A stretch of DNA of 64,000 nt from an uncultured Planktomarina sp. (GTDB taxonomy: Bacteria; Pseudomonadota; Alphaproteobacteria; Rhodobacterales; Rhodobacteraceae): contig CALSQF010000010.1 of the NCBI GenBank assembly GCA_943788425.1, positions 1-64,000 on the forward strand, written 5' to 3'. The notes beneath the pieces are model-generated. The model was not told the DNA's origin. It ran no database searches and saw only the letters and a list, made by a program, of their open reading frames with translations. Made by a program: the position numbers and the translations under genes. This document shows positions 1 through 64,000 of the stretch, piece by piece; positions within the stretch are counted from its first letter, which is position 1, and the number at the start of each line of letters is the position of its first letter.

Positions 1-493
1 GCGCTAAGACGTAAAGCGCCACAACCATGCCGCCAACACTCGCCAGGCCCGTGGCCACGCCGGCCATCCAGCCCGATCCGTAAAGCCCCCAGTTGCTCGC
101 CAAAAAGCGCAATTGCACCCGGGCAAGTTGCAGGGCGGCGAGACTGGCGATGACCGCCAGCGCGATCAGCTTTGAGGTTTCCACATCCACCTGCGTTGTA
201 AGGGCCAGGCCAAAAGGCACGCCAATGGTTGACCCAATGGCCAGACCCAGCGCAACCTTGCGATTGGCCTCCCGCCAGCCGCCGCGCAGCATGAAAAGCG
301 AGGCGGTCATCTCAAGCCACCAACAGACGGGGATCAGTTGGACAGGCGGCAGGATCAAGGCGCCGGATGCCATGACCATGGCGGACAGTGCAAAGCCCGA
401 AAAGCCGCGCACCAGCCCGGCAATTAAGCAAATCAGACCGAGCAATGCAAGGTGATCCGGCGGCAGCGCTAAGGCTGCTAAGGCCGCTTGCAT
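1..493 (-). CDS. TauE/SafE-family sulfite/anion exporter, partial (C-terminus outside window)
   Basis: About 164 N-terminal residues are visible; the rest lies beyond the window start. The protein is very hydrophobic, with successive membrane segments separated by short loops, and carries an early RGFSGFALS element after the first segment, as in the TSUP (TauE/SafE) family. Members export sulfite or sulfoacetate, or take up anions, across the inner membrane. The ATG at 493 overlaps the tauR stop by one base (TGATG), so the two are probably translationally coupled. In the taurine context the likely job is export of sulfite released by Xsc. The family assignment comes from pattern recognition of the visible part; the substrate is inferred from the neighbours. 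Confidence 0.72.
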   Translation of the reverse strand, partial: MQAALAALALPPDHLALLGLICLIAGLVRGFSGFALSAMVMASGALILPPVQLIPVCWWLEMTASLFMLRGGWREANRKVALGLAIGSTIGVPFGLALTTQVDVETSKLIALAVIASLAALQLARVQLRFLASNWGLYGSGWMAGVATGLASVGGMVVALYVLA

Positions 494-1948
494 CACGGGC
501 GCATCTCGCTGGCAATAAGCGCCACGCCTTCTGCAATTTTCCGAACGGGAAGCGAGCTGTAGGCCAAGCGATAATAATTCTTTGGCGCATCTTGTTGGGT
601 AAAAAACGGCCGACCTGGTTCGATCAACACGCCTTTGCTGCGCAGCCTCTCGGCAACCTGCTCCGTGTCAACCTGTGCCGGGGCACGCATCCAAAAGGAG
701 CTGCCGCCAAAGGCGCCTTGCCCAGCGACGGTAAGGCCATTTTGGGAGAATGCCTCCTCCATAGCCAAGCGCCGCGCATGAAATTCAGCGCCCATCCGGC
801 GGATCAGCGCGTCGTAATGACCAAGCGATAGAAAATAGGCCGCCGTGCGTTGAATATGGCCGGGCGGATGACGCAACACTGTTGAGCGCAGCGCCCGTGC
901 CTCGCGAACAAATGGCTTGGACCCGACCAGATAGCCAAGCCGCAACCCGGGAAACAGCGATTTAGAGAAGCTGCCAACATAGATCACCCGCCCCTCACGG
1001 TCCAAAGATTTCAGCGCTGGAGACGGGGCCTTAAGAAAGGACATCTCAAACTCATAGTCGTCCTCAACAATCAAGAAATCTTGCTCTGCCGCGCGCGCCA
1101 GAAGCTGTTCGGCGGCGCTCCAGTGGCATTGTGGTGGCGGTCGGGCATTGGTGGGAAGGGGTGGTGAAAACCACATCGACATTAGACGGCAAGGCGTCTG
1201 GCCGCAAACCTCCCGCATCCACCTCAACGCTGGCAACTTGGCAGCGTGATTGGGTTAAAATATCGCGCAAGGATGGGTAGCAGGGGTTTTCCAATGCAGC
1301 TGTTCGCCTTTGGTTCAGCAGGACATTCGCGGTCAACCAAAGCGCATTTTGCGCCCCCATGGTGACCAAAACCTCATCTGGCTCTGCTCTGATTCCCCGC
1401 CGCGGCAGCGTGTGGCGCAGGATAAATTCGATCAACTTTGGATCATCCCGATCGAAGTAATCACTGGTCAGCGCATCGTAGTCTTTTGAGCCCAAAGCTT
1501 GAAGTGCACAGAGCCGCCAATTCGACCGATCAAACAGAGTTTCATCGGCTTGACCGTAGATGAAGGGATATTTGTAACTGCCCCAATCGGAGGGTTTCAT
1601 CAGTGTCACCCCGCCGGAAAATTTTTGACCAATGGCGCGAACCCAATCGACTTTGTCTTCACGAGGCATGATGGGAAATTTCGGCGGCTGCGGTGCATTT
1701 GAGCTGATATAATAACCGGAGCGACCGCGGCTTGTGAGATAGTCATCTGCCAGAAGTTCGGTATAGGCGAGGGTCACGGTGATCCGACTCACCCCCAAAT
1801 GGGCTGCCAATTTTCGGCTTGAGGGCATTTTCTCTCCGGCCCGAAACCGTCCACTTAGAATCGCTTCGGCGACCAGCTGTTGGATTTGGTTCTGCAGCGT
1901 GCCTTCCGAATCGGGCGGTAAAAAGAACGTCTCTTCAGAAATCGCCAT
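493..1948 (-). pseudogene. tauR: TauR, MocR/GntR-type taurine regulator, frameshifted
   Basis: Two overlapping reading frames (1948 down to 1064, and about 1120 down to 493) together give a normal MocR protein of about 484 residues. The N-terminal part has a GntR winged helix (residues about 18-85, with SSRKLAAHLGVSRITVTLAY), then an aminotransferase-fold domain. The second frame has the VEDDYEFE segment and the PLP-lysine motif SFSKSLFPGLRLGY. The frames join near 1111-1119, where removal of one base from CGCCGCCGAA restores ERRxxLLARAAEQDF. TauR activates taurine genes in Rhodobacter capsulatus. It lies downstream of tpa on the same strand but behind a tpa terminator. A TauR-like repeat pair covers the start region. 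Whether the frameshift is real or a sequencing error cannot be told here. Confidence 0.85.
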
Positions 1949-1949
1949 T

Positions 1950-1982
1950 TTGGACCTAAGCCTATGTGAATTTTGGATCTAT
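1950..1982 (+). promoter_or_regulatory. Candidate TauR operator upstream of tauR
   Basis: Direct repeat TTGGACCTAA (1950-1959) and TTGGATCTAT (1973-1982), starts spaced 23 bp. The R. capsulatus TauR box is, from memory, CTGGACYTAA; the matches are 9/10 and 7/10. The pair sits directly against the tauR start codon (1948) and overlaps the weak Shine-Dalgarno region, which suits autorepression better than activation. The orientation is opposite to tauR. Confidence 0.6.
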
Positions 1983-2052
1983 TGATGCCGAGTTTTCTGC
2001 CAGAGCGCAAGGCCAAGTGGTTGTGGCGCGCCGGGGCACATGCGGTGGCGCA

Positions 2053-2080
2053 TAAAAAAGGCAGGGCGAACCCTGCCTTT
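2053..2080 (-). terminator. Intrinsic terminator of tpa
   Basis: On the minus strand, AAAGGCAGGG-TTCG-CCCTGCCTTT followed by a T run: a perfect 10-bp stem with a TTCG tetraloop starting about 20 bp after the tpa stop. It separates tpa from tauR, so tauR probably has its own promoter in about 1983-2050. Confidence 0.85.
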
Positions 2081-2100
2081 CTCATCGGGTTCTCGTAGGA

Positions 2101-3490
2101 TTAGCCGAATACGCGGGTCAGGGCCTGATCTATGGCATCGGTGATGAGATCGATATCTTCCGCCGTACAAATCAGAGCCGGTGACAGGCAAAGCGTGTTG
2201 TTGAAACCTGGCAAGGAGCGGTTCGTTGCGCCGATGATGACACCCTGCGCCATGCAATCTTTGACCACCGCCTGCACCTTTGCTTCCGGTGCTGGTTCGC
2301 GGGTTTCGCGGTCGGCCACCAGCTCGGCACCGCAGAACAAGCCTTTGCCACGGACATCGCCAATGATGCTGTGTTTCTCAGCCAAGGCTTCGAGATTTGC
2401 AATCAACTGCGCACCGCGGGCTTTACAATTTTCAAGAAGGTTTTCCTCCTCAATGATACGCATATTTTCCAGCGCTGCCGCCGGACCTGCAGTGCAGCCG
2501 CCGAAAGTGGAGATATCACGGAAGTATCCCATGTGATCGCTGGCGTCTTTGAATTGCTCGAACACCTCTTCAGTGGTGACGGTCAATGAGATGGCCGCAT
2601 AGCCGGAGGCGACGCCCTTTGCCATTGTGACAATATCTGGCTGGATGTCGTAATGTTGATACCCAAACCAGGTGCCAGTGCGCCCAAGGCCGCAAACGAC
2701 TTCGTCTATCATCAGTAAAACATTATATTTTTTGCAGATTTCCTGCACGCGTGGCCAGTAGCCTTCGGGGGGGACAATAACGCCACCACCTGCTGTGATA
2801 GGTTCAAGGATCAAGCCGCCAACGGTGTCCGGACCTTCGCGCAGGATGACATCTTCAATCGCATTTGCGGCGCGCAACCCGTAGCTTTCGCCTTGTCCAA
2901 GGTTGTCTTGTGCCGCTTCGCGATATTCAAGGCAATGCGGCACGGAAATGAAACCGTCGGGGAAGGGGCCATATTGCGCGCTGCGCTCATGCTGGCCGCC
3001 GGCAGCCAAAGTCGCAATCGTGGTGCCATGATAGTCGCGCTCGCGGTACAGAATTTTATTCTTCTTGCCGCCATATTTTTTATGCGCGATCTGTCGGATC
3101 ATTTTGAAGCCTTTTTCATTGGCTTCCGAGCCGGAGTTCGAGAAATAGGCCCGGCTCATGCCAGGCATTTTTTCGATTAACCGCTTTGGAAAAATTGGCC
3201 GCAGGGATAGAGCCAGCGGCTCCGGCAAAAAAATTCATTTTTACCAATTGATCGCGTACTGCGTCTGCGATGCTTTCACGGCCGTAGCCAACATTGACGG
3301 TCCAAACGCCGCCTGAGACAGCATCGAGATGTTCTTTGCCCACTTGGTTCCAAACCCGCATGCCTTTGCCCTCAACAATGATGTTAGGGTCCGCAGTTTC
3401 AAACATTTTATGTTGAATCAGGTGATGCCAAACATGTGCTTTGTCGTTGGCGACAACTTCACTCAAATCATTTTGCAGATTGCCGTCCAT
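2101..3490 (-). pseudogene. tpa: Taurine:pyruvate aminotransferase, frameshifted
   Basis: Tpa (class III, PLP) converts taurine and pyruvate to sulfoacetaldehyde and alanine. The full span gives about 463 residues, the family's usual length, but in two frames: 3490 down to about 3195 (N-terminus, MDGNLQNDLSEVVANDKAHV) and about 3200 down to 2101 (rest). The second frame contains YFSNSGSEANEK, the PLP-aspartate segment IDEVVCGLGRTG and the lysine motif TMAKGVASGY. Dropping one T from the minus-strand run AATTTTTCC (plus 3188-3196) fuses the frames as AANF-PKRLIEKMPGM. A TauR-box pair lies 89 bp upstream. The gene is divergent from tauABC and the pathway continues at xsc-pta 14 kb away. The call is firm; the break may be an assembly error. 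Confidence 0.88.
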
Positions 3491-3948
3491 AGGCCATGCT
3501 CCTTGTTCAGATATTTTGGAATGGTTGAATTCGATCGATTTACGTTGACAGCTATCAGCGCAGAAAAGCTATGCCAAAAATAGGTCCAGATATATATCCT
3601 TTGTATGTCCAAAAAACATTTCTGCTTGCTGGATGCGACGACTGTTTGCAGTGTTGCGCGGATGATGCCGTCGTGCTGGCGTGAAGATCAGCAGCGGCTC
3701 GTTGTGAAATTGGGAGAGACCTAAATAAAAGCTGTGCAAGTCTGAGCGAATATTTCTCTGAATATTTTAAGTGATATCGCAATATCACATAAAAAAATCA
3801 AGAATATGCTTTGCGCGGCTTGTATTTTATGGTTCGGTATACTCCTGAATTTCGCCATTTTGACCGTGCAAGCCGGTCTCATTCTGGCGAGGTTGAATGA
3901 AGGAAACAAGTTGGCCATCAAGCGCCAGCGCAACTGGGAGAAAACAAT
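3491..3948. other. Divergent tpa / tauABC control region
   Basis: No protein-coding gene is supported in these 458 bp. The region is AT-rich and holds a TauR-like direct-repeat pair (3580-3612), an 18-bp inverted repeat GTGATATcgcaATATCAC (3771-3788), a good -10 hexamer TATACT (3838-3843) for tauA without a recognisable -35 at 16-18 bp spacing (as expected of an activator-dependent promoter), and a GGGAG ribosome-binding site (3936-3940) eight bases before the tauA ATG. Confidence 0.6.
3580..3612 (-). promoter_or_regulatory. Candidate TauR operator for tpa/tauABC
   Basis: Read on the minus strand: TTGGACATAC (3612-3603) and CTGGACCTAT (3589-3580), starts spaced 23 bp. They match CTGGACYTAA 7/10 and 9/10. 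The orientation is toward tpa, 89 bp before its start codon, which is activator-like geometry. It could also serve the divergent tauA promoter. Confidence 0.7.
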
Positions 3949-4950
3949 ATGAAATTGAAAACTGCATTGAAGAGTGCTGTTGCTGGGTTAACTTTGGTGT
4001 CCGGCTCCGCTGCATTTGCCGGCGGCCACGGCGAGTTGAACGTCGCTTATTTTCTAGAGTGGCCAATGCCATTCCAAGCGGCAAAAGTTTCTGGCGCCTA
4101 TGACGCTGCTTTGGGCATGAAGGTAAACTGGGTTTCTTTCGACACAGGCACAGCAATGTCCGCAGCCATGGCATCCGGTGACATTGATATCTCCGTGTCT
4201 CAGGGTGTTCCACCTTTCGTAGTCGCAACATCAGCAGGTCAAGATTTGCAAATCGTTGACGTGGCTGTGTCCTATGCGGACAACGACAACTGTGTGGTCG
4301 CGTCCGGTTTGGAAATTGATAAAAACTCCGCGGGCGAATTGGCTGGCAAGAAAGTTGCCGTGCCATTGGGCACAGCGGCGCATTATGGTTTCTTGAAGCA
4401 AATGGAGCACTTTGGTGTATCCTTGGACAGCGTGACAGTTGTGGACATGGCACCCGCTGAAGGCCAAGCGGCCTTGGCTCAAGGCGCTGTCGACATGGCT
4501 TGTGGTTGGGGCGGTGCGCTGCGCCGCATGAAAGAATCTGGCAATGTATTGCTGACAGGTGCGGAAAAAACTGAGCTGGGTATTTTGGTCTTTGATGTGA
4601 CCACAGCACCCTCCGGTTTTGTCGCTGAAAATGCCGATGTTGTGGCGAAATTCTTGGCCGTGACTGCCGATGCGAACACCGCATGGAATACCTCTCAGCC
4701 TGAATTCATGGCCAACATGATTGCGCAAGACGCAGGTATGAGCGTTGAAGATGCGAAAAGTTCCATGAGCACATTTGTGTTCCCAGGCATCGACACTCAA
4801 TTGTCTCAGTCTTGGCTCGGTGGCAATGCGCAGACCTTCATGAAAGGTGTTGCGGATGTTTTCGTGAACGCAGGTTCAATCGACAGCGCCAAAGGCAGCT
4901 ATGCTGACAATGTAAATACTGGTCCTCTGGCTTCTGCTAAAGGCATGTAA
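3949..4950 (+). CDS. tauA: Taurine ABC transporter substrate-binding protein TauA
   Basis: A 333-residue periplasmic solute-binding protein. A Sec signal peptide is visible (MKLKTALKSAV..., cleavage probably after AFA near residue 24). The mature part has the SsuA/NMT1-type two-lobe pattern: ASGDIDISVSQGVPPFV, then GKKVAVPLGTAAHYGF and GAVDMACGWGGAL. First gene of tauABC, transcribed away from tpa with GGGAG eight bases before the ATG. A strong hairpin between tauA and tauB would let the binding protein be made in excess. Taurine is assigned from the clustering with tauR and tpa; a related sulfonate is possible. Confidence 0.9.
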   Translation: MKLKTALKSAVAGLTLVSGSAAFAGGHGELNVAYFLEWPMPFQAAKVSGAYDAALGMKVNWVSFDTGTAMSAAMASGDIDISVSQGVPPFVVATSAGQDLQIVDVAVSYADNDNCVVASGLEIDKNSAGELAGKKVAVPLGTAAHYGFLKQMEHFGVSLDSVTVVDMAPAEGQAALAQGAVDMACGWGGALRRMKESGNVLLTGAEKTELGILVFDVTTAPSGFVAENADVVAKFLAVTADANTAWNTSQPEFMANMIAQDAGMSVEDAKSSMSTFVFPGIDTQLSQSWLGGNAQTFMKGVADVFVNAGSIDSAKGSYADNVNTGPLASAKGM

Positions 4951-4959
4951 TATTTGAAT

Positions 4960-4993
4960 GAGGTAGGCGATTTCAAATCGCCTACCTCTCTTT
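4960..4993 (+). terminator. Intercistronic terminator/attenuator hairpin between tauA and tauB
   Basis: GAGGTAGGCGAT-ttcaa-ATCGCCTACCTC followed by TCTTTTT: a perfect 12-bp stem with a T run, nine bases after the tauA stop. Since tauBC follow on the same strand, partial termination or 3'-end protection of the tauA message is the likely role. Confidence 0.8.
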
Positions 4994-5071
4994 TTACTGT
5001 GTGATTAGTCCGCGGGAATCCTCCGTTAACATAAGAGAAGGCCAAGCATTTTGGCCAGAGGGGAGCTTCAG

Positions 5072-5878
5072 GTGTCAGGCCTGCTTATTGACAATATTTC
5101 TATGCGCTTCGATTTGCCCAATGGTGGATCGGTTCAAGCGCTTAAAAACGTAACCTTAGATATAAAATCTGGAGAACTGCTAAGTGTTCTTGGTCCGTCA
5201 GGCTGTGGCAAAACCACTTTGCTGAATATCGTGGCCGGGTTCTTGGCGCCCACAGAGGGACAGGTTGTTGTCAACGCCCATGCGGTCAAGGGACCCGGGC
5301 CTGAGCGCGGTATGGTGTTTCAGCAAGGCGCGTTGTTTGAATGGATGACCGTGCGGGAGAATGTTTCCTTCGGACCAGATATGAAGAAAATGCCGCGCAA
5401 CAAAAGCGTCAAGATCGTTGATCGTTTGTTGGAAGTTGTGGGGCTTCAGGATTTTAAAGACAAGGCGGTTTATGAGCTCTCGGGCGGCATGCAGCAACGT
5501 GTGGCTTTGGCCCGTTGCCTGGCCAATGAGCCAGATGTGATTCTGATGGATGAGCCTTTGGGCGCTTTGGATGCTTTGACCCGCGAAAAGATGCAGTCCT
5601 TGGTGCTTGATCTGTGGAAAGAGACCGGCAAAACCATTATTTTGATTACCCACTCCGTGGAAGAAGCGTTGCTTTTGGGTGAGCGTTTATTGGTTATGGC
5701 GCCGCGCCCTGGCCGAATTCATAAAGAATATCGCCTGCCTTTTGCGGAAATGGGTGTTGGCGCGGATCTGCGTGCGGTTAAGAAACATCCCGATTATGCC
5801 AAAACCCGTGAGGAAATTTTGGCGATGATTTGGGAAATGGAAGAAGAAATAATGGGCCGTACGGAGGAAAGCGCATGA
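5072..5878 (+). CDS. tauB: Taurine ABC transporter ATP-binding protein TauB
   Basis: A 268-residue ABC ATPase energising taurine import. Walker A GPSGCGKTT (residues 41-49), signature LSGGMQQR (about 136-143), Walker B VILMDEP (about 156-162) and the switch histidine in ITHS (about 192) are all present. The GTG at 5072 is preferred over a TTG at 5051 because AGAGGGGAG (5057-5064) lies seven bases before it. The stop overlaps the tauC ATG (ATGA), indicating coupled translation. Confidence 0.92.
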   Translation: MSGLLIDNISMRFDLPNGGSVQALKNVTLDIKSGELLSVLGPSGCGKTTLLNIVAGFLAPTEGQVVVNAHAVKGPGPERGMVFQQGALFEWMTVRENVSFGPDMKKMPRNKSVKIVDRLLEVVGLQDFKDKAVYELSGGMQQRVALARCLANEPDVILMDEPLGALDALTREKMQSLVLDLWKETGKTIILITHSVEEALLLGERLLVMAPRPGRIHKEYRLPFAEMGVGADLRAVKKHPDYAKTREEILAMIWEMEEEIMGRTEESA

Positions 5879-7185
5879 CTGGTTTGATCCTTCTTGCCGT
5901 ATATATCGCGATTTTTGCGGTTAGTATGGTGATTGTAGCTTGGGCCACAAAACAATTTTTTACCCGCGCTGATTTTACGTCCCTAAAAACAGTTACTTTT
6001 GGCGATGAAAGCGCTGTGAATGCGAACCGGGTTGCTTCTGTGATCTCGGTTCTGGCAATTTTTGCGTTGTGGGTGGCTTTTACCAATTCATCCTTGCCAT
6101 TGTTCAAGGCGAAAGGCCCGTTTGAGGGTATGGTGGAATTTACCTATACTGCCACCCTGCCGGATGGACGCAGCGATGACGCATCAGTTTCTATTTTGGT
6201 TTATCCCGAAGATATTCAGCTGACAGTAGATGCCAATGGTGTGGCTGGGAAAATTCCAGAAAAACTTAAGGTTGATCTCGGCGACGGGTTCGCAAAGAAC
6301 GATACATTGGTCATCCCGCGCTATGGATCCAAGCTGATCTCCGTCTTCCAAAATGATGAGTTTAAAAAATCTGATGGAGCTATCGTGACTCATCTCAACG
6401 GGCAGGCCCTAGAGCCTGGTGAACAAATTCTTTTATCCGAGGGACGCTTGGCGCTCACCGAAAAAGGCACACCGTTCTTCGAACCCTCCACCGGGTTTCG
6501 CATGGCGCGGCTCTATCTGCCTGCTCCGGAAGTAACGACGAACCGCTTTTTACAGCTGAATCGTGAAGGGTATCGCAATTTCACCCTGCTTGAGCATACT
6601 TGGGCCTCTTTGCAGCGTGTGTTGCTTGGTTTTATCTTTGGCGCGCTTGTGGGTATTCCCCTCGGTTACGCCATGGGGCTGACCAATTGGGCGCGGGGTT
6701 GGTTTGATCCGATTGTCGAATTTATGCGCCCGGTGCCGCCCTTGGCCTTGATCCCTTTGATGATTATTTGGTTCGGCATTGGTGAGACGTCCAAAGTGAT
6801 CTTGCTCTTTCTTGCAGCGCTCTGGATCATGGCTATCGCGGCGCGCTCTGGCGTGTCCGGTGTGGCCATTGCCAAAGTGCATGCGGCCTATTCCTTGGGT
6901 GCCAAAAAATCGCAAATTTTGCGTAAGGTGATCATTCCAAACTCCCTGCCTGAGATCTTTACCGGCGCACGGGTGGCCATGGGCGTGTGTTGGGGCACGG
7001 TTGTGGCGGCTGAATTGGTGGCGGCGGAAAAAGGTCTTGGCATGATGATCATGGTCGCTGCTAAGTTTCAGCTGACAGATATCGTGATTGTGGGGATTAT
7101 CCTCATTGGTGTGATCGGTTTTGCCATCGACATTGGAATCCGCAAACTTGAAGGCTGGCTGGTGCCTTGGAAAGGTAAAGTTTAA
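5875..7185 (+). CDS. tauC: Taurine ABC transporter permease TauC with N-terminal extension
   Basis: A 436-residue inner-membrane permease. The C-terminal half (from about residue 220) is a standard BPD/SsuC-type permease with an EAA-like loop (AAYSLGAKKSQILRKVIIPNSLP). The N-terminal half is unusual for TauC (typically about 250-280 residues). It has two membrane segments (about 3-25 and 48-67), then about 130 hydrophilic, beta-rich residues predicted outside the membrane before the permease core. The start at 5875 overlaps the tauB stop. I do not recognise the extra domain; it may be a lineage feature of roseobacter sulfonate transporters. Confidence 0.88.
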   Translation: MTGLILLAVYIAIFAVSMVIVAWATKQFFTRADFTSLKTVTFGDESAVNANRVASVISVLAIFALWVAFTNSSLPLFKAKGPFEGMVEFTYTATLPDGRSDDASVSILVYPEDIQLTVDANGVAGKIPEKLKVDLGDGFAKNDTLVIPRYGSKLISVFQNDEFKKSDGAIVTHLNGQALEPGEQILLSEGRLALTEKGTPFFEPSTGFRMARLYLPAPEVTTNRFLQLNREGYRNFTLLEHTWASLQRVLLGFIFGALVGIPLGYAMGLTNWARGWFDPIVEFMRPVPPLALIPLMIIWFGIGETSKVILLFLAALWIMAIAARSGVSGVAIAKVHAAYSLGAKKSQILRKVIIPNSLPEIFTGARVAMGVCWGTVVAAELVAAEKGLGMMIMVAAKFQLTDIVIVGIILIGVIGFAIDIGIRKLEGWLVPWKGKV

Positions 7186-7194
7186 GACCTTATC

Positions 7195-7220
7195 AAACGG
7201 GCCCTATGGGCCCGTTTTTT
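7195..7220. terminator. Terminator of tauABC
   Basis: AAACGGGCCC-tat-GGGCCCGTTT followed by TTT: a 10-bp perfect stem between the convergent tauC and the flavoprotein gene. The flanking A and T runs allow function in both directions. Confidence 0.9.
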
Positions 7221-7228
7221 ATGCGGCT

Positions 7229-9634
7229 CTAAGATTTCACCCGGCTGTTGTCTGGGTCGTAAACTGGCCCGTTCAGAAGTCTGGCCGCATAGGGCTTGCC
7301 GATGATATCAACTGTGATGCCCTCGACGATATCGGGCTGCATAAAGGCATAGGCGATATTCTTGCCCGTGCGGTGCCCCCATTCGGCAGAGGTCACCGAG
7401 CCGACGAGTTCCCCGCCGGCATAAAGGCTGTCGCTGGCTTGTGGGCTGGCATGTGTGGCATCAATCTCCAGCATCCGCAATTGGCGCCGCTTTTTGCCGC
7501 CTCGGGCCACAAGCCCCGATTTTCCAAGAAAATCTTTGTCCTGGCACACAAAGCGGTCGAGCCCAGTCTCATATGGATCAAACTCAGTGATCAAATCTGA
7601 TTTCCAATGTAGGTAGCCTTTTTCCATGCGCATACTGTCGACAGCGCGTGCCCCGAAATGTCCAATATCATGGGCAGCGCCAGCCTGCATCAGCGCCGAA
7701 TAAGCGGCAAAAAGTGAGGCATTAGGCACATGAATCTCATAGGCCAGTTCACCGGAAAAACTTACCGACATGACAATTGCGGGCGCATGCCCAATGCGGG
7801 CTTCGCGGACCGAAAGCCAAGGAAAACCTGCGGCTGACCAATCACCTCGGGCGCAAGCGCTCAGCACCGCGCGGGACTTTGGTCCGGCCAAGACTAAGAT
7901 CGTGTGGTCATTGGTCAGGCTGCGCAGCTCTACAGAGCCATCTTTCGGCAGGTATTGGCTTAACCAATCCATATCATGAAATTCGGCGGCTGCGGCGGAA
8001 CCATACCAAATGCGGCCATCGGGCAGATTGGCAATCGTAGCTTCGGCTTTGACATTGCCATATTCGTTGAGAAGATACCCAAGCCCGACTTTTCCAATTT
8101 TGCGCGGTACACGAGAACAGATCATATAATCGAGCCAATCGCGCGCGCCAGAGCCGGTGATCTCAATCCGATTGAACCCGTTCACCTCCGCGAGCCCCAC
8201 ATGATTTTGCACCCGTGCCACCTCGGTGGCAACCACCTCATGCACCTGCGTGAACCGATAGCCATAGTCTTCCAAAAACTCTGAGGTGGGTTTGAAATAG
8301 TCAGAGCGCTCCCAGCCGTTGACCACAGTGAAATGCGCGCCGGCCTGCTCTAAGATTGGGGTCAGCGGTGTCGTTTTGGCTGGGCGCCCTGCCTGGCGGT
8401 GCTCATGGGGCAGATGAAATCGAAATTCGTTCTGATAATCTTGAATGGCGTAAAGGGACGTCAATTCTTGCGTGGCATGGCCGGTGAAACGCCTTGGATC
8501 TAGTGCCCATGTGTCATAACAGGCCTCCCCATGGACAATTTGCTGCGCCAAGAGCCACCCATGCCCGCCGCCCTCCCCAAGCCCGGCCCGTAGACCGATG
8601 ATGCAAAAGGCGTTCCGCTTGCCGGGAATCGGCCCAACCAAAGGGGTGCCGTCGATGGTGTAGGTGATCGGTCCGTTGACCACCTGTTTGATGCCGACTT
8701 CTGCAAGGGCCGGCATGCGGGCAATTGCCCCTTCCAACACATCCATAACCCGGTCCAAATCATCTGGGCATAGATCATTGCTGAATTTTGGATCAATCCC
8801 ATCCATGCCCCAGGTCTTGCAATCTTGTTCATAAAACCCGACCAAAAGGCCATTCTTTTCCTGGCGTGAATAGTAGTCTGAAATGGGGCAGCGAAGCAGC
8901 GGGATCCGATGTCCAGCTTCCATAACGCCGGGCATGTCTTCGGTGATGAAATACTGATGCTCCATGCTGGCAACAGGATGTTCCACCCCCATCATAGCGC
9001 CAACCTCATTGACCCGGTACCCGCAGGCGTTGACGACAATCTCTGCGCGAATATCGCCCTTGTCCGTGTGCACCGTCCAGCTGTCATCGGCATGTTGCGT
9101 CAGGTCCGTGACAGAGGTGAAACGGTAGACCTCAGCCCCGGCGGCGCGGGCCCGGCGTGCCAAGGCTTGGCAGAGCTGGGCCGGATCGATATGCCCATCA
9201 CTTGGATCCCAGAGGCCGCCCATTAGGTTTTCGGTCGAAATTAACGGATGCCGCCGCGCGCATTCCTGTGCATCCAGCACTTCGAGCTCAACCCCCATGC
9301 CCTTGGCCAGGCTGGTGAAATGCGCGTATCCGTCCATATGAGCTTGCGTATTGGCCAGACGGATGCCGCCATCTCCAAAGTTATATCCGACCGGGTATTC
9401 AGGATCTGCGGCCAGTTCTTTGTAGAGTTTGATTGAATGGCTTTTGAGACCAATCATCACCTGCGACATGCCGAAATTGGTGACCTGCGCCGCAGAATGC
9501 CAGGTGGTGCCGGAGGTTAATTCATCGCGCTCCACCAGAACCACATCGCTCCACCCCTCCTGGGTCAAATGGTAAAGGGTTGAGCAACCGGCGATTCCGC
9601 CGCCGATAACCACAACGCGTGCTTGAGATTTCAT
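7229..9634 (-). CDS. Dimethylglycine/sarcosine dehydrogenase-like FAD protein with GcvT domain
   Basis: 801 residues. The N-terminal half is a DAO-type FAD oxidoreductase: dinucleotide motif VVVIGGGIAGCSTLYHL near residue 8, and SGTTWHSAAQV, where the Trp-His pair matches the covalently flavinylated histidine of dimethylglycine dehydrogenase. The C-terminal half (from about residue 450) is a GcvT-like aminomethyl/folate-binding region (EITGSGARDWLDYMICSRVPRKIGKVGL is characteristic). Predicted to N-demethylate a methylated glycine or amine and pass C1 to tetrahydrofolate. The ATG at 9634 has a perfect AGGAGG; the open frame extends further upstream but without support. Divergent from the MttB-like gene. 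The exact substrate is unknown. Confidence 0.85.
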   Translation of the reverse strand: MKSQARVVVIGGGIAGCSTLYHLTQEGWSDVVLVERDELTSGTTWHSAAQVTNFGMSQVMIGLKSHSIKLYKELAADPEYPVGYNFGDGGIRLANTQAHMDGYAHFTSLAKGMGVELEVLDAQECARRHPLISTENLMGGLWDPSDGHIDPAQLCQALARRARAAGAEVYRFTSVTDLTQHADDSWTVHTDKGDIRAEIVVNACGYRVNEVGAMMGVEHPVASMEHQYFITEDMPGVMEAGHRIPLLRCPISDYYSRQEKNGLLVGFYEQDCKTWGMDGIDPKFSNDLCPDDLDRVMDVLEGAIARMPALAEVGIKQVVNGPITYTIDGTPLVGPIPGKRNAFCIIGLRAGLGEGGGHGWLLAQQIVHGEACYDTWALDPRRFTGHATQELTSLYAIQDYQNEFRFHLPHEHRQAGRPAKTTPLTPILEQAGAHFTVVNGWERSDYFKPTSEFLEDYGYRFTQVHEVVATEVARVQNHVGLAEVNGFNRIEITGSGARDWLDYMICSRVPRKIGKVGLGYLLNEYGNVKAEATIANLPDGRIWYGSAAAAEFHDMDWLSQYLPKDGSVELRSLTNDHTILVLAGPKSRAVLSACARGDWSAAGFPWLSVREARIGHAPAIVMSVSFSGELAYEIHVPNASLFAAYSALMQAGAAHDIGHFGARAVDSMRMEKGYLHWKSDLITEFDPYETGLDRFVCQDKDFLGKSGLVARGGKKRRQLRMLEIDATHASPQASDSLYAGGELVGSVTSAEWGHRTGKNIAYAFMQPDIVEGITVDIIGKPYAARLLNGPVYDPDNSRVKS

Positions 9635-9789
9635 TGCCTGCCTCCTGATCTGCACCTTACTCCTGGCACATTGGAAGGGGTTTTGAAAATACTTTTCCGC
9701 CATTTGATAGTCTGACAGCGCGGTCATTTTCCTTGACCGAATCCTGCGCGCGCGAGACGGTGCCTGCAAAAGTAATCGAAGGGAGTGTT

Positions 9790-11307
9790 ATGGCGCGCGC
9801 AACAGGTGGCAGAGCGGGGCGACATCTGCGGCGCAGTAAAGCCTTGCCGATAAATCCCGCGCCCCCCGGAGGGTTTGGCGGGCAATATAAACCTTTGAGT
9901 ATGTCTGATATGGAGCAGATCTACGATGTCGCCCTGCGCTTGCTCGAAGAGCTTGGGGTTGGCGAGGTGCCGGACCGCTTGCGGGATCTCTTTGTGCAGC
10001 AGGGGGCTCGATTCGAAGCTGGGCGGATTCATATACCGCGTCGCTTGATTGCGCAGGCCGTTGCCGCTGCTCCAAAAACCATCACTTTGCACGGCCGGGA
10101 TCCCGCGCGCAGCATCGAAGTGGGCGGGGATCGGGTGCATTTTGGCACCGGAGGCGCGGCGGTGCAGACTTTGGATTTGGACGGTGGCGATTATCGCGCC
10201 TCGACGCTTCAAGACCTCTATGATTTTGCCCGGCTTCAGGACCAACTGACCAATGTCAGCTGGTTTACCCGTTGCTGCGTTGCCACCGATTTGGTTGGAG
10301 AGGAGGCTTTGGATATCAATACAGCCTATGCCTTGCTCGCAGGCACCAGCAAACCTGTGGCCACCTCTTTCACCTTAGCGGACCATGTGGCGCCCATCGT
10401 TAAGATGATGGATATGGCGGAGGGTCGCAAGGGGGCGTTTTCGGAGCGGCCGTGGTTGGCGGCCCATATCAGCCCGATGATTTCACCGCTGCGATTTGGC
10501 GCGGATGCGGTCGAGGTGTGTTTTGAATGCGTGGCGCATAATATCACGGTCAGCTGCATCACCGCGGCACAATCAGGGGCAACAGCGCCGGCCACCCCCG
10601 CGGCATTTTTGGCGCAATCTTTGGCGGAAACATTGGCGGCTCTGGCCATGGTGCATGTGATGAAGCCTGGCCATCCGATGATTTTTTCCAACTGGCCATT
10701 CGTGATTGATCTGCGCAGTGGAGCGTTCTCGGGCGGGGGTGGTGAGATTGCCCTCATGAATGCCGCATCGGCACAGCTTTCAAATTGGTTGGGCCTGGTC
10801 AGCGGTGTCGCCAGCTCGATGACTGATTCCAAGGCGATTGATGCGCAATATGGCTCGGAGAAAGGGGTGACCGCCCTCGCTGCAGCCTTATCGGGTGCCA
10901 ATATGATCTACGAAAGCGCCGGCATGACCGCGGCTTTGCTCGGGGTTTCTTTCGAAGGGTTTGTTCTCGACAATGATATGCTTGGCAATATTTATCGCAT
11001 GCTGCGCGGGGTTGAGGTGACCGAAGAAAACCTCGGCTTTGAGGTGATTGTGGACGCGGTCCACGGAGACGGACATTTCCTGGGCCATCCTCAAACGATG
11101 GCCGCGATGGAGCGAGATTATTTCTACCCGGAGACCGCCGATCGAGAGGCGCCAATCACTTGGCGCGAACGGGGCAGCATGGATGCGCAGACTCGGGCCA
11201 TAGCCAAGGCGCGCACGCTTTTGCAGTGGCACCCCACCTATTTGTCGGCAGAGGCCGATGCCCGCATTCGCGCGGCCTTCGACATCCAACTGCCACCAAA
11301 GCGATAG
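9790..11307 (+). CDS. MttB-family trimethylamine/glycine-betaine methyltransferase-like protein (non-pyrrolysine)
   Basis: 505 residues matching the trimethylamine methyltransferase (MttB) superfamily along its length (GGxGGQYKPLS start, INTAYALLAGTSKPVATSF, LRSGAFSGGGGEIALMN). The frame contains no internal TAG, so this is a non-pyrrolysine member; characterised ones demethylate glycine betaine and related quaternary amines onto a corrinoid protein. No corrinoid protein gene is adjacent. The ATG at 9790 follows GAAGGGAG; a longer open frame from 9733 lacks a ribosome-binding site. The divergent flavoprotein suggests a shared methylated-amine pathway. The stop lies three bases from the convergent fadN-like stop. 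Confidence 0.82.
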   Translation: MARATGGRAGRHLRRSKALPINPAPPGGFGGQYKPLSMSDMEQIYDVALRLLEELGVGEVPDRLRDLFVQQGARFEAGRIHIPRRLIAQAVAAAPKTITLHGRDPARSIEVGGDRVHFGTGGAAVQTLDLDGGDYRASTLQDLYDFARLQDQLTNVSWFTRCCVATDLVGEEALDINTAYALLAGTSKPVATSFTLADHVAPIVKMMDMAEGRKGAFSERPWLAAHISPMISPLRFGADAVEVCFECVAHNITVSCITAAQSGATAPATPAAFLAQSLAETLAALAMVHVMKPGHPMIFSNWPFVIDLRSGAFSGGGGEIALMNAASAQLSNWLGLVSGVASSMTDSKAIDAQYGSEKGVTALAAALSGANMIYESAGMTAALLGVSFEGFVLDNDMLGNIYRMLRGVEVTEENLGFEVIVDAVHGDGHFLGHPQTMAAMERDYFYPETADREAPITWRERGSMDAQTRAIAKARTLLQWHPTYLSAEADARIRAAFDIQLPPKR

Positions 11308-11310
11308 CTT

Positions 11311-13614
11311 TTATTCGATCGCATTGCCGCTGAGCATGGCGTTGATCCAGCCCTTGGTCTCGGAGGTTTTGGCGAGCCTAAGAAAGGCTGCGCGTTCACG
11401 GTCGAACATATCTTGCTCCGTGACCTGCAACTGTGCATCGGAGGCGGTATTTACGACGATGGTCGCGATTTCCATCGCCGTGGTTTTGTTGTGCGGTTTG
11501 AACCAGCCCTTTGCCACGCCATCGGCCATAAAGGCCTCCATTTTGGTGTAGATGGCTTGACCCGGCAGGGTCAGTCTTGGCGGCTCTGGTGGTGTGTATC
11601 CTGGTGCCATGTCGTGGATCATAGCACTGGCGCGGGTGATGAGCTTGTCTCGGTTCATCACTGTCTCGTCATGGCCGGGCTGAAAATATCGCAATTTAGT
11701 AGCCTGCTCAGGGCTTTCGCCAGTTTTGCCATAACCGATTTGCATCCAGCTTTCCCAAGCGGCGGCATCTGCATCGCCGGTCGCTTCAAACCAGCGTTGG
11801 TAAGTGGTCTTGACCCCGCCGCCACCGGGCACAACCCCAACACCGCTTTCCACCAATCCCAGCACGGAATTGGCGTGGGTGAGCAGGCGGTCGCAATGCA
11901 AAAGTACCTCAAAACCGCCGCCGAGCGAAAGGCCGGAGGGCGCGCCCACAACTGGCACGGGGCAATATTTTAATGCCGCAACGGCCTGTTGGAAATCATT
12001 CAGAAAGGCATCCATTTCTTCCCAAGCTTCGCGGGCGATGAAGTTGGCAAAGCGGTTCAAATCGACCCCCGCGCTGAAGTGCTGCGCATCGTTATGGATC
12101 AAAATGCCGGTGCCATGATCTTCAGCCGCTTGGCGCACGATGGCCATGCTCTCACCTGTGAGTGCATTGGCTTTGGAATGAAACTCAACCAAACGCAGAT
12201 CACCGGGCAGGCTCCAAAGGCTCGCTGCGCGATTGCTGGCAATCGGGGTTAGAGTGCGGCGCGTGAGGCTAAAGCGCTCTGTGCCGTCGGGCAGTTGCAC
12301 GGGTTTGAGCTGTGATGCAGTTTGATCAAAATTGCGGACCATCAGAGTGCCCTCTTGCACCTGATAGAACGGGCCATGATCTGCGGATATTTGCAGGGCT
12401 TGGGGAATGGTGCAGCCGGCGTTTTGGGCCAATTTTATGACCACGTCAGCGCCCAAAGCATCGATCATTTCAAATGGGCCGCGGATCCAGTTGAATCCCA
12501 TCTTCATCGCGTCATCAATGTCTTGCGGCGTGCCGGTGACATCCGGTATCAAAGCCGCCGCATAGGCGAGCACGCGGCCAAGAAAATTGCAACAAAATTG
12601 ATGATGCGGTTCGGAGCCTTCGATCATCATCGGCAGGGTTTCGAGACCATCTTGATGCGCAGTGGCGGCCTTTTGTGCCAGGGCTGGCAGCTCGGTGATG
12701 CGCGGGCGTAATGCGCCGCTGGTCAAATCAACGGCTTGATCCTCACGATAAAACCCGCCTTTACCAGATTTCAAGCCAGTGAAGCCTTCTGAGATCATCG
12801 AATCTATCAGGGTATTAGCTGGGTTGTTGGAGCGCCCAACTGCGTGAAACACGTCATTTTCTGGGAGGATATCTCCCAAAGTGTCCACCACATCGGACAT
12901 GAGGTCCACGCCGATCATATCGTAAAGACCAAATACCCCAGTTTTTGGAATGCCCATGGGACGGCCCATTAGAGCATCGGCATGTTCGATGCAAAGACCC
13001 TGTTTGAAGGCCTCGTCCATACCCACTTGTAGTGCAAAGACCCCAACGCGATTGCCTAAAAATCCGGGGGTGTCATTGCAGGGAACCACGCCCTTGCCAA
13101 GAATTTCGTCATTGTACTGCGATAGGCGCTCCATCACATCGGCGCGGGTATCGGCGCCACGGACAAGCTCCAAAAGGCGCATGTAACGCACGGGGTTGAA
13201 GTAATGGGTGATGGCAAATCTTTGGCGGAAGGCCAAAGGCATCTCCGCTACCAAAAGCTTGATCGGAATGGTCGAGGTGTTGGAGGTGACAATACAATCG
13301 TCGCGGATCACTGCGTCCAGACGTTTGTACAGATCGCGTTTGATGTCGAGACGTTCAACCACAGCTTCAACAATCCAATCGCATTCCGCGAGCTTGTCAA
13401 AATCAGCCTCAATGGTGCCGGTTTCAATCAGATCGACATTGCCACGCTGGTGCAAAGGCGCGGGTTCAGATTTTTGGAGCCGTTCCAAAGCGTAATCTGT
13501 AGCTTTGGTTGTCAGGTCCAAAAGGAGAACCTTGTGACCTGCATTGGCGATTTGACCGGCGATGCCAGAGCCCATGGTGCCAGCGCCGATAACTGCGATG
13601 CGCTTGAATGTCAT
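11311..13614 (-). CDS. FadN-type 3-hydroxyacyl-CoA dehydrogenase / enoyl-CoA hydratase
   Basis: A 767-residue bifunctional beta-oxidation enzyme in the FadN order, not FadB order. The N-terminal NAD-binding domain starts IAVIGAGTMGSGIAGQIANAG, followed by the HCDH dimerisation domain (THYFNPVRYMRLLELVRG). A crotonase domain sits at about residues 460-700 with the oxyanion element FSAGVDL and LGLVESGVGVVPGGGG carrying the catalytic glutamate. Hydrates enoyl-CoA and oxidises the 3-hydroxyacyl-CoA. No thiolase or acyl-CoA dehydrogenase is adjacent. It ends three bases from the mttB-like gene. Confidence 0.88.
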   Translation of the reverse strand: MTFKRIAVIGAGTMGSGIAGQIANAGHKVLLLDLTTKATDYALERLQKSEPAPLHQRGNVDLIETGTIEADFDKLAECDWIVEAVVERLDIKRDLYKRLDAVIRDDCIVTSNTSTIPIKLLVAEMPLAFRQRFAITHYFNPVRYMRLLELVRGADTRADVMERLSQYNDEILGKGVVPCNDTPGFLGNRVGVFALQVGMDEAFKQGLCIEHADALMGRPMGIPKTGVFGLYDMIGVDLMSDVVDTLGDILPENDVFHAVGRSNNPANTLIDSMISEGFTGLKSGKGGFYREDQAVDLTSGALRPRITELPALAQKAATAHQDGLETLPMMIEGSEPHHQFCCNFLGRVLAYAAALIPDVTGTPQDIDDAMKMGFNWIRGPFEMIDALGADVVIKLAQNAGCTIPQALQISADHGPFYQVQEGTLMVRNFDQTASQLKPVQLPDGTERFSLTRRTLTPIASNRAASLWSLPGDLRLVEFHSKANALTGESMAIVRQAAEDHGTGILIHNDAQHFSAGVDLNRFANFIAREAWEEMDAFLNDFQQAVAALKYCPVPVVGAPSGLSLGGGFEVLLHCDRLLTHANSVLGLVESGVGVVPGGGGVKTTYQRWFEATGDADAAAWESWMQIGYGKTGESPEQATKLRYFQPGHDETVMNRDKLITRASAMIHDMAPGYTPPEPPRLTLPGQAIYTKMEAFMADGVAKGWFKPHNKTTAMEIATIVVNTASDAQLQVTEQDMFDRERAAFLRLAKTSETKGWINAMLSGNAIE

Positions 13615-13628
13615 GCTCTACCTGCCTG

Positions 13629-14415
13629 TTAGAAAAATGCCCTGAGGGCTTTGTTGACATCAAAAGGGTGTTCGGTGATCGACATATGGCCCGATTGGGC
13701 AATTTCGACCAGTCCACCTCCTAGCGCAGCCTGTAGGGCCAATCCAGTTTTACGGGGCGTCATTCGGTCTTGGCCGCAGACCACAGTCAAGGTGGCGCAG
13801 GTAGATAGATTGTGCGGCGGCGGGGCCATTGGCATACGCATTACAAGCCACCAAATCTTTATGCAGAGTGCCTGGAGCATTGCCGGCCATAAGGCGGCTG
13901 CCATAAAGCATATGTGAGGTGCCCGGCATTGTGTGGTCATGAATGTGACCTGCTGAACCATGGCCCCAATCCATCATCGCGCCAATGGCAGCGCCTTCTT
14001 TTGTTGCGGCCAGATCGATCAGCGCGTCATTGACCGGTATCGCGAGGGCTGTGCTGATAAAGGCCGCCTTGGCGACGAGATCAGGGTAGCGGCTCGCCAA
14101 TTCCAATTCGATTAGGCCGCCCATGGAGTGACCGACCAAAGTTGCTTGGGTGATGCCGAGAGCCTGTATGAAGTGCGCATACCAATCGGCCATCGCCTCA
14201 ATTGTTGTCAGTGCCTCGCCCTTGGATAACCCATGTCCAGGCATATCGGGCGTGATGCATTGAAAGCCTCGATTGGCAAAAAAGCGATGTTGCAACATGA
14301 AACCAAGATGTGATTGGCCTGAACCGTGCACAAAGAGCACAACCGGACCAGACGGGTCAAAATCGCGCCCACCGGTTGAGGCAAAGATTTCGGTATTGTT
14401 CAGCGTCAGTCTCAT
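13629..14415 (-). pseudogene. Alpha/beta hydrolase, frameshifted
   Basis: The first frame (14415 to about 13800) has the alpha/beta-hydrolase fold: VLFVHGSGQSHLGF oxyanion loop and the nucleophile elbow GHSMGG. The second frame (about 13810 to 13629) supplies the C-terminal strand TVVCGQDRMTPRKT with the acid residue and the catalytic histidine in AQSGHMSITEHP. One extra base at about 13798-13812 breaks the gene; the joined product would be about 261 residues. The start overlaps the upstream sulfhydrylase stop by four bases (ATGA), indicating an operon. The substrate is unknown. Confidence 0.8.
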
Positions 14416-15728
14416 GCGCCTGTTCCTTTTGCCTTTGCTGCTGTTAGTTTTCCGGCTGTGCGCAGCGCTTGTTTGAAATCATCAATAATGTCTTTTTGAT
14501 CTTCCAGACCTACTGAAATTCGGATCAAATCATCGGTCAGCCCCGCCGAGGCCATAGCCTCGGACGTGAGATGTGAATGTGTGGTCGAGCCGGGGTGGAT
14601 CACCAGGGTTTTGGCATCCCCAACATTGGCCAAATGGCTGGCCAACTGCACAGATTCGATGAAGGCTCGGCCTGCGTCGCGGCCGCCTTTGATGCCGCAG
14701 GCGATGATTGAGCCTTGGCCTTTTGGCATGAGGCGCATGGCGGTGTCATGACCTGGATGATCCGGCAAGCTGGGGTGTTTGACCCAAGAAATTTGTTCAT
14801 GACCGACGAGGAACTCTAACAGGGCTGCGGTGTTGGACATATGTTTTTCCATCCGTAGACCAAGGGTCTCGAGCCCTTGCAAGATATAGAACGCATTTTG
14901 CGGCGACATGCAGGGGCCGACATTCATCATGCCTTCCGTGCGGATCCGCACCGACAGGGCTGCCGGGCCGAACTCTTCCCAAAGAACCGCGCCCTGATAT
15001 CCGAAATGCGGGGTGGTCAGCATGGGGAATTTATCATTTTGCCCCCAGTTGAAATTGCCCCCATCAATCACTGCACCGCCCAAGGCGATGCCATGGCCGC
15101 CCATCCATTTGGTGAGTGAATGGATCACCACATTTGCGCCCAATTCGATCGGTTTGACCATCCAAGGGGTGTTGAATGTGGCATCAATTATCAAAGGTAT
15201 GCCGGCAGCTTGGGTGATCTTGGCCACAGCAGGCACGTCCATGATATCCATGCCGGGATTGCCGATCACTTCTCCAAAGACCATTTTCGTATTGGGGCGA
15301 ATGGCCCCAGCAATGGCTTGTGGGTCATTCGGTGCCACGAAGCTGGTCTCGATCCCGTAGCGTTTCAACGTATGTTCAAATAGGTTGATATTCGCACCAT
15401 ACATTTGCGAGGAGCTGACAATGTGATCGCCTGCCGAGCAAAGAGCCAGAACGGTGACAAAGAGTGCGGACATCCCCGACGCTGTGGCAATGGCAGCAAC
15501 CCCACCATCTAAGGCGGCCAAACGCTGTTCGAGTACGGCGACCGTTGGATTGGTCAGGCGCGAATATATGTGCCCGCCAACTTCCATATTGAATAAGGCA
15601 GCGGCATGTTCGGTGCTGTCAAAAACATAGCTGGTGGTTTGGTGAATTGGCACGGCCCGGCTGCCAAAGCGCGCATCGGGGCTTTGGCCGGCGTGAAGCG
15701 ATAGGGTGTCGAATTTATAGTCAGCCAT
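14412..15728 (-). CDS. metY: O-acetylhomoserine sulfhydrylase-like PLP enzyme
   Basis: 438 residues of the Cys/Met-metabolism PLP family. The N-terminal FDTLSLHAGQSPD and the PLP-lysine motif VVIHSLTKWMGGHG fit the O-acetylhomoserine aminocarboxypropyltransferase subgroup, which makes homocysteine from O-acetylhomoserine and sulfide in the cytoplasm. Start chosen at 15728 because AGGAG lies seven bases upstream; an earlier ATG at 15746 has no support. Overlaps the hydrolase gene by four bases. A related gamma-lyase activity cannot be excluded. Confidence 0.83.
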   Translation of the reverse strand: MADYKFDTLSLHAGQSPDARFGSRAVPIHQTTSYVFDSTEHAAALFNMEVGGHIYSRLTNPTVAVLEQRLAALDGGVAAIATASGMSALFVTVLALCSAGDHIVSSSQMYGANINLFEHTLKRYGIETSFVAPNDPQAIAGAIRPNTKMVFGEVIGNPGMDIMDVPAVAKITQAAGIPLIIDATFNTPWMVKPIELGANVVIHSLTKWMGGHGIALGGAVIDGGNFNWGQNDKFPMLTTPHFGYQGAVLWEEFGPAALSVRIRTEGMMNVGPCMSPQNAFYILQGLETLGLRMEKHMSNTAALLEFLVGHEQISWVKHPSLPDHPGHDTAMRLMPKGQGSIIACGIKGGRDAGRAFIESVQLASHLANVGDAKTLVIHPGSTTHSHLTSEAMASAGLTDDLIRISVGLEDQKDIIDDFKQALRTAGKLTAAKAKGTGA

Positions 15729-15780
15729 GAGAGTGCTCCTGGGCAAGAATTTTCAGTGCCTTTGCTAACCGGCAATGGAC

Positions 15781-15804
15781 CATAGCTCAAGCGTTTGCGC
15801 TATG
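15781..15804 (-). promoter_or_regulatory. Inverted repeat in the metY leader
   Basis: CATAGC...GCTATG with a 12-base loop lies about 55 bases before the metY start. It could be a leader hairpin or operator. I could not fit it to a SAM-riboswitch class. Confidence 0.25.
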
Positions 15805-15935
15805 TCATTTCAGGCGTTGCAATCATAGATATTTGAAATCCCAAGAATATTGGGAGATGTGACGTAGGGTGAAATTGGCAGCCACAGGCCGCAGACAGCG
15901 CATCGCGCGATTTAATCTTGCGTTTTAGGCGGGAG

Positions 15936-17404
15936 ATGGGCTTTAATATCCATATTATGATATTGATATTTTACGTAATATTCTGTTCGCTACTTTCTGC
16001 AACGCTGATTTTTTCACTTTATAAGCTTCGTCGCAGTCGCCTGGAGAACCGCAGAATGCGCCGCCGGATTGACCGGTTGCGTCTGTCGAACTCTAAGCTC
16101 TCTCGCTATGTTGATCTTGATGATCTCACTGCAGCGCAATCGCGCCGATATCTCGTGGAGCGGATTGACCGCCATAAACGCATCGAAACGCACGCGATGC
16201 TTTACGTGGATTTGGATGATTTCAAAACGGTGAATGACACCTATGGTCATGAAGTTGGGCATTCGCTGTTGATTAAGGTGACCGATGCCATGGTGGCGAC
16301 CTGTCGGCCCGGAGACTTTGTCGCGCGGCTCGGAGGGGATGAATTTTGTGTTTTTCTGAAAGGCTGTGATTTGGAGCGCGCTGAGCAGGTGGCGCACCGC
16401 TTTTTGCAGGCGGTGGTCGGGGCCAATGTGGAGGTTGCGGGGCGCCGTGTCATCTGCACCGCCAGCATTGGAGTGTGCGAATTGCGGCCGGATCAAAGTA
16501 TGGAAGATGCTTTAAAGGTCGCTGATGCGGCGCTCTATGAAGCGAAATCTAAGGGCAAAAACCAAATTTTAGCAGCGGATCATGAAGTGGTGCGCCGCAT
16601 GCGGCAAAAACAATCACGCCCCTCTGCTGAGGAGGTTGGAGCGGCTTTGGAAATGGGGAGATCACCTATTTTGTTCAGCCCATTTTTGATTTGGAGCAGG
16701 ATCGAATTGAGGGGGTTGAAGCTTTGATCCGATGGGTCAAACCGGATGGCGAGATTTTATTGCCAGGGGACTTTTTGGATCTGATGGCGGACGGTTATAA
16801 ACGCGGCGTGCGCCCACCGCTTGAGGAGGCCAATCAAGCTGCAATTGGTTTTTCGGAATTAGATCCGCCGATCTATTGCGGATGGAATATTTCGAGCAAG
16901 TTCCTCAACAATACTGTGCAGCCGGGGACGGATATGGATTGGCTCAAAGCCTTGCTCAATGGCTTGCCACCAGAAATGACAGTTTTTGAAATTGTTGAGA
17001 GCACAGTGATTGATAACCCTGAGGCCACGAAAACGCTCATCAATGCGCTGAGATCCAAGGGTGTGCGGATCGCTCTGGATGATTTTGGCATTGGGATGTC
17101 CAACCTTGAGCGATTGCTGGAATATCCGATCGATATCTTGAAAATTGACCGCTGCTTTGTTCAAAGCCCGACACGAGAAAGCCGCGAGGGGATTATGCGC
17201 GGATTGGTCGAGATGTCCAAAACCATGGGTTTTGAAATCGTCGCAGAGGGAATCGAGACTCAGGGTCAATTGGACCTTGTGCGGGCTGCAGGAATCACCC
17301 ACGCACAGGGTTATTTTTTGGGCAAACCAGAGAGAGCTGACTATTGGCTCGCAGAAACATTGCGCCGGCGGTCTCAAAAATCGCCATCTGCGCGACAATT
17401 TTGA
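15936..17404 (+). pseudogene. GGDEF-EAL cyclic-di-GMP protein, frameshifted between domains
   Basis: The N-terminus has one membrane segment (about residues 6-28) and a short coiled linker. The GGDEF domain is complete, with RLGGDEF and an upstream RPGD inhibitory-site motif, so diguanylate cyclase activity is plausible. The EAL domain follows in another frame: VEALIRW, NISSKFL, FEIVEST, DDFGIG, LKIDRCFV and AEGIET keep all expected phosphodiesterase residues. The frames join at about 16655-16661, where one missing G in ATGGGGAG would restore MGEITYFVQPIFDLEQD. ATG 15936 is used, with AGGCGGGAG directly upstream. Intact it would be about 490 residues. Confidence 0.85.
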
Positions 17405-17428
17405 TGTGGATATATTCGAGGGCTCCAA

Positions 17429-17461
17429 CTGGCCCTAAATATGTCATTGCCTATGTCCTAA
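17429..17461 (+). promoter_or_regulatory. Candidate TauR operator upstream of xsc
   Basis: Direct repeat CTGGCCCTAA (17429-17438; 9/10 to CTGGACYTAA) and TATGTCCTAA (17452-17461; 6/10), starts spaced 23 bp like the other two sites. Oriented toward xsc, ending 78 bp before its ATG, comparable to the tpa site. Confidence 0.55.
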
Positions 17462-17488
17462 TAGAAGGGCAGGAATAAACCCACAGAG

Positions 17489-17513
17489 ATGCCGCGAGAG
17501 AATGCCGCGGCAT
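17489..17513. repeat. Palindrome and direct repeat in the xsc leader
   Basis: A perfect 12-bp palindrome ATGCCGCGGCAT (17502-17513) is preceded by a copy of its left part, ATGCCGCG, at 17489-17496. It lies between the TauR-like site and the xsc ribosome-binding site, so it could be an operator or a 5'-UTR hairpin. Confidence 0.35.
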
Positions 17514-17539
17514 ATTCAATCCCTTTAAGGAGCTGCCCG

Positions 17540-19309
17540 ATGAAAATGACCACTGAAGAAGCCTTTGTAAAAACGCTTCAGATGCACGGTATCCGCCACG
17601 CTTTTGGGATCATTGGTTCTGCCATGATGCCTATTTCTGATATTTTTCCAAAAGCTGGAATCATGTTTTGGGACTGCGCCCATGAAGGCTCTGCCGGCAT
17701 GATGGCAGACGGCTACACCCGCGCAACTGGCGAAATGTCCATGATGATCGCGCAAAACGGTCCTGGTATCACAAACTTCGTCACCGCCGTGAAAACAGCC
17801 TATTGGAACCACACGCCCTTGCTGTTGGTGACACCACAAGCGGCCAATAAGACCATCGGTCAGGGTGGCTTCCAAGAAGTTGAACAGATGAAATTGTTCG
17901 AAGATATGGTTGCCTATCAAGAAGAGGTGCGCGATCCGAGCCGGGTCGCTGAGGTTCTTAATCGTGTGATCATGCAGGCCCATCGTGCCTCTGCTCCAGC
18001 GCAGATTAACATCCCGCGGGATATGTGGACCCAGGTCGTTGATATTGAACTGCCGAAGATTGTCTCATTCGAGCGGCCACAAGGCGGTGAAAGCGCGGTT
18101 GCTGAGGCGGCTGAGTTGATCTCAAGCGCGAAATTCCCGGTTATTCTAAACGGTGCCGGTGTTGTTTTGGCGGATGCTTTCGACGATGTCGCCGCTTTGG
18201 CCGAGCGTTTGGATGCGCCGGTTTGTGTTGGGTATCAGCACAACGATGCGTTCCCAGGCTCGCATCCATTGTTCGCAGGTCCTTTGGGATACAATGGCTC
18301 AAAGGCCGGAATGGAGCTGATCTCACGTGCCGACGTCGTCGTCGCACTGGGCACACGGCTTAACCCGTTCTCGACGTTGCCAGGCTATGGAATTGATTAC
18401 TGGCCAACGAATGCGAAGATCATTCAAGTGGACATCAACCCAGATCGGATCGGTTTGACCAAACCTGTGACCGTCGGCATCGTGGGTGACGCAAAGAAAG
18501 TGGCGCAAGGTCTCTTGGCCCGTCTGTCTGATAGCGCAGGTGATGCGGGTCGCCAGGAGCGCAAGAACCTGATCGCCACAACGAAATCAGCCTGGGCGCA
18601 AGAGTTGACGTCCATGGATCACGAAGATGACGATCCCGGTACAACTTGGAACCAGCGTGCACGTGCGGACAAGCCAGATTGGATGTCCCCGCGTATGGCT
18701 TGGCGCGCTATTCAATCAGCGCTGCCGAAAGAGGCGATTATCTCCTCAGATATTGGCAACAACTGCGCCATCGGCAACGCCTATCCCTCTTTTGATGAGG
18801 GCCGAAAATATTTGGCTCCGGGTCTCTTTGGTCCCTGCGGCTATGGTCTCCCGTCGATTGTTGGTGCGAAAATTGGTCAGCCTGACGTTCCTGTGGTCGG
18901 TTTCGCCGGTGACGGCGCCTTCGGGATTGCGGTCAATGAGCTGACGGCTATTGGTCGGGATGAATGGCCTGCCGTGACACAGATCGTGTTCCGCAACTAC
19001 CAGTGGGGCGCAGAAAAGCGCAACTCAACCCTCTGGTTCGATGATAACTTTGTTGGCACAGAGCTGGATACCAAAGTGTCATATGCAGGCATCGCACAGG
19101 CTTGTGGCCTGATCGGTGTGCAAGTGAAAACTATGGACGAGTTGACCGATGTGCTAAACCAAGCCATCAAAGATCAAATGGAAAATAATAAAACCACTTT
19201 GATCGAGGTCTTGTTGAACCAAGAATTGGGTGAGCCTTTCCGTCGGGACGCAATGAAAAAACCTGTTCAAGTTGCAGGCGTATCTTCGGCAGATATGGCG
19301 GCTGAATAA
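17540..19309 (+). CDS. xsc: Sulfoacetaldehyde acetyltransferase
   Basis: 589 residues, ThDP-dependent. Converts sulfoacetaldehyde and phosphate to acetyl phosphate and sulfite in the cytoplasm, the central step of taurine dissimilation. The N-terminus ([20 protein letters not shown], then the [11 protein letters not shown] stretch) is characteristic of Xsc, and the ThDP/Mg motif GDGAFG occurs at about residue 458. The ATG at 17540 has AAGGAG (17527-17532) upstream; an in-frame ATG at 17489 lies in the leader repeat and is not favoured. First gene of xsc-pta-soeABC. Confidence 0.96.
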
Positions 19310-19320
19310 GGAGCATCGGT

Positions 19321-20325
19321 GTGGCGGCATTTCGCGATATTCTTGCCGCCACCCCTGGCGCGAAACCAACTATTGTATTGAGCGAGGGTGCAGACCCTCG
19401 CGTTGCAGAGGCCGCAGTTGCGGCCTCTGTTGCCAATTTGGCAAAGATTATATGCATAGGTGACCCGGACCTGGTTGAGCCCGCGCTTTCGGCTGCCGGC
19501 AGCGCAGGGGATATCGCCATTGAAGATCCTGCCAACAGCCCAAAGTTGTCGGGCTATATTGAGCAATATGTTAAAAAGCGCGCGGCCAAGGGCATGACAC
19601 CAGACAAGGCGCGGCTAGAACTTTCACAGGCCAATTTTTTCGCCGCGGCGATGGTCGCGGCAGGCGATGCCGATGGCACGATTGGCGGGGCGGTTTATTC
19701 TACCCCCGATATCATCCGCGCGGCGCTCAAGGTGATTGGCACGGCGGAGAACACAAAGCTACTGTCGTCTTTTTTCTTTATGCTGTTCCAAGATCGCCCT
19801 GATCTGCCTAGCGAAGTGAATGTATTCACTGACTGTGGTCTGGTGATTGACCCAACGGCGGAAGAACTGGCTGACATTGCGATCTCCTCTGCAGAGTCGA
19901 TGCACCGGCTCACCGGTCTGCAGCCCAAGGTTGCAATGCTGTCTTTCTCCACCCGCGGCAGTGCACAACACGGCAATGTAACCAAAGTGAGCAAGGCCAC
20001 AGCTCTGGTGCAGGCGGCACGACCGGATCTTGTGGTCGATGGCGAGTTGCAATTTGATGCGGCCATGGTGCCATCGGTCGGCGCTGCGAAAGCGCCGGGC
20101 TCGCCAGTGGCTGGGCAGGCAAATGTTTTTGTCTTTCCGAATTTGGATGCGGGCAACATCGGCTATAAAATTGCGCAGCGTTTTGGCGGTGCCAAGGCGA
20201 TTGGCCCAATCTTACAAGGCTTGGCAAGACCAGCAAATGATTTGTCACGCGGCTGTAGTGCGGATGATATCATTGACATGATTTGTGTAACGGCAGCTCA
20301 GGCCGCCGTCCAAAAAAATACCTGA
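19321..20325 (+). CDS. pta: Phosphate acetyltransferase
   Basis: 334 residues, the short PTA_PTB type. Converts acetyl phosphate from Xsc to acetyl-CoA. Family segments seen: [59 protein letters not shown] and [23 protein letters not shown]. Starts with GTG, with AAGGAG seven bases upstream, eleven bases after xsc. Part of the xsc operon. Confidence 0.94.
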
Positions 20326-20351
20326 ATTGCAGGCAATAGGGGGTCCTACCC

Positions 20352-23162
20352 ATGGGATTTGAAGAACCAAAACTGAATTTGTCACCCAAGGTAAGTGATG
20401 AGATTCGCAAGACCACCTGCTATATGTGCGCTTGCCGTTGTGGGATCAATGTCCACATGAAGGAAGGCAAGGTCGCCTATATCGAGGGAAACCGCGATCA
20501 CCCGGTCAATAAAGGGGTTCTCTGCGCCAAAGGTTCAGCGGGCATCATGCAGGTCAACGCCCCGTCGCGTCTGCGTGCGCCATTGAAACGGGTCGGGCCG
20601 CGGGGCTCCGGGGCGTTTGAAGAAATTTCATGGGATGAGGCGCTGCAGCTGGCACAGGATTGGTTGGAGCCGGTTCATAAAGAAAATCCGGAAAAATTGG
20701 CTTTTTTCACTGGGCGCGATCAATCTCAAAGTTTCACCTCCTTTTGGGCGCAGGGGTTTGGCACGCCAAACTATGCGGCCCATGGCGGCTTTTGCTCGGT
20801 GAATATGGCCGCTGGGGGCATTTACACCATGGGCGGTGCTTTTTGGGAATTCGGACAGCCTGATTGGGAGCGAACAAAATTGTTCATGCTCTTCGGCGTG
20901 GCCGAAGATCACGATAGCAACCCGATCAAAATGGGTTTGGGGCGGTTGAAGGAACGTGGTGCGAAGGTGATTGGCGTCAATCCGATCCGCACAGGTTATA
21001 ATGCGATTTCCGATGAATGGGTCGGCATTACGCCCGGCACAGATGGCTTGTTTATCCTCTCCATGGTGCATTTGTTGCTCAAAGCTGGCAAAGTGGATTT
21101 GAATTATCTCGCTCAGTTGACCAATGCGCCGGCATTGGTGGACAGCACTGAGGGGCCAAACAAAGGCATGTTGTTGCGCGGCGCTGATGGCAAGCTTCTG
21201 GTTATTGACCGCAAAACCAAAAAACCTGTGGCTTTTGATACCAAAGGCATCACGCCAGATTTGGCCGCCACTTACGAAGGGCATCGCACGGTATTCCAGC
21301 ATCTGGCCGAGCGTTATTTGTCCGATGACTATGCACCTGAAAATGTTGCCGAACGCTGCGGTATTTCCGCGGATCGTATCAGGGCCATTGCCGCAGATCT
21401 GGCGCGGGTCGCTTTTGATGAAGCCTTCGAGCTTGATCAGCCCTGGACAGATTTCCGCGGTAATAAGCATGAAAAGATGATTGGTCGCCCGGTGTCGTTT
21501 CACGCCATGCGTGGGGTATCGGCGCATTCAAATGGTTTTCAAACCTGCCGCAGCCTGCATTTGCTGCAAATCATCCTGGGCACGGTTGAGGTGCCCGGCG
21601 GGTTCCGCTTTAAGCCTCCTTATCCCAAACCTGTCTCTGCGCATCCCAAGCCGCATTGCAAAGTCACCCCCGGCGCAGCGCTGGACGGGCCGCATTTGGG
21701 CTATGTTCAAGGGCCGGATGATCTGTGCCTGAAAGAGGATGGCAGTGCTGCACGCATTGACAAGGCCTACACTTGGGAAAATCCCATGTCGGCCCATGGT
21801 CTGATGCATATGGTGATTTCCAACGCCCATGCTGGCGATCCCTATAAAATCGATGTCTTGTTCATGTATATGGCGAATATGAGCTGGAACAGTTCGATGA
21901 ACAGTGGTGGCGTCATGGAGATGCTCACCGATAAGGACGAAAACGGCGAATACGTCATCCCAAAGATCATCTACAGCGATGCCTATTCTTCGGAAATGGT
22001 GGCCTATGCGGATCTGATTTTGCCAGACACAACCTATCTGGAGCGCCATGACTGCATTTCTTTGCTGGATCGGCCGATCTGCGAAGCGGGCGGTGCGGCC
22101 GACAGTATCCGCTGGCCGGTGGTCGAGCCGGATCGCGATGTGCGTGGCTTTCAGTCGGTTCTGGTCGATTTGGGCGCGCGCTTGGGGCTCAAGGGCTTTG
22201 TCAATGATGATGGATCCGCCAAATACAAAGACTATGCAGATTACATCGTCAATCACGAGCGCCGCCCGGGTGTGGGACCGCTGATTGGGTTCCGCGGTGA
22301 GGTGGGCCAAGAGGAAGGGCGCGGTGCGCCGAACCCCGATCAAATGCAGGCCTATATCGACAATGGCGGGTTTTATGAAATCCACGTGCCCGAAGGGGCC
22401 GAATATTACAAACCCTGGAATGCGGCCTATCAAGATTGGGCTGTGAAAATAGGCATTTATGATGCGCCGCAACCCTATCTTTTTGACATATATTCCGAGC
22501 CCATGCGCCGCTTTCAATTGGCCGCAGAGGGTCATGGCGAGCGGCAACCGCCAGAGCATCTGCGCGCGCAGATCAAACAGACGTTGGATCCGCTGCCGAT
22601 GTGGTATGCGCCGTTTGAGGATGGCGCGGTAGATGTGGAAGAATTTCCCATCCATGCGCTGACCCAGCGCCCCATGGCGATGTATCATTCTTGGGGGACG
22701 CAAAACGCTTGGCTGCGGCAAATCCACGGGCAAAACCCGCTCTTTGTCCCCACCAAAATTTGGCAGGCCAATGGCTTTGCCGAGGGCGACTGGGCGCGGG
22801 TCACGTCGGCCCATGGCTCGATTGTGGTGCCCGTGGCGCATATGGCAGCTCTGAATGAAAATACCGTTTGGACCTGGAACGCGATTGGCAAGCGCAAAGG
22901 CGCTTGGGCCTTGGATGAGGCAGCGCCTGAGGCAACCAAAGGCTTCCTGCTCAACCACCTGATCCACGAGCTGCAACCGTCCAAGGGCGACGGGCTGCGG
23001 TGGTCCAATTCTGATCCGGTAACCGGCCAAGCGGCCTGGTTTGATCTGCGGGTGAAAATCGAAAAGGCTGAAAGCCAATCCGAAAGCAGCCCCCGATTTG
23101 AGCCGATCACCTCCCCCGTGGGGACGGGGCCGGGAGAATTGGAATGGAAAGTAAGCAAATGA
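20352..23162 (+). CDS. soeA: SoeA-type molybdopterin sulfite dehydrogenase catalytic subunit
   Basis: 936 residues of the DMSO-reductase family. The N-terminal [4Fe-4S] cysteines are C23, C26, C30 and C58. The probable molybdenum ligand is C148 in HGGFCSVNMAAGG, as in cysteine-ligated polysulfide/tetrathionate-type enzymes. There is no twin-arginine signal, so the protein is cytoplasmic, matching SoeA (cytoplasm-facing sulfite oxidation at the membrane) rather than a periplasmic reductase. The C-terminal molydopterin-binding domain ends the protein. The operon with xsc-pta strongly suggests it oxidises sulfite from Xsc. The alternative is another sulfur-compound oxidoreductase. Confidence 0.85.
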   Translation: MGFEEPKLNLSPKVSDEIRKTTCYMCACRCGINVHMKEGKVAYIEGNRDHPVNKGVLCAKGSAGIMQVNAPSRLRAPLKRVGPRGSGAFEEISWDEALQLAQDWLEPVHKENPEKLAFFTGRDQSQSFTSFWAQGFGTPNYAAHGGFCSVNMAAGGIYTMGGAFWEFGQPDWERTKLFMLFGVAEDHDSNPIKMGLGRLKERGAKVIGVNPIRTGYNAISDEWVGITPGTDGLFILSMVHLLLKAGKVDLNYLAQLTNAPALVDSTEGPNKGMLLRGADGKLLVIDRKTKKPVAFDTKGITPDLAATYEGHRTVFQHLAERYLSDDYAPENVAERCGISADRIRAIAADLARVAFDEAFELDQPWTDFRGNKHEKMIGRPVSFHAMRGVSAHSNGFQTCRSLHLLQIILGTVEVPGGFRFKPPYPKPVSAHPKPHCKVTPGAALDGPHLGYVQGPDDLCLKEDGSAARIDKAYTWENPMSAHGLMHMVISNAHAGDPYKIDVLFMYMANMSWNSSMNSGGVMEMLTDKDENGEYVIPKIIYSDAYSSEMVAYADLILPDTTYLERHDCISLLDRPICEAGGAADSIRWPVVEPDRDVRGFQSVLVDLGARLGLKGFVNDDGSAKYKDYADYIVNHERRPGVGPLIGFRGEVGQEEGRGAPNPDQMQAYIDNGGFYEIHVPEGAEYYKPWNAAYQDWAVKIGIYDAPQPYLFDIYSEPMRRFQLAAEGHGERQPPEHLRAQIKQTLDPLPMWYAPFEDGAVDVEEFPIHALTQRPMAMYHSWGTQNAWLRQIHGQNPLFVPTKIWQANGFAEGDWARVTSAHGSIVVPVAHMAALNENTVWTWNAIGKRKGAWALDEAAPEATKGFLLNHLIHELQPSKGDGLRWSNSDPVTGQAAWFDLRVKIEKAESQSESSPRFEPITSPVGTGPGELEWKVSK

Positions 23163-23278
23163 TGGGTGTGGCCAAACTCATCTCAGAAACGTTGGAACTT
23201 ATTCCGCGCGGTGTGGCTACAGCCAGAAAAGACGGCGCTTACCAACACATATATTTAGCAAAACAGGGGCAAAAGTAA
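23159..23278 (+). CDS. Unrecognised 39-residue protein between soeA and soeB
   Basis: The ORF starts with ATGATG overlapping the soeA stop (ATGA, 23159-23162) and its TAA directly abuts the soeB ATG at 23279. That arrangement is typical of translationally coupled genes, and no other explanation is needed for the 116-bp gap between two subunits of one complex. The product begins MMGVAKLISETLELIPRGVA and ends in a basic, polar tail; it has no cysteine, signal or clear membrane segment. I do not recognise it. It could be an assembly factor, small subunit or coupling peptide. Purely sequence-based; translation is inferred from the overlap. Confidence 0.6.
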   Translation: MMGVAKLISETLELIPRGVATARKDGAYQHIYLAKQGQK

Positions 23279-24028
23279 ATGACAACGCTTCCCAAAACCA
23301 CCTCGGCTAAGAAGCTGGGCTTGGTCATTGACCTTGACACCTGCGTCGGCTGCCATGCCTGTGTGGTCAGCTGCAAAGGCTGGAACACCGAGAATTATGG
23401 CGCGCCCCTGTCAGATCAGGATCCTTACGGGTCTGATCCTTCGGGCACCTTCTTGAACCGTGTGCATTCCTATGAGGTGCAACCCGAGACGGGCCCGGCG
23501 CAGCTGATCCACTTCCCGAAATCTTGCCTGCATTGCGAAGACGCGCCCTGCGTCACCGTTTGCCCCACCGGCGCGAGCTATAAGCGCGCAGAGGATGGGA
23601 TTGTGCTGGTCAATGAGGATGCCTGCATTGGCTGCGGTCTTTGTGCTTGGGCCTGCCCTTATGGGGCGCGGGAGATGGATCAAGCGGCAGGTGTGATGAA
23701 GAAGTGCACGCTCTGTGTGGACCGGATCTACAATGACAACCTGCCGGAAGAGGATCGGGTTCCGTCTTGTGTACGCACATGCCCATCCGGCGCGCGGCAT
23801 TTTGGCGATTTGGGCGATGATACCTCCGAGGTGTCGCAATTGGTGGCGGCGCGTGGGGGCATGGATCTTATGCCCGAGCTGGGCACCAAGCCGGTGAACA
23901 AATACCTGCCACCACGTCCGAAAGATGTGCCGGCCGATCTTGATATCTTGGCCCCCTATTTGGAGCCTGTTTCGGGCACTCAAAAAGGCTTCCTTGGGTG
24001 GCTCGATAAAGCTTTGGAGAAACTCTGA
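23279..24028 (+). CDS. soeB: SoeB-type iron-sulfur electron-transfer subunit
   Basis: A 249-residue DmsB/PsrB-like ferredoxin subunit. Four cysteine clusters are visible: CVGCHACVVSC, CLHCEDAPCVTVCPTG, CIGCGLCAWACPYG and CTLCVDRI...CVRTCPSG, for up to four [4Fe-4S] centres that wire SoeA to the membrane anchor. No signal peptide. The stop and the soeC start share one base (TGATG). Confidence 0.92.
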   Translation: MTTLPKTTSAKKLGLVIDLDTCVGCHACVVSCKGWNTENYGAPLSDQDPYGSDPSGTFLNRVHSYEVQPETGPAQLIHFPKSCLHCEDAPCVTVCPTGASYKRAEDGIVLVNEDACIGCGLCAWACPYGAREMDQAAGVMKKCTLCVDRIYNDNLPEEDRVPSCVRTCPSGARHFGDLGDDTSEVSQLVAARGGMDLMPELGTKPVNKYLPPRPKDVPADLDILAPYLEPVSGTQKGFLGWLDKALEKL

Positions 24029-24900
24029 TGCATCCTGCTGGTTCTGTAATACTTTTCACTGTCGCATCGGGTTTGGGCTTTGGCATGCTGACCTGGCTGG
24101 GGCTTGGTCTGCCAGATGCGCGCGGCTGGGCGGCGTTTTTCCACTATGCTGTGGCCTTTGCGTTGGCGGGGGGTGGGCTTTTGGCCTCGACCTTCCATTT
24201 GGGAAATCCACAGAGGTTCTTGAAGGCCTTCTCGCAATGGCGCAGCAGCTGGTTGAGCCGTGAGGGCTGTTTGGCGGTCGCGTGTTTGCTGGTCATGGGT
24301 GTCTTTGCCCTCGGGACTGTGTTTTACGATAATGCATGGCAGCCTTTGGGCTATATTGGCGCGGCTTTATCAATCTTGACGGTTTTTGCCACCTCGATGA
24401 TCTACGCACAGCTGAAGACCGTGCCACGTTGGAACCATTGGAGCACTCCCGTGCTGTTTTTGGCTTTGTCGCTGGGTGGCGGTGGATTGCTTGCCGGTCA
24501 AGTGGGTCTCGCCATCGGGCTTTTGTGTTTGGCGGGGGCTCTGCAGCTGTTCGCTTGGCTGTCTGGTGATGGACGGTTTCACGAGCGGGGCACGGATGTT
24601 GGCACGGCAACCGGCCTTGGTGCGCGCGGTATCGTGCGCGCCTTCGAGCCGCCCCACACGGGCAATAACTATCTGCTGAAAGAGATGGTGCATCAGGTCG
24701 GTCGAAAGCATGCGGTGAAATTGCGTGTGATTGCTTTTGCTCTGATGATTGTTGCGCCCTTAGTGTTGTTGATGATTTCGAGCAGTGTGCTCATGATTTG
24801 TTTGGCTGTGGCTTGCCATGCGCTGGGAACCTTTGCACAGCGTTGGTTGTTCTTTGCTGAGGCCGAGCATGTTGTGGGGCTTTACTATGGCAAGCGCTGA
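24028..24900 (+). CDS. soeC: SoeC-type DmsC-like membrane anchor subunit
   Basis: A 290-residue polytopic membrane protein of the DmsC family, with about eight hydrophobic segments. It starts HPAGSVILFTVASGLGFGM and has a conserved-looking RGIVRAFEPPHTGNNYLLKEM loop before the last segments. It would anchor SoeAB to the cytoplasmic face and pass electrons to quinone. Last gene of the xsc operon, followed by a terminator. Confidence 0.9.
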   Translation: MHPAGSVILFTVASGLGFGMLTWLGLGLPDARGWAAFFHYAVAFALAGGGLLASTFHLGNPQRFLKAFSQWRSSWLSREGCLAVACLLVMGVFALGTVFYDNAWQPLGYIGAALSILTVFATSMIYAQLKTVPRWNHWSTPVLFLALSLGGGGLLAGQVGLAIGLLCLAGALQLFAWLSGDGRFHERGTDVGTATGLGARGIVRAFEPPHTGNNYLLKEMVHQVGRKHAVKLRVIAFALMIVAPLVLLMISSSVLMICLAVACHALGTFAQRWLFFAEAEHVVGLYYGKR

Positions 24901-24927
24901 GCATTCGGCGAGTCCAAAACCTTGAAT

Positions 24928-24965
24928 AAAGGTGGGAGGTGGTTGTATACCCCCCGCCTTTTTTT
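24928..24965 (+). terminator. Terminator of the xsc-pta-soeABC operon
   Basis: AAAGGTGGG...CCCGCCTTT (one G-U pair) followed by a run of seven T, 28 bases after the soeC stop. Confidence 0.8.
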
Positions 24966-25012
24966 GAGAAACGGCGGCCGGCGAGCGGCTAGATCCTGGA
25001 GATGACAATGCC

Positions 25013-25615
25013 TTAGATTGGAAGCTGAGGAGACTCGTCGTCGGCCACTGCGGCGCGGTAATGTTTGCGGCAGAGCGATAGATAGGTTTCATTGCCGCCA
25101 ATCTGCACTTGATCTCCGGAGGTGACGGCTTTGCCGGTGCTGTCAAATCGCACCACCATCGTCGCCTTTTTGCCGCAGTGGCAGATGGTTCGCACCTCAC
25201 GCATTTCATCGGCCAGGGCCAAGAGCGCGGCGGATCCTGGAAACAGCTCTCCCATAAAATCTACCCTTAGACCATAGCACATGACGGGCAATCCGAGGTC
25301 ATCTACCACGCGGGCCAGGGCCCAAACTTGATCCTTGGTCAAAAACTGTGCCTCATCAATAAAGGCGCAGGCGACGGGTCCTTGTGCCAGCCGCGTTTTT
25401 ATCTTCTCAAACAGGTCATCATGGGGTGAAAATGTGTCTGCCTCTTCGCCAATGCCGATGCGGGAGGCGATTTTGCCCTGTCCGGCCCGAGTGTCCATTT
25501 GGGCCGTGAGCAGATAGGTCTGCATGCCACGCTCTTTGTAGTTATGCGACGCCTGAAGCAGCAAGGTCGATTTGCCGGCGTTCATTGTGGAGTAGTTGAA
25601 ATAGAGCTTAGCCAT
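25013..25615 (-). CDS. tdk: Thymidine kinase
   Basis: 200 residues. Phosphorylates thymidine with ATP. The N-terminal MAKLYFNYSTMNAGKST holds the P-loop, FIDEAQFL the Walker B/catalytic glutamate region, and the C-terminal CHCGKKA...C-H cysteines fit the zinc lasso of type II kinases. The start at 25615 gives the family's usual N-terminus; a 76-residue upstream open stretch is not coding-like and overlaps the arsH leader. Fits functionally with the nucleoside-salvage operon at 60-64 kb. Confidence 0.95.
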   Translation of the reverse strand: MAKLYFNYSTMNAGKSTLLLQASHNYKERGMQTYLLTAQMDTRAGQGKIASRIGIGEEADTFSPHDDLFEKIKTRLAQGPVACAFIDEAQFLTKDQVWALARVVDDLGLPVMCYGLRVDFMGELFPGSAALLALADEMREVRTICHCGKKATMVVRFDSTGKAVTSGDQVQIGGNETYLSLCRKHYRAAVADDESPQLPI

Positions 25616-25746
25616 ATGGATGTGTGCCCCGAGCGCGGAGACGATGCAAGAGGGTCGGGGGCGTGTCCATGGGGCGGCAATTGTGGCTTTCGCGGTACCT
25701 GTAATGGTGCTAACTGCGCGCGATACATTGACCGGAGGAGGGTGAA

Positions 25747-26463
25747 ATGTCCCAAATTGAAGTTCCGCTTTATGATCCCAACATGCTGCGCCCAATTGAT
25801 TTTTCGGCTTTGGCTGGCCCGAAAGATGATGGGCATGCGCCACGTATTTTGCTGCTATATGGGTCGCTCAGGCCGCAAAGCTATTCGCGGTCGGTGGCCC
25901 AAGAGGGTGCGCGGGTTCTGCGGGCCTTGGGTTGCGAAACCAAATTTTTTGATCCCACTGGCTTGCCGTTACCCGATGGGGCGCCCGACAGCCATCCGAA
26001 GGTACAAGAGCTGCGCGAATTGGCGCTGTGGAGTGAGGGTATGGTTTGGTCCAGTCCTGAGCGGCACGGGGCGATGACTGGGGTTTTGAAAAATCAAATT
26101 GATTGGATCCCACTGTCTGCCATTGGTGGGGTGCGTCCGACCCAAGGGAAGACTCTTGCTCTGATGCAGGTTTCTGGTGGATCGCAATCGTTCAATTCGG
26201 TCAATCAAATGCGGATCCTGGGGCGTTGGATGCGGATGATCACGATTCCAAATCAAAGTTCGTTGCCAAAGGCATGGCTCGAGTTCGAAAATGGACGGAT
26301 GAAGCCATCGTCCTTTTACAATCGGGTTGTGGACGTGATGGAGGAGCTGGCGCGTTTTACCGTAATGACGCGTGGGCGTAAAGAAATGCTGGTGGATCGC
26401 TATTCAGAACGCGTCGAAACTGCTGAAGAGCTGCACAAACGCGTCTCACTGACAGACATCTAA
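25747..26463 (+). CDS. arsH: ArsH-family NADPH-dependent FMN reductase
   Basis: 238 residues. Flavodoxin-like fold with the FMN phosphate loop [13 protein letters not shown] and the ArsH-typical [21 protein letters not shown]. ArsH oxidises trivalent organoarsenicals or acts as a quinone/azo reductase. No other ars gene is present in the window, so a general redox role is as likely. GGAGG precedes the ATG. Divergent from tdk. Confidence 0.88.
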
Positions 26464-26471
26464 ATTGGCCT

Positions 26472-26509
26472 GGCCCATCCCCAAAGGGTGACGCCGCGGG
26501 GATGGGGCC
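26472..26509. terminator. Hairpin between convergent arsH and carB
   Basis: GGCCCATCCCC...GGGGATGGGGCC forms an 11-12 bp stem (one bulged G) with a 15-base loop. No strong T run on either side, so this is a probable rather than a certain bidirectional terminator. Confidence 0.45.
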
Positions 26510-26518
26510 GGTCTGCAG

Positions 26519-29500
26519 TTACAGCTGCAATGCTTTCACACCCACGTCGCCCTCTGCATGGGCTTTGATGGCGAAGGCGGCGGCATGGCTGCCGGCCAGG
26601 GTGGTAAAATATGGTATTTTATCCATCAAGGCTGCAGCCCGCATGCTGCGGCTATCATCTACCGCCTGTGCACCTTCGGTGGTGTTCAAGATAAGGGCGA
26701 TATCGCCATCTTTGATCTGATCAACGATATTTGGGCGGCCTTCATAGACCTTGTTCACCACGGTGCTGTGAATGCCGGACGCAGCGAGGAATTCCGCAGT
26801 TCCTGAGGTGGCGGTCAGGCTGAGGCCCATTTCCACCAAACAGGTTGCGGCCTCGAGCAACATCGGTCCCTTGTCATCATCTTTGATCGACAGGAAGACT
26901 TTGCCAGTGGTCGGCAATTGCGTGCCCGCACCCAATTGTGCCTTGTAAAAGGCGCGATGGAATTTGCTGTCAAAGCCCATGACCTCGCCCGTGGAGCGCA
27001 TTTCAGGCCCAAGCAGCGTATCAACGCCCGGGAAGCGTGCGAAGGGTAGGACAGCCTCTTTCACCGCAAAGCCTTTGATGCTGGCTGGATCCACCAGGTC
27101 AAAATTACTCAAGGGTTCACCAGCCATAATTCTGGCAGCAATGGCGGCAATCGGGCTGCGCACGGCTTTGGCCACGAAGGGTACGGTGCGGCTGGCACGC
27201 GGGTTGACTTCGATCAGGTAAATCTCGCCATCTTTGACGGCGAATTGCACATTCATCAATCCGACAACATTCAACGCCAGCGCCAAGGCTTCGGTTTGCT
27301 GTTTCAATTGGTCAATGATGTCTTGCGACAAAGAGTAGGGCGGCAAAGAACAGGCGCTGTCACCCGAATGCACGCCGGCCTCTTCGATATGCTGCATAAT
27401 TCCAGCAACATGCACATGCGTGCCGTCGCAAAGCGCGTCCACGTCAATCTCAACTGCGCCAGAGAGGTAGCTGTCGAGGAGCACTGGGCTATCGCCCGAG
27501 ACCACAACCGCTTCGGAAATATAACGTTCAAGATTGGGTTGGTCGCGGACAATTTCCATCGCGCGGCCGCCCAAGACGTAAGAGGGGCGAATAACCAGCG
27601 GGAAACCGATCTCACTCGCTATCGCCAAGGCTTCAGCGTCAGAATGGGCAATGCCATTCTTGGGTTGTTTGAGCTTGAGAGTATTCACCAGATCCTGGAA
27701 CCGCTCGCGATCTTCGGCCAGGTCGATGGCATCGGGTGTGGTGCCCAAGATTGGGATGCCTGCGTCCGCGAGGGCGTTGGCCAGTTTTAGGGGCGTTTGC
27801 CCACCGAACTGCACAATCACACCGTGCAGCGTTCCGTTCTCTTGCTCAACTCGCAGGATTTCCATCACATGCTCATAGGTCAGAGGCTCAAAATACAGGC
27901 GGTCTGAGGTGTCGTAATCTGTGCTCACCGTTTCAGGATTGCAGTTGACCATAATGGTCTCATAGCCCTGCTCTGTGAGGGAATAGCAGGCGTGGCAGCA
28001 GCAATAGTCAAACTCAATCCCTTGACCGATCCGGTTTGGCCCACCGCCGAGAATAACCACTTTCTTGCGGTCAGATGGCCGTGCTTCACATTCGGTTGAG
28101 CCCATCGCCGGAGCTTCATAGGTGGAATACATATAGGGGGTTTGTGCTTCAAATTCGGCCGCGCAGGTATCGATCCGCTTGAAGGACGCAACAACGCCGA
28201 GCGATTGCCGCGCGTTGCGAATATCAGTCTCGGTGCGGCCGGTCAAAATAGCCAGACGGCCATCGGTGAAGCCCATCATTTTAATTCGGCGCAGCCCCTG
28301 TTCATCTTGGGGCAGCCCTTCGGCCTTGATGACTGTTTCCATCTCTATGATTTCGCGAATGCGCGCCAAGAACCAAGGATCAAAGCGGGTGATGCTGTGC
28401 AACTCATCATCGGAAAATCCGAAGCGCATCGCATGAGCAATGACCCGCATCCGGTCTGGCGACTGGATTGCTAGCTCGCGGGTCAGCGCCTTGTCGATCG
28501 CCATTTGAGCTTCGGGGCTTTGACCCACTAAGATCCCGTCCCGCAGGACCAAGTCATCGGCACTGGGCATGCCGTCAATCTCGACCTCATCAAAACCTGT
28601 GAGACCTGTTTCCATCGAGGCCAGCGCTTTTTGCACCGATTCGTGAAAACTACGGCCGATGGCCATGGTTTCGCCAACAGATTTCATCGCCGTCGAGAGC
28701 ACTGCTTGAGATCCTGGGAATTTTTCGAATGCGAAACGTGGGATTTTGGTGACAACGTAATCGATGGAGGGCTCAAAGCTGGCTGGGGTCACTTTGGTGA
28801 TGTCATTGTCCAACTCATCCAACGTATAGCCAACCGCTAATTTTGCTGCAACTTTTGCGATTGGAAATCCAGTTGCCTTGGAGGCGAGTGCCGATGAGCG
28901 TGAGACACGCGGGTTCATCTCGATGACCACCATCCGGCCGTCTTCTGGGTTCACGGCCCACTGCACGTTCGAGCCACCGGTCTCTACACCAATCTCGCGC
29001 AGAACGGCAATGCTGGCATTGCGCATGATTTGGTATTCTTTATCGGTTAACGTCAGGGCCGGGGCAACCGTGATGCTGTCGCCTGTATGCACGCCCATAG
29101 GATCGACATTCTCGATAGAGCAGACGATGATTGCGTTGTTTGCGGTGTCGCGCACCACTTCCATTTCATATTCTTTCCAGCCCAAAAGGCTCTCATCAAT
29201 CAAGATTTGACTGACGGGGGAAGCGTCCAGGCCAGTTTTGCAAAAATGCTCATAATCTTCTCGGTTATATGCCACGCCACCGCCGGTGCCGCCCAAAGTG
29301 AACGCAGGGCGAATAATTGCGGGGAGACCGATGTCATCAAGCGCGGCCATACATTCTTCCATCGTCTCAGCAATCGTGGCACGCGGGTTTTCAAGGCCAA
29401 GCCGATCCATGGCTTCACGGAAGAGTTTGCGGTCTTCGGCCATTTCAATCGCTGGGCGCTTGGCGCCGATCATCTCTACGCCAAACTTGTCCAAAACGCC

Positions 29501-29815
29501 CATTTCCTCAAGCGCGAGCGAGGTGTTCAGGCCGGTCTGTCCGCCCATAGTGGGCAGCAGCGCATCGGGACGCTCAATCTCTATGATCTTGGCCACAGTC
29601 TCAGGTGTGATGGGCTCGATATAAGTCGCATCGGCCATATCTGGATCGGTCATGATGGTGGCTGGATTTGAATTGACCAAAATCACCCGGTAGCCTTCTT
29701 CGCGCAAAGCCTTGCAGGCCTGGGCGCCGGAGTAATCGAACTCACAGGCTTGACCGATCACAATGGGACCCGCCCCGATAATCATAATGGATTTAATGTC
29801 AGTTCTCTTCGGCAT
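26519..29815 (-). CDS. carB: Carbamoyl-phosphate synthase large subunit
   Basis: 1098 residues. Makes carbamoyl phosphate for arginine and pyrimidine synthesis. Two homologous halves are visible: [20 protein letters not shown] near the start and [21 protein letters not shown] near the middle, each followed by ATP-grasp segments, and a C-terminal methylglyoxal-synthase-like regulatory domain ([15 protein letters not shown] onward). Start at 29815 ([10 protein letters not shown]) with GAAGGA upstream; the open frame runs 40 codons further but with no family similarity. Supplies the substrate of ArgF at 43.4 kb. Confidence 0.97.
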
Positions 29816-29954
29816 GAATCTATCCTTCAGTGTCGGGCGCAAACTGTCCTGCCTTATAGGGAAGGAGGTCTTGGGTGCAAGGGGCTTTGTGATACTCAAG
29901 TCCAGTTTGCGGCGCCCAGATTTTAAGACTGGCACGGTCCCATCGTGCCGCAGC

Positions 29955-30383
29955 TCAGGGCAGGGGCAATTCGGTTGTGTCTTTGAGCTCTTCCATCACG
30001 AAGCTGGCGCTGACATCGGCCAATTCGATACGCGAAATGAGGCGCTGATAGAGATCATCATAGGCTTGGACGTCCCGGATGCGCGCTTTGATTAAATAGT
30101 CTTGATGCCCCGAAGTGCGATAGGCCGATTGCACATGTGGTAGGCTGCGAATGACCTTTGTGAATTGATCGGCCCAATCTTTGTTGTGGCTGCGCACAGA
30201 GATTGACACAAAGACAGTCAGACCAAGCCCAATCTTTTGTGCATCTAACAGCGCCACGCGGGCCTTCAAAAGACCGCTGTCTTGCAGGCGCTTTAACCGC
30301 CGCCAAACCGCGTTGCGCGACAGGTGGAACGCCTCGGATAATTCCTCTGAGGGCTGCGCGGCATTGCGCTGCATCTGTTGCAA
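29955..30383 (-). CDS. Lrp/AsnC-family transcriptional regulator, start codon unclear
   Basis: 142 residues from the first in-frame ATG. A helix-turn-helix ([22 protein letters not shown]) precedes the RAM/AsnC ligand domain ([25 protein letters not shown]). Family members begin a few residues earlier, and in-frame codons up to 30413 encode [13 protein letters not shown], exactly the expected N-terminus, but the first codon is GTA and no ATG or GTG is in frame; a TTG at 30392 is available. So the start is mutated, misread or non-canonical. Target genes unknown. Confidence 0.82.
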
Positions 30384-30529
30384 TATAGCGCGGTCATAAT
30401 CATCATATGTTACGTAATCATCCGATATTTTGGGATATTATCACGCAATTAAAGCATGGCATAGAAAATTTGGGAAAAAAGTTGAGTCCACGCAGTTTAT
30501 GCTGGTGTCAGCAATTTTAGAGCTTTTAC

Positions 30530-30769
30530 ATGACCCGTTCACCGAATTATTTTACGGTGCATTTGAGCAATATTGGCGAAAGCTACGGCCAGCATTTTTT
30601 GCACGTAATCTATTACTTTGTCATGCTCTTGACCGCGGCGATCTGTGCTCTGATCCATGCGATCCTGCCCTTTTTATTTGAAAAATCCGCAAGCCAAATC
30701 ATTTCCAAGCTTTACAGAAAAATGACTGAGAGAAAGCTGCTTGAGGCGTATTCACCCTCAAAGGGCTGA
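30530..30769 (+). CDS. DUF6356 family small membrane protein
   Basis: 79 residues. The pattern SxGESYGQHFLHVIYYFVMLLTAA, then CALIHAILPFLFEKSAS, matches the DUF6356 family: a short N-terminal part, one or two hydrophobic helices over residues about 22-52, and a charged tail (KLYRKMTERK). Function unknown. An overlapping 83-residue frame at 30430 is rejected. Confidence 0.7.
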   Translation: MTRSPNYFTVHLSNIGESYGQHFLHVIYYFVMLLTAAICALIHAILPFLFEKSASQIISKLYRKMTERKLLEAYSPSKG

Positions 30770-30807
30770 ATTTTTGCCGTACGCAGGTCAGAAAACGGCG
30801 GTTTGGC

Positions 30808-30836
30808 TTGACTTTAGGCGTCTGTCGGGATGTATC
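30808..30836 (+). promoter_or_regulatory. Putative aspS promoter
   Basis: -35 TTGACT (30808-30813), a 17-bp spacer and -10-like TGTATC (30831-30836), about 30 bp before the aspS start. The -10 is a weak match. Confidence 0.3.
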
Positions 30837-30865
30837 AGCGCGACCGCTTGAAGGAGCCCTGACCC

Positions 30866-32641
30866 ATGCATGCTTATCGCAGCCACACCTGTGCCGACTT
30901 GAACATAAATAATGTTGGCGAGACAATCCGCCTTTCGGGATGGGTGCATCGCGTGCGCGACCACGGCGGTTTGCTCTTTATCGATCTGCGAGATCACTAT
31001 GGGATGACGCAGGTGCTTTGCGACCCGGATAGCCCGGTGTTCAAAGAAGTAGAAAAGTTGCGCAGCGAATGGTGTATTCGCATTGATGGTACGGTGAAAG
31101 CCCGCGACGCGGAATTGGTGAACCCGAAAATTCCTACAGGAGAGATCGAGGTCTTCATCCGTGACCTTGAGGTCTTGGGCGCGGCGAACGAGCTGCCGTT
31201 GATGGTGTTTGGAGAGCAAGAATATCCTGAAGAGACACGATTGAAATATCGCTATCTCGACCTGCGCCGGGAGAAGCTGCAAAAGAACATGAAAATGCGT
31301 TCCGACGTCGTGGCGTCGATGCGTCGCCGGATGTGGGATCAAGGGTTCCGCGAGTTTCAAACACCGATCATCACCGCTTCTAGCCCCGAGGGCGCGCGGG
31401 ATTTCTTGGTGCCATCGCGTCTGCACCCGGGTAAATTCTATGCACTGCCACAGGCGCCGCAGCAGTTCAAACAGCTCATTATGGTCTCTGGCTATGATAA
31501 ATATTTCCAGATCGCTCCGTGTTTTCGCGATGAAGATCCGCGCGCGGATCGCTCACCAACAGATTTCTATCAGCTTGACTTAGAAATGTCTTTTGTGGAT
31601 CAACAAGATATCTTTGACACGATACAGCCTGTTTTAACCGGTGTGTTTGAGGAGTTTGGCGGTGGTCGCAAAGTGGATCAAACATGGGAGCAAATCAGCT
31701 ATCGTGATGCGGCGCTTTGGTACGGCAGTGACAAGCCAGATCTGCGCAACCCAATAAAGATGCAGGTGGTTTCCGAGCATTTTGCTGGTTCGGGCTTTGC
31801 CATCTTCGCCAAGCTCTTAGAACAAGAAGGTACTGAGATTCGCGCCATTCCGGCGCCAAAAGGTGGCAGCAGAAAATTCTGTGATCGCATGAATGCGTTT
31901 GCGCAGAAAGAAGGTCTGCCCGGCATGGGCTATATTTTCTGGCGCGACCAAGGTGACGGCATGGAGGCCGCTGGCCCATTGGCTAAGAATATCGGTCCTG
32001 AACGAACAGAGGCTATTCGTCAGCAGTTGGGGCTTGGCGTTGGTGATGCGGCGTTCTTTTTGGGCGGCAAACCAAAAGCCTTCGAAGGGGTTGCTGGCAA
32101 AGCGCGGATGGTGATTGGCGATGAATTGGGCCTGACGGACAAAGAGCGCTTCGCGTTTGCCTGGATTGTTGATTTCCCGATTTATGAGCAAGATGAAGAA
32201 ACCGGCAAGATCGATTTTGAGCACAACCCATTTTCGATGCCACAAGGGGGTATGGAGGCCCTTCAGGGTGATCCTTTGCAGGTGTTGGGGTATCAATATG
32301 ACCTGGCATGCAATGGCTATGAGTTGCTCAGTGGTGCAATTCGGAATCACCGCCCAGAGATCATGTTCAAAGCCTTTGAAATTGCGGGCTATGGTAAGGA
32401 AGAGGTCGAAAACCGCTTCGGCGGCATGGTGAACGCCTTCCAATACGGCGCCCCGCCGCACGGTGGTTGCGCTGCCGGCATAGACCGAATTGTGATGCTT
32501 TTGGCCGACGAGGCGAACATTCGTGAAGTCATTATGTTCCCGATGAACCAACGGGCGGAAGATCTCATGATGGCAGCGCCGTCGGAACCGACGAATGAGC
32601 AGCTGCGGGAATTGTCACTTCGGGTCATCGCGCCAGAATAG
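30866..32641 (+). CDS. aspS: Aspartyl-tRNA synthetase
   Basis: 591 residues, the bacterial-type length. N-terminal OB-fold anticodon-binding domain ([21 protein letters not shown]), class II core with motif 2 [18 protein letters not shown], a GAD insertion, and motif 3 [14 protein letters not shown] near the C-terminus. Charges tRNA-Asp. AAGGAG precedes the ATG by ten bases. Followed by a terminator hairpin. Confidence 0.97.
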
Positions 32642-32652
32642 CGCTTCGCGAA

Positions 32653-32684
32653 GAGGGCAGGTCGGCCGATTACCGACGGCCCTC
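32653..32684. terminator. Hairpin between convergent aspS and receiver gene
   Basis: GAGGGC..GTCGG-loop-CCGAC.GCCCTC forms an 11-bp interrupted stem right after aspS. It also lies just beyond the stop of the extended reading frame of the receiver gene. Confidence 0.55.
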
Positions 32685-32843
32685 TCACACCGCTATTTTC
32701 TCTGCCAAAAACTCCGTCAGCGCAGTGCGGAGATCGGACCGGTTCTCAGTGGTTAAATACCGTTCGGCGGCCTGTTCTAGCGTTGGATCGGAGGCGGTGC
32801 GGGCCACGCCAGCGATAAAGGCCGCAAGGTAGCCGGGCTGCGC
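32685..32843 (-). other. In-frame coding-like tail beyond the receiver gene's TGA
   Basis: After the TGA at 32844-32846 the same frame stays open for 52 codons, to a TGA at 32685, and reads like protein (GYLAAFIAGVARTASDPTLE, then a helical stretch ending FLAEKIAV). It has no good start codon or ribosome-binding site of its own. It probably is the original C-terminus of the receiver protein, cut off by a nonsense change or read through. Confidence 0.45.
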
Positions 32844-33374
32844 TCACTCTTTGTTGTTGAGCAAGTCTAACGCATGGACCAAATCCTCTTGCAAGGCGCG
32901 TTGGTCAGCCTCAAACGCTAGATCTGGCAGGAGACGTATGTCCATAGGCCGGCGATGATTTGGGAGATTCATTAGGATTGCGCTTTGAAATCCTGCAACG
33001 GAATTGAGGGGTTTTTCGATGAAACTATCGGCGCCCGCTTCCATCGCCGCGGTGGCGCGGCTTGGATCTGCGGAAAGACCGATGATGGTCTGGGTGCGGG
33101 GACTGGCTTGTGCAAGTTCTGAGATCAGCTCAGCGCCGTCCCCATCTGGCAGGCCCATATCAACAATGGCCACATCCGGGCGATAAATTCTAAGGTGTCG
33201 TCGGGCGCTTGTCATACAGTCTGCGCGTCTCAATCGTGTGCCAGAGGTGATGCACATCAAGCGCACGGCCTCGCCCGCGGTGAGACTGTCTTCCACCAGA
33301 AGCACCATCAAGCCGTGCAATGGTCTGCGGCTGGTAGGTTTGAGTGAGTGTAACGTGTTCGACATCCCGGTCAT
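32844..33374 (-). CDS. Receiver-domain response regulator, possibly truncated by an in-frame TGA
   Basis: 176 residues. Receiver domain at about 22-140: acidic pair in VLLVEDSL, phosphoacceptor aspartate in AIVDMGLPDGDG, switch residue in IIGLSAD, and lysine in FIEKPLN. It is followed by a short helical part that stops at TGA in the middle of what looks like a helical C-terminal region. No DNA-binding or output domain is recognised, and no histidine kinase is adjacent. The start may be the second ATG (33365). Confidence 0.78.
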   Translation of the reverse strand: MTGMSNTLHSLKPTSRRPLHGLMVLLVEDSLTAGEAVRLMCITSGTRLRRADCMTSARRHLRIYRPDVAIVDMGLPDGDGAELISELAQASPRTQTIIGLSADPSRATAAMEAGADSFIEKPLNSVAGFQSAILMNLPNHRRPMDIRLLPDLAFEADQRALQEDLVHALDLLNNKE

Positions 33375-33494
33375 GATCGCCCCCTTATTTTCAGATCATG
33401 GGCCAGTTTTGCGCTCAAAGACTCTAACGCTTGGTTAATGCGGCTTGCCTTATTTGGCGGTGCGGCTTTACAAGACGGAAAACAGGAGATGAAA

Positions 33495-33899
33495 ATGATC
33501 GGACGGCTTAATCACGTGGCGATTGCAGTGCCTGATTTGCAGGCGGCTGCAGCGCAATATAAATCAACTTTGGGTGCAAAAGTTGGCCCGCCACAAGATG
33601 AACCGGATCACGGAGTGACCGTTGTTTTTATCGAGTTGCCAAATACAAAGATTGAGCTGCTGTTTCCATTGGGTGAGGGCTCTCCAATCCAGAATTTTTT
33701 GGATAAAAATCCTTCGGGCGGCATTCATCATATCTGCTATGAGGTGGACGACATCCTCGCGGCGCGTGCGCAATTGCAAAGTCAGGGCGCGCGCGTATTG
33801 GGCAGCGGTGAGCCAAAAATTGGCGCCCATGGGAAACCCGTGCTATTTTTGCATCCTAAGGACTTCACAGGGTGCCTCATCGAGCTAGAACAGGTCTAA
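33495..33899 (+). CDS. mce: Methylmalonyl-CoA epimerase
   Basis: 134 residues of the VOC fold. MIGRLNHVAIAVPDL at the start, DHGVTVVFIELPNTKIELL, and GGIHHICYEV hold the expected metal ligands (His, Glu, His). Interconverts the (S) and (R) epimers of methylmalonyl-CoA in propionate breakdown, linking to prpE (57 kb) and meaB (49 kb). ATG 33495 is chosen because GGAG lies six bases upstream; ATG 33489 directly abuts that GGAG. Confidence 0.93.
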   Translation: MIGRLNHVAIAVPDLQAAAAQYKSTLGAKVGPPQDEPDHGVTVVFIELPNTKIELLFPLGEGSPIQNFLDKNPSGGIHHICYEVDDILAARAQLQSQGARVLGSGEPKIGAHGKPVLFLHPKDFTGCLIELEQV

Positions 33900-33926
33900 G
33901 TCTAGATAAATTTTCAGGAAATTCTC

Positions 33927-34220
33927 ATGCCGATTACCTCAGCCCTCGTACTTTTTGCCGTCATATGGTTTTTGACTTTGTTCATTGTCTTGCCACTGCG
34001 CTTGCAAACTCAAGGGGATGTTGGAAAAATAGAACCTGGGACCCATGCGGGCAGCCCAGAAAACCCACAAATGAAAAAACGTTTTATGGTGACAACCGTC
34101 GTCGCCTTGGTGATTTGGGCAGTTGTTGCAGGAACGATTATCAGCGGGGTGATTTCCGTGCGCGACATTGATTGGTTTAACCGGATGGCAACGCCCGAAG
34201 TCTCTCGAACAGATGGGTGA
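33927..34220 (+). CDS. DUF1467 family membrane protein
   Basis: 97 residues with two transmembrane helices (about 5-27 and 55-76) around a GDVGKIEPGTHAGSPENP loop typical of DUF1467, a small alphaproteobacterial inner-membrane family often next to mce. Function unknown. Its 3' end overlaps the convergent CysZ-like gene by 44 bp. Confidence 0.85.
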   Translation: MPITSALVLFAVIWFLTLFIVLPLRLQTQGDVGKIEPGTHAGSPENPQMKKRFMVTTVVALVIWAVVAGTIISGVISVRDIDWFNRMATPEVSRTDG

Positions 34221-34875
34221 AGGTGGCCGCGCCGAGAATAGGGATAAACAATCCCACCAGCGGTATAGTCAAGGGAATAGCCATCAAGATCCCAGCGCAC
34301 CAGATAGCGCCCTGATGGCGCCGCAATAGCTCTTGGGCCTGCGTGCGCGGCACGCGCCGCATAGCGGCCATTTGAAAATATTCCCGGCCCATCAAATAGC
34401 CGTTGGTGGCCCAAAACACGACCGGCGCCAAAAATGGCAAAATCATTGAGAGGATCAAAGCGCCAATATTGGCAAGAATCAAAAATCCTAAAAACCGGAT
34501 ACTGACCAAAATTTGATCTTGCAGCTTGGCGGCTGCCTGTTTTGGAAGATGCGGATAGTGCCGCGCCTCAACCGCTTGCGCCACCTCATCGAGAAACAGA
34601 GCGATAATCGCTGAGGCCACGGGAACCATTACCCAAATTGACAGAACGATGGTAAGTAAGACCCCGCCGATATTGAACAGGGAGCCGAGCCAACTCTGCT
34701 CACCGATCATGCCAGCCACTAAAGCTGAGGACAACAATTGGTTGACGCCATAGATCACCAATAGGCAGGCGGCGGCTAATAATACGATGGTAAGCCCCAA
34801 GCTGCGCCACAAAACGCGGCGAAATCTCGGATCGTCAAATTGGGCGATAGATCTCAGAAAGTCTGAAAAAATCAT
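34177..34875 (-). CDS. EI24/CysZ-like membrane protein
   Basis: 232 residues with about four to five membrane segments; the pattern FLRSIAQFDDPRFRRVLWRSL...NGYLMGREYFQMAAMRR is typical of the EI24-domain (CysZ-related) proteins. CysZ transports sulfate in enterics, but alphaproteobacterial members are uncharacterised, so no substrate is claimed. The start overlaps the nitroreductase stop by four bases (ATGA). Confidence 0.8.
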   Translation of the reverse strand: MIFSDFLRSIAQFDDPRFRRVLWRSLGLTIVLLAAACLLVIYGVNQLLSSALVAGMIGEQSWLGSLFNIGGVLLTIVLSIWVMVPVASAIIALFLDEVAQAVEARHYPHLPKQAAAKLQDQILVSIRFLGFLILANIGALILSMILPFLAPVVFWATNGYLMGREYFQMAAMRRVPRTQAQELLRRHQGAIWCAGILMAIPLTIPLVGLFIPILGAATFTHLFERLRALPSG

Positions 34876-35438
34876 TCATCCAACCATTGGGTGAGGGCAG
34901 CAACATCGGGGCGCGGACGGTCGGGCATTTGGGCCGGGCCAGTTCCGATATGAACAATTCCGGCGATATGTTCATGTGGCGCAAGTGCCAAGCCTTCTTT
35001 GCAAAAATCTGGGTTGTGCGAGGCCCAACCCGAAAGCCAATTGGCGCCCCAACCACTGGCCAAAGCTGCATTCAGCAGCGACAGGCAGACAGCGCCGGCG
35101 GAGTAGGTTTGCTCAATTTGCGGAAACTTGTCGCAGGGCTTTGGGCTGGCGACAACCACGACGGCCAAATGCCCAATTTCAAACTGCTGGCTTGCTTTGT
35201 TTGCATCAACCACGTCTGGCCCGGCCGCCTCAGCCATATTGCGGGCCAAAGCGCCCAAGCGGCGCAATGCGGTTTTCTCTAGAACAATGAACCGCCAAGG
35301 CTCTAGCTTACCATGATCTGGCGTGCGCGCGGCAACACATAAGAGCGCCTCAAGCGCGTCCCGGTCTGGCACTGGAGCGGTTAAGATTTTCGCCGGGCGA
35401 GAGCGGCGCGTTTTCAAAAAGGTCAATGCATCTGTCAT
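34872..35438 (-). CDS. Nitroreductase family FMN protein
   Basis: 188 residues. LKTRRSRPAKILTAPVPDRD provides the FMN phosphate-binding RRS motif, with ARTPDHGKLEPWRFIVL and a C-terminal IVHIGTGPAQMPDRPRP. Resembles the YdjA-type single-domain nitroreductases; reduces an unknown substrate with NAD(P)H. Translationally coupled to the EI24 gene. Confidence 0.87.
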   Translation of the reverse strand: MTDALTFLKTRRSRPAKILTAPVPDRDALEALLCVAARTPDHGKLEPWRFIVLEKTALRRLGALARNMAEAAGPDVVDANKASQQFEIGHLAVVVVASPKPCDKFPQIEQTYSAGAVCLSLLNAALASGWGANWLSGWASHNPDFCKEGLALAPHEHIAGIVHIGTGPAQMPDRPRPDVAALTQWLDE

Positions 35439-35489
35439 GCGCTATGATGTGGGGCATTGCTGGGCTTTTCGCAAGGGGTGTGCGTTTAT

Positions 35490-36587
35490 TCACGGTCTGT
35501 GGAATGCCGCTAAATCATCGACCCAAGATCTGAGGAAATCCGCAAACTTGCCGTGCGGTTGGCGCTGGGCGAAAATGTCCGCAAAGGGATCAGGAGCCTC
35601 AATTGTGCTGTTGGCCAGGGTTGAGATCGTGGCATGGCCGCAAAAGGGGACATAGACCTCTGAATATCCGCCCTCGTGCACCAAAACCAAACGGCCGTCA
35701 CAAAGCTCTGTCGCGCTGGCTTTGATTGCAGCAGTTAGGTCACGGAAGGTCTGGGCCGTAGCGAGCATACGAGACAAGGGATCAATGGCGGCGGCATCAT
35801 ATCCACAAGCAACAATGATCAAATCTGGTTTAAATCGTTGCAAGGCAGGCTGAACGATCTGGTCCATAACCTGCATATAGGTGGCATGGCCTGCCCCAGG
35901 TGGCAGCGGGATGTTGATGTTGCTATGATCCACTCCGCGAAGGTCGACGTCTCCGCTGTCTAGCGGATAATTTCTTTCTTGATGGATAGAGAGGGTCAGA
36001 ACGGCTGGATCGTCGATGTAAATCGCCTCTGTCCCGTTCCCGTGATGCACATCCCAATCTATAATGGCCACTTTCAAATCCGGCTGCGTGCTGCGGGCGG
36101 CTTCGACCGCCACGGCGATATTGGCCAAAAGACAAAACCCATTTGGAAAATCTGGCAAGCAATGATGCCCCGGGGGGCGCGACAACGCATATGCATTGCT
36201 CACACGTCCCGCCATCACATCTGCAACCGCCCGGCAAGCCAGTCCGGTGGACAGCGCCGCCTGCTCATAACCGCCATGACCGAAAGGCACGCGCAGACCC
36301 AGCTCGCCGCCGCTTGCCTTTGACGCCTCCTCAAATGCATCAAGATAGCTGCTGGGGTGCACCCGCAACAGCGCGTCCCGCGTGGCAATATCCGCGCTCT
36401 GGCTTGCGAGGGTCTGGGTCAGCCCGGTGACGTCCATCAGATTCTTCAACCGGCGTTTGGTTTCGGGGTTTTCAGGAATGCCGCCAGCAGCGAGAGGCTG
36501 AACCAAGCCACCGACGGGCTGGGTGAAGGCATAATTGCCGCCAGAAAACCAAAAACAGCGCTCATCCCAATAAAATCCGGTCGTCAT
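35490..36587 (-). CDS. Histone-deacetylase/acetylpolyamine-amidohydrolase family protein
   Basis: 365 residues of the arginase/deacetylase fold. RPPGHHCLPDFPNGFC gives the catalytic His pair and IIDWDVHHGNGTE the zinc ligands (Asp, His); LIIVACGYDAAAIDPL carries the third ligand. Bacterial members deacetylate small amides such as acetylpolyamines. Substrate unknown. Confidence 0.9.
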   Translation of the reverse strand: MTTGFYWDERCFWFSGGNYAFTQPVGGLVQPLAAGGIPENPETKRRLKNLMDVTGLTQTLASQSADIATRDALLRVHPSSYLDAFEEASKASGGELGLRVPFGHGGYEQAALSTGLACRAVADVMAGRVSNAYALSRPPGHHCLPDFPNGFCLLANIAVAVEAARSTQPDLKVAIIDWDVHHGNGTEAIYIDDPAVLTLSIHQERNYPLDSGDVDLRGVDHSNINIPLPPGAGHATYMQVMDQIVQPALQRFKPDLIIVACGYDAAAIDPLSRMLATAQTFRDLTAAIKASATELCDGRLVLVHEGGYSEVYVPFCGHATISTLANSTIEAPDPFADIFAQRQPHGKFADFLRSWVDDLAAFHRP

Positions 36588-36604
36588 CTTTGGCTCTTTC
36601 GCAG

Positions 36605-36838
36605 TTAAGGTTCGGCCCGTTGGTAGACGCCTTCAGGCAAATCCAGCGCAGCGGCAAGGTCGCGGGCTTGGTTCATGGAGAGCGTGATCCTGTGCATGCG
36701 ATCACGGGCGGCGTCCCATTGCTCAATAACAATTCGGTCCTCATAGGATTTGATACACACATCTTCCAAAAGCGCGCCGATCGTATCATCGATCAAAGTT
36801 ATAGAGGTGGCTTCAAAGCCATGTTCAATGGTAAACAT
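36605..36838 (-). CDS. Hypothetical 77-residue protein
   Basis: MFTIEHGFEATSITLIDDT... is a soluble, acidic alpha/beta-looking small protein with no motif I recognise. It lies 17 bases upstream of the deacetylase gene on the same strand and may be co-transcribed. Called because the frame is open, protein-like and fills an otherwise empty gap. Confidence 0.6.
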   Translation of the reverse strand: MFTIEHGFEATSITLIDDTIGALLEDVCIKSYEDRIVIEQWDAARDRMHRITLSMNQARDLAAALDLPEGVYQRAEP

Positions 36839-36975
36839 ATGCTAACCTTAATTAGATTTACTTATGGTGCAAGTGACAAGTGCACTGGGTGATTTCTCGC
36901 CTAAGAGGCCGGATCAAAGGGGTGGTTTGCAGCAATTTTATGGGTAAGCTGTCGGAGAGGTTTAAGGAGAGCGGA

Positions 36976-37671
36976 ATGCGGATCATTCCTGTAATAGTGA
37001 TGCTTGCGTTGGCCGGATGCACACTCATGCCAGATGCGCGATCTCCTGTGGTGGTGGCGGATGAGCCGCGGGTTTTGAAAGCCGAAGATGTGCCCGAGCG
37101 TTTTGCCATCGCTGTGCGCAGGATGCGGCCAGTCGTAATCGAGACCTGCAAGTCGACCAGCCCGAATTTGAACTGTGACTTTCTCATCGCCATTGATCCA
37201 AATCCCAAAAATGCGCCCAATGCGTTTCAAACGGTGAATGACGCGGGACAGCCAATCTTGGCATTTACCCTGACCCTGCTGGAAGACATGTACAACGCCG
37301 ATGAGGTGGCCTTTGTCATTGGACACGAGGCGGCTCACCATATTTTGCGGCATTTGGAGCGGCAAGATGAATTCGCGCGCGGTGGGGCCACGCTTTTTGA
37401 GGTATTGGCGGCAGCTTTGGGCGGCTCCAACCGTTCGGTTGATGCGGCGTCGGAAATCGGCGCAGCGGTTGGCCGGCGCAATTACTCAAAAACCTTTGAG
37501 CTTGAGGCGGACCGCTTGGGCGCGAAAATGACGCAAAACGCAGGGTTTGATGCGGTGCGCGGCGCGGCTTATTTCACGCGAATTCCCGATGCAGGCAATC
37601 GGTTCTTTGGCACCCATCCGCGCAATGCGGATCGGATCGCTGGGGTGAAAGCCGCGGTGGCAGAGTTATGA
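36976..37671 (+). CDS. M48-family metalloprotease lipoprotein
   Basis: 231 residues. Lipoprotein signal peptide with lipobox LAGC (cysteine at about residue 16). Zinc motif VIGHEAAHHIL (HExxH) and the downstream ELEADRLGAKM glutamate define a minimal M48 (Ste24/LoiP/BepA-like) peptidase acting in the envelope. ATG 36976 has AAGGAG upstream and begins the signal; the longer frame from 36880 does not. Confidence 0.9.
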   Translation: MRIIPVIVMLALAGCTLMPDARSPVVVADEPRVLKAEDVPERFAIAVRRMRPVVIETCKSTSPNLNCDFLIAIDPNPKNAPNAFQTVNDAGQPILAFTLTLLEDMYNADEVAFVIGHEAAHHILRHLERQDEFARGGATLFEVLAAALGGSNRSVDAASEIGAAVGRRNYSKTFELEADRLGAKMTQNAGFDAVRGAAYFTRIPDAGNRFFGTHPRNADRIAGVKAAVAEL

Positions 37672-37705
37672 ACAGGCGCGCGGCCCTGACCCTTGTCCCG
37701 AGGGC

Positions 37706-38065
37706 ATGGTTGTGAGGAAATTGGGGATAATCCTCAGTGACCGCGGCTCGAAATATGCGGTTTCCGGCTGCGCAGTTGCAGATCGGGCAGAGATTGATGC
37801 GGCGCTCCGCGATCTGAAGCGGGACAAGAAATATGCCAAAGCGACTCATAACAGCTGGGGTGTTCTGCTCGATGGGGTGCCGCTAAAGTCGGATGATGGG
37901 GAAAGCGGCGCTGGGATGGTGATCCTGCGCATGTTGGAGCGGGCCGAGCGGGTGGGTGAGCTGATTGTTGTCACCCGCTGGTACGGCGGCAAACCTCTTG
38001 GCGGCGACCGCTTTCGCCATGTGCAAGAAGCAACGCGTCTTTACCTTGATCACCCCGCCCCATAA
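37706..38065 (+). CDS. YigZ/IMPACT (UPF0029) N-terminal domain protein
   Basis: 119 residues. DRGSKYAVSGCAV, KKYAKATHNSW, SDDGESGAGMVILRMLER and VVTRWYGGKPLGGDRFRHV are the hallmarks of the UPF0029/IMPACT N-terminal domain. The usual C-terminal domain is absent, so this is a short, single-domain version. The ATG at 37706 is poorly spaced from GAGGG, so GTG 37712 may be the true start. Function in bacteria unclear. Confidence 0.82.
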   Translation: MVVRKLGIILSDRGSKYAVSGCAVADRAEIDAALRDLKRDKKYAKATHNSWGVLLDGVPLKSDDGESGAGMVILRMLERAERVGELIVVTRWYGGKPLGGDRFRHVQEATRLYLDHPAP

Positions 38066-38217
38066 CACGGGTTTGCGCGCAGCGGCGGGCAGGCGCGGCC
38101 TGGTGTTGCTGTCGGGCGAGGAGATTTTGCTGTAATAGTCTGTTATGCAGAGGCTGTGCAAATGCCCCCATTCACTGTGGCGACCAAGATAACATCCAAA
38201 ATAGTGACTTCGGGCAG

Positions 38218-39591
38218 TTACGACACGATACGGCCCCAGAGATCATAGGCGCCGGCTTCATCCACTTCCACCGTTACGATGTCGCCAGGGGCCAAAACGT
38301 CTGCAGCCTCGTCAATAAACAGGTTGCCGTCGATTTCGGGGGCGTCAGCCTTGGTGCGGCAGGTGGCGATGCCCTCTGCGTCCAGCTCATCAACGATCAC
38401 ATCCATGCGTTGGCCCAGTTTGGCCGCAAGTTGCGCCTCGGAAATGGCCTGTGCCTTCTCCATAAACCGGCCCCAGCGCTCCTGCTTGACATCTTCGGGC
38501 ACATGATCGGGCAGGTCGTTGGAGCGCGCGCCAGCGACGTTCTCATATTGAAAACAGCCAACCCGGTCGAGCTGCGCCTCATCCATCCAATCGAGCAGGG
38601 TTTGAAACTCTGCTTCAGTCTCGCCGGGATAGCCGACGATGAAAGTTGATCGAAGGGTGATATCGGGACAATCGGCGCGCCAGGCGGCAATCTCATCAAG
38701 GGTTTTGGAGGCGGCGGCAGGGCGGGCCATACGTTTGAGCACATCGGGGTGTGCGTGTTGGAAAGGAATGTCGAGATAGGGCAGGATCAACCCCTCGGCC
38801 ATCAGGGGAATCAAATGGCGCACATGGGGGTAGGGGTAAACATAATGCAGCCGCACCCAAGCGCCCAATTGCCCCAATTCGCGGGCCAGATCGGTGATAT
38901 GGGGGCGGATGTCTCCCTCTACCGCTGATTTAATATCAATGCCATAGGCGCTGGTGTCTTGTGAGATGACCAAAAGCTCGCGCACGCCAGCCTCAACCAA
39001 TTTCTCCGCCTCCCGCAGGATCGCACGCGGTGGGCGGCTGACCAATTTGCCGCGCATATCGGGAATGATGCAGAATTTGCACTTATGATTACAGCCCTCT
39101 GATATCTTCAAATAGCTGTAGTGCCGCGGTGTCAGCGAGACGCCGGATGCGGGCAAGAGATCTACGAAAGGATCCGGTGCGGGCGGCACGGCGGCATGGA
39201 CAGCATCCAAAACCTGTTCGTATTGATGCGGGCCAGTGACGGCCAAAACCTTGGGATGCGCGCCGGTGATATACTCGGGATTGGCTCCCAAACAGCCGGT
39301 GACAATCACCTTACCATTTTGATGCAGCGCCTCACCAATCGCCTCAAGACTTTCCGCCTTGGCGCTGTCAAGAAAGCCGCAGGTGTTTACAATCACCGCC
39401 TCGGCACCCGAATAATCAGGGCTGATCGCATAGCCCTCGGCGCGCAGGCGGGTCAAAATGCGCTCGCTATCGACCAAAGCTTTGGGGCATCCCAGCGACA
39501 CCATGCCGATGGTTGGCTGGCCCGGGCGTGGGGTTTCTATCCGCGCTTTGGGCGCGAGGTCGGGGCGGAGATGGGGAGGATTCTGTGCCAT
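38218..39591 (-). CDS. rimO: Ribosomal protein S12 methylthiotransferase RimO
   Basis: 457 residues. UPF0004 domain ([32 protein letters not shown]), radical-SAM motif CNHKCKFC (Cx3Cx2C), and a C-terminal TRAM domain. Methylthiolates S12 at the conserved aspartate. Start at 39591 ([12 protein letters not shown]); an open extension to 39717 lacks family similarity. Confidence 0.95.
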
Positions 39592-39643
39592 AGGGCCGCT
39601 ATAGCAGAGATTGCGCGGATGTGTAGATGGCAGATTGCCGAGC

Positions 39644-40162
39644 CTATATCCCGCCAATGGCCCAGGCAAAGGTCTCAAAAATCCAAAGCACGGTGTTGAA
39701 TGTGGCGCCGCGGTCATGGGTGATGACGAAGACGAAGATGCAGATCGGACTCCAAACTGCGACGGTGATCATGGCGCAAATGCAAATGCCGGAAAAGAGG
39801 GCCGCCTGGTGGCTCTGTGCACCCCTCTCCAAAAGATCGGCAACAAAATTGCGCCACCATGCGGGATATTGCAGCGCCAGGGTGAGTGCCGCGATCGATA
39901 GATGCAATAGCGTGGGCAAAAGCGTGGAAGTTAGCGCAACCATCAACCAGATATAATCGCCGGGTGCAGAGCGTAGTTTGGCAAAAAGCTCTGCTAAATC
40001 CCATAGCGGCACCCCATCCGCAGGGGTAGCAAAAGTGATGAAGGCGATGAGCGCAGATCCCAAGGCAAAGAAAATGGCAATCCCGCCCAGCCCATCTAAC
40101 ACCGCCCGCCAAGCCGCCTGTTTTTGATCAAGCCCTTTGCACTGCGCCTTGCTGCGCCCCAT
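39644..40162 (-). CDS. Hypothetical membrane protein, probably the C-terminal part of a split gene
   Basis: 172 residues with about four transmembrane helices ([19 protein letters not shown] and three more). No ribosome-binding site precedes its ATG, which lies inside the upstream ORF. If one G is removed from GATGGGGCGC (about 40158-40163) it fuses with the 40128-40388 frame as [18 protein letters not shown], giving a single protein of about 247 residues. Function unknown. Confidence 0.6.
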
Positions 40163-40388
40163 CAGCGGAGAGCCGGGTGTCGAGCCAATCCAACCATCCG
40201 TCCATCACCGAACGATAACGTTCTGCTGGGCGATCGTCGCGCAGCAATTTAAGCCAATATGCGCGGTCGGTTGGGCGCGACGCAGTGTTGCGGAATGCTG
40301 GAATGCTCATAAGGCCGACAAAAGTCACGAGCGGCCACCCGATTAGCCCATTCTGGAGCAAAGCCCATTCTATAAAAGCTTGAATCAA
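40128..40388 (-). CDS. Hypothetical protein, probably the N-terminal part of a split membrane protein
   Basis: 86 residues: one hydrophobic N-terminal helix (LIGWPLVTFVGLMSI), then a segment DRAYWLKLLRDDRPAERYRSVMDGWLDWLDTRLS that in related roseobacter proteins precedes several membrane helices. Here it stops after a 35-base overlap with the downstream membrane ORF, which supports a frameshifted single gene. Confidence 0.55.
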   Translation of the reverse strand: MIQAFIEWALLQNGLIGWPLVTFVGLMSIPAFRNTASRPTDRAYWLKLLRDDRPAERYRSVMDGWLDWLDTRLSADGAQQGAVQRA

Positions 40389-40462
40389 TTTACCGTCGCC
40401 CCTGGGGCCTAAAATTTTCTTTTCAGAATATCAATGGGCTGGGGAATTTCAAGACGGTTGGC

Positions 40463-41032
40463 TTACCTGCGGCGGTCGCGGCGGCTGGACATGGGCTGAA
40501 AGGCCACACCAACATGCGCCTCGCAATAGGGTTTGCCGGCTTTTACCGCCAGACCGCAGAACCAAAAATCATCTGTCGCGGGATCACCGACCGGCCATTT
40601 GCAGGTTTTTTCGGTCAATTCCATCAAGCTGATCTTCTTGGCGGTCTTTTCCACTTCACTGACTTTTGCCAGAGCTTCGGGGCTGATCTCATTGGCTGAG
40701 GGCTGCGGCGGAAGCGGCTGGCCGGCAGGAATGATCTTGCGCACCGCAGGCGGGGTGACCCGCACGGTTTCGGTCGCAGGCGCAGCCGGTTTTGGCGGTG
40801 CGGCTGGTGTCGCGGGCGCGGCTGGCTTTGCCCTGACCTGCGCTTTTGCCTTTTCCTTGGCGGCCGGCTTGGCCGTGGTCGAGGTCACGCGGTTGGACAG
40901 GCCCAAACGGTGCACTTTGCCGATCACCGCATTGCGGGTTACGCCGCCCAATTCCTTGGCGATCACACTGGCCGATTGGCCCTCGCCCCACATTTTTTTC
41001 AGAACTTCGACGCGTTCATCAGTCCAGGACAT
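40463..41032 (-). CDS. gcrA: GcrA cell-cycle regulator
   Basis: 189 residues. The N-terminal SWTDERVEVLKKMWGEGQSASVIAKELGG helix-turn-helix and the C-terminal CKWPVGDP...FWFCG...PYCEAH cysteine/histidine cluster define GcrA, an alphaproteobacterial sigma-70 cofactor acting at methylated GANTC promoters. The linker is Ala/Pro/Lys-rich. Start MSWTDE at 41032 (second of two ATG codons) after a GGGGGG run. No adenine methyltransferase gene is nearby. Confidence 0.93.
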   Translation of the reverse strand: MSWTDERVEVLKKMWGEGQSASVIAKELGGVTRNAVIGKVHRLGLSNRVTSTTAKPAAKEKAKAQVRAKPAAPATPAAPPKPAAPATETVRVTPPAVRKIIPAGQPLPPQPSANEISPEALAKVSEVEKTAKKISLMELTEKTCKWPVGDPATDDFWFCGLAVKAGKPYCEAHVGVAFQPMSSRRDRRR

Positions 41033-41136
41033 CATGCCCCCCCTTGAATTTCGTAGCCATACCGGGTGATACCCATGCAGCATCCTACTTTAGGCTCAAC
41101 TGAGGCTAAGGACAACCACCCAAGTGGAGATAAGCT

Positions 41137-41940
41137 GTGGCAAATGTTTCTCAATACGGCGCAAGACGCTTCGGACGGGTCAATTGGCTGGGCCTTTGGA
41201 CGCTCATTCGCCGCGAGAATATGCGCTATCTGGCGATCTGGCAGCAGACAATTTTTGCTCCGTTGATAACTGCTGGTTTGTTTCTATTGGTTTTTTCTAT
41301 TGCCATAGGTCCGGGCCGCTCGGAAGTCATGGGGTTTGATTATGTCAGCTTTTTGGCACCGGGTTTATTGATGATGACGGTGATACAAAATTCTTTTGCC
41401 AATACCTCATCTTCCATGCTTTCGGCGAAAGTCATGGGGTCCATTGTCGATACGTTGATGCCGCCGCTGTCGCCCTTGGAAATGACCGTGGGATTCTTGG
41501 CGGGTGGCATTGGGCGCGGATTGGTGATTGGCGCAGTGCTCTGCCTGTCGATGGGATTAAGCCTCGGCATCTGGGTAGCTCATCCGCTTTGGACCTTGGC
41601 CTTTGTGGTTTTGGGGGGGATGTTCATGGGCGCGCTGGGGCTTTTGGGCAGCATCTATGCGTATAAGTTTGATCAAATGGCTGCGATCTCAAATTTTGTG
41701 ATCACACCCTTGGCATTCTTGTCTGGAACCTTTTATTCGATCCAAGCCTTGCCCTCCATGATGCAGCCACTGATCCATGTGAATCCGATGTTTTATATCA
41801 TCGACGGCGGTCGTTACAGTGTTCTGGGGGTTTCAGATGGCAGCCCGTGGGTGGCTTTGGCGGTGATTTGTGGCGCCAATATATGTGCGGTGGGCTTGGC
41901 TTGGGTTTGGTTGGCACGGGGCTATCGGTTGAAATCTTAG
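41137..41940 (+). CDS. ABC-2 type transporter permease
   Basis: 267 residues, six membrane helices, matching the ABC-2 permease family (LIRRENMRYLAIWQQTIFAPL start; FLAPGLLMMTVIQNSFAN; ISNFVITPLAFLSGTFYSIQALP). GTG start with GGAGA upstream. The partner ATPase is not adjacent, so the transporter is completed elsewhere in the genome. Substrate unknown. Confidence 0.85.
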   Translation: MANVSQYGARRFGRVNWLGLWTLIRRENMRYLAIWQQTIFAPLITAGLFLLVFSIAIGPGRSEVMGFDYVSFLAPGLLMMTVIQNSFANTSSSMLSAKVMGSIVDTLMPPLSPLEMTVGFLAGGIGRGLVIGAVLCLSMGLSLGIWVAHPLWTLAFVVLGGMFMGALGLLGSIYAYKFDQMAAISNFVITPLAFLSGTFYSIQALPSMMQPLIHVNPMFYIIDGGRYSVLGVSDGSPWVALAVICGANICAVGLAWVWLARGYRLKS

Positions 41941-41968
41941 TGGGATTTGCAGCAGCAGATATTTGGAC

Positions 41969-41997
41969 TTCCCATGGCCGGGGGGCTTTGGTATGAT
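41969..41997 (+). promoter_or_regulatory. Putative promoter of the arg leader/argD-argF
   Basis: -35-like TTCCCA (41969-41974), 17-bp spacer, -10 TATGAT (41992-41997; 5/6). A start seven bases downstream would fall on the A of the leader-peptide ATG at 42004, so the leader message could be leaderless. Confidence 0.4.
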
Positions 41998-42003
41998 AAC
42001 GGT

Positions 42004-42048
42004 ATGAAAACGATAATTGAATTGACATTGCGACGCCGACGTCGCTGA
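42004..42048 (+). CDS. Candidate arginine leader peptide (attenuator)
   Basis: A 14-codon ORF, MKTIIELTLRRRRR, ends in five consecutive arginine codons (CGA CGC CGA CGT CGC) just before its TGA. It sits 100 bp upstream of argD-argF and is followed 14 bases later by a hairpin with a T run. That is the architecture of ribosome-mediated attenuation, where stalling at arginine codons senses charged tRNA-Arg. There is no clear Shine-Dalgarno; the promoter placement suggests leaderless translation. Function is inferred from position and codon content. Confidence 0.6.
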   Translation: MKTIIELTLRRRRR

Positions 42049-42061
42049 TATGATCACCGCA

Positions 42062-42083
42062 ACGAGGCATGCCCCTCGTGTTT
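42062..42083 (+). terminator. Candidate attenuator terminator upstream of argD
   Basis: ACGAGGcatgccCCTCGT (6-bp stem, 6-base loop) then GTTTTG, between the arginine-rich ORF and argD. A weak upstream partner, CATTGCG (42027-42033), could pair 6/7 with CGCAACG (42059-42065) and compete with it. No clean antiterminator is obvious by eye. Confidence 0.5.
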
Positions 42084-42148
42084 TGCGCTCCTAGGCCTCT
42101 GTCCCAATTTTAGTTTTCTCACTCCCACCTCATTAGAAAGGTATTCCG

Positions 42149-43327
42149 ATGATCCCTTCGATTCTGCCCACCTATAATCGCGCGCCGATGTCGTTTGTCT
42201 CCGGCACAGGCAGTTGGTTGACCAGCGATGACGATCGGCGATTTTTGGATCTCAGCGCTGGGATTGCGGTCAACAGCTTGGGGCATGCGCATCCGAAACT
42301 GGTGGCGGCGCTGACGGCGCAAGCCGGTCAATTGTGGCACACATCCAATTTGTACCATATTCCAGCTCAACAAAAACTCGCCGATCAGCTGGTGGCTTTG
42401 ACCTTCGCCGACACGGTATTTTTTACCAATTCTGGGACAGAGTCTTGTGAGTTGGCCGTGAAAATGGCGCGCAAATATTTCTATGACAAAGGACAACCTG
42501 AGCGCGTGGAAATTATTGCCTTTGAAGGGGCGTTTCATGGGCGTTCCTCTGCAGGTATTGCGGCTGCTGGTGCAGAAAAGTTGACAAAAGGCTTCGGGCC
42601 CTTGCTGCCCGGCTTTGTGCAATTGCCATTCGCCGATCACGACGCGCTGCATGCGGCTGTTAACGACAAGACCGCAGCCGTATTGATTGAACCGATCCAA
42701 GGGGAGGGCGGCATCCGCCCCGTGCCGGATCATTGTTTGAAGGGTTTGCGCGATTTTTGTGACAGTCATGGGATCTTGCTGATTTTTGATGAGGTGCAAT
42801 GCGGTGTTGGACGGACCGGGAAGTTGTTTGCCCATGAGTGGGCAGGGATTGATCCAGATATCATGATGGTGGCCAAAGGTATTGGTGGAGGCTTCCCCAT
42901 AGGGGCCGTTTTGGCAACTGAAGAGGCCGCAAGCGGCATGGGGGCGGGTACGCATGGCTCAACTTATGGCGGGAACCCTTTGGGCTGTGCGGTGGCAAGT
43001 GCTGTCTTGGACGAGGTGGCTGCTCCGGAGTTTTTGGCAGAGGTGAGCCGCAAAGCCGGGGCGCTGCGCCAAGGGCTTGAGGGGTTGGTCGCGCAATACC
43101 CGGATGTGTTTGAGGGTGTGACTGGCGCAGGGTTGATGCTGGGTCTGAAATGCAAGGCGAGCAATATCGATGTTGTCACAGCCGGATATGACTGTGAGGT
43201 TTTGACCGTGCCTGCGGCCGATAACGTTGTGCGCGTTCTGCCAGCGTTAAATATCTCAAACACCGAGATTGCGCAGGCGCTCGAGCGATTGGAGACGGCG
43301 GCGCAAGCGGTTCAATCTGCGCAATGA
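42149..43327 (+). CDS. argD: Acetylornithine aminotransferase
   Basis: 392 residues, class III PLP aminotransferase. FFTNSGTESCELAVKMARKYFY, the aspartate segment LIFDEVQCGVGRTGKLFAHE and the PLP-lysine motif MMVAKGIGGGFPIGAVL are present. Converts N-acetylglutamate semialdehyde to N-acetylornithine. AAAGG precedes the ATG. Followed after 71 bp by argF, the usual alphaproteobacterial pair. Confidence 0.94.
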   Translation: MIPSILPTYNRAPMSFVSGTGSWLTSDDDRRFLDLSAGIAVNSLGHAHPKLVAALTAQAGQLWHTSNLYHIPAQQKLADQLVALTFADTVFFTNSGTESCELAVKMARKYFYDKGQPERVEIIAFEGAFHGRSSAGIAAAGAEKLTKGFGPLLPGFVQLPFADHDALHAAVNDKTAAVLIEPIQGEGGIRPVPDHCLKGLRDFCDSHGILLIFDEVQCGVGRTGKLFAHEWAGIDPDIMMVAKGIGGGFPIGAVLATEEAASGMGAGTHGSTYGGNPLGCAVASAVLDEVAAPEFLAEVSRKAGALRQGLEGLVAQYPDVFEGVTGAGLMLGLKCKASNIDVVTAGYDCEVLTVPAADNVVRVLPALNISNTEIAQALERLETAAQAVQSAQ

Positions 43328-43398
43328 ACAGCGTGGGTTCTCACATTTTGGCGTATGGTGCCGCGCGGCACGCCGCTTGCTTATAGGACAGACTAAAA

Positions 43399-44322
43399 AT
43401 GCAAAATTTTCTCGATATCGATCAGGTTGATCCACAAAAATTGCGTGGCATTTTGGACGAGGCCGCGCGGATCAAAACCGCGCGTGCTGGTCTGTCCAAG
43501 GGCATGTTGGATGCTGAACGCCCACTAGAGGGCAAGATGGTGGCGTTGATTTTTGAAAAGCCATCCACACGCACCCGTGTGAGTTTCGATCTCGGGGTGC
43601 GGCAGATGGGCGGTCAGACCATGGTTTTGTCCGGCAGTGAGATGCAGTTGGGCCATGGGGAAACCATTGCGGATACAGCGCGGGTCTTGAGCCGTTATGT
43701 GGACATGATCATGATCCGCACTTTTGAAGAGGCGACGCTGCTTGAAATGGCCGAATATGCCAGCGTGCCAGTGATCAACGGGCTAACGAACCGCACCCAT
43801 CCATGCCAAATCATGGCCGATATTTTGACGTTTGAAGAGCATCGCGGCTCTATACAGGGCAAGCGCGTCGTCTGGACGGGTGATGGCAACAACGTTTGCG
43901 CGAGCTTCATCCATGCCGCCGGCCAATTTGGCTTTGATTTCGTGTTCGCTGGCCCTGCGACGTTGGATCCTGAGGCGGAATTCATTGAAAAGGCGCGGGC
44001 CAAAGGCGTGAAGATCGAGATACAGCGGGATGTGCAAGAGGCGGTGCGCGGTGCAGATCTATTGGTGACCGACACTTGGATCTCTATGCATGACAGCCAA
44101 ACGGCGCGGGAACGGCGCCACAATCAATTGCGCCCCTATCAGGTCGATGATGCATTGATGGCACAGGCCAAGCCAGATGCTCTTTTCATGCATTGCTTGC
44201 CAGCACACCGCAACGAAGAGGTGACAAGCTCCGTCATGGATGGGCCGAATTCGGTGGTATTTGATGAGGCGGAAAACCGGTTGCATGCGCAAAAGGCGAT
44301 TATGCGCTGGTGCCTAGACTAA
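43399..44322 (+). CDS. argF: Ornithine carbamoyltransferase
   Basis: 307 residues. Carbamoyl-phosphate loop [30 protein letters not shown], and ornithine-binding [14 protein letters not shown] are all intact. Forms citrulline from ornithine and carbamoyl phosphate. Co-directional with argD and probably under the same leader. Confidence 0.96.
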
Positions 44323-44428
44323 ATATGGCTCTTGGTGCATGATTTTAGGGTAAAATCTCTGCTTGGCTCTGGTTGTTTGTGGATTAAGGGTTAAGGAGAA
44401 CGGGACGTTTCTCATAAAGTGATCTGGC

Positions 44429-45223
44429 ATGTCCTTAAATATTGGATGTTTGGTTCGAAAATTTGATTGGATGGAGCGTTGGCAAGCGCCGGCGCCAGTA
44501 GATTGGTTGGAGCGACTGGGGTTTTCCGCGCAGTCAGATCAGGTTGATGAGGCGCACCTCGATTATTTCCAAGACTCTGATCACATGGTTGTCTTCTCGC
44601 AGAAAGGCCAAGAGGTTTGGCTTGGTCTTGGCGTGAGTCATCTGTTCAATAAATTGTGCCAATCCCAAGATTTTAAGGGCTTAGGTGCTGGCGTTGCCAT
44701 GGTCGCGGATGATGCGCATGGCTATTACGGCTTTCAGGAGTTTGCACGCGGCGAGGCGGGTTGGGGCGCGCAGGTGACAACCGCCCCCCCCAGCATGTGG
44801 ATGCGCCCGGCCTCTCACGGAACCGCAAGCCCCCAGCGCACCATGGCGATCCAGTCGGTTGCAGATCTTTTGGGCGCACGGGTCAGTGTGATCGAAGCCT
44901 GCGCGACGGCGCAGGGCGAAGACGCGGCTTGCGGCATCGCATGGCATGGACAGATGCAAGATTGGGTTTTGGCGTCGATGGCGGCTCATGGGACGGCTTT
45001 TCAACAAATTGATTCGTCGAATTTTTTACCGACCGGCACATTATTTGAGGCGGTTGATCCTCCCAGTGGTTGGCCGCGCTATTGGCGGCAAGGGGATTTG
45101 TTTGCCGCGATGCAAGATCGTTTGAGCCGTGCCTGTTGTGGCGTGGGGTTCAGCGAATTTACTCTCAACCATCCAATACTGCGGGGCTCCTGCCTCGTGA
45201 TTGAATTAACCGCAGATACATAA
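44429..45223 (+). CDS. Hypothetical 264-residue protein
   Basis: I do not recognise this protein. It is soluble-looking and Trp/Gly-rich, with no signal peptide or membrane helix. A segment at about 125-190 (SPQRTMAIQSVADLLGARVS, then several cysteines) may be the core. An in-frame TGA six bases upstream fixes the start at or after 44429; the ribosome-binding site is weak there although AAGGAG occurs 30 bases upstream. It lies between argF and gnd on the same strand. Confidence 0.65.
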   Translation: MSLNIGCLVRKFDWMERWQAPAPVDWLERLGFSAQSDQVDEAHLDYFQDSDHMVVFSQKGQEVWLGLGVSHLFNKLCQSQDFKGLGAGVAMVADDAHGYYGFQEFARGEAGWGAQVTTAPPSMWMRPASHGTASPQRTMAIQSVADLLGARVSVIEACATAQGEDAACGIAWHGQMQDWVLASMAAHGTAFQQIDSSNFLPTGTLFEAVDPPSGWPRYWRQGDLFAAMQDRLSRACCGVGFSEFTLNHPILRGSCLVIELTADT

Positions 45224-45251
45224 CAGAAGCGCCTGGGCGCTGGAGGTGAAG

Positions 45252-46661
45252 ATGACACAGGCTTATATCGGTGTGATTGGGGTTGGAACGATGGGCTCAG
45301 CACTGGCGCTGAACTTCGCCGAAAAGGGCCATGATGTCGTTCTTTGGAACCTTGAGCTGGAAGCGGTTGATCGGCTGATCGCTTCCGTTGGGGATTTGGC
45401 CACTCGGCTGCAGCGCTGCGAGACCCTGATCGATATGGTGGCGGCTTTGCCCGTGCCCCGTTCCATAGTCTTGATGATCCCGGCGGGCGCGCCAGTGGAT
45501 CAAACGATAGCGGCGCTGCGGCCTTTGCTATCCGTCGGCGATACCATCATTGATGGCGGCAATTCCGATTTTCGCGATACAATGACCCGAACGAAAAGCC
45601 TTGAAGCTGCGGGGCTGTCCTACTTGGGGATTGGCGTGTCTGGTGGCGCAGAGGGTGCGCGGCGGGGACCGTCCATGATGGTCGGAGGCACAGGCTCTAG
45701 CTATAACCGCGTCGCACCCATTTTGGAGGCGATTGCAGCCCGCTACGAAGGTGATCCCTGCGTGGCGCATTTGGGACCAGACGGGGCTGGGCATTTTGTA
45801 AAAACGGTCCACAATGGGATCGAATACGCCGATATGCAGATGATCGCCGAGGTCTACGGCATGATGCGCGATGGCGCGGGTCTGGCGGCCAGCGATATCG
45901 CGCCGGTCTTCCGCAGCTGGAACCGTGGACCACTGGCAAGCTATCTTATCGAAGTCACGGGAGAGGTCTTGGGGACCAAAGACCCGCAGACGGGTGAGGA
46001 TATTGTAGATCTTATCGTGGACCAAGCTGGGCAAAAAGGCACCGGCCGTTGGACTGTGATTGAAGCGGTGCGCATGGGCCAAGCGGTGAGCATCATTGAG
46101 GCAGCAGTTGGCGCCCGGGCCATGAGCGCGCAAAAATCCACCCGTCTACATGCCTCCAGAGCGCTTGTGCCGGCGGGCACGGATATGATGATGCCAGTCA
46201 CAGAGCATGATTTGCAATCTGCCTTAATCGTCGGGCGCATTTTGACCTATGCGCAGGGGTTCGAAATTTTGGCGGCCGGTTCAAAAGAATTCAATTGGTC
46301 GTTAGATTTTGCCCGTATTGCAGAGATTTGGCGTGCTGGCTGTATCATCCGTTCGGCCATGTTAGACGATATTGCCACAGCGTTTCGCAGCCCGCTTCCG
46401 GCCGGAAATTTGGCGCTGTCTGACCATTTCATCTCCCTGCTCACTGCTCATATCGCCGGGCTGCGCCAGGTGGTTTCTGCCGCAGCGCTCAAAGGGCTGC
46501 CGACGCCTGCACTGGCTGCGGCTTTGAGTTGGTTTGATATGATCCGCCAAGAACGCGGAACTTCGGATTTGATCCAAGCGCAACGCGATTACTTTGGGGC
46601 CCATTCCTTTGAACGTGTTGATGCGGAGGGATCGCATCATGGTCCGTGGCACGCGTGCTGA
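45252..46661 (+). CDS. gnd: 6-phosphogluconate dehydrogenase (decarboxylating)
   Basis: 469 residues. NADP fold IGVIGVGTMGSALALNFAEKG, substrate segment DGGNSDFRDT, IGVSGGAEGARRGPSMM and the catalytic lysine in GHFVKTVHNGIEYADMQ. Oxidises 6-phosphogluconate to ribulose 5-phosphate. ATG 45252 has GGAGG five bases upstream; an in-frame GTG at 45246 overlaps that site. Ends four bases from the convergent hrpB. Confidence 0.95.
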   Translation: MTQAYIGVIGVGTMGSALALNFAEKGHDVVLWNLELEAVDRLIASVGDLATRLQRCETLIDMVAALPVPRSIVLMIPAGAPVDQTIAALRPLLSVGDTIIDGGNSDFRDTMTRTKSLEAAGLSYLGIGVSGGAEGARRGPSMMVGGTGSSYNRVAPILEAIAARYEGDPCVAHLGPDGAGHFVKTVHNGIEYADMQMIAEVYGMMRDGAGLAASDIAPVFRSWNRGPLASYLIEVTGEVLGTKDPQTGEDIVDLIVDQAGQKGTGRWTVIEAVRMGQAVSIIEAAVGARAMSAQKSTRLHASRALVPAGTDMMMPVTEHDLQSALIVGRILTYAQGFEILAAGSKEFNWSLDFARIAEIWRAGCIIRSAMLDDIATAFRSPLPAGNLALSDHFISLLTAHIAGLRQVVSAAALKGLPTPALAAALSWFDMIRQERGTSDLIQAQRDYFGAHSFERVDAEGSHHGPWHAC

Positions 46662-46665
46662 CCGC

Positions 46666-49194
46666 TCAGCGCTTGCGGGGTTTGGCGCGTAGGGTTGGGT
46701 CCGCTTGGGTGGGATCCTCGGGCCAGGGGTGTTTGGGATATTGCGCCCGCATATCCTTGCGCACATCCCCATAGCTTCCGGTCCAAAAGCCGGGGATATC
46801 GTTGGTCACTTGGATGGGTCGATGTGCCGGAGACAGCAAGGTCACTTTTAGCGGGTGATCGCCGATCATAGGATGGCAGGTCTGCCCAAACATCTCTTGA
46901 ATACGCAGTTCAATGGCCGGGTGATCACCAGTGTAATCAATTGCGATTTTTCGGCCCAGCGGCGTGATGAAATGCGCTGGGGCAATTTTTTCAAGCTGGT
47001 GCAACCCATTCCAACCAATATAGGCTTCTAAAGCTGGCAGCGGGTCAAAACTTTTCCAATCCTGTTCTGTGGTCATCCCTGTAAGATAGGGCGCCAGCCA
47101 TCCTGGCGCGGCTTCGAGAAGGGCTGCATCTGCGCAATCGGGAAATTGTCCGGTTGGCGCCGCCGCGACGCGTGCTTGCAAAAGTCGCGCGGCTTTTGGC
47201 AGGCGCAAGCCCATGTGATGCACGCCCTCCACCATAGCTGCAGCCAGTGCATCGGTGGGTGCCTCGCGCCAAACCTCTTGCGTGAGCGACAGGGCGCCGA
47301 GCGTTTCACTGCGACTTGCAATGACCCGCCGGTGGCGTTTGGACCAGTGGCAGCGGGTCTCCCAAGTGATGCGCTCGGCAAAAACCTCTCGAAGCTCTGC
47401 TTCACTGAGCGCAAGGGCCCTGCGGATTTTAGGGTCTGGGCCCGTGCTGATATGCGGGTTTCCAAGATCTGCAATTACCAAATATTGCGCATTGGCCAAA
47501 GTATCATCGCTGGCTAAAACTGCGCCCTTGCCTCCCGCCATGATGTAGCGTGGCTGCGTGCCGGGCCTGCGCTGGGCGACACGTTCAGGATAGGCCAGTG
47601 CCAAGCATTGCGCGGGGCTTAAGGCAACTTCGCGTATGGCTTTCGGCGCGAGTCTGCTGAGGCGTTTGGCCTCCTGTTTGATTCGTTCAAGCGCGCTGTG
47701 ATCGCGAATTGTACCGGCCGGTGCCTTCTGGCCAGCCGGCCCACGCAGGGCAGTGAGGGCGGGTGCCAGATCGCAATTTTGGGTGGAGAGCATGTCTCGA
47801 TCAGACAAAAGTGCTGTCAGCGGCGCGGCGCGAGGCCCGGCTTGCAGCAGCATTTGCGCCAAACGTGGATGCAGTGGCAATTTGGCAAGCGCCGCCCCGT
47901 AGGGCGTCAGGCGACCCCCTGACAGCGCGCCGAGTTGAACAAGCAAGGAATTTGCCTGGGCCCAAGCGCCTGGTGAGGGCGGTGTGAGAAAGGCCAAATT
48001 CTCTGGCCCGGAGCCCCATTGCGCTAGCTCAAGTGCCAGCGGGGCCAGGTCGGAAATTTCAATTTCAGGGGGCGCGAAGGCGGGCATGGTTCCTTCTTCG
48101 GCACGCGCCCACATGCGATAGCAGCGACCGGCTGCCACCCGCCCTGCGCGCCCGGCGCGCTGGGTGGCTTCGGCCTTACTCACCCGTTCGGTCACCAGCT
48201 TTTGCAGTCCCTTTGCCGGATCATACCTGGCCCGGCGTGCACGGCCGCAATCCACCACAACGCGGATATCCTGGATGGTCAGAGAGGTCTCGGCAATGGC
48301 GGTTGCCAAAACGATCTTGCGCATATTTTTCTGGGCCTCAGGTTGGATGGCCAACTGTTGCTCGGCAAACGGTAGGTTTCCCAACAGAGGGCGCAGAACG
48401 CAATTTTTGGGCAGGTGATCTTGCAGAGCAGCTTTGGTGCGGCGAATTTCAGCCTCGCCGGGCAGGAAAACCAAAATTCCGCCCTCGGTATCGGTGACCG
48501 CCTGAATAATCAGGCTGCAAGCTTGTGCTTCAAACGTGAGGTCTTTGGGCGCTGGGCGCGGCAGATAGGTAAGCTCTATGGGGAAACTGCGCCCGGCGCT
48601 TGTGATAATTGGTGCATCGTTGAGCAGGGCGGCTACGGGCGTGGCGTCCAATGTGGCAGACATGACTACAAGCCAGAGGTCCTCTCGCAGGGTCTCGCGC
48701 AGCTCCCAAGTCAGGGCCAGACCAAGATCGGCGGCAAGGGAGCGTTCATGAAATTCATCAAAGATAATGGCGCTGACGCCGGGCAGCTCTGGATCCGCCT
48801 GGACCATGCGGGTGAGGATACCTTCGGTGAGCACTTCAATGCGGGTATTGGGGCCAACTTTGGACTGGCCGCGGATGCGATATCCCACCGTTTCACCCAA
48901 TTTTTCGTCCAGCGTCTCTGCCATGCGTTCTGCGGCGGCGCGCGCGGCCAGGCGCCGGGGTTCGAGCATCAGAATTTTTCCAGGGCAATGCCCTGACTGT
49001 AAGATGGCCAAGGGGGTGCGTGTGGTTTTGCCGGCCCCCGGCGGGGCTTGCACAACCACACGGCTAGACTGTGTTAAACACTCCAGCACTTGCGGCAGGA
49101 CCGCATCTATTGGCAGATCAAACTTCACCCCACCCTTATCGGCGAGAAAATCTTGCGCGTCCACGGCTGGTTTGCGACTGGAGGCTTTTGGCAT
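46666..49194 (-). CDS. hrpB: ATP-dependent RNA helicase HrpB
   Basis: 842 residues. DExH helicase: Walker A QAPPGAGKTTRTPLAIL, motif II DEFHER, motif III SATLD, motif VI ATQRAGRAGR, then HA2 and the HrpB-specific C-terminal region (WSKRHRRVIASRSETLGAL). RNA helicase of unclear physiological role. The gene is intact, in a normal size range. Confidence 0.93.
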   Translation of the reverse strand: MPKASSRKPAVDAQDFLADKGGVKFDLPIDAVLPQVLECLTQSSRVVVQAPPGAGKTTRTPLAILQSGHCPGKILMLEPRRLAARAAAERMAETLDEKLGETVGYRIRGQSKVGPNTRIEVLTEGILTRMVQADPELPGVSAIIFDEFHERSLAADLGLALTWELRETLREDLWLVVMSATLDATPVAALLNDAPIITSAGRSFPIELTYLPRPAPKDLTFEAQACSLIIQAVTDTEGGILVFLPGEAEIRRTKAALQDHLPKNCVLRPLLGNLPFAEQQLAIQPEAQKNMRKIVLATAIAETSLTIQDIRVVVDCGRARRARYDPAKGLQKLVTERVSKAEATQRAGRAGRVAAGRCYRMWARAEEGTMPAFAPPEIEISDLAPLALELAQWGSGPENLAFLTPPSPGAWAQANSLLVQLGALSGGRLTPYGAALAKLPLHPRLAQMLLQAGPRAAPLTALLSDRDMLSTQNCDLAPALTALRGPAGQKAPAGTIRDHSALERIKQEAKRLSRLAPKAIREVALSPAQCLALAYPERVAQRRPGTQPRYIMAGGKGAVLASDDTLANAQYLVIADLGNPHISTGPDPKIRRALALSEAELREVFAERITWETRCHWSKRHRRVIASRSETLGALSLTQEVWREAPTDALAAAMVEGVHHMGLRLPKAARLLQARVAAAPTGQFPDCADAALLEAAPGWLAPYLTGMTTEQDWKSFDPLPALEAYIGWNGLHQLEKIAPAHFITPLGRKIAIDYTGDHPAIELRIQEMFGQTCHPMIGDHPLKVTLLSPAHRPIQVTNDIPGFWTGSYGDVRKDMRAQYPKHPWPEDPTQADPTLRAKPRKR

Positions 49195-49320
49195 GTAAGA
49201 CCTTTTGGCGGGATAAATTGCCTCGCACCGCGCCTTTGCAATTGCGCAGCTGCGCGGTAGATGGTCAATTTAAATGGATATATCCGCAATTCGAGTGCCA
49301 GACACCGTCCTGGAGGGCTA

Positions 49321-50319
49321 ATGAGTAAAGCAGAATTTGCACCAGAGGCGACCGCCCGTTTGATAGAGCAGGGCAATCGGCGGGCTTTGGCGCGGGCCAT
49401 TACTTTGGTGGAGAGTGCCCATCCGGAGCATCGGCAGCAAGCCACGGCTTTGCTCGCAGCTCTGCGAAAGGATCGACAAGCCATTCGCATCGGATTGTCA
49501 GGAACGCCCGGTGTTGGCAAATCTACTTTTATTGAAATCTTTGGGCTGCACTTGGTGGAAAGCGGTCTCAAGGTTGCCGTTTTGGCGGTAGATCCCTCGT
49601 CTGCGCGATCGGGTGGATCTATTTTGGGCGATAAAACCCGAATGGATCAGCTCTCGCGCCATCCGGGCGCCTATATCCGCCCCTCACCCAGCCAGACCCA
49701 TTTGGGCGGTGTGGCCCGGCGCACCCGAGAGGCCACCGCGCTATGCGAAGCCGCCGGGTTTGATGTGGTTCTGATCGAAACCGTAGGCGTGGGGCAGTCA
49801 GAGACGATGGTGGCTGAAATGGCGGATTTATTCGTGCTGCTGCTCGCACCGGCCGGGGGGGATGAGCTACAGGGGGTGAAGCGCGGCATTATGGAGATGG
49901 CCGATTTGATTTTGATCAATAAGGCCGACGGCGACCTCAAATCTGCCGCCATCCGCACCTGCGCCGATTATGCCGGTGCTCTGAGGTTGCTGCGGAAGCG
50001 GTCGCAAGATCCTGAAGGCTTCCCCAAGGCGCTGACTGTATCTGCTTTGGAAGGCGGGGGATTGCGACAAAGTTGGGAAGAGATGCTGGCCTTGGTGGCT
50101 TGGCGCCGCGAACAGGGTGTTTGGGCCCGCACCAGAGCGTCCCAAAATGCCTATTGGTTCAATGCGGAATTGCGCCACGCGTTGCTCACGCGGCTTGAAC
50201 ATGATCCAGAGGCTGCGGCGGCCTCACGGCAATTGCAAAAGGCTCTTCAAGCCGGGGAGATTGCACCCTCCGTTGCGGCCGAGCGCGTTGTGGATATCTT
50301 CTTGCGGACCAAGATATAG
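49321..50319 (+). CDS. meaB: Methylmalonyl-CoA mutase-associated GTPase MeaB
   Basis: 332 residues of the ArgK/MeaB G3E family. P-loop IGLSGTPGVGKSTFIE, LAVDPSSARSGGSILGDKTRM, ETVGVGQSE and NKADGD are seen. Protects and reloads methylmalonyl-CoA mutase with adenosylcobalamin. Start at 49321 with GGAGG; the frame opens earlier at 49261 without support. Complements mce and prpE in this window; the mutase gene itself is not here. Confidence 0.94.
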   Translation: MSKAEFAPEATARLIEQGNRRALARAITLVESAHPEHRQQATALLAALRKDRQAIRIGLSGTPGVGKSTFIEIFGLHLVESGLKVAVLAVDPSSARSGGSILGDKTRMDQLSRHPGAYIRPSPSQTHLGGVARRTREATALCEAAGFDVVLIETVGVGQSETMVAEMADLFVLLLAPAGGDELQGVKRGIMEMADLILINKADGDLKSAAIRTCADYAGALRLLRKRSQDPEGFPKALTVSALEGGGLRQSWEEMLALVAWRREQGVWARTRASQNAYWFNAELRHALLTRLEHDPEAAAASRQLQKALQAGEIAPSVAAERVVDIFLRTKI

Positions 50320-50535
50320 AAGGGCTATCGATTCGGGTCTGCGCCTCAGTTTTGCAAATGTTTGAGGTAATATTTCTGACATTAATCGTGAAAAGCCTAA
50401 AAACCGATGTTAAAGCGCAGCCGAAGACAGCAAGAAGGCTTGACCTTGCATTAGGATACTCCTAAACCCCGGCAACGAGTTTTCACCCGAAGCCATTTGG
50501 TGCGGGTTTTCAATATCTGAATAAGGACGCATTAG

Positions 50536-50823
50536 ATGGCACGCCGCTGCGAACTGACGGGCAAAGGCCCAATGAGTGGAAACAATGTAAGCCACGCCAA
50601 AAACCGCACACGTCGTCGGTTTTTGCCAAACTTGAATGAGCTGACTTTGCATTCCGATGCTTTGGGTCGTGCGTTCAAGCTGCGCATCTCTTCAGCTGCC
50701 CTGCGCACCGTGGATCATCGCGGCGGCTTGGATGCTTTTCTTGCCAAGGCAAATGATGCAGAATTGTCTGACACAGCCTTGAAAATCAAAAAAGACATCG
50801 CGAAGGTACAGGCGACCGCCTAA
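50536..50823 (+). CDS. rpmB: 50S ribosomal protein L28
   Basis: 95 residues with the full L28 N-terminus [20 protein letters not shown] and [17 protein letters not shown] precedes the ATG. Monocistronic: a 216-bp leader upstream (no gene seen; a possible -35 TTGACC at about 50440) and a terminator downstream. Confidence 0.97.
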
Positions 50824-50849
50824 AGCCTAATGCTGATGTGACCCGAAGA

Positions 50850-50872
50850 GCTCCTCTTTCGAGGGGCTTTTT
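50850..50872 (+). terminator. Terminator of rpmB
   Basis: GCTCCTC-tttc-GAGGGGC followed by TTTTT, 27 bases after the rpmB stop; 7-bp stem with one G-U pair. Confidence 0.85.
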
Positions 50873-51010
50873 GTATTTTGGAGACCGCATTACAGGGGCA
50901 ACCGGGCTGACCACTCGAAAAGGTGTAGCTTCGAGTGGAATTTGATACAGCTAATTGATTTTAGGTTAAACCTTTATAGGTTAAGCGCATTAAGAACGCT
51001 GGTTTTTAGC

Positions 51011-51535
51011 ATGAACCTATTTTTGACATTTCCAACCTGTTATTGGCTTATGCTCCTGCATTGGCAGTGTCTGGTTCGCCATGGGGGCCTTGGACTATGT
51101 GATGATATCCTAAAAATTCCGGCTTATATGCAAGCGATGCCTGAGGATTTACAGTTTTGGCTTGACCCGCGTCCCGTGTGGTTCACGAGTGTTTGGGCGA
51201 TAAGCGTTTGGTCTGCGCTTCTTGGATCTTTTTTATTGCTGCTGAGGCATAGGCAGGCGTTAGGCCTCTTTGTTCTGGCGCTGGTGAGCTTTCTCATTGT
51301 GGTGCTTTGGGCCTATTTGTCTGAAGCGGCCAATATGGCGCATATGCAGTCTGCAATAATTCATATTTTCAATGGTTTAAATTGTGTTTTCACTCATATT
51401 TTTTATAGCCTTCTGCCGGCGATACATTCAAACTGGTGTTTTGCGCTAGGCGGTACGGAGCAATCGGGCGCCATTGGTCTGACAGATGCGGCATATTCCG
51501 CGTGGACGGGGGGCGACTCTCCTTTGTGCAGATGA
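51011..51535 (+). CDS. Hypothetical small membrane protein
   Basis: 174 residues from ATG 51011 (a TTG at 50942 would add 23). Three to four hydrophobic segments. The part IPAYMQAMPEDLQFWLDPRPVWFTSVWAISVW with a following LLGSFLLLLRHRQALGLFV resembles small four-helix proteins sometimes labelled sugar transporters in this order. The C-terminal about 50 residues look different and may not be native. Function unknown. Confidence 0.55.
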   Translation: MNLFLTFPTCYWLMLLHWQCLVRHGGLGLCDDILKIPAYMQAMPEDLQFWLDPRPVWFTSVWAISVWSALLGSFLLLLRHRQALGLFVLALVSFLIVVLWAYLSEAANMAHMQSAIIHIFNGLNCVFTHIFYSLLPAIHSNWCFALGGTEQSGAIGLTDAAYSAWTGGDSPLCR

Positions 51536-51580
51536 TGATCCCCCATTGACCAAACCCCTACTCTATTCCATATCCCACCT

Positions 51581-53377
51581 ATGACAGCTCTATCTCATAT
51601 CAGAAACTTCTCCATCGTGGCGCATATTGACCATGGAAAGTCCACTTTGGCTGACCGGCTGATCCAGGAGACTGGAACAGTTAAGGACCGGGATATGCAG
51701 GCGCAGATGCTGGACAGTATGGATATCGAGCGTGAGCGCGGGATCACTATCAAGGCCAATACAGTGCGGATCGATTATACGGCCCTCAACGGCGAGAGCT
51801 ATGTGCTCAATCTGATCGATACGCCGGGCCACGTGGATTTTGCCTATGAGGTCTCCCGCTCCATGCGCGCGGTGGAAGGTTCGCTTTTGGTGGTGGATAG
51901 CTCGCAAGGGGTTGAGGCCCAAACGCTTGCTAATGTGTATCATGCGCTTGATGCCGATCATGAGATTGTACCGATTCTCAATAAAATCGATTTGCCAGCG
52001 TCGGATTGTATTCGCGTGGCGGAACAGATTGAAGATGTTATTGGCATCGATGCCACGGACGCCATACAGGTCTCTGCCAAGACTGGCCAAGGGATTGTCG
52101 AAACACTTGAAGCGATCGTACATAGGCTGCCTGCTCCGAATGGCGACATCAACGCTCCGTTGAAAGCAATGTTGGTGGACAGCTGGTATGACTCCTATTT
52201 AGGAGTGATCGTCCTGGTGCGGATCATTGATGGAAAGCTGAAAAAGGGTGAACGGGTTAAGTTCATGTCCAACGGCAGCACCCACCACGTTGACCGTATC
52301 GGTGTGTTCCGGCCGCAGATGGAAATGATTGACGAATTGGGGCCAGGTGAGATCGGGTTTTTGACGGCCTCGATAAAACAGGTGCGTGATACCCGCGTTG
52401 GTGACACCATTTGCCATGACAAGCAAACTGTTGAAGCATTGCCAGGTTTCAAACCATCACAGCCGGTGGTGTTTTGTGGCCTTTTCCCTGTGGATGCGGC
52501 GCAGTTTGAAGACTTGCGAGACAGTATTGATAAATTGGCTCTTAATGACGCCAGTTTCAGTTTCGAGATGGAAACCTCGGCGGCGCTTGGCTTTGGGTTC
52601 CGGTGTGGCTTTTTGGGGTTGCTGCATCTTGAGGTGATCCGCGACCGTATTGAGCGCGAATATTCGATTGACCTGATCACCACAGCACCCTCTGTGATTT
52701 ATGACATCCACATGCGTGATGGGCGGGTCGAGCAGCTGCACAACCCGGCAGATATGCCCGACCTCACATTGGTGGATCATCTTGAAGAGCCACGGATCAA
52801 AGCAACTATTTTGGTGCCTGACGACTATCTCGGCGATGTTTTGAAACTCTGCCAAGATCGCCGCGGTGTGCAACTGGATCTCACCTATGCGGGCGCGCGT
52901 GCCATGGTGGTTTATGATTTGCCGCTCAATGAGGTCGTGTTTGATTTCTATGATCGCTTGAAATCTGTGACCAAAGGCTATGCCTCTTTTGATTATCAAA
53001 TGATCGGCTATCAGCAAGATAATTTGGTGAAGATGAGCATTCTGGTTAACGACGAGCCAGTGGATGCGCTGAGTACTATGGTGCATCGAGATCGTGCGGA
53101 CATGCGTGGCCGCGCGATGGTTGAAAAGCTAAAAGATTTGATTCCCCGCCATATGTTCAAGATCCCAATCCAAGCGGCCATTGGTGGCAAGGTGATCGCG
53201 CGTGAAACGCTGAGCGCGATGCGCAAGGACGTGACGGCAAAATGCTATGGTGGTGATGCGTCACGGAAGAAGAAACTTCTGGAAAAGCAAAAGGCTGGCA
53301 AAAAGAAGATGCGCCAGTTTGGCAAAGTCGACATCCCACAAGAAGCGTTTATTTCAGCCTTGAAGATGGATGGCTAG
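51581..53377 (+). CDS. lepA: Elongation factor 4 (LepA)
   Basis: 598 residues, the family's length. G1 [16 protein letters not shown]2 around [10 protein letters not shown]3 [12 protein letters not shown]4 NKIDLP, and a C-terminal domain ending [18 protein letters not shown]. Ribosome-associated GTPase promoting back-translocation or biogenesis. No Shine-Dalgarno is evident. Its last 29 bases overlap the convergent hydrolase gene. Confidence 0.97.
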
Positions 53378-54155
53378 GCGTCGTAGGCGACTTGGCTTCT
53401 AAAAATACGCGAACTGCGGCTTCAAATTCACGCGGCTTTTCTGCGTGTAGCCAATGACCTGCTTGTGGAATTTTCGCAAAACGGGCTTTTGGGAAGAGGG
53501 CTTTGATGAGCGGGCGATGCTCTGGGAGCAGATAGTCTGACTGAGCACCTGTAAGGAACAAAGTCGGGGCGTTGAAACGGCCTGAGAGTTCTGGAAACCC
53601 AATGATTTGATCCATAGAGGCACTGAGAATCGGCAGGTTGAGCCGCCAACGGCGCTCGCTGATATTCAAGCTTTGCAACATGAAATTGCGTAGGGCCGGA
53701 TCTTCAATATGGCCGCTCAAGGCTTGATCGGCCTCTGCGCGGCTGGAGATGTCATCGAGAGGCACAGACTGCATGGCGTCGATGACGGGCTGTTGGCTAT
53801 GGCTATAACCCACGGGGGCAATATCGGCGATGATGAGCCGGCGGATCGGCGCACCAGAAAGGGCCGCGACCATGGCCGCCTTGCCCCCCATGGAATGACC
53901 CAAGAGATCGACCGGTTGACCCAGCTGTGTGGCCACCTCGGCGATATCTGCCGCCAAAGCGTGATAGCTGTGATCCGCATGCCAAGGGCTCGCTCCATGG
54001 TTGCGCATGTCCAAAGCAATGACCCGGCGATGATTGGCCAATCGTTTGGCAATCACGCCCCAATTGCGCCCAGAGCCAAAAAGCCCATGTGCGATGAGCA
54101 AAGGCGTGCTGGCTTCGGGGTCACTTTCAGGGCCATGGGAGATCATATGTAGCAT
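53349..54155 (-). CDS. Alpha/beta hydrolase (YbfF-like esterase)
   Basis: 268 residues. [34 protein letters not shown], nucleophile elbow [12 protein letters not shown], acid residue in [10 protein letters not shown] and histidine in [12 protein letters not shown] form a complete catalytic triad, close to the YbfF esterase type. Substrate unknown. Tail-to-tail overlap with lepA. Confidence 0.87.
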
Positions 54156-54228
54156 ATTGGCAATCTAATCTGGGTTTGCACTCTGCACCAGCCCCGCTAG
54201 GGTGGTTGTGCTGTAATGAGGATAAACC

Positions 54229-54792
54229 ATGTCAAGAACCATACCGACCCAAGGGCTGCATCATATCACTTTGACCGGCGCAGGGCGGCAGATCACCTTG
54301 GACTTTTGGGAGGGGGTCTTGGGCATGCCCTTCATCTTTGAGCAGCCCAACCTCGACAACCCCGATGAGAGTCATTTGTATTTTGATCCTGGGGACGATC
54401 GTTTGATCACAGTATTTTGCGATGAAACTCGTGCACCTGTGCCGGGCAAAACCCCGAGTGTGCCAGGTGCCGTGCATCACATTGCATTTTCGGTCAGCCA
54501 AGCGGTATCAATACATTTGCCGCAAAAATTGGACGCGCTTGGCATAGCACATTCGGGTTTGAAAGACCGGGGGTTTATGAGCTCAATCTATTTTCGTGAG
54601 CCTTTGGGGCTGTTGATTGAATTGGCGTCTTATAAGTTCACGCCGCCGCAGGGGGTCTCGCATGCAAGGGTGCTATTTGAGGCGCATAGGATTCGGGTGG
54701 CGGCAGGGGATGCTGCGATTGCAGATCGGCATGTGGCTGAAGCCTTAGGGGTATTGGTGCACGGCCAGGTTCCAAGCCTGTCCGATGTATAA
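54229..54792 (+). CDS. VOC/glyoxalase-family protein
   Basis: 187 residues. LHHITLTGAGRQITLDFWEGVLGMPF, ESHLYFDPG, and VHHIAFSVSQ followed by GLKDRGFMSSIYFREPLGLLIELAS show two VOC modules with His/His/Glu metal ligands, resembling ring-cleaving dioxygenase-like glyoxalases (MhqO type). Substrate unknown. A very long hairpin follows the stop. Confidence 0.83.
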   Translation: MSRTIPTQGLHHITLTGAGRQITLDFWEGVLGMPFIFEQPNLDNPDESHLYFDPGDDRLITVFCDETRAPVPGKTPSVPGAVHHIAFSVSQAVSIHLPQKLDALGIAHSGLKDRGFMSSIYFREPLGLLIELASYKFTPPQGVSHARVLFEAHRIRVAAGDAAIADRHVAEALGVLVHGQVPSLSDV

Positions 54793-54857
54793 GACGGCGG
54801 GCGGCGCTATTTGATGGCGGGCAAGGCCCGCCATCAAATAGCGCCCCACCCGCCGTC
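54793..54857. terminator. Long near-perfect hairpin between convergent genes
   Basis: A perfect 20-bp arm (54803-54822 against 54826-54845) with an AAG loop is extended by a 9-bp outer stem (GACGGCGGG / CCCGCCGTC) across a small internal loop. It is located between the VOC gene and glyA and starts right after the VOC stop. No T run, so termination may be bidirectional or the element may be a repeat family. Confidence 0.6.
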
Positions 54858-54864
54858 CCGTGGT

Positions 54865-56145
54865 TCAGTAAATCGGGAAACCTGCGCAGAGCTTTGCGAC
54901 TTCGGATCGCACTTTGGCTTCAACGGCCGCATTCCCCTCTTCGCCGTTGGCGGCCAATCCATCAACCACTTCGATAATCCAATCCGCAATTTGACGGAAT
55001 TCCGCTTCACCAAAGCCGCGGGTTGTGCCCGCCGGGCTGCCCAGACGGATACCGCTGGTAACGGCTGGTTTCTCTGGGTCGAAAGGCACGCCGTTCTTGT
55101 TGCAGGTAATATTGGCGCGACCGAGGGCTTTTTCGGTGGCATTGCCCTTCACACCTTTGAGGCGCAGGTCAACTAGCAAAACATGCGTGTCGGTTCCATG
55201 GGTTACCGTATCCAGACCGCCTTTGATCAGCTGATCGGATAGGGCTTGCGCATTCGCAATGACGTTTTGGATATAGGTCTTGAACTCAGGTTTCAGAGCT
55301 TCGCCAAATGCAACGGCTTTAGCGGCAATAACATGCATCAAAGGGCCCCCTTGAATACCGGGGAAGATTGCCGAATTAAATTTCTTGGCGAGAGCGGCAT
55401 CATTGGTCACGATCATACCGCCGCGAGGACCGCGAAGGGTCTTATGCGTGGTGGTTGTGGCGACGTGTGCATGTGGGAAGGGGCTTGGGTGTTCACCCGC
55501 TGCGACTAGTCCCGCGAAATGTGCCATGTCGACATGTAGATAAGCGCCCACGCTGTCAGCGATCTCACGCATGCGCTTGAAATCAATTTGCCGAGGGATG
55601 GCCGATCCACCCGCCACAATGAGCTTGGGCTTGTGCTGAGTGGCCAGTTCTTGAACTTGATCATAGTCCAGCAGGTTGTCTTGTTTGCGCACGCCATATT
55701 GCACGGCATTGAACCATTTGCCCGATTGGTTTGGTGCGGCCCCATGGGTTAAATGGCCCCCAGCATCCAAAGACATGCCAAGGATCGTATCGCCCGGCTG
55801 CAAGAGTGCTTGGAAGACACCTTGGTTGGCTTGGCTGCCCGAATTGGGTTGGACATTTGCAAATTCGCATGCAAACAGCTGGCAGGCGCGCTCAATAGCC
55901 AAGGTCTCGGCAATGTCTACGTATTCACATCCGCCGTAGTAGCGCCGTCCCACATAGCCTTCAGCATATTTGTTGGTCATGACAGAGCCTTGTGCCTGCA
56001 TCACTGCCCGTGAGACAATATTTTCGGATGCGATCAATTCAATTTCATCGCGCTGACGGGTCAGCTCTTTATCAATGGCCTGCGCCAGGGCTGGATCGGT
56101 GTCGGCCAGTTCTGCATTGAAAAATTGGGAGAGGCTGGATGTCAT
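54865..56145 (-). CDS. glyA: Serine hydroxymethyltransferase
   Basis: 426 residues. The PLP-lysine motif [32 protein letters not shown] and [15 protein letters not shown] are intact. Interconverts serine and glycine with tetrahydrofolate. AAGGAG seven bases before the ATG. Confidence 0.98.
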
Positions 56146-56302
56146 GGTTTTGCTCCTTAGACGGTTTGTGCCTTATTGCGTGTTTCCTATAGGAAATGTC
56201 AAAGGTTCCTGCCGCGACCTTTTGACCGAATTCCCGATATTTTAGCCATGGCTTGCGTTTTTAGCCTGCCCCAGCATAGGGTGCGGAAACGGAGTTTCCG
56301 AA

Positions 56303-57076
56303 ATGCACAATATACAGAACAAACGCATCGCCTTTATGGCCAGTACCGCAGAGTTGGCGCAGTCTGCAAGGAATACATTGGTGCACAGTTTTGGCGATTG
56401 CGACACAAGCACTGCGGAGGTGATCGTGGCGCTTGGTGGCGATGGTTTTATGCTGCAAACTCTGCATGCGACCCAACATTTGAACGTGCCCGTTTATGGG
56501 ATGAATCGCGGAACGGTTGGGTTCTTGATGAATGAGTTCTCGACTGAGGGTTTGAGTGCGCGATTGGCGGCCGCGGAAGAGGCAGTGATCAATCCGCTGC
56601 GGATGCGGGCAACCTGTGTTGATGGCCAAACCCAGACGGCGCTGGCGATCAATGAGGTATCGCTTTTGCGTCAGGGGCCGCAGGCGGCAAAATTACAGAT
56701 ATTTGTCGATGATCGGCTAAGGTTGAGCGAATTGGCCTGCGATGGGGCTTTGGTCGCCACACCAGCGGGCTCGACCGCTTACAACTATTCTGCACATGGT
56801 CCGATTTTGCCGATTGGATCCGAAGTTTTAGCGCTGACTGCGATGGCGGCTTTTCGGCCGCGCAGATGGCGCGGGGCGGTGTTGCCAAAGGCGGCGAAGG
56901 TGCGGTTTGAAGTGATTGAACCTTTTAAGCGTCCCGTCATGGCCGATGCGGACAATTGCTCGGTCAAAAATGTGGTGTCGGTGGAGATTGAAAGCGCGGG
57001 GGATGTGGCGCACCGTTTGCTATTCGATCCCGATCATGGGTTGGAAGAGCGGCTCATTCGCGAGCAATTTGCCTGA
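56303..57076 (+). CDS. nadK: NAD kinase
   Basis: 257 residues. GGDG motif IVALGGDGFML, MNRGTVGFLMNEF, and the substrate loops AINEVSLLR and VATPAGSTAYNYSAHGPI. Phosphorylates NAD to NADP. GGAG lies upstream of the ATG. A hairpin with a short T run follows the stop. Confidence 0.95.
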   Translation: MHNIQNKRIAFMASTAELAQSARNTLVHSFGDCDTSTAEVIVALGGDGFMLQTLHATQHLNVPVYGMNRGTVGFLMNEFSTEGLSARLAAAEEAVINPLRMRATCVDGQTQTALAINEVSLLRQGPQAAKLQIFVDDRLRLSELACDGALVATPAGSTAYNYSAHGPILPIGSEVLALTAMAAFRPRRWRGAVLPKAAKVRFEVIEPFKRPVMADADNCSVKNVVSVEIESAGDVAHRLLFDPDHGLEERLIREQFA

Positions 57077-57086
57077 TTGGGCGTGA

Positions 57087-57121
57087 CAGCCGGACCTGCA
57101 TGCATGGCCCGGCTGCAATTT
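57087..57121 (+). terminator. Probable terminator of nadK
   Basis: CAGCCGG...CCGGCTG (7-bp stem, inner GCATGC palindrome in the loop) then CAATTTTA, eleven bases after the nadK stop. Confidence 0.6.
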
Positions 57122-57124
57122 TAC

Positions 57125-57220
57125 TTAGGTGCCTGAAGAGGAGGCCACGCCGATTGTTGCCACGATCACAACCAATGGCAAAATGTTCACCAAGCTGGAT
57201 GTGTCGATAACATTTTTCAT
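57125..57220 (-). CDS. Candidate 31-residue hydrophobic peptide
   Basis: MKNVIDTSSLVNILPLVVIV, then ATIGVASSSGT: one likely transmembrane helix (about residues 10-26) with polar ends. It lies 63 bases downstream of prpE on the same strand, in the 207-bp prpE-nadK gap. No convincing ribosome-binding site. Supported only by composition and position; could be chance. Confidence 0.35.
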   Translation of the reverse strand: MKNVIDTSSLVNILPLVVIVATIGVASSSGT

Positions 57221-57283
57221 TTTTTAACATGACGTTAAGTTCGAACAGCGAAGATTGCATCCAGAACTATTATAATGCGCGCT

Positions 57284-59173
57284 TTATGATTGGGCGTATC
57301 CCAAGCTTTGCAGCGCTGAACGCACCTCGTCCAAAACAGCAGGATCATCTATCGTCGCGGGAGCTTTATAGGCTTTGCCGTCAGCTATGCTAACCATCGT
57401 TGCGCGCAAGATTTTGCCTGAGCGTGTCTTGGGCAGGCGATCCACCACACAGGCCAGTTTGAATGCCGCAACGGGACCGATCTTCTCGCGTACCAAGGTG
57501 ATGACCTCGGCAACGACCTGCTCGGCTGTGCGGGTGCAGCCATCGTTGAGGCAGAGAAACCCAAGTGGCAATTGCCCCTTGAGCTCATCGCCCACACCAA
57601 TCACGGCGCATTCAGCCACATCTGGATGACTGGCCAAAACTTCTTCCATTCCACCGGTTGAAAGCCTGTGCCCAGCGACGTTGATGACGTCATCGGTTCG
57701 CGCCATGATATAGAGGTAGCCATCTTCATCAATCATCCCGGCATCGCCTGTTTCATAATAGCCGGGAAACGCTGTGAGGTAGGATTTAATGAAGCGATCA
57801 GACGCATTCCAAAGGGTTGGCAGGGTGCCGGGGGGGAGCGGCAGTTTTATCGCAATAGCGCCCAACTCGCCGACTGGCATTTGATGGCCGCTCTCATCCA
57901 AGATTTGCACATCATAGCCGGGCATGGCGACGGTTGGGGAGCCAATTTTGACCGGCATGGCCTCAAGGCCCGTCGGATTTCCGGCAATTGTAAAGCCGGT
58001 TTCGGTTTGCCACCAGTGGTCATAGACGGGCACGCCCATGACCTTCTGCGCCCATTCTATCGTATCAGGGTCGGCCCGTTCGCCTGCCAGATAGAGCGCA
58101 CGAAGTCTGCTCATGTCGAAATTTTTGATTGAGTCGCCCTTTGAATCTTGCCGTTTGATTGCACGAAAGGCGGTGGGTGCCGTGAAGAAACTGCGCACAT
58201 CGTGCTCGGCAATGACCCGCCAAAAGGTTGTTGCATCGGGTGTGCCAACTGGCTTGCCCTCAAACACGACAGTGGTGTTGCCATGGATCAATGGCGCATA
58301 GCAAATATAGGAATGTCCAACGACCCAACCCACGTCGGAGGCGGCCCAAAACACATCGCCCGGATCGACATTATAGATGTTTTTCATCGTCCAGTGCAAC
58401 GCAACTAAATGCCCAGCGGTTGGGCGCACAACGCCCTTTGGCGCGCCGGTTGTACCGGAGGTGTAGAGAATATAGGCCGGATGATCTCCGGATACGGCAA
58501 CGCAGGGAGCGGGCGCTACGCCCTCTTGCAAATCGTGCCATTCGATGTCCCGCGGTCCCAACTCAGCCTCGCATTGGGGGCGCTGAAAGATCACGCTAAA
58601 TTCAGGCTTATTCGCAGCCAAATCAATAGCGCCATCGAGCAGTGGTTTATATTCGACAATGCGGCCGGGCTCGATCCCGCAGGATCCTGCAATAATTGCC
58701 TTTGGAGTGGCGTCATCTATACGAACTGCCAGTTCATTTGCGGCGAAACCGCCGAAGACAACTGAATGAATCGCGCCGATACGGACGCATGCCAGCATGG
58801 CCACCAAGGCTTCAGGCACCATCGGCATGTAGATGACGACCCGATCTCCCACCGTCACACCTTTGGCGGCCAGCCCGCCTGCGAGCGTGGCGACTTGCTG
58901 TTGTAACTCGGCATAGGTGGTTTTGGATTTTTGTCCTGTAACAGGGCTGTCATAGATAATGGCCACTCGATCGCCATTGCCGGAGTCGACATGGCGATCA
59001 ACGGCGTTATAACAGGTGTTGACCTGCGCATCCTTGAACCATTCGTACAGGGGGGCGTCATCGTTCCATAGAGCTTTGGAGGGTGCTTTGATCCAATCAA
59101 TAGCCTCAGCAGCTTTCATCCAAAACGCCTCTGGATCTGCCTGCCAGCCGGCATAAACTTCTTTATAGGACAT
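57284..59173 (-). CDS. prpE: Propionyl-CoA synthetase (acetyl-CoA synthetase-like)
   Basis: 629 residues. AMP-forming acyl-CoA ligase: ILYTSGTTGAPKGVVRP (A3), WWQTETGFTIAGNP, YETGDAG, and the C-terminal catalytic lysine in LPKTRSGKILRATM. The subgroup pattern LYLAGERADPDT and the N-terminal YKEVYAGWQADPEAFW favour PrpE over Acs. Activates propionate, feeding the methylmalonyl-CoA route (mce, meaB). GGAGG precedes the ATG. Confidence 0.88.
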   Translation of the reverse strand: MSYKEVYAGWQADPEAFWMKAAEAIDWIKAPSKALWNDDAPLYEWFKDAQVNTCYNAVDRHVDSGNGDRVAIIYDSPVTGQKSKTTYAELQQQVATLAGGLAAKGVTVGDRVVIYMPMVPEALVAMLACVRIGAIHSVVFGGFAANELAVRIDDATPKAIIAGSCGIEPGRIVEYKPLLDGAIDLAANKPEFSVIFQRPQCEAELGPRDIEWHDLQEGVAPAPCVAVSGDHPAYILYTSGTTGAPKGVVRPTAGHLVALHWTMKNIYNVDPGDVFWAASDVGWVVGHSYICYAPLIHGNTTVVFEGKPVGTPDATTFWRVIAEHDVRSFFTAPTAFRAIKRQDSKGDSIKNFDMSRLRALYLAGERADPDTIEWAQKVMGVPVYDHWWQTETGFTIAGNPTGLEAMPVKIGSPTVAMPGYDVQILDESGHQMPVGELGAIAIKLPLPPGTLPTLWNASDRFIKSYLTAFPGYYETGDAGMIDEDGYLYIMARTDDVINVAGHRLSTGGMEEVLASHPDVAECAVIGVGDELKGQLPLGFLCLNDGCTRTAEQVVAEVITLVREKIGPVAAFKLACVVDRLPKTRSGKILRATMVSIADGKAYKAPATIDDPAVLDEVRSALQSLGYAQS

Positions 59174-59336
59174 CTGTTCGCCTCCACGTCAGTTTTGAGA
59201 AGGTTATTCCCTATCACAGGCTTGGACGCAACATTGGGCTTGCGCTAACAGTTCGGCATGCGACGATCCGCCATTGCATCATGTAGAACTCTGGTGGAAA
59301 ATGGCGATTAAGTCGCTGTGATATGGAAGAGAGATC

Positions 59337-60431
59337 ATGCAAAACATACGCGCCGAAGTGGTGTTGCCAACCAAAAAATTGCGAGATGACATTCCGTTTT
59401 TCACCAAAACGCTTGGGATGCGCATGGATGAAATTTTTCCAGCCGATGATCCCAGCGTTGCGGTATTTTCCGGCTATGGTTTGCGTGTACGGGTTCAAAA
59501 GGACGCGGAGACTGTTCCGGGGTTGTTGCGCATCCTATGTGATGACCCGATGTTGATTGCCGGTGGCCAGACGCATTTGACCGCGCCCAATGGCACGCGC
59601 ATTGAAATTGCCGCCCTCGCCCCGCCCGTCGTGATGCCACCGGTTGCGCATGAATTTGTTGTGCGCCGCATGGCCGATCAAGCCCCCTGGGTCATAGGGC
59701 GCGCAGGCATGCAATATCGCGACCTTATTCCCAGCCGCTTGGGCGGTTCAATCATCGCCAGTCATATCCGCATTCCTGGCGGCGGACCGGTGCCGGATAT
59801 GGTGCATTTCCACTCCGTCGGGTTTCAACTGATCTATTGCTACAAAGGCTGGGTGGATTTGGTCTATGAGGACCAGGGTCCACCGTTTCGCCTCGAAGCT
59901 GGAAATTGCGTGATCCAACCGCCAGAAATCCGTCACCGTGTGCTCTTTGCCAGTGAAGATTTAGAGGTGATTGAAATTGGCGTGCCCGCAGAACATATCA
60001 CCACAATAGATCATAGCATGGATCTGCCAACCGAGCATATACGGCCCGATCGGCTGTTTGAGGGGCAGAGGTTTGTTCATTACAAAGCCAATGAAACTGA
60101 ATGGTGCCCGTTCCGCCTTCCGGGGTTTGTGGCGCGCAACACGATGATTTGTGCGAATACAGGAGCCATCGCGGGGGTTCAGGTGGTCAAGCCGGGGTCG
60201 GACCGACCTGTTTGGGCAAGCCACACGAGTGATATTCACTTCACCTTCGTCTTGCATGGTCACTTGACGCTGCAAAGCAAAGATCAAGCGGCGCAGACGC
60301 TTGTGGCTGGCGATGCTTTTGTCACCCCGCCGGATATGGCTTGTTTGTATAGCGCGCCCTCTGAGGATCTTGAGCTGTTAGAGGTCAGTTTGCCCGGTGA
60401 ATTTGAGACTCATTTGGAAGACAGGGCTTAA
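59337..60431 (+). CDS. Cupin-domain protein with VOC-like N-terminus
   Basis: 364 residues. The first about 75 residues look like half a VOC module (RAEVVLPTKKLRDDIPFFTKTLGM). Two cupin-like repeats follow (about 150-225: VHFHSVGFQLIYCYKGWVDLV and VIQPPEIRHRVLF; about 265-345: IHFTFVLHGHLTL and DAFVTPPDM). Possibly a metal-dependent dioxygenase or isomerase. Substrate unknown; no pathway hint from neighbours. Confidence 0.72.
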   Translation: MQNIRAEVVLPTKKLRDDIPFFTKTLGMRMDEIFPADDPSVAVFSGYGLRVRVQKDAETVPGLLRILCDDPMLIAGGQTHLTAPNGTRIEIAALAPPVVMPPVAHEFVVRRMADQAPWVIGRAGMQYRDLIPSRLGGSIIASHIRIPGGGPVPDMVHFHSVGFQLIYCYKGWVDLVYEDQGPPFRLEAGNCVIQPPEIRHRVLFASEDLEVIEIGVPAEHITTIDHSMDLPTEHIRPDRLFEGQRFVHYKANETEWCPFRLPGFVARNTMICANTGAIAGVQVVKPGSDRPVWASHTSDIHFTFVLHGHLTLQSKDQAAQTLVAGDAFVTPPDMACLYSAPSEDLELLEVSLPGEFETHLEDRA

Positions 60432-60531
60432 ACCCTTAACGGCTGCGGCATTTGCAGGGTAGACGGGGTCAACCATTGGGTATGTAATGCGTGTCAGCGG
60501 CGCTGCGCGCCGATTTTGAAAGGTTATAGTC

Positions 60532-60948
60532 ATGAGCAATGATTTAATTCTCGCCGCGTCTCAGGTTCGTCTGAAAGCCTATGTGCCTTATTCCAATTTC
60601 CCTGTTGGGGCCGCGTTGCGCACTGTTAGCGGCGCAATTTATGTCGGCTGCAATGTCGAAAATGTTGCCTACCCCGAGGGAACTTGCGCTGAGGCCGGTG
60701 CGATTGCTGCCATGTGTGCAGGGGGGGAATATGAGATTACTGAAGTGGCTGTGATTGCTGGATCAGACCGTCCTGTGCCGCCCTGTGGCGGCTGTCGTCA
60801 AAAATTGGCGGAATTTGCCAAGGGACAGGTGCCCGTGACGTTGCTGGCGACCAATGGTGCGCAAGAGCGAACAATGGTGGCAGATTTGCTGCCCAGTGCA
60901 TTTGATCCCGATCATCTGACATCTGGGACGCAGGACCCGAAAGCCTGA
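60532..60948 (+). CDS. cdd: Cytidine deaminase
   Basis: 138 residues. Zinc motif GTCAEAGAIAAM (C-A-E) and PPCGGCRQ (PCxxC), and substrate motif YSNFPVGAAL. Deaminates cytidine and deoxycytidine to uridines. First gene of cdd-deoA-deoB-add; the stop shares a base with the deoA start (TGATG). Confidence 0.95.
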   Translation: MSNDLILAASQVRLKAYVPYSNFPVGAALRTVSGAIYVGCNVENVAYPEGTCAEAGAIAAMCAGGEYEITEVAVIAGSDRPVPPCGGCRQKLAEFAKGQVPVTLLATNGAQERTMVADLLPSAFDPDHLTSGTQDPKA

Positions 60949-62270
60949 TGCTGACCCGCGACCTTCTTTTGGCTTTACGAGAAGGCTTGCCGGTACCGGC
61001 AGAGGCGGTGCGGGCTTTTGGTGCCAACTTGGGCGCGGGCGATATTAGTGATGCTCAAGCCGGAGCATTTGCAATGGCGATTTGTTTGCAGGGGCTCAGC
61101 GAACAGGGGCGCGTGGCTTTGACGCTCGGCATGCGAGATAGCGGCAAAGTGCTGGGCTGGGACCTGCCGGGTAAAATGATCGATAAGCATTCTACCGGCG
61201 GCGTAGGGGATTCAGTTTCATTGATTCTGGCGCCGATGCTGGCGGCGGTTGGTGCCTATGTTCCAATGATTTCTGGGCGCGGATTGGGGCACACGGGCGG
61301 GACCTTAGACAAATTGGAGGCTATCCCAGGCCTGAAAACGCAATTCACTGAGGTCGAATTTCGCGCCATTGTGGCCAATGTTGGCTGCGCGATTGTGGCG
61401 CCAAGCCTGGATATCGCGCCGGCCGATCAACGCCTCTATGCGGTGCGCGATGTAACCGGGACTGTACGATCTCGGGATTTGATCACTGCCTCCATTTTGG
61501 CCAAAAAACTGGCCGCGGGGCTGGAGGGGCTGGTGCTGGATGTCAAAACTGGCTCGGGAGCGGTGATGTCAGATCTGGGTCAAGCGCGAGATCTGGCGCA
61601 GGCCTTGGTCGCCACCGCCAATGGAGCCGGTTGCCCCACCAGCGCGGTGTTGACCGATATGAGTCAACCGCTGATCCCAAGTATTGGAAATGCGCTTGAG
61701 ATTGCCGACGTGATGCGTGCCTTTGAGACTGGGCAAGGGGCGATGGTCGAGGTGGCGCTTGAGCTTGGCACGCAGCTCTTGCTGCAAGCACAAATGGTTC
61801 TAACTGAGACAGGCGCGCGTGACCGCTTGCGGGCAACTTTGCAAGATGGCAGCGCCAAGGCCCGGTTTGGCGCGATGGTTCGGGCGCAGGGCGGCCCGGC
61901 AAATTTTGTAGATCGCTGGCAAGACTATCTTGAAATCGCTCCGGCCTATGAGCTGCGTGCTGCGAATGCGGGCTATTTGAGTGAGATAGATGGGGCCGCG
62001 CTGGGGCAGGCTGTGGTTACGCTCGGCGGCGGGCGGCAACGCGAAGATGATCGGATCGACCATTCCGTTGGCCTGTCTGACATTACCCCCCTGGGCACGT
62101 ATCTGCGCAAAGGCGCGCCGATCGCGCGGCTGCATTGCCGAAGCTCGAAACAAGCGGATATCGCCCTGCGCGCTATTCAGGCCGCGCTTACCCTGAGTTC
62201 AGAGCCTCCGGTTTTGCCGGCTTTGATCATTGAACGGATTATGCCAGAAAAGGTCTCAAAACATGGCTAG
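60948..62270 (+). CDS. deoA: Thymidine phosphorylase
   Basis: 440 residues. KHSTGGVGDSVSLILAPMLA phosphate loop, ISGRGLGHTGGTLDKLEAIPG, and DVKTGSGAVM. Splits thymidine or deoxyuridine to base and deoxyribose 1-phosphate. Overlaps deoB by eight bases. Complements tdk at 25 kb. Confidence 0.95.
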   Translation: MLTRDLLLALREGLPVPAEAVRAFGANLGAGDISDAQAGAFAMAICLQGLSEQGRVALTLGMRDSGKVLGWDLPGKMIDKHSTGGVGDSVSLILAPMLAAVGAYVPMISGRGLGHTGGTLDKLEAIPGLKTQFTEVEFRAIVANVGCAIVAPSLDIAPADQRLYAVRDVTGTVRSRDLITASILAKKLAAGLEGLVLDVKTGSGAVMSDLGQARDLAQALVATANGAGCPTSAVLTDMSQPLIPSIGNALEIADVMRAFETGQGAMVEVALELGTQLLLQAQMVLTETGARDRLRATLQDGSAKARFGAMVRAQGGPANFVDRWQDYLEIAPAYELRAANAGYLSEIDGAALGQAVVTLGGGRQREDDRIDHSVGLSDITPLGTYLRKGAPIARLHCRSSKQADIALRAIQAALTLSSEPPVLPALIIERIMPEKVSKHG

Positions 62271-63435
62271 GGCGTTCGTGGTTGTTCTGGATTCTTTGGG
62301 TTGCGGTGGTGCGCCAGATGCTGCCGAATTTGGCGATCTGGGGGCCAATACGCTGGGTCACATCATCCAGGCGCGCCAGGGTCAATTGCATGTGCCGACT
62401 TTGGCCGCTTTGGGCCTGGGCGAGGTGCTGCAGCATTCCAGCGGCATGTCCTCTCCGTGGCCGGCAGCGACCTTGGGGGTATGGGCGGTGGCACGCGAAA
62501 TCTCCAAGGGAAAAGATACCCCATCGGGCCATTGGGAATTGGCTGGGGTGCCAGTGCCGTGGGATTGGCACTATTTTCCCAATAAAACGCCAGCGTTTCC
62601 GCCGCAGGTGTTGGCAGCATTGCAAGACTTTGCAGGTGGCAGCCTGGCCAATTGCCACGCTTCTGGGATGCCGGTGATTGAGGCTTTTGGTGCCGAGCAT
62701 CTGCGCTCTGGCTTGCCGATTTGTTACACCTCTGTGGACAGCGTGTTTCAAATTGCTGCCCATGAAGACCATTTCGGTTTGCAAAATCTTTATCAGCTTT
62801 GCCAAGATATGGCAGGCATTTTACATGAAATGAAGGTTGGGCGGGTAATCGCACGGCCCTTTGTTGGATCGCTGGAAACGGGATTTCATCGCACGCTGAA
62901 CCGTAAAGATTTTGCTATGGATCCACCGCATGCAACCCTCTGCGAATGGGTTATGCAGGCCGGACATCCGGTGCATGCGATTGGCAAGATCGGTGACATA
63001 TTTTCGATGCGCGGGATTACGCGCTGCCGCAAGGGCAGTGATGCGCAGCTGATGGAACATTTGGCCGATGAAATGAAGCACGCGCCGGACGGCAGTTTAA
63101 TTTTCGCGAATTTTGTAGAATTCGACACGCTCTTTGGCCATCGGCGCGATGCGGAGGGCTATGCGGGGGCACTGGAATGGTTTGATGCGCAGATTGGTCC
63201 GATTTTGGCTGAAAGCCGGTCTAATGATCTGGTAATCTTTACAGCGGATCATGGCAATGATCCGACCTGGCGGGGCACAGATCATACGCGCGAGCAGGTG
63301 CCAGTGCTTGTTCATGGGCAGAAGTTGGCGCAACAATTGGGTTGTGAGCGCACGATTGCGTTTCAAGATGTGGCTGCAACGGTGGCCATGCATTTGGGTG
63401 TTGTCGCACAAGGGCAGGGTAGGAATTTTTTATGA
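62263..63435 (+). CDS. deoB: Phosphopentomutase
   Basis: 390 residues of the alkaline-phosphatase superfamily. The metal and nucleophile segments VVLDSLGCGGAPDAAEFGD, KGKDTPSGHWELAG-like DTPSGHWEL, and the C-terminal VIFTADHGNDPTW are present. Converts (deoxy)ribose 1-phosphate to the 5-phosphate. The ATG at 62263 lies inside deoA; an earlier start at 62230 would lengthen the overlap without similarity. Confidence 0.94.
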   Translation: MARAFVVVLDSLGCGGAPDAAEFGDLGANTLGHIIQARQGQLHVPTLAALGLGEVLQHSSGMSSPWPAATLGVWAVAREISKGKDTPSGHWELAGVPVPWDWHYFPNKTPAFPPQVLAALQDFAGGSLANCHASGMPVIEAFGAEHLRSGLPICYTSVDSVFQIAAHEDHFGLQNLYQLCQDMAGILHEMKVGRVIARPFVGSLETGFHRTLNRKDFAMDPPHATLCEWVMQAGHPVHAIGKIGDIFSMRGITRCRKGSDAQLMEHLADEMKHAPDGSLIFANFVEFDTLFGHRRDAEGYAGALEWFDAQIGPILAESRSNDLVIFTADHGNDPTWRGTDHTREQVPVLVHGQKLAQQLGCERTIAFQDVAATVAMHLGVVAQGQGRNFL

Positions 63436-64000
63436 GTTGGAAAACATTTCCGAAAATTGAGCTGCATCTGCATTTGGAGGGGGCGGCGGATCCGGCCTTT
63501 ATCCGGGGGCTCGCACAAGAGAAATCTGTTGATATTGGAGGGATTTTTGATGAGGCTGGCGCCTATAAATACAAAGGATTTGGCGAGTTTTTGCAGGTTT
63601 ATGAGGCGGCCACCCAAGCGCTGCAAGGCCCAGAGGATTTTCAGCGCCTGACGCAATCAGTCTTAGAAAACCTCGCTGAACACAATGTTGTTTATGCAGA
63701 GACTTTCGTTTCCCCAGACTTTTGTGGTGGCAGAGATTTGGGCGCTTGGCGCGAGTATCTGCATGCCATGCAAGAGGCGCATGTTGAGGGGGTGACGCTG
63801 AAAGGTATCGTCACCTGCATCCGCCACTTTGGTCCAGACAAAGCGCGAGAAACGGCCATGTGCGCTGCCGAAACGGCGGGGGAGTGGCTTGTTGGCTTTG
63901 GCATGGGCGGGGCTGAGGATGCAGGCAAGGCCCAGGACTTTGCCTATTCGTTTGATATGGCGCGCGAAGCTGGGCTGCGCTTGACCTCTCACGCTGGCGA
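63432..64000 (+). CDS. add: Adenosine deaminase, partial (C-terminus outside window)
   Basis: About 189 residues visible. FPKIELHLHLEGAADPAFI carries the metal-binding HxH; FLQVYEAATQALQGPEDFQRL and AEHNVVYAETFVSP follow the family order. Deaminates adenosine/deoxyadenosine to inosine. The ATG overlaps the deoB stop (ATGA), completing a coupled nucleoside-salvage operon. The frame runs off the window end. Confidence 0.93.
   Translation, partial: MSWKTFPKIELHLHLEGAADPAFIRGLAQEKSVDIGGIFDEAGAYKYKGFGEFLQVYEAATQALQGPEDFQRLTQSVLENLAEHNVVYAETFVSPDFCGGRDLGAWREYLHAMQEAHVEGVTLKGIVTCIRHFGPDKARETAMCAAETAGEWLVGFGMGGAEDAGKAQDFAYSFDMAREAGLRLTSHAG

Follow-up and report, generated by a model that had tools for sequence, protein, structure and literature searches.

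The 14-codon upstream open reading frame (uORF) that precedes argD in an uncultured Planktomarina sp. is, as judged by comparison with related bacteria, a real and conserved element, one of a group of short ORFs that lie before argD in the window's family, the Rhodobacteraceae (the window being the whole analysed stretch of 64,000 nucleotides, from contig CALSQF010000010.1). Through the arginine codons of this uORF, this bacterium, like many related ones, probably uses the ribosome to measure its arginine supply. Leader peptides of this kind are already known; what is new is one placed before argD, for which we propose an unusual mechanism acting at the 5' end of the mRNA. A preliminary description of this DNA had interpreted the region as a ribosome-mediated attenuator made of leader ORF, hairpin and T run, and the switch worked by the uORF probably differs from that one. 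The leader-peptide part of this first reading is strongly supported by the evidence below. The terminator part finds no support in the window and is weak elsewhere.

The leader ORF is confirmed as it was first described, as an ORF of 14 codons ending in five consecutive Arg codons. Positions 42004-42048 read ATG AAA ACG ATA ATT GAA TTG ACA TTG CGA CGC CGA CGT CGC TGA, and 100 bases separate the end of the uORF from the following gene, putatively argD, the name first given to it. The gene after that is presumably argF (Table 1).

Table 1. Features of the argD leader region and the genes that follow it, in window coordinates.
Feature	Coordinates	Strand	Sequence or description	Basis
Predicted promoter	41989..41997	+	extended -10 TGGTATGAT; hexamer TATGAT 41992-41997	sequence, prediction
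uORF, predicted leaderless	42004..42048	+	14 codons, MKTIIELTLRRRRR; TGA stop 42046-42048	sequence, frame tests
5' strand of 5'-end-closing helix	42006..42019	+	uORF start, GAAAACGATAATTG	inverted repeat, predicted fold
Hairpin inside the Arg codons	42030..42045	+	GCGACG/CGTCGC	predicted folds
Arg run, proposed ribosome stall site	42031..42045	+	CGA CGC CGA CGT CGC, codons 10-14	sequence, codon statistics of relatives
Hairpin of the preliminary description, with T run	42062..42084	+	ACGAGG/CCTCGT, 42062-42067/42074-42079; TTTT 42081-42084	sequence
3' strand of 5'-end-closing helix	42105..42118	+	CAATTTTAGTTTTC, downstream of the hairpin	inverted repeat, predicted fold
Shine-Dalgarno-like site of argD	42135..42141	+	AGAAAGG	by eye
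argD	42149..43327	+	acetylornithine aminotransferase family by name, 392 aa	close relatives found
argF	43399..44322	+	ornithine carbamoyltransferase by the name first given, 307 aa; next gene, same direction	

Two collections of argD upstream regions were searched for short Arg-rich ORFs, a check that had been suggested along with the first reading. Set 1 comprised 137 regions, 125 in the window's family and 12 outside it, drawn from 70 places plus 67 that were roughly the best ArgD scorers among 386 genomes with ArgD, some same-genus repeats being passed over among the 67. Set 2 began as 80 loci, from which 2 duplicates and 1 cut-off locus were dropped to leave 77, and covers Ruegeria, Sulfitobacter, Roseovarius, Leisingera, Thioclava, Celeribacter and other genera. 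A uORF was defined as an ATG-initiated ORF of 6-30 aa (7-26 aa in set 2) with an Arg run, located at -220 to -80 from argD. Such a uORF with a run of at least three Arg codons (3-6 in all) occurs in 86 of the 125 family regions of set 1 and in 60/77 of set 2, and dinucleotide shuffles (2500) made for set 1 place the chance frequency of a run of at least three at about 1.2%. With at least two consecutive Arg codons the counts rise to 110/125 and 71/77. None of the 12 argD regions outside the family has a run of at least three. Tests described below as outside the genus omit the 18 loci of the window's genus, and the related sequences they compare are not independent of one another. The idea that the Arg leader is tied to argD is also borne out: the uORF was found before argD in 87/125 and 64/80 regions, and the three other arginine genes sampled practically lack it (argG 1/30, argC 1/28, argJ 0/30). 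What the comparison reveals, a conserved short ORF rich in codons for the end product and positioned before a gene of the pathway, is the pattern by which a leader peptide is recognised.

A frame-blind test bears on whether the uORF is translated. It locates the DNA motif CGACGCCGACGC with at most two mismatches and asks how it stands relative to the best ATG that has a -10 element 6-7 nt upstream. The motif is present in 75/125 regions of set 1, of which 9 have no such ATG, and in the remaining 66/66 it is in frame with no stops between; in set 2 it is present in 62/77, 17 have no such ATG, and the frame agrees in 45/45, although in one of these a stop intervenes. This conservation of frame argues for translation of the uORF. 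It also bears on the proposal that the palindrome GCGACG-CCGA-CGTCGC is a DNA operator that merely reads as Arg codons, a reading to which we attach hardly any probability, even though its core CGACGCCGACGC is strongly kept as DNA (the same 75/125) and the window's copy is a palindrome. The distances from ATG to motif vary by multiples of three, and the mismatches fall mainly at third codon positions (31/44 in set 1, 17/25 in set 2). Furthermore, Arg runs are also kept in other spellings, and the commonest outside the window, CGACGCCGACGC (38 runs), differs from the window palindrome. On the frame tests, we reject the operator.

Codon choice within the run is narrow. With the genus of the window set aside, 132 uORFs have at least three consecutive Arg codons. 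Their runs contain 513 Arg codons, divided between CGA (245), CGC (239), CGT (28), AGG (1) and CGG (0), compared with 55% CGC, 21.7% CGG, 14% CGT and 7.1% CGA among the 1223 Arg codons of 79 argD genes. The first Arg is found at codon 10-12 in 111/132 uORFs and is CGA in 122/132. CGA, CGC and CGU are all read by tRNA-Arg ICG, which reads CGA poorly. With 512/513 of its codons from the CGA/CGC/CGT set, the run may serve as a natural probe of decoding, and we infer that ribosomes stall there when arginine is short. Codons 6-7 in other genera hold NAT-ATC at a fixed distance from the start; codon 6 of the 132 uORFs is CAT in 38, GAT in 12, TAT in 6, AAT in 2 and CAC in only 2, and is kept more as bases than as a residue.

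The argD leader mRNA is probably leaderless, as the promoter positions across the family suggest. In the window, 6 nt separate TATGAT from the ATG, the best -35 at 17 nt is a weak TTCCCA (41969-41974), and TTTGGTAT is kept in 10/18 loci of the genus. The preliminary description had pointed out that this hexamer is placed for a start at the ATG itself, and a -10 at a similar distance is frequent in the family; the ATG is the predicted start. A -10 score of at least 8 is found 5-8 nt upstream of 80/111 uORF ATGs vs 26/661 other ATGs of the family, where the -10 score itself decided which in-frame candidate was counted as the uORF ATG; if the ATG nearest the Arg run is taken instead, the score is reached in 61/111, and in 49/70 loci with a single possible ATG. 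Consistent with this, alignment on the ATG reveals T at -35 (80%) and a T/A-rich -12/-11, that is, promoter coordinates counted from the ATG itself.

Outside the window's genus, a second element lies closer to argD. TTGAC is present between -85 and -38 in 175/187 regions (loci within L017-L217), with NCAY 17 or 18 bases after it in 133 of these and an A-rich stretch preceding, so that the TTGAC-NCAY element sits at about -60 to -25 before argD. Within the genus, TTGAC was seen there in only 2/18 loci (L015 and L016). TTGAC-N17/18-NCAY, whose -10 would be unusual, may be a further promoter of argD, and some of the argD transcripts of these genera would then lack the uORF. A stricter TTGAC..GGCACC pattern was found in 11/100 genomes, at least 4 times at argD, and no regulon was seen.

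The conserved structure of the leader appears, from the comparison of relatives, to be a pairing of the first ~12-14 nt of the uORF with a segment between its stop and argD. In the window the two strands were found as an inverted repeat and are paired in the minimum-energy fold, and the helix core GAAAAC/GTTTTC recurs in the predicted folds of L001-L006. A second hairpin, within the Arg codons, is part of the folds of L001, L003, L004 and L005 and absent from those of L002 and L006; in our model the window's copy has P 0.99 in the free RNA and 0 with a stalled ribosome. Support for the long-range helix beyond single folds comes from partner-swap tests, in which the pairing energy of two segments within their own leader is compared with that between different leaders. 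The first 16 nt of the uORF pair with the 35 nt after the stop at -10.5 within the same leader vs -8.75 when swapped (n=94; 0/2000 permutations), and the same segments in set 2 give -10.35 vs -8.35 (n=71; 0/2000). A smaller effect of the same kind is seen between the Arg run and the bases that follow it (-8.18 vs -7.60; set 2 -7.88 vs -7.35; 0/2000 each).

The position of the partner strand differs between leaders. The strongest signal is obtained when nt 1-12 are set against the 14 nt immediately preceding the next hairpin (z -8.0, n=83), and a second one when they are set against the 14 nt that follow this hairpin (z -3.7). These signals come from different leaders: in 42/83 the partner is just before the hairpin (z -8.5, with nothing after it), and in the other 41/83 it is after the hairpin (z -4.3), where the window's own partner also sits. 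In total, 151/165 leaders form a duplex of -7 kcal/mol or better, with the first paired base at nt 1-3 in 132 of the 151, and the distance to the partner strand varies widely (sd 11 nt from the Arg run, 12 nt from the stop). An alignment of 45 leaders with 17-codon uORFs gave a similar result, with the helix and Arg-run hairpin together beating 500/500 shuffles on five measures and slid registers on four, with one tie on the fifth; 7/8 helix pairs change on both sides, and 31% of helix cells are unpaired. The swap test is weak within the genus alone (far segment 68/5000, near segment 452/5000; n=17), where L001-L006 are nearly one lineage, and RNAalifold on 90 unevenly aligned leaders returned 0.0.

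Other pairings were considered and set aside. A translation attenuator, in which the leader pairs with the argD ribosome site, was rejected when, in other genera, no upstream segment was found to pair preferentially with that site: there was no signal of Shine-Dalgarno sequestration for the SD or argD start windows, and the uORF start against the SD gave 169/2000 (set 2). Nor do we propose a hairpin after TTGAC in other genera; its arms co-vary in the swap test, but the columns form no single helix, and a looser test of the region as a whole gave no signal (1600/2000, set 2).

It is against this background that the hairpin of the first reading has to be judged. Classical transcription attenuation, in which stalling at the Arg codons swaps a terminator at 42062-42084 for an antiterminator, is in our view an unlikely account, although the layout of Arg codons, hairpin and some T fits it. 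The preliminary description had reported a hairpin with a T run before argD: the hairpin is present, at a position resembling that of the hairpin in other genera, while the tail is only TTTT and a terminator role is unsupported. It escaped a terminator scan with a threshold of 5 T in 8 bases and was picked up by another in which the tail is counted from a 5-pair stem. Taken by itself the hairpin is unremarkable: folding of 42004-42148 gives z = -1.76, a value equalled or bettered by 8/200 shuffles. Against an attenuator hairpin operated by the ribosome, the structure is unformed in the predicted folds of the five nearest relatives (L002-L006; by eye, one of its pairs is mismatched in L002), and in the window it stays formed, with P 0.91-0.94, in all four modelled ribosome states. 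Conservation of Arg codons and hairpin had been named as decisive for the first reading; the Arg codons are kept, and it is the hairpin alone that fails. The search among relatives for covariation in the window hairpin, also suggested at the outset, instead led to the 5'-end-closing helix as the conserved covarying structure.

Across the leaders, hairpins resembling terminators exceed the shuffled expectation by a modest margin, within the genus as well as beyond it. Hairpins followed by at least 4 T of 8 occur in 11/17 genus leaders vs 3.5 in shuffles (max 8) and in 38/94 leaders outside the genus vs 21.5 (max 31), which favours classical attenuation; such counts could also be inflated simply because some hairpin is conserved between the uORF and the gene. 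Requiring 5 T leaves 5/17 vs 2.6 (max 5) in the genus and 13/94 vs 7.2 (max 11) outside it, where 86% of leaders thus have no such hairpin. A clean antiterminator had not been seen by eye, and the partner-swap tests agree, finding no antiterminator pairing outside the genus. In four members of the genus (L003, L005, L009 and L013), energy alone would let the uORF start bind the 3' arm of the hairpin together with the T run, as classical attenuation would have it, but among the 83 leaders the uORF start gives no signal against either hairpin arm in either half (the arms were chosen by complementarity, which makes the arms' own z meaningless). An intrinsic terminator/antiterminator is therefore unlikely as the general mechanism, although an intrinsic terminator may operate in some lineages.

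We propose instead that the argD uORF is a leaderless arginine sensor in which a stalled ribosome blocks re-initiation and so lets the 5'-end helix close, a model whose chances we rate as evenly balanced. The argD leader mRNA would start at the ATG of the short ORF, or within a base or two of it, and 70S ribosomes would translate the uORF without a Shine-Dalgarno site. Near codon 10-12 the ribosome would meet 3-6 Arg codons, nearly all CGA, CGC or CGU, and would wait there if tRNA-Arg were poorly charged. Stalled with the first Arg codon in its A site, it would cover about nt 14-43 (assuming a footprint from P-14 to P+15), leaving no room for a second start. The first ~12 nt would remain free to pair with the segment downstream of the stop, and the leader would be closed. 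When arginine is plentiful, ribosomes would clear the run, and new ones would repeatedly occupy the 5' end and prevent the helix. We infer that the closed leader would favour expression of argD(F) because it keeps Rho or RNases off the RNA, and that no choice between an intrinsic terminator and an antiterminator is involved. In other genera, the stretch from the hairpin to TTGAC contains little G (12%, with C 40%) relative to the region from stop to argD as a whole (G 23%, C 36%; 83 leaders), and could be a Rho loading site.

The elements of this model differ in standing. Comparison of relatives speaks for the coding nature of the uORF, its Arg run and codon set, the distance from start to run, the promoter position and the covarying helix; the stalling, the direction of the response and the step at which output is controlled are those that we would expect from them. 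In a footprint model of the 132 leaders, nt 2-11 pair with the region after the stop at a mean probability of 0.62 in the free RNA, 0.51 with a stalled ribosome, 0.42 with a ribosome at the stop codon and 0.00 with an initiating one. Stalling would therefore permit the closed form and continued initiation would forbid it; the stalled and stop states are nearly equal, so the model leans on blocked re-initiation. Further points count against it. In the window, modelled stalling lowers the helix from 0.76 (free) to 0.45; the partner strand lies at widely varying distances, the alignment and the swap test within the genus have the weaknesses given above, and terminator-like hairpins show their modest excess; and the possible TTGAC promoter of other genera would bypass the leader.

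If the proposed mechanism is true, the first bases of a leaderless mini-ORF would be both the landing site of the ribosome and one strand of a regulatory helix. The start codon itself would be part of the switch, an arrangement that suits leaderless mRNAs. The family also appears to do without the classical repressor domain: the ArgR C-terminal domain (PF02863) was found in 0/100 family genomes, the window's own included, and 8/14 control genomes have it. More tentatively, then, we suggest that a family in which ArgR was not found controls argD through a stalled ribosome that excludes the next one and frees the extreme 5' end, with no terminator flip. The argD leader is in any event a conserved candidate in which the exact bases to change can be named.

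Two further explanations were weighed. The uORF might be translated and yet do no more than hold argD expression, or the stability of its mRNA, at a constant level with no response to arginine, which we think improbable: folding predicts the 5'-closing helix whether or not a ribosome is stalled, as this would allow, and yet an Arg run drawn from one codon set, near codon 10-12 and before an arginine gene, would be left unexplained. Slightly less probable still is a product acting in trans, either the small Arg-rich peptide or the leader RNA, in the manner of rnTrpL/peTrpL. Such roles are described for the leaderless trp leader of S. meliloti (PMC10117765, PMC7298713), and if other genera do have a second promoter, their leader RNA need not be tied to argD. 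However, the peptide varies beyond its Arg run and codon 6 is kept more as NAT than as a residue, while the position before argD is constant and the sampled argG, argC and argJ have no such uORF.

Several known systems resemble parts of the argD leader, and none of them is the argD element. The trp leader of Sinorhizobium meliloti carries Trp codons; the argD leader has Arg codons and a 5'-end-closing helix in addition. The rnTrpL/trpL attenuator is otherwise close, being a leaderless ORF of 14 codons before a biosynthetic gene in an alphaproteobacterium (PMC10117765). In the Salmonella speF leader, ribosome pausing at the Arg codons of orf34 under low arginine changes the folding of the RNA, with outputs through Rho and RNase G that differ from those of a simple intrinsic attenuator (PMC6386406). 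The speF leader ORF shares consecutive Arg codons with the argD uORF; it has 34 codons, a Shine-Dalgarno site and two consecutive Arg codons within a long leader, and precedes an ornithine decarboxylase gene in gamma-proteobacteria (PMC6386406), whereas the argD uORF is predicted to be leaderless, has 3-6 Arg codons and contributes its 5' end to a helix.

Within the Rhodobacterales themselves, the uORFC-8-2 motif before cysS has been proposed to act by ribosome-mediated attenuation at Cys codons (PMC8632094). It shares with the argD leader the bacterial order and a short uORF with codons for the relevant amino acid; it has two Cys codons, a tRNA synthetase gene as target and a U run in all consensus cases (PMC8632094), whereas U-run hairpins occur in a minority of argD leaders only. 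Arginine sensing by a leader peptide, as proposed at argD, is known from rbfL of Staphylococcus aureus, which relies on slow decoding of Arg codons; rbfL occludes the ribosome site of the gene that follows, uses the rare AGA/AGG codons of tRNA-Arg(UCU) and regulates a transcription factor (PMC13009471). Searches of the open-licence literature revealed no account of an argD-linked Arg leader in this family, and the preliminary description, too, knew of none in roseobacters. Rfam covariance models, any speF-type leader among them included, gave 0 matches up to E = 1 in window positions 41700-42400 and 8 relatives.

Finally, some minor observations concern the distribution of the element. The pattern ATGA..CGACGCCGACGC has 25 matches in 18/61 genomes, 3 of them at argD, and by eye the matches elsewhere are at about the chance level in genes. 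No uORF with even two adjacent Arg codons lies within 300 bases of argD at the family loci L012, L051, L069, L080, L081, L086 and L111. At L006 (G001), a decayed Arg run, MKTMIEITLRCRRS, is located from about 146 to 101 bases before argD; its predicted fold no longer contains the Arg hairpin, and the far strand of the helix is altered too, providing a natural loss for comparison.
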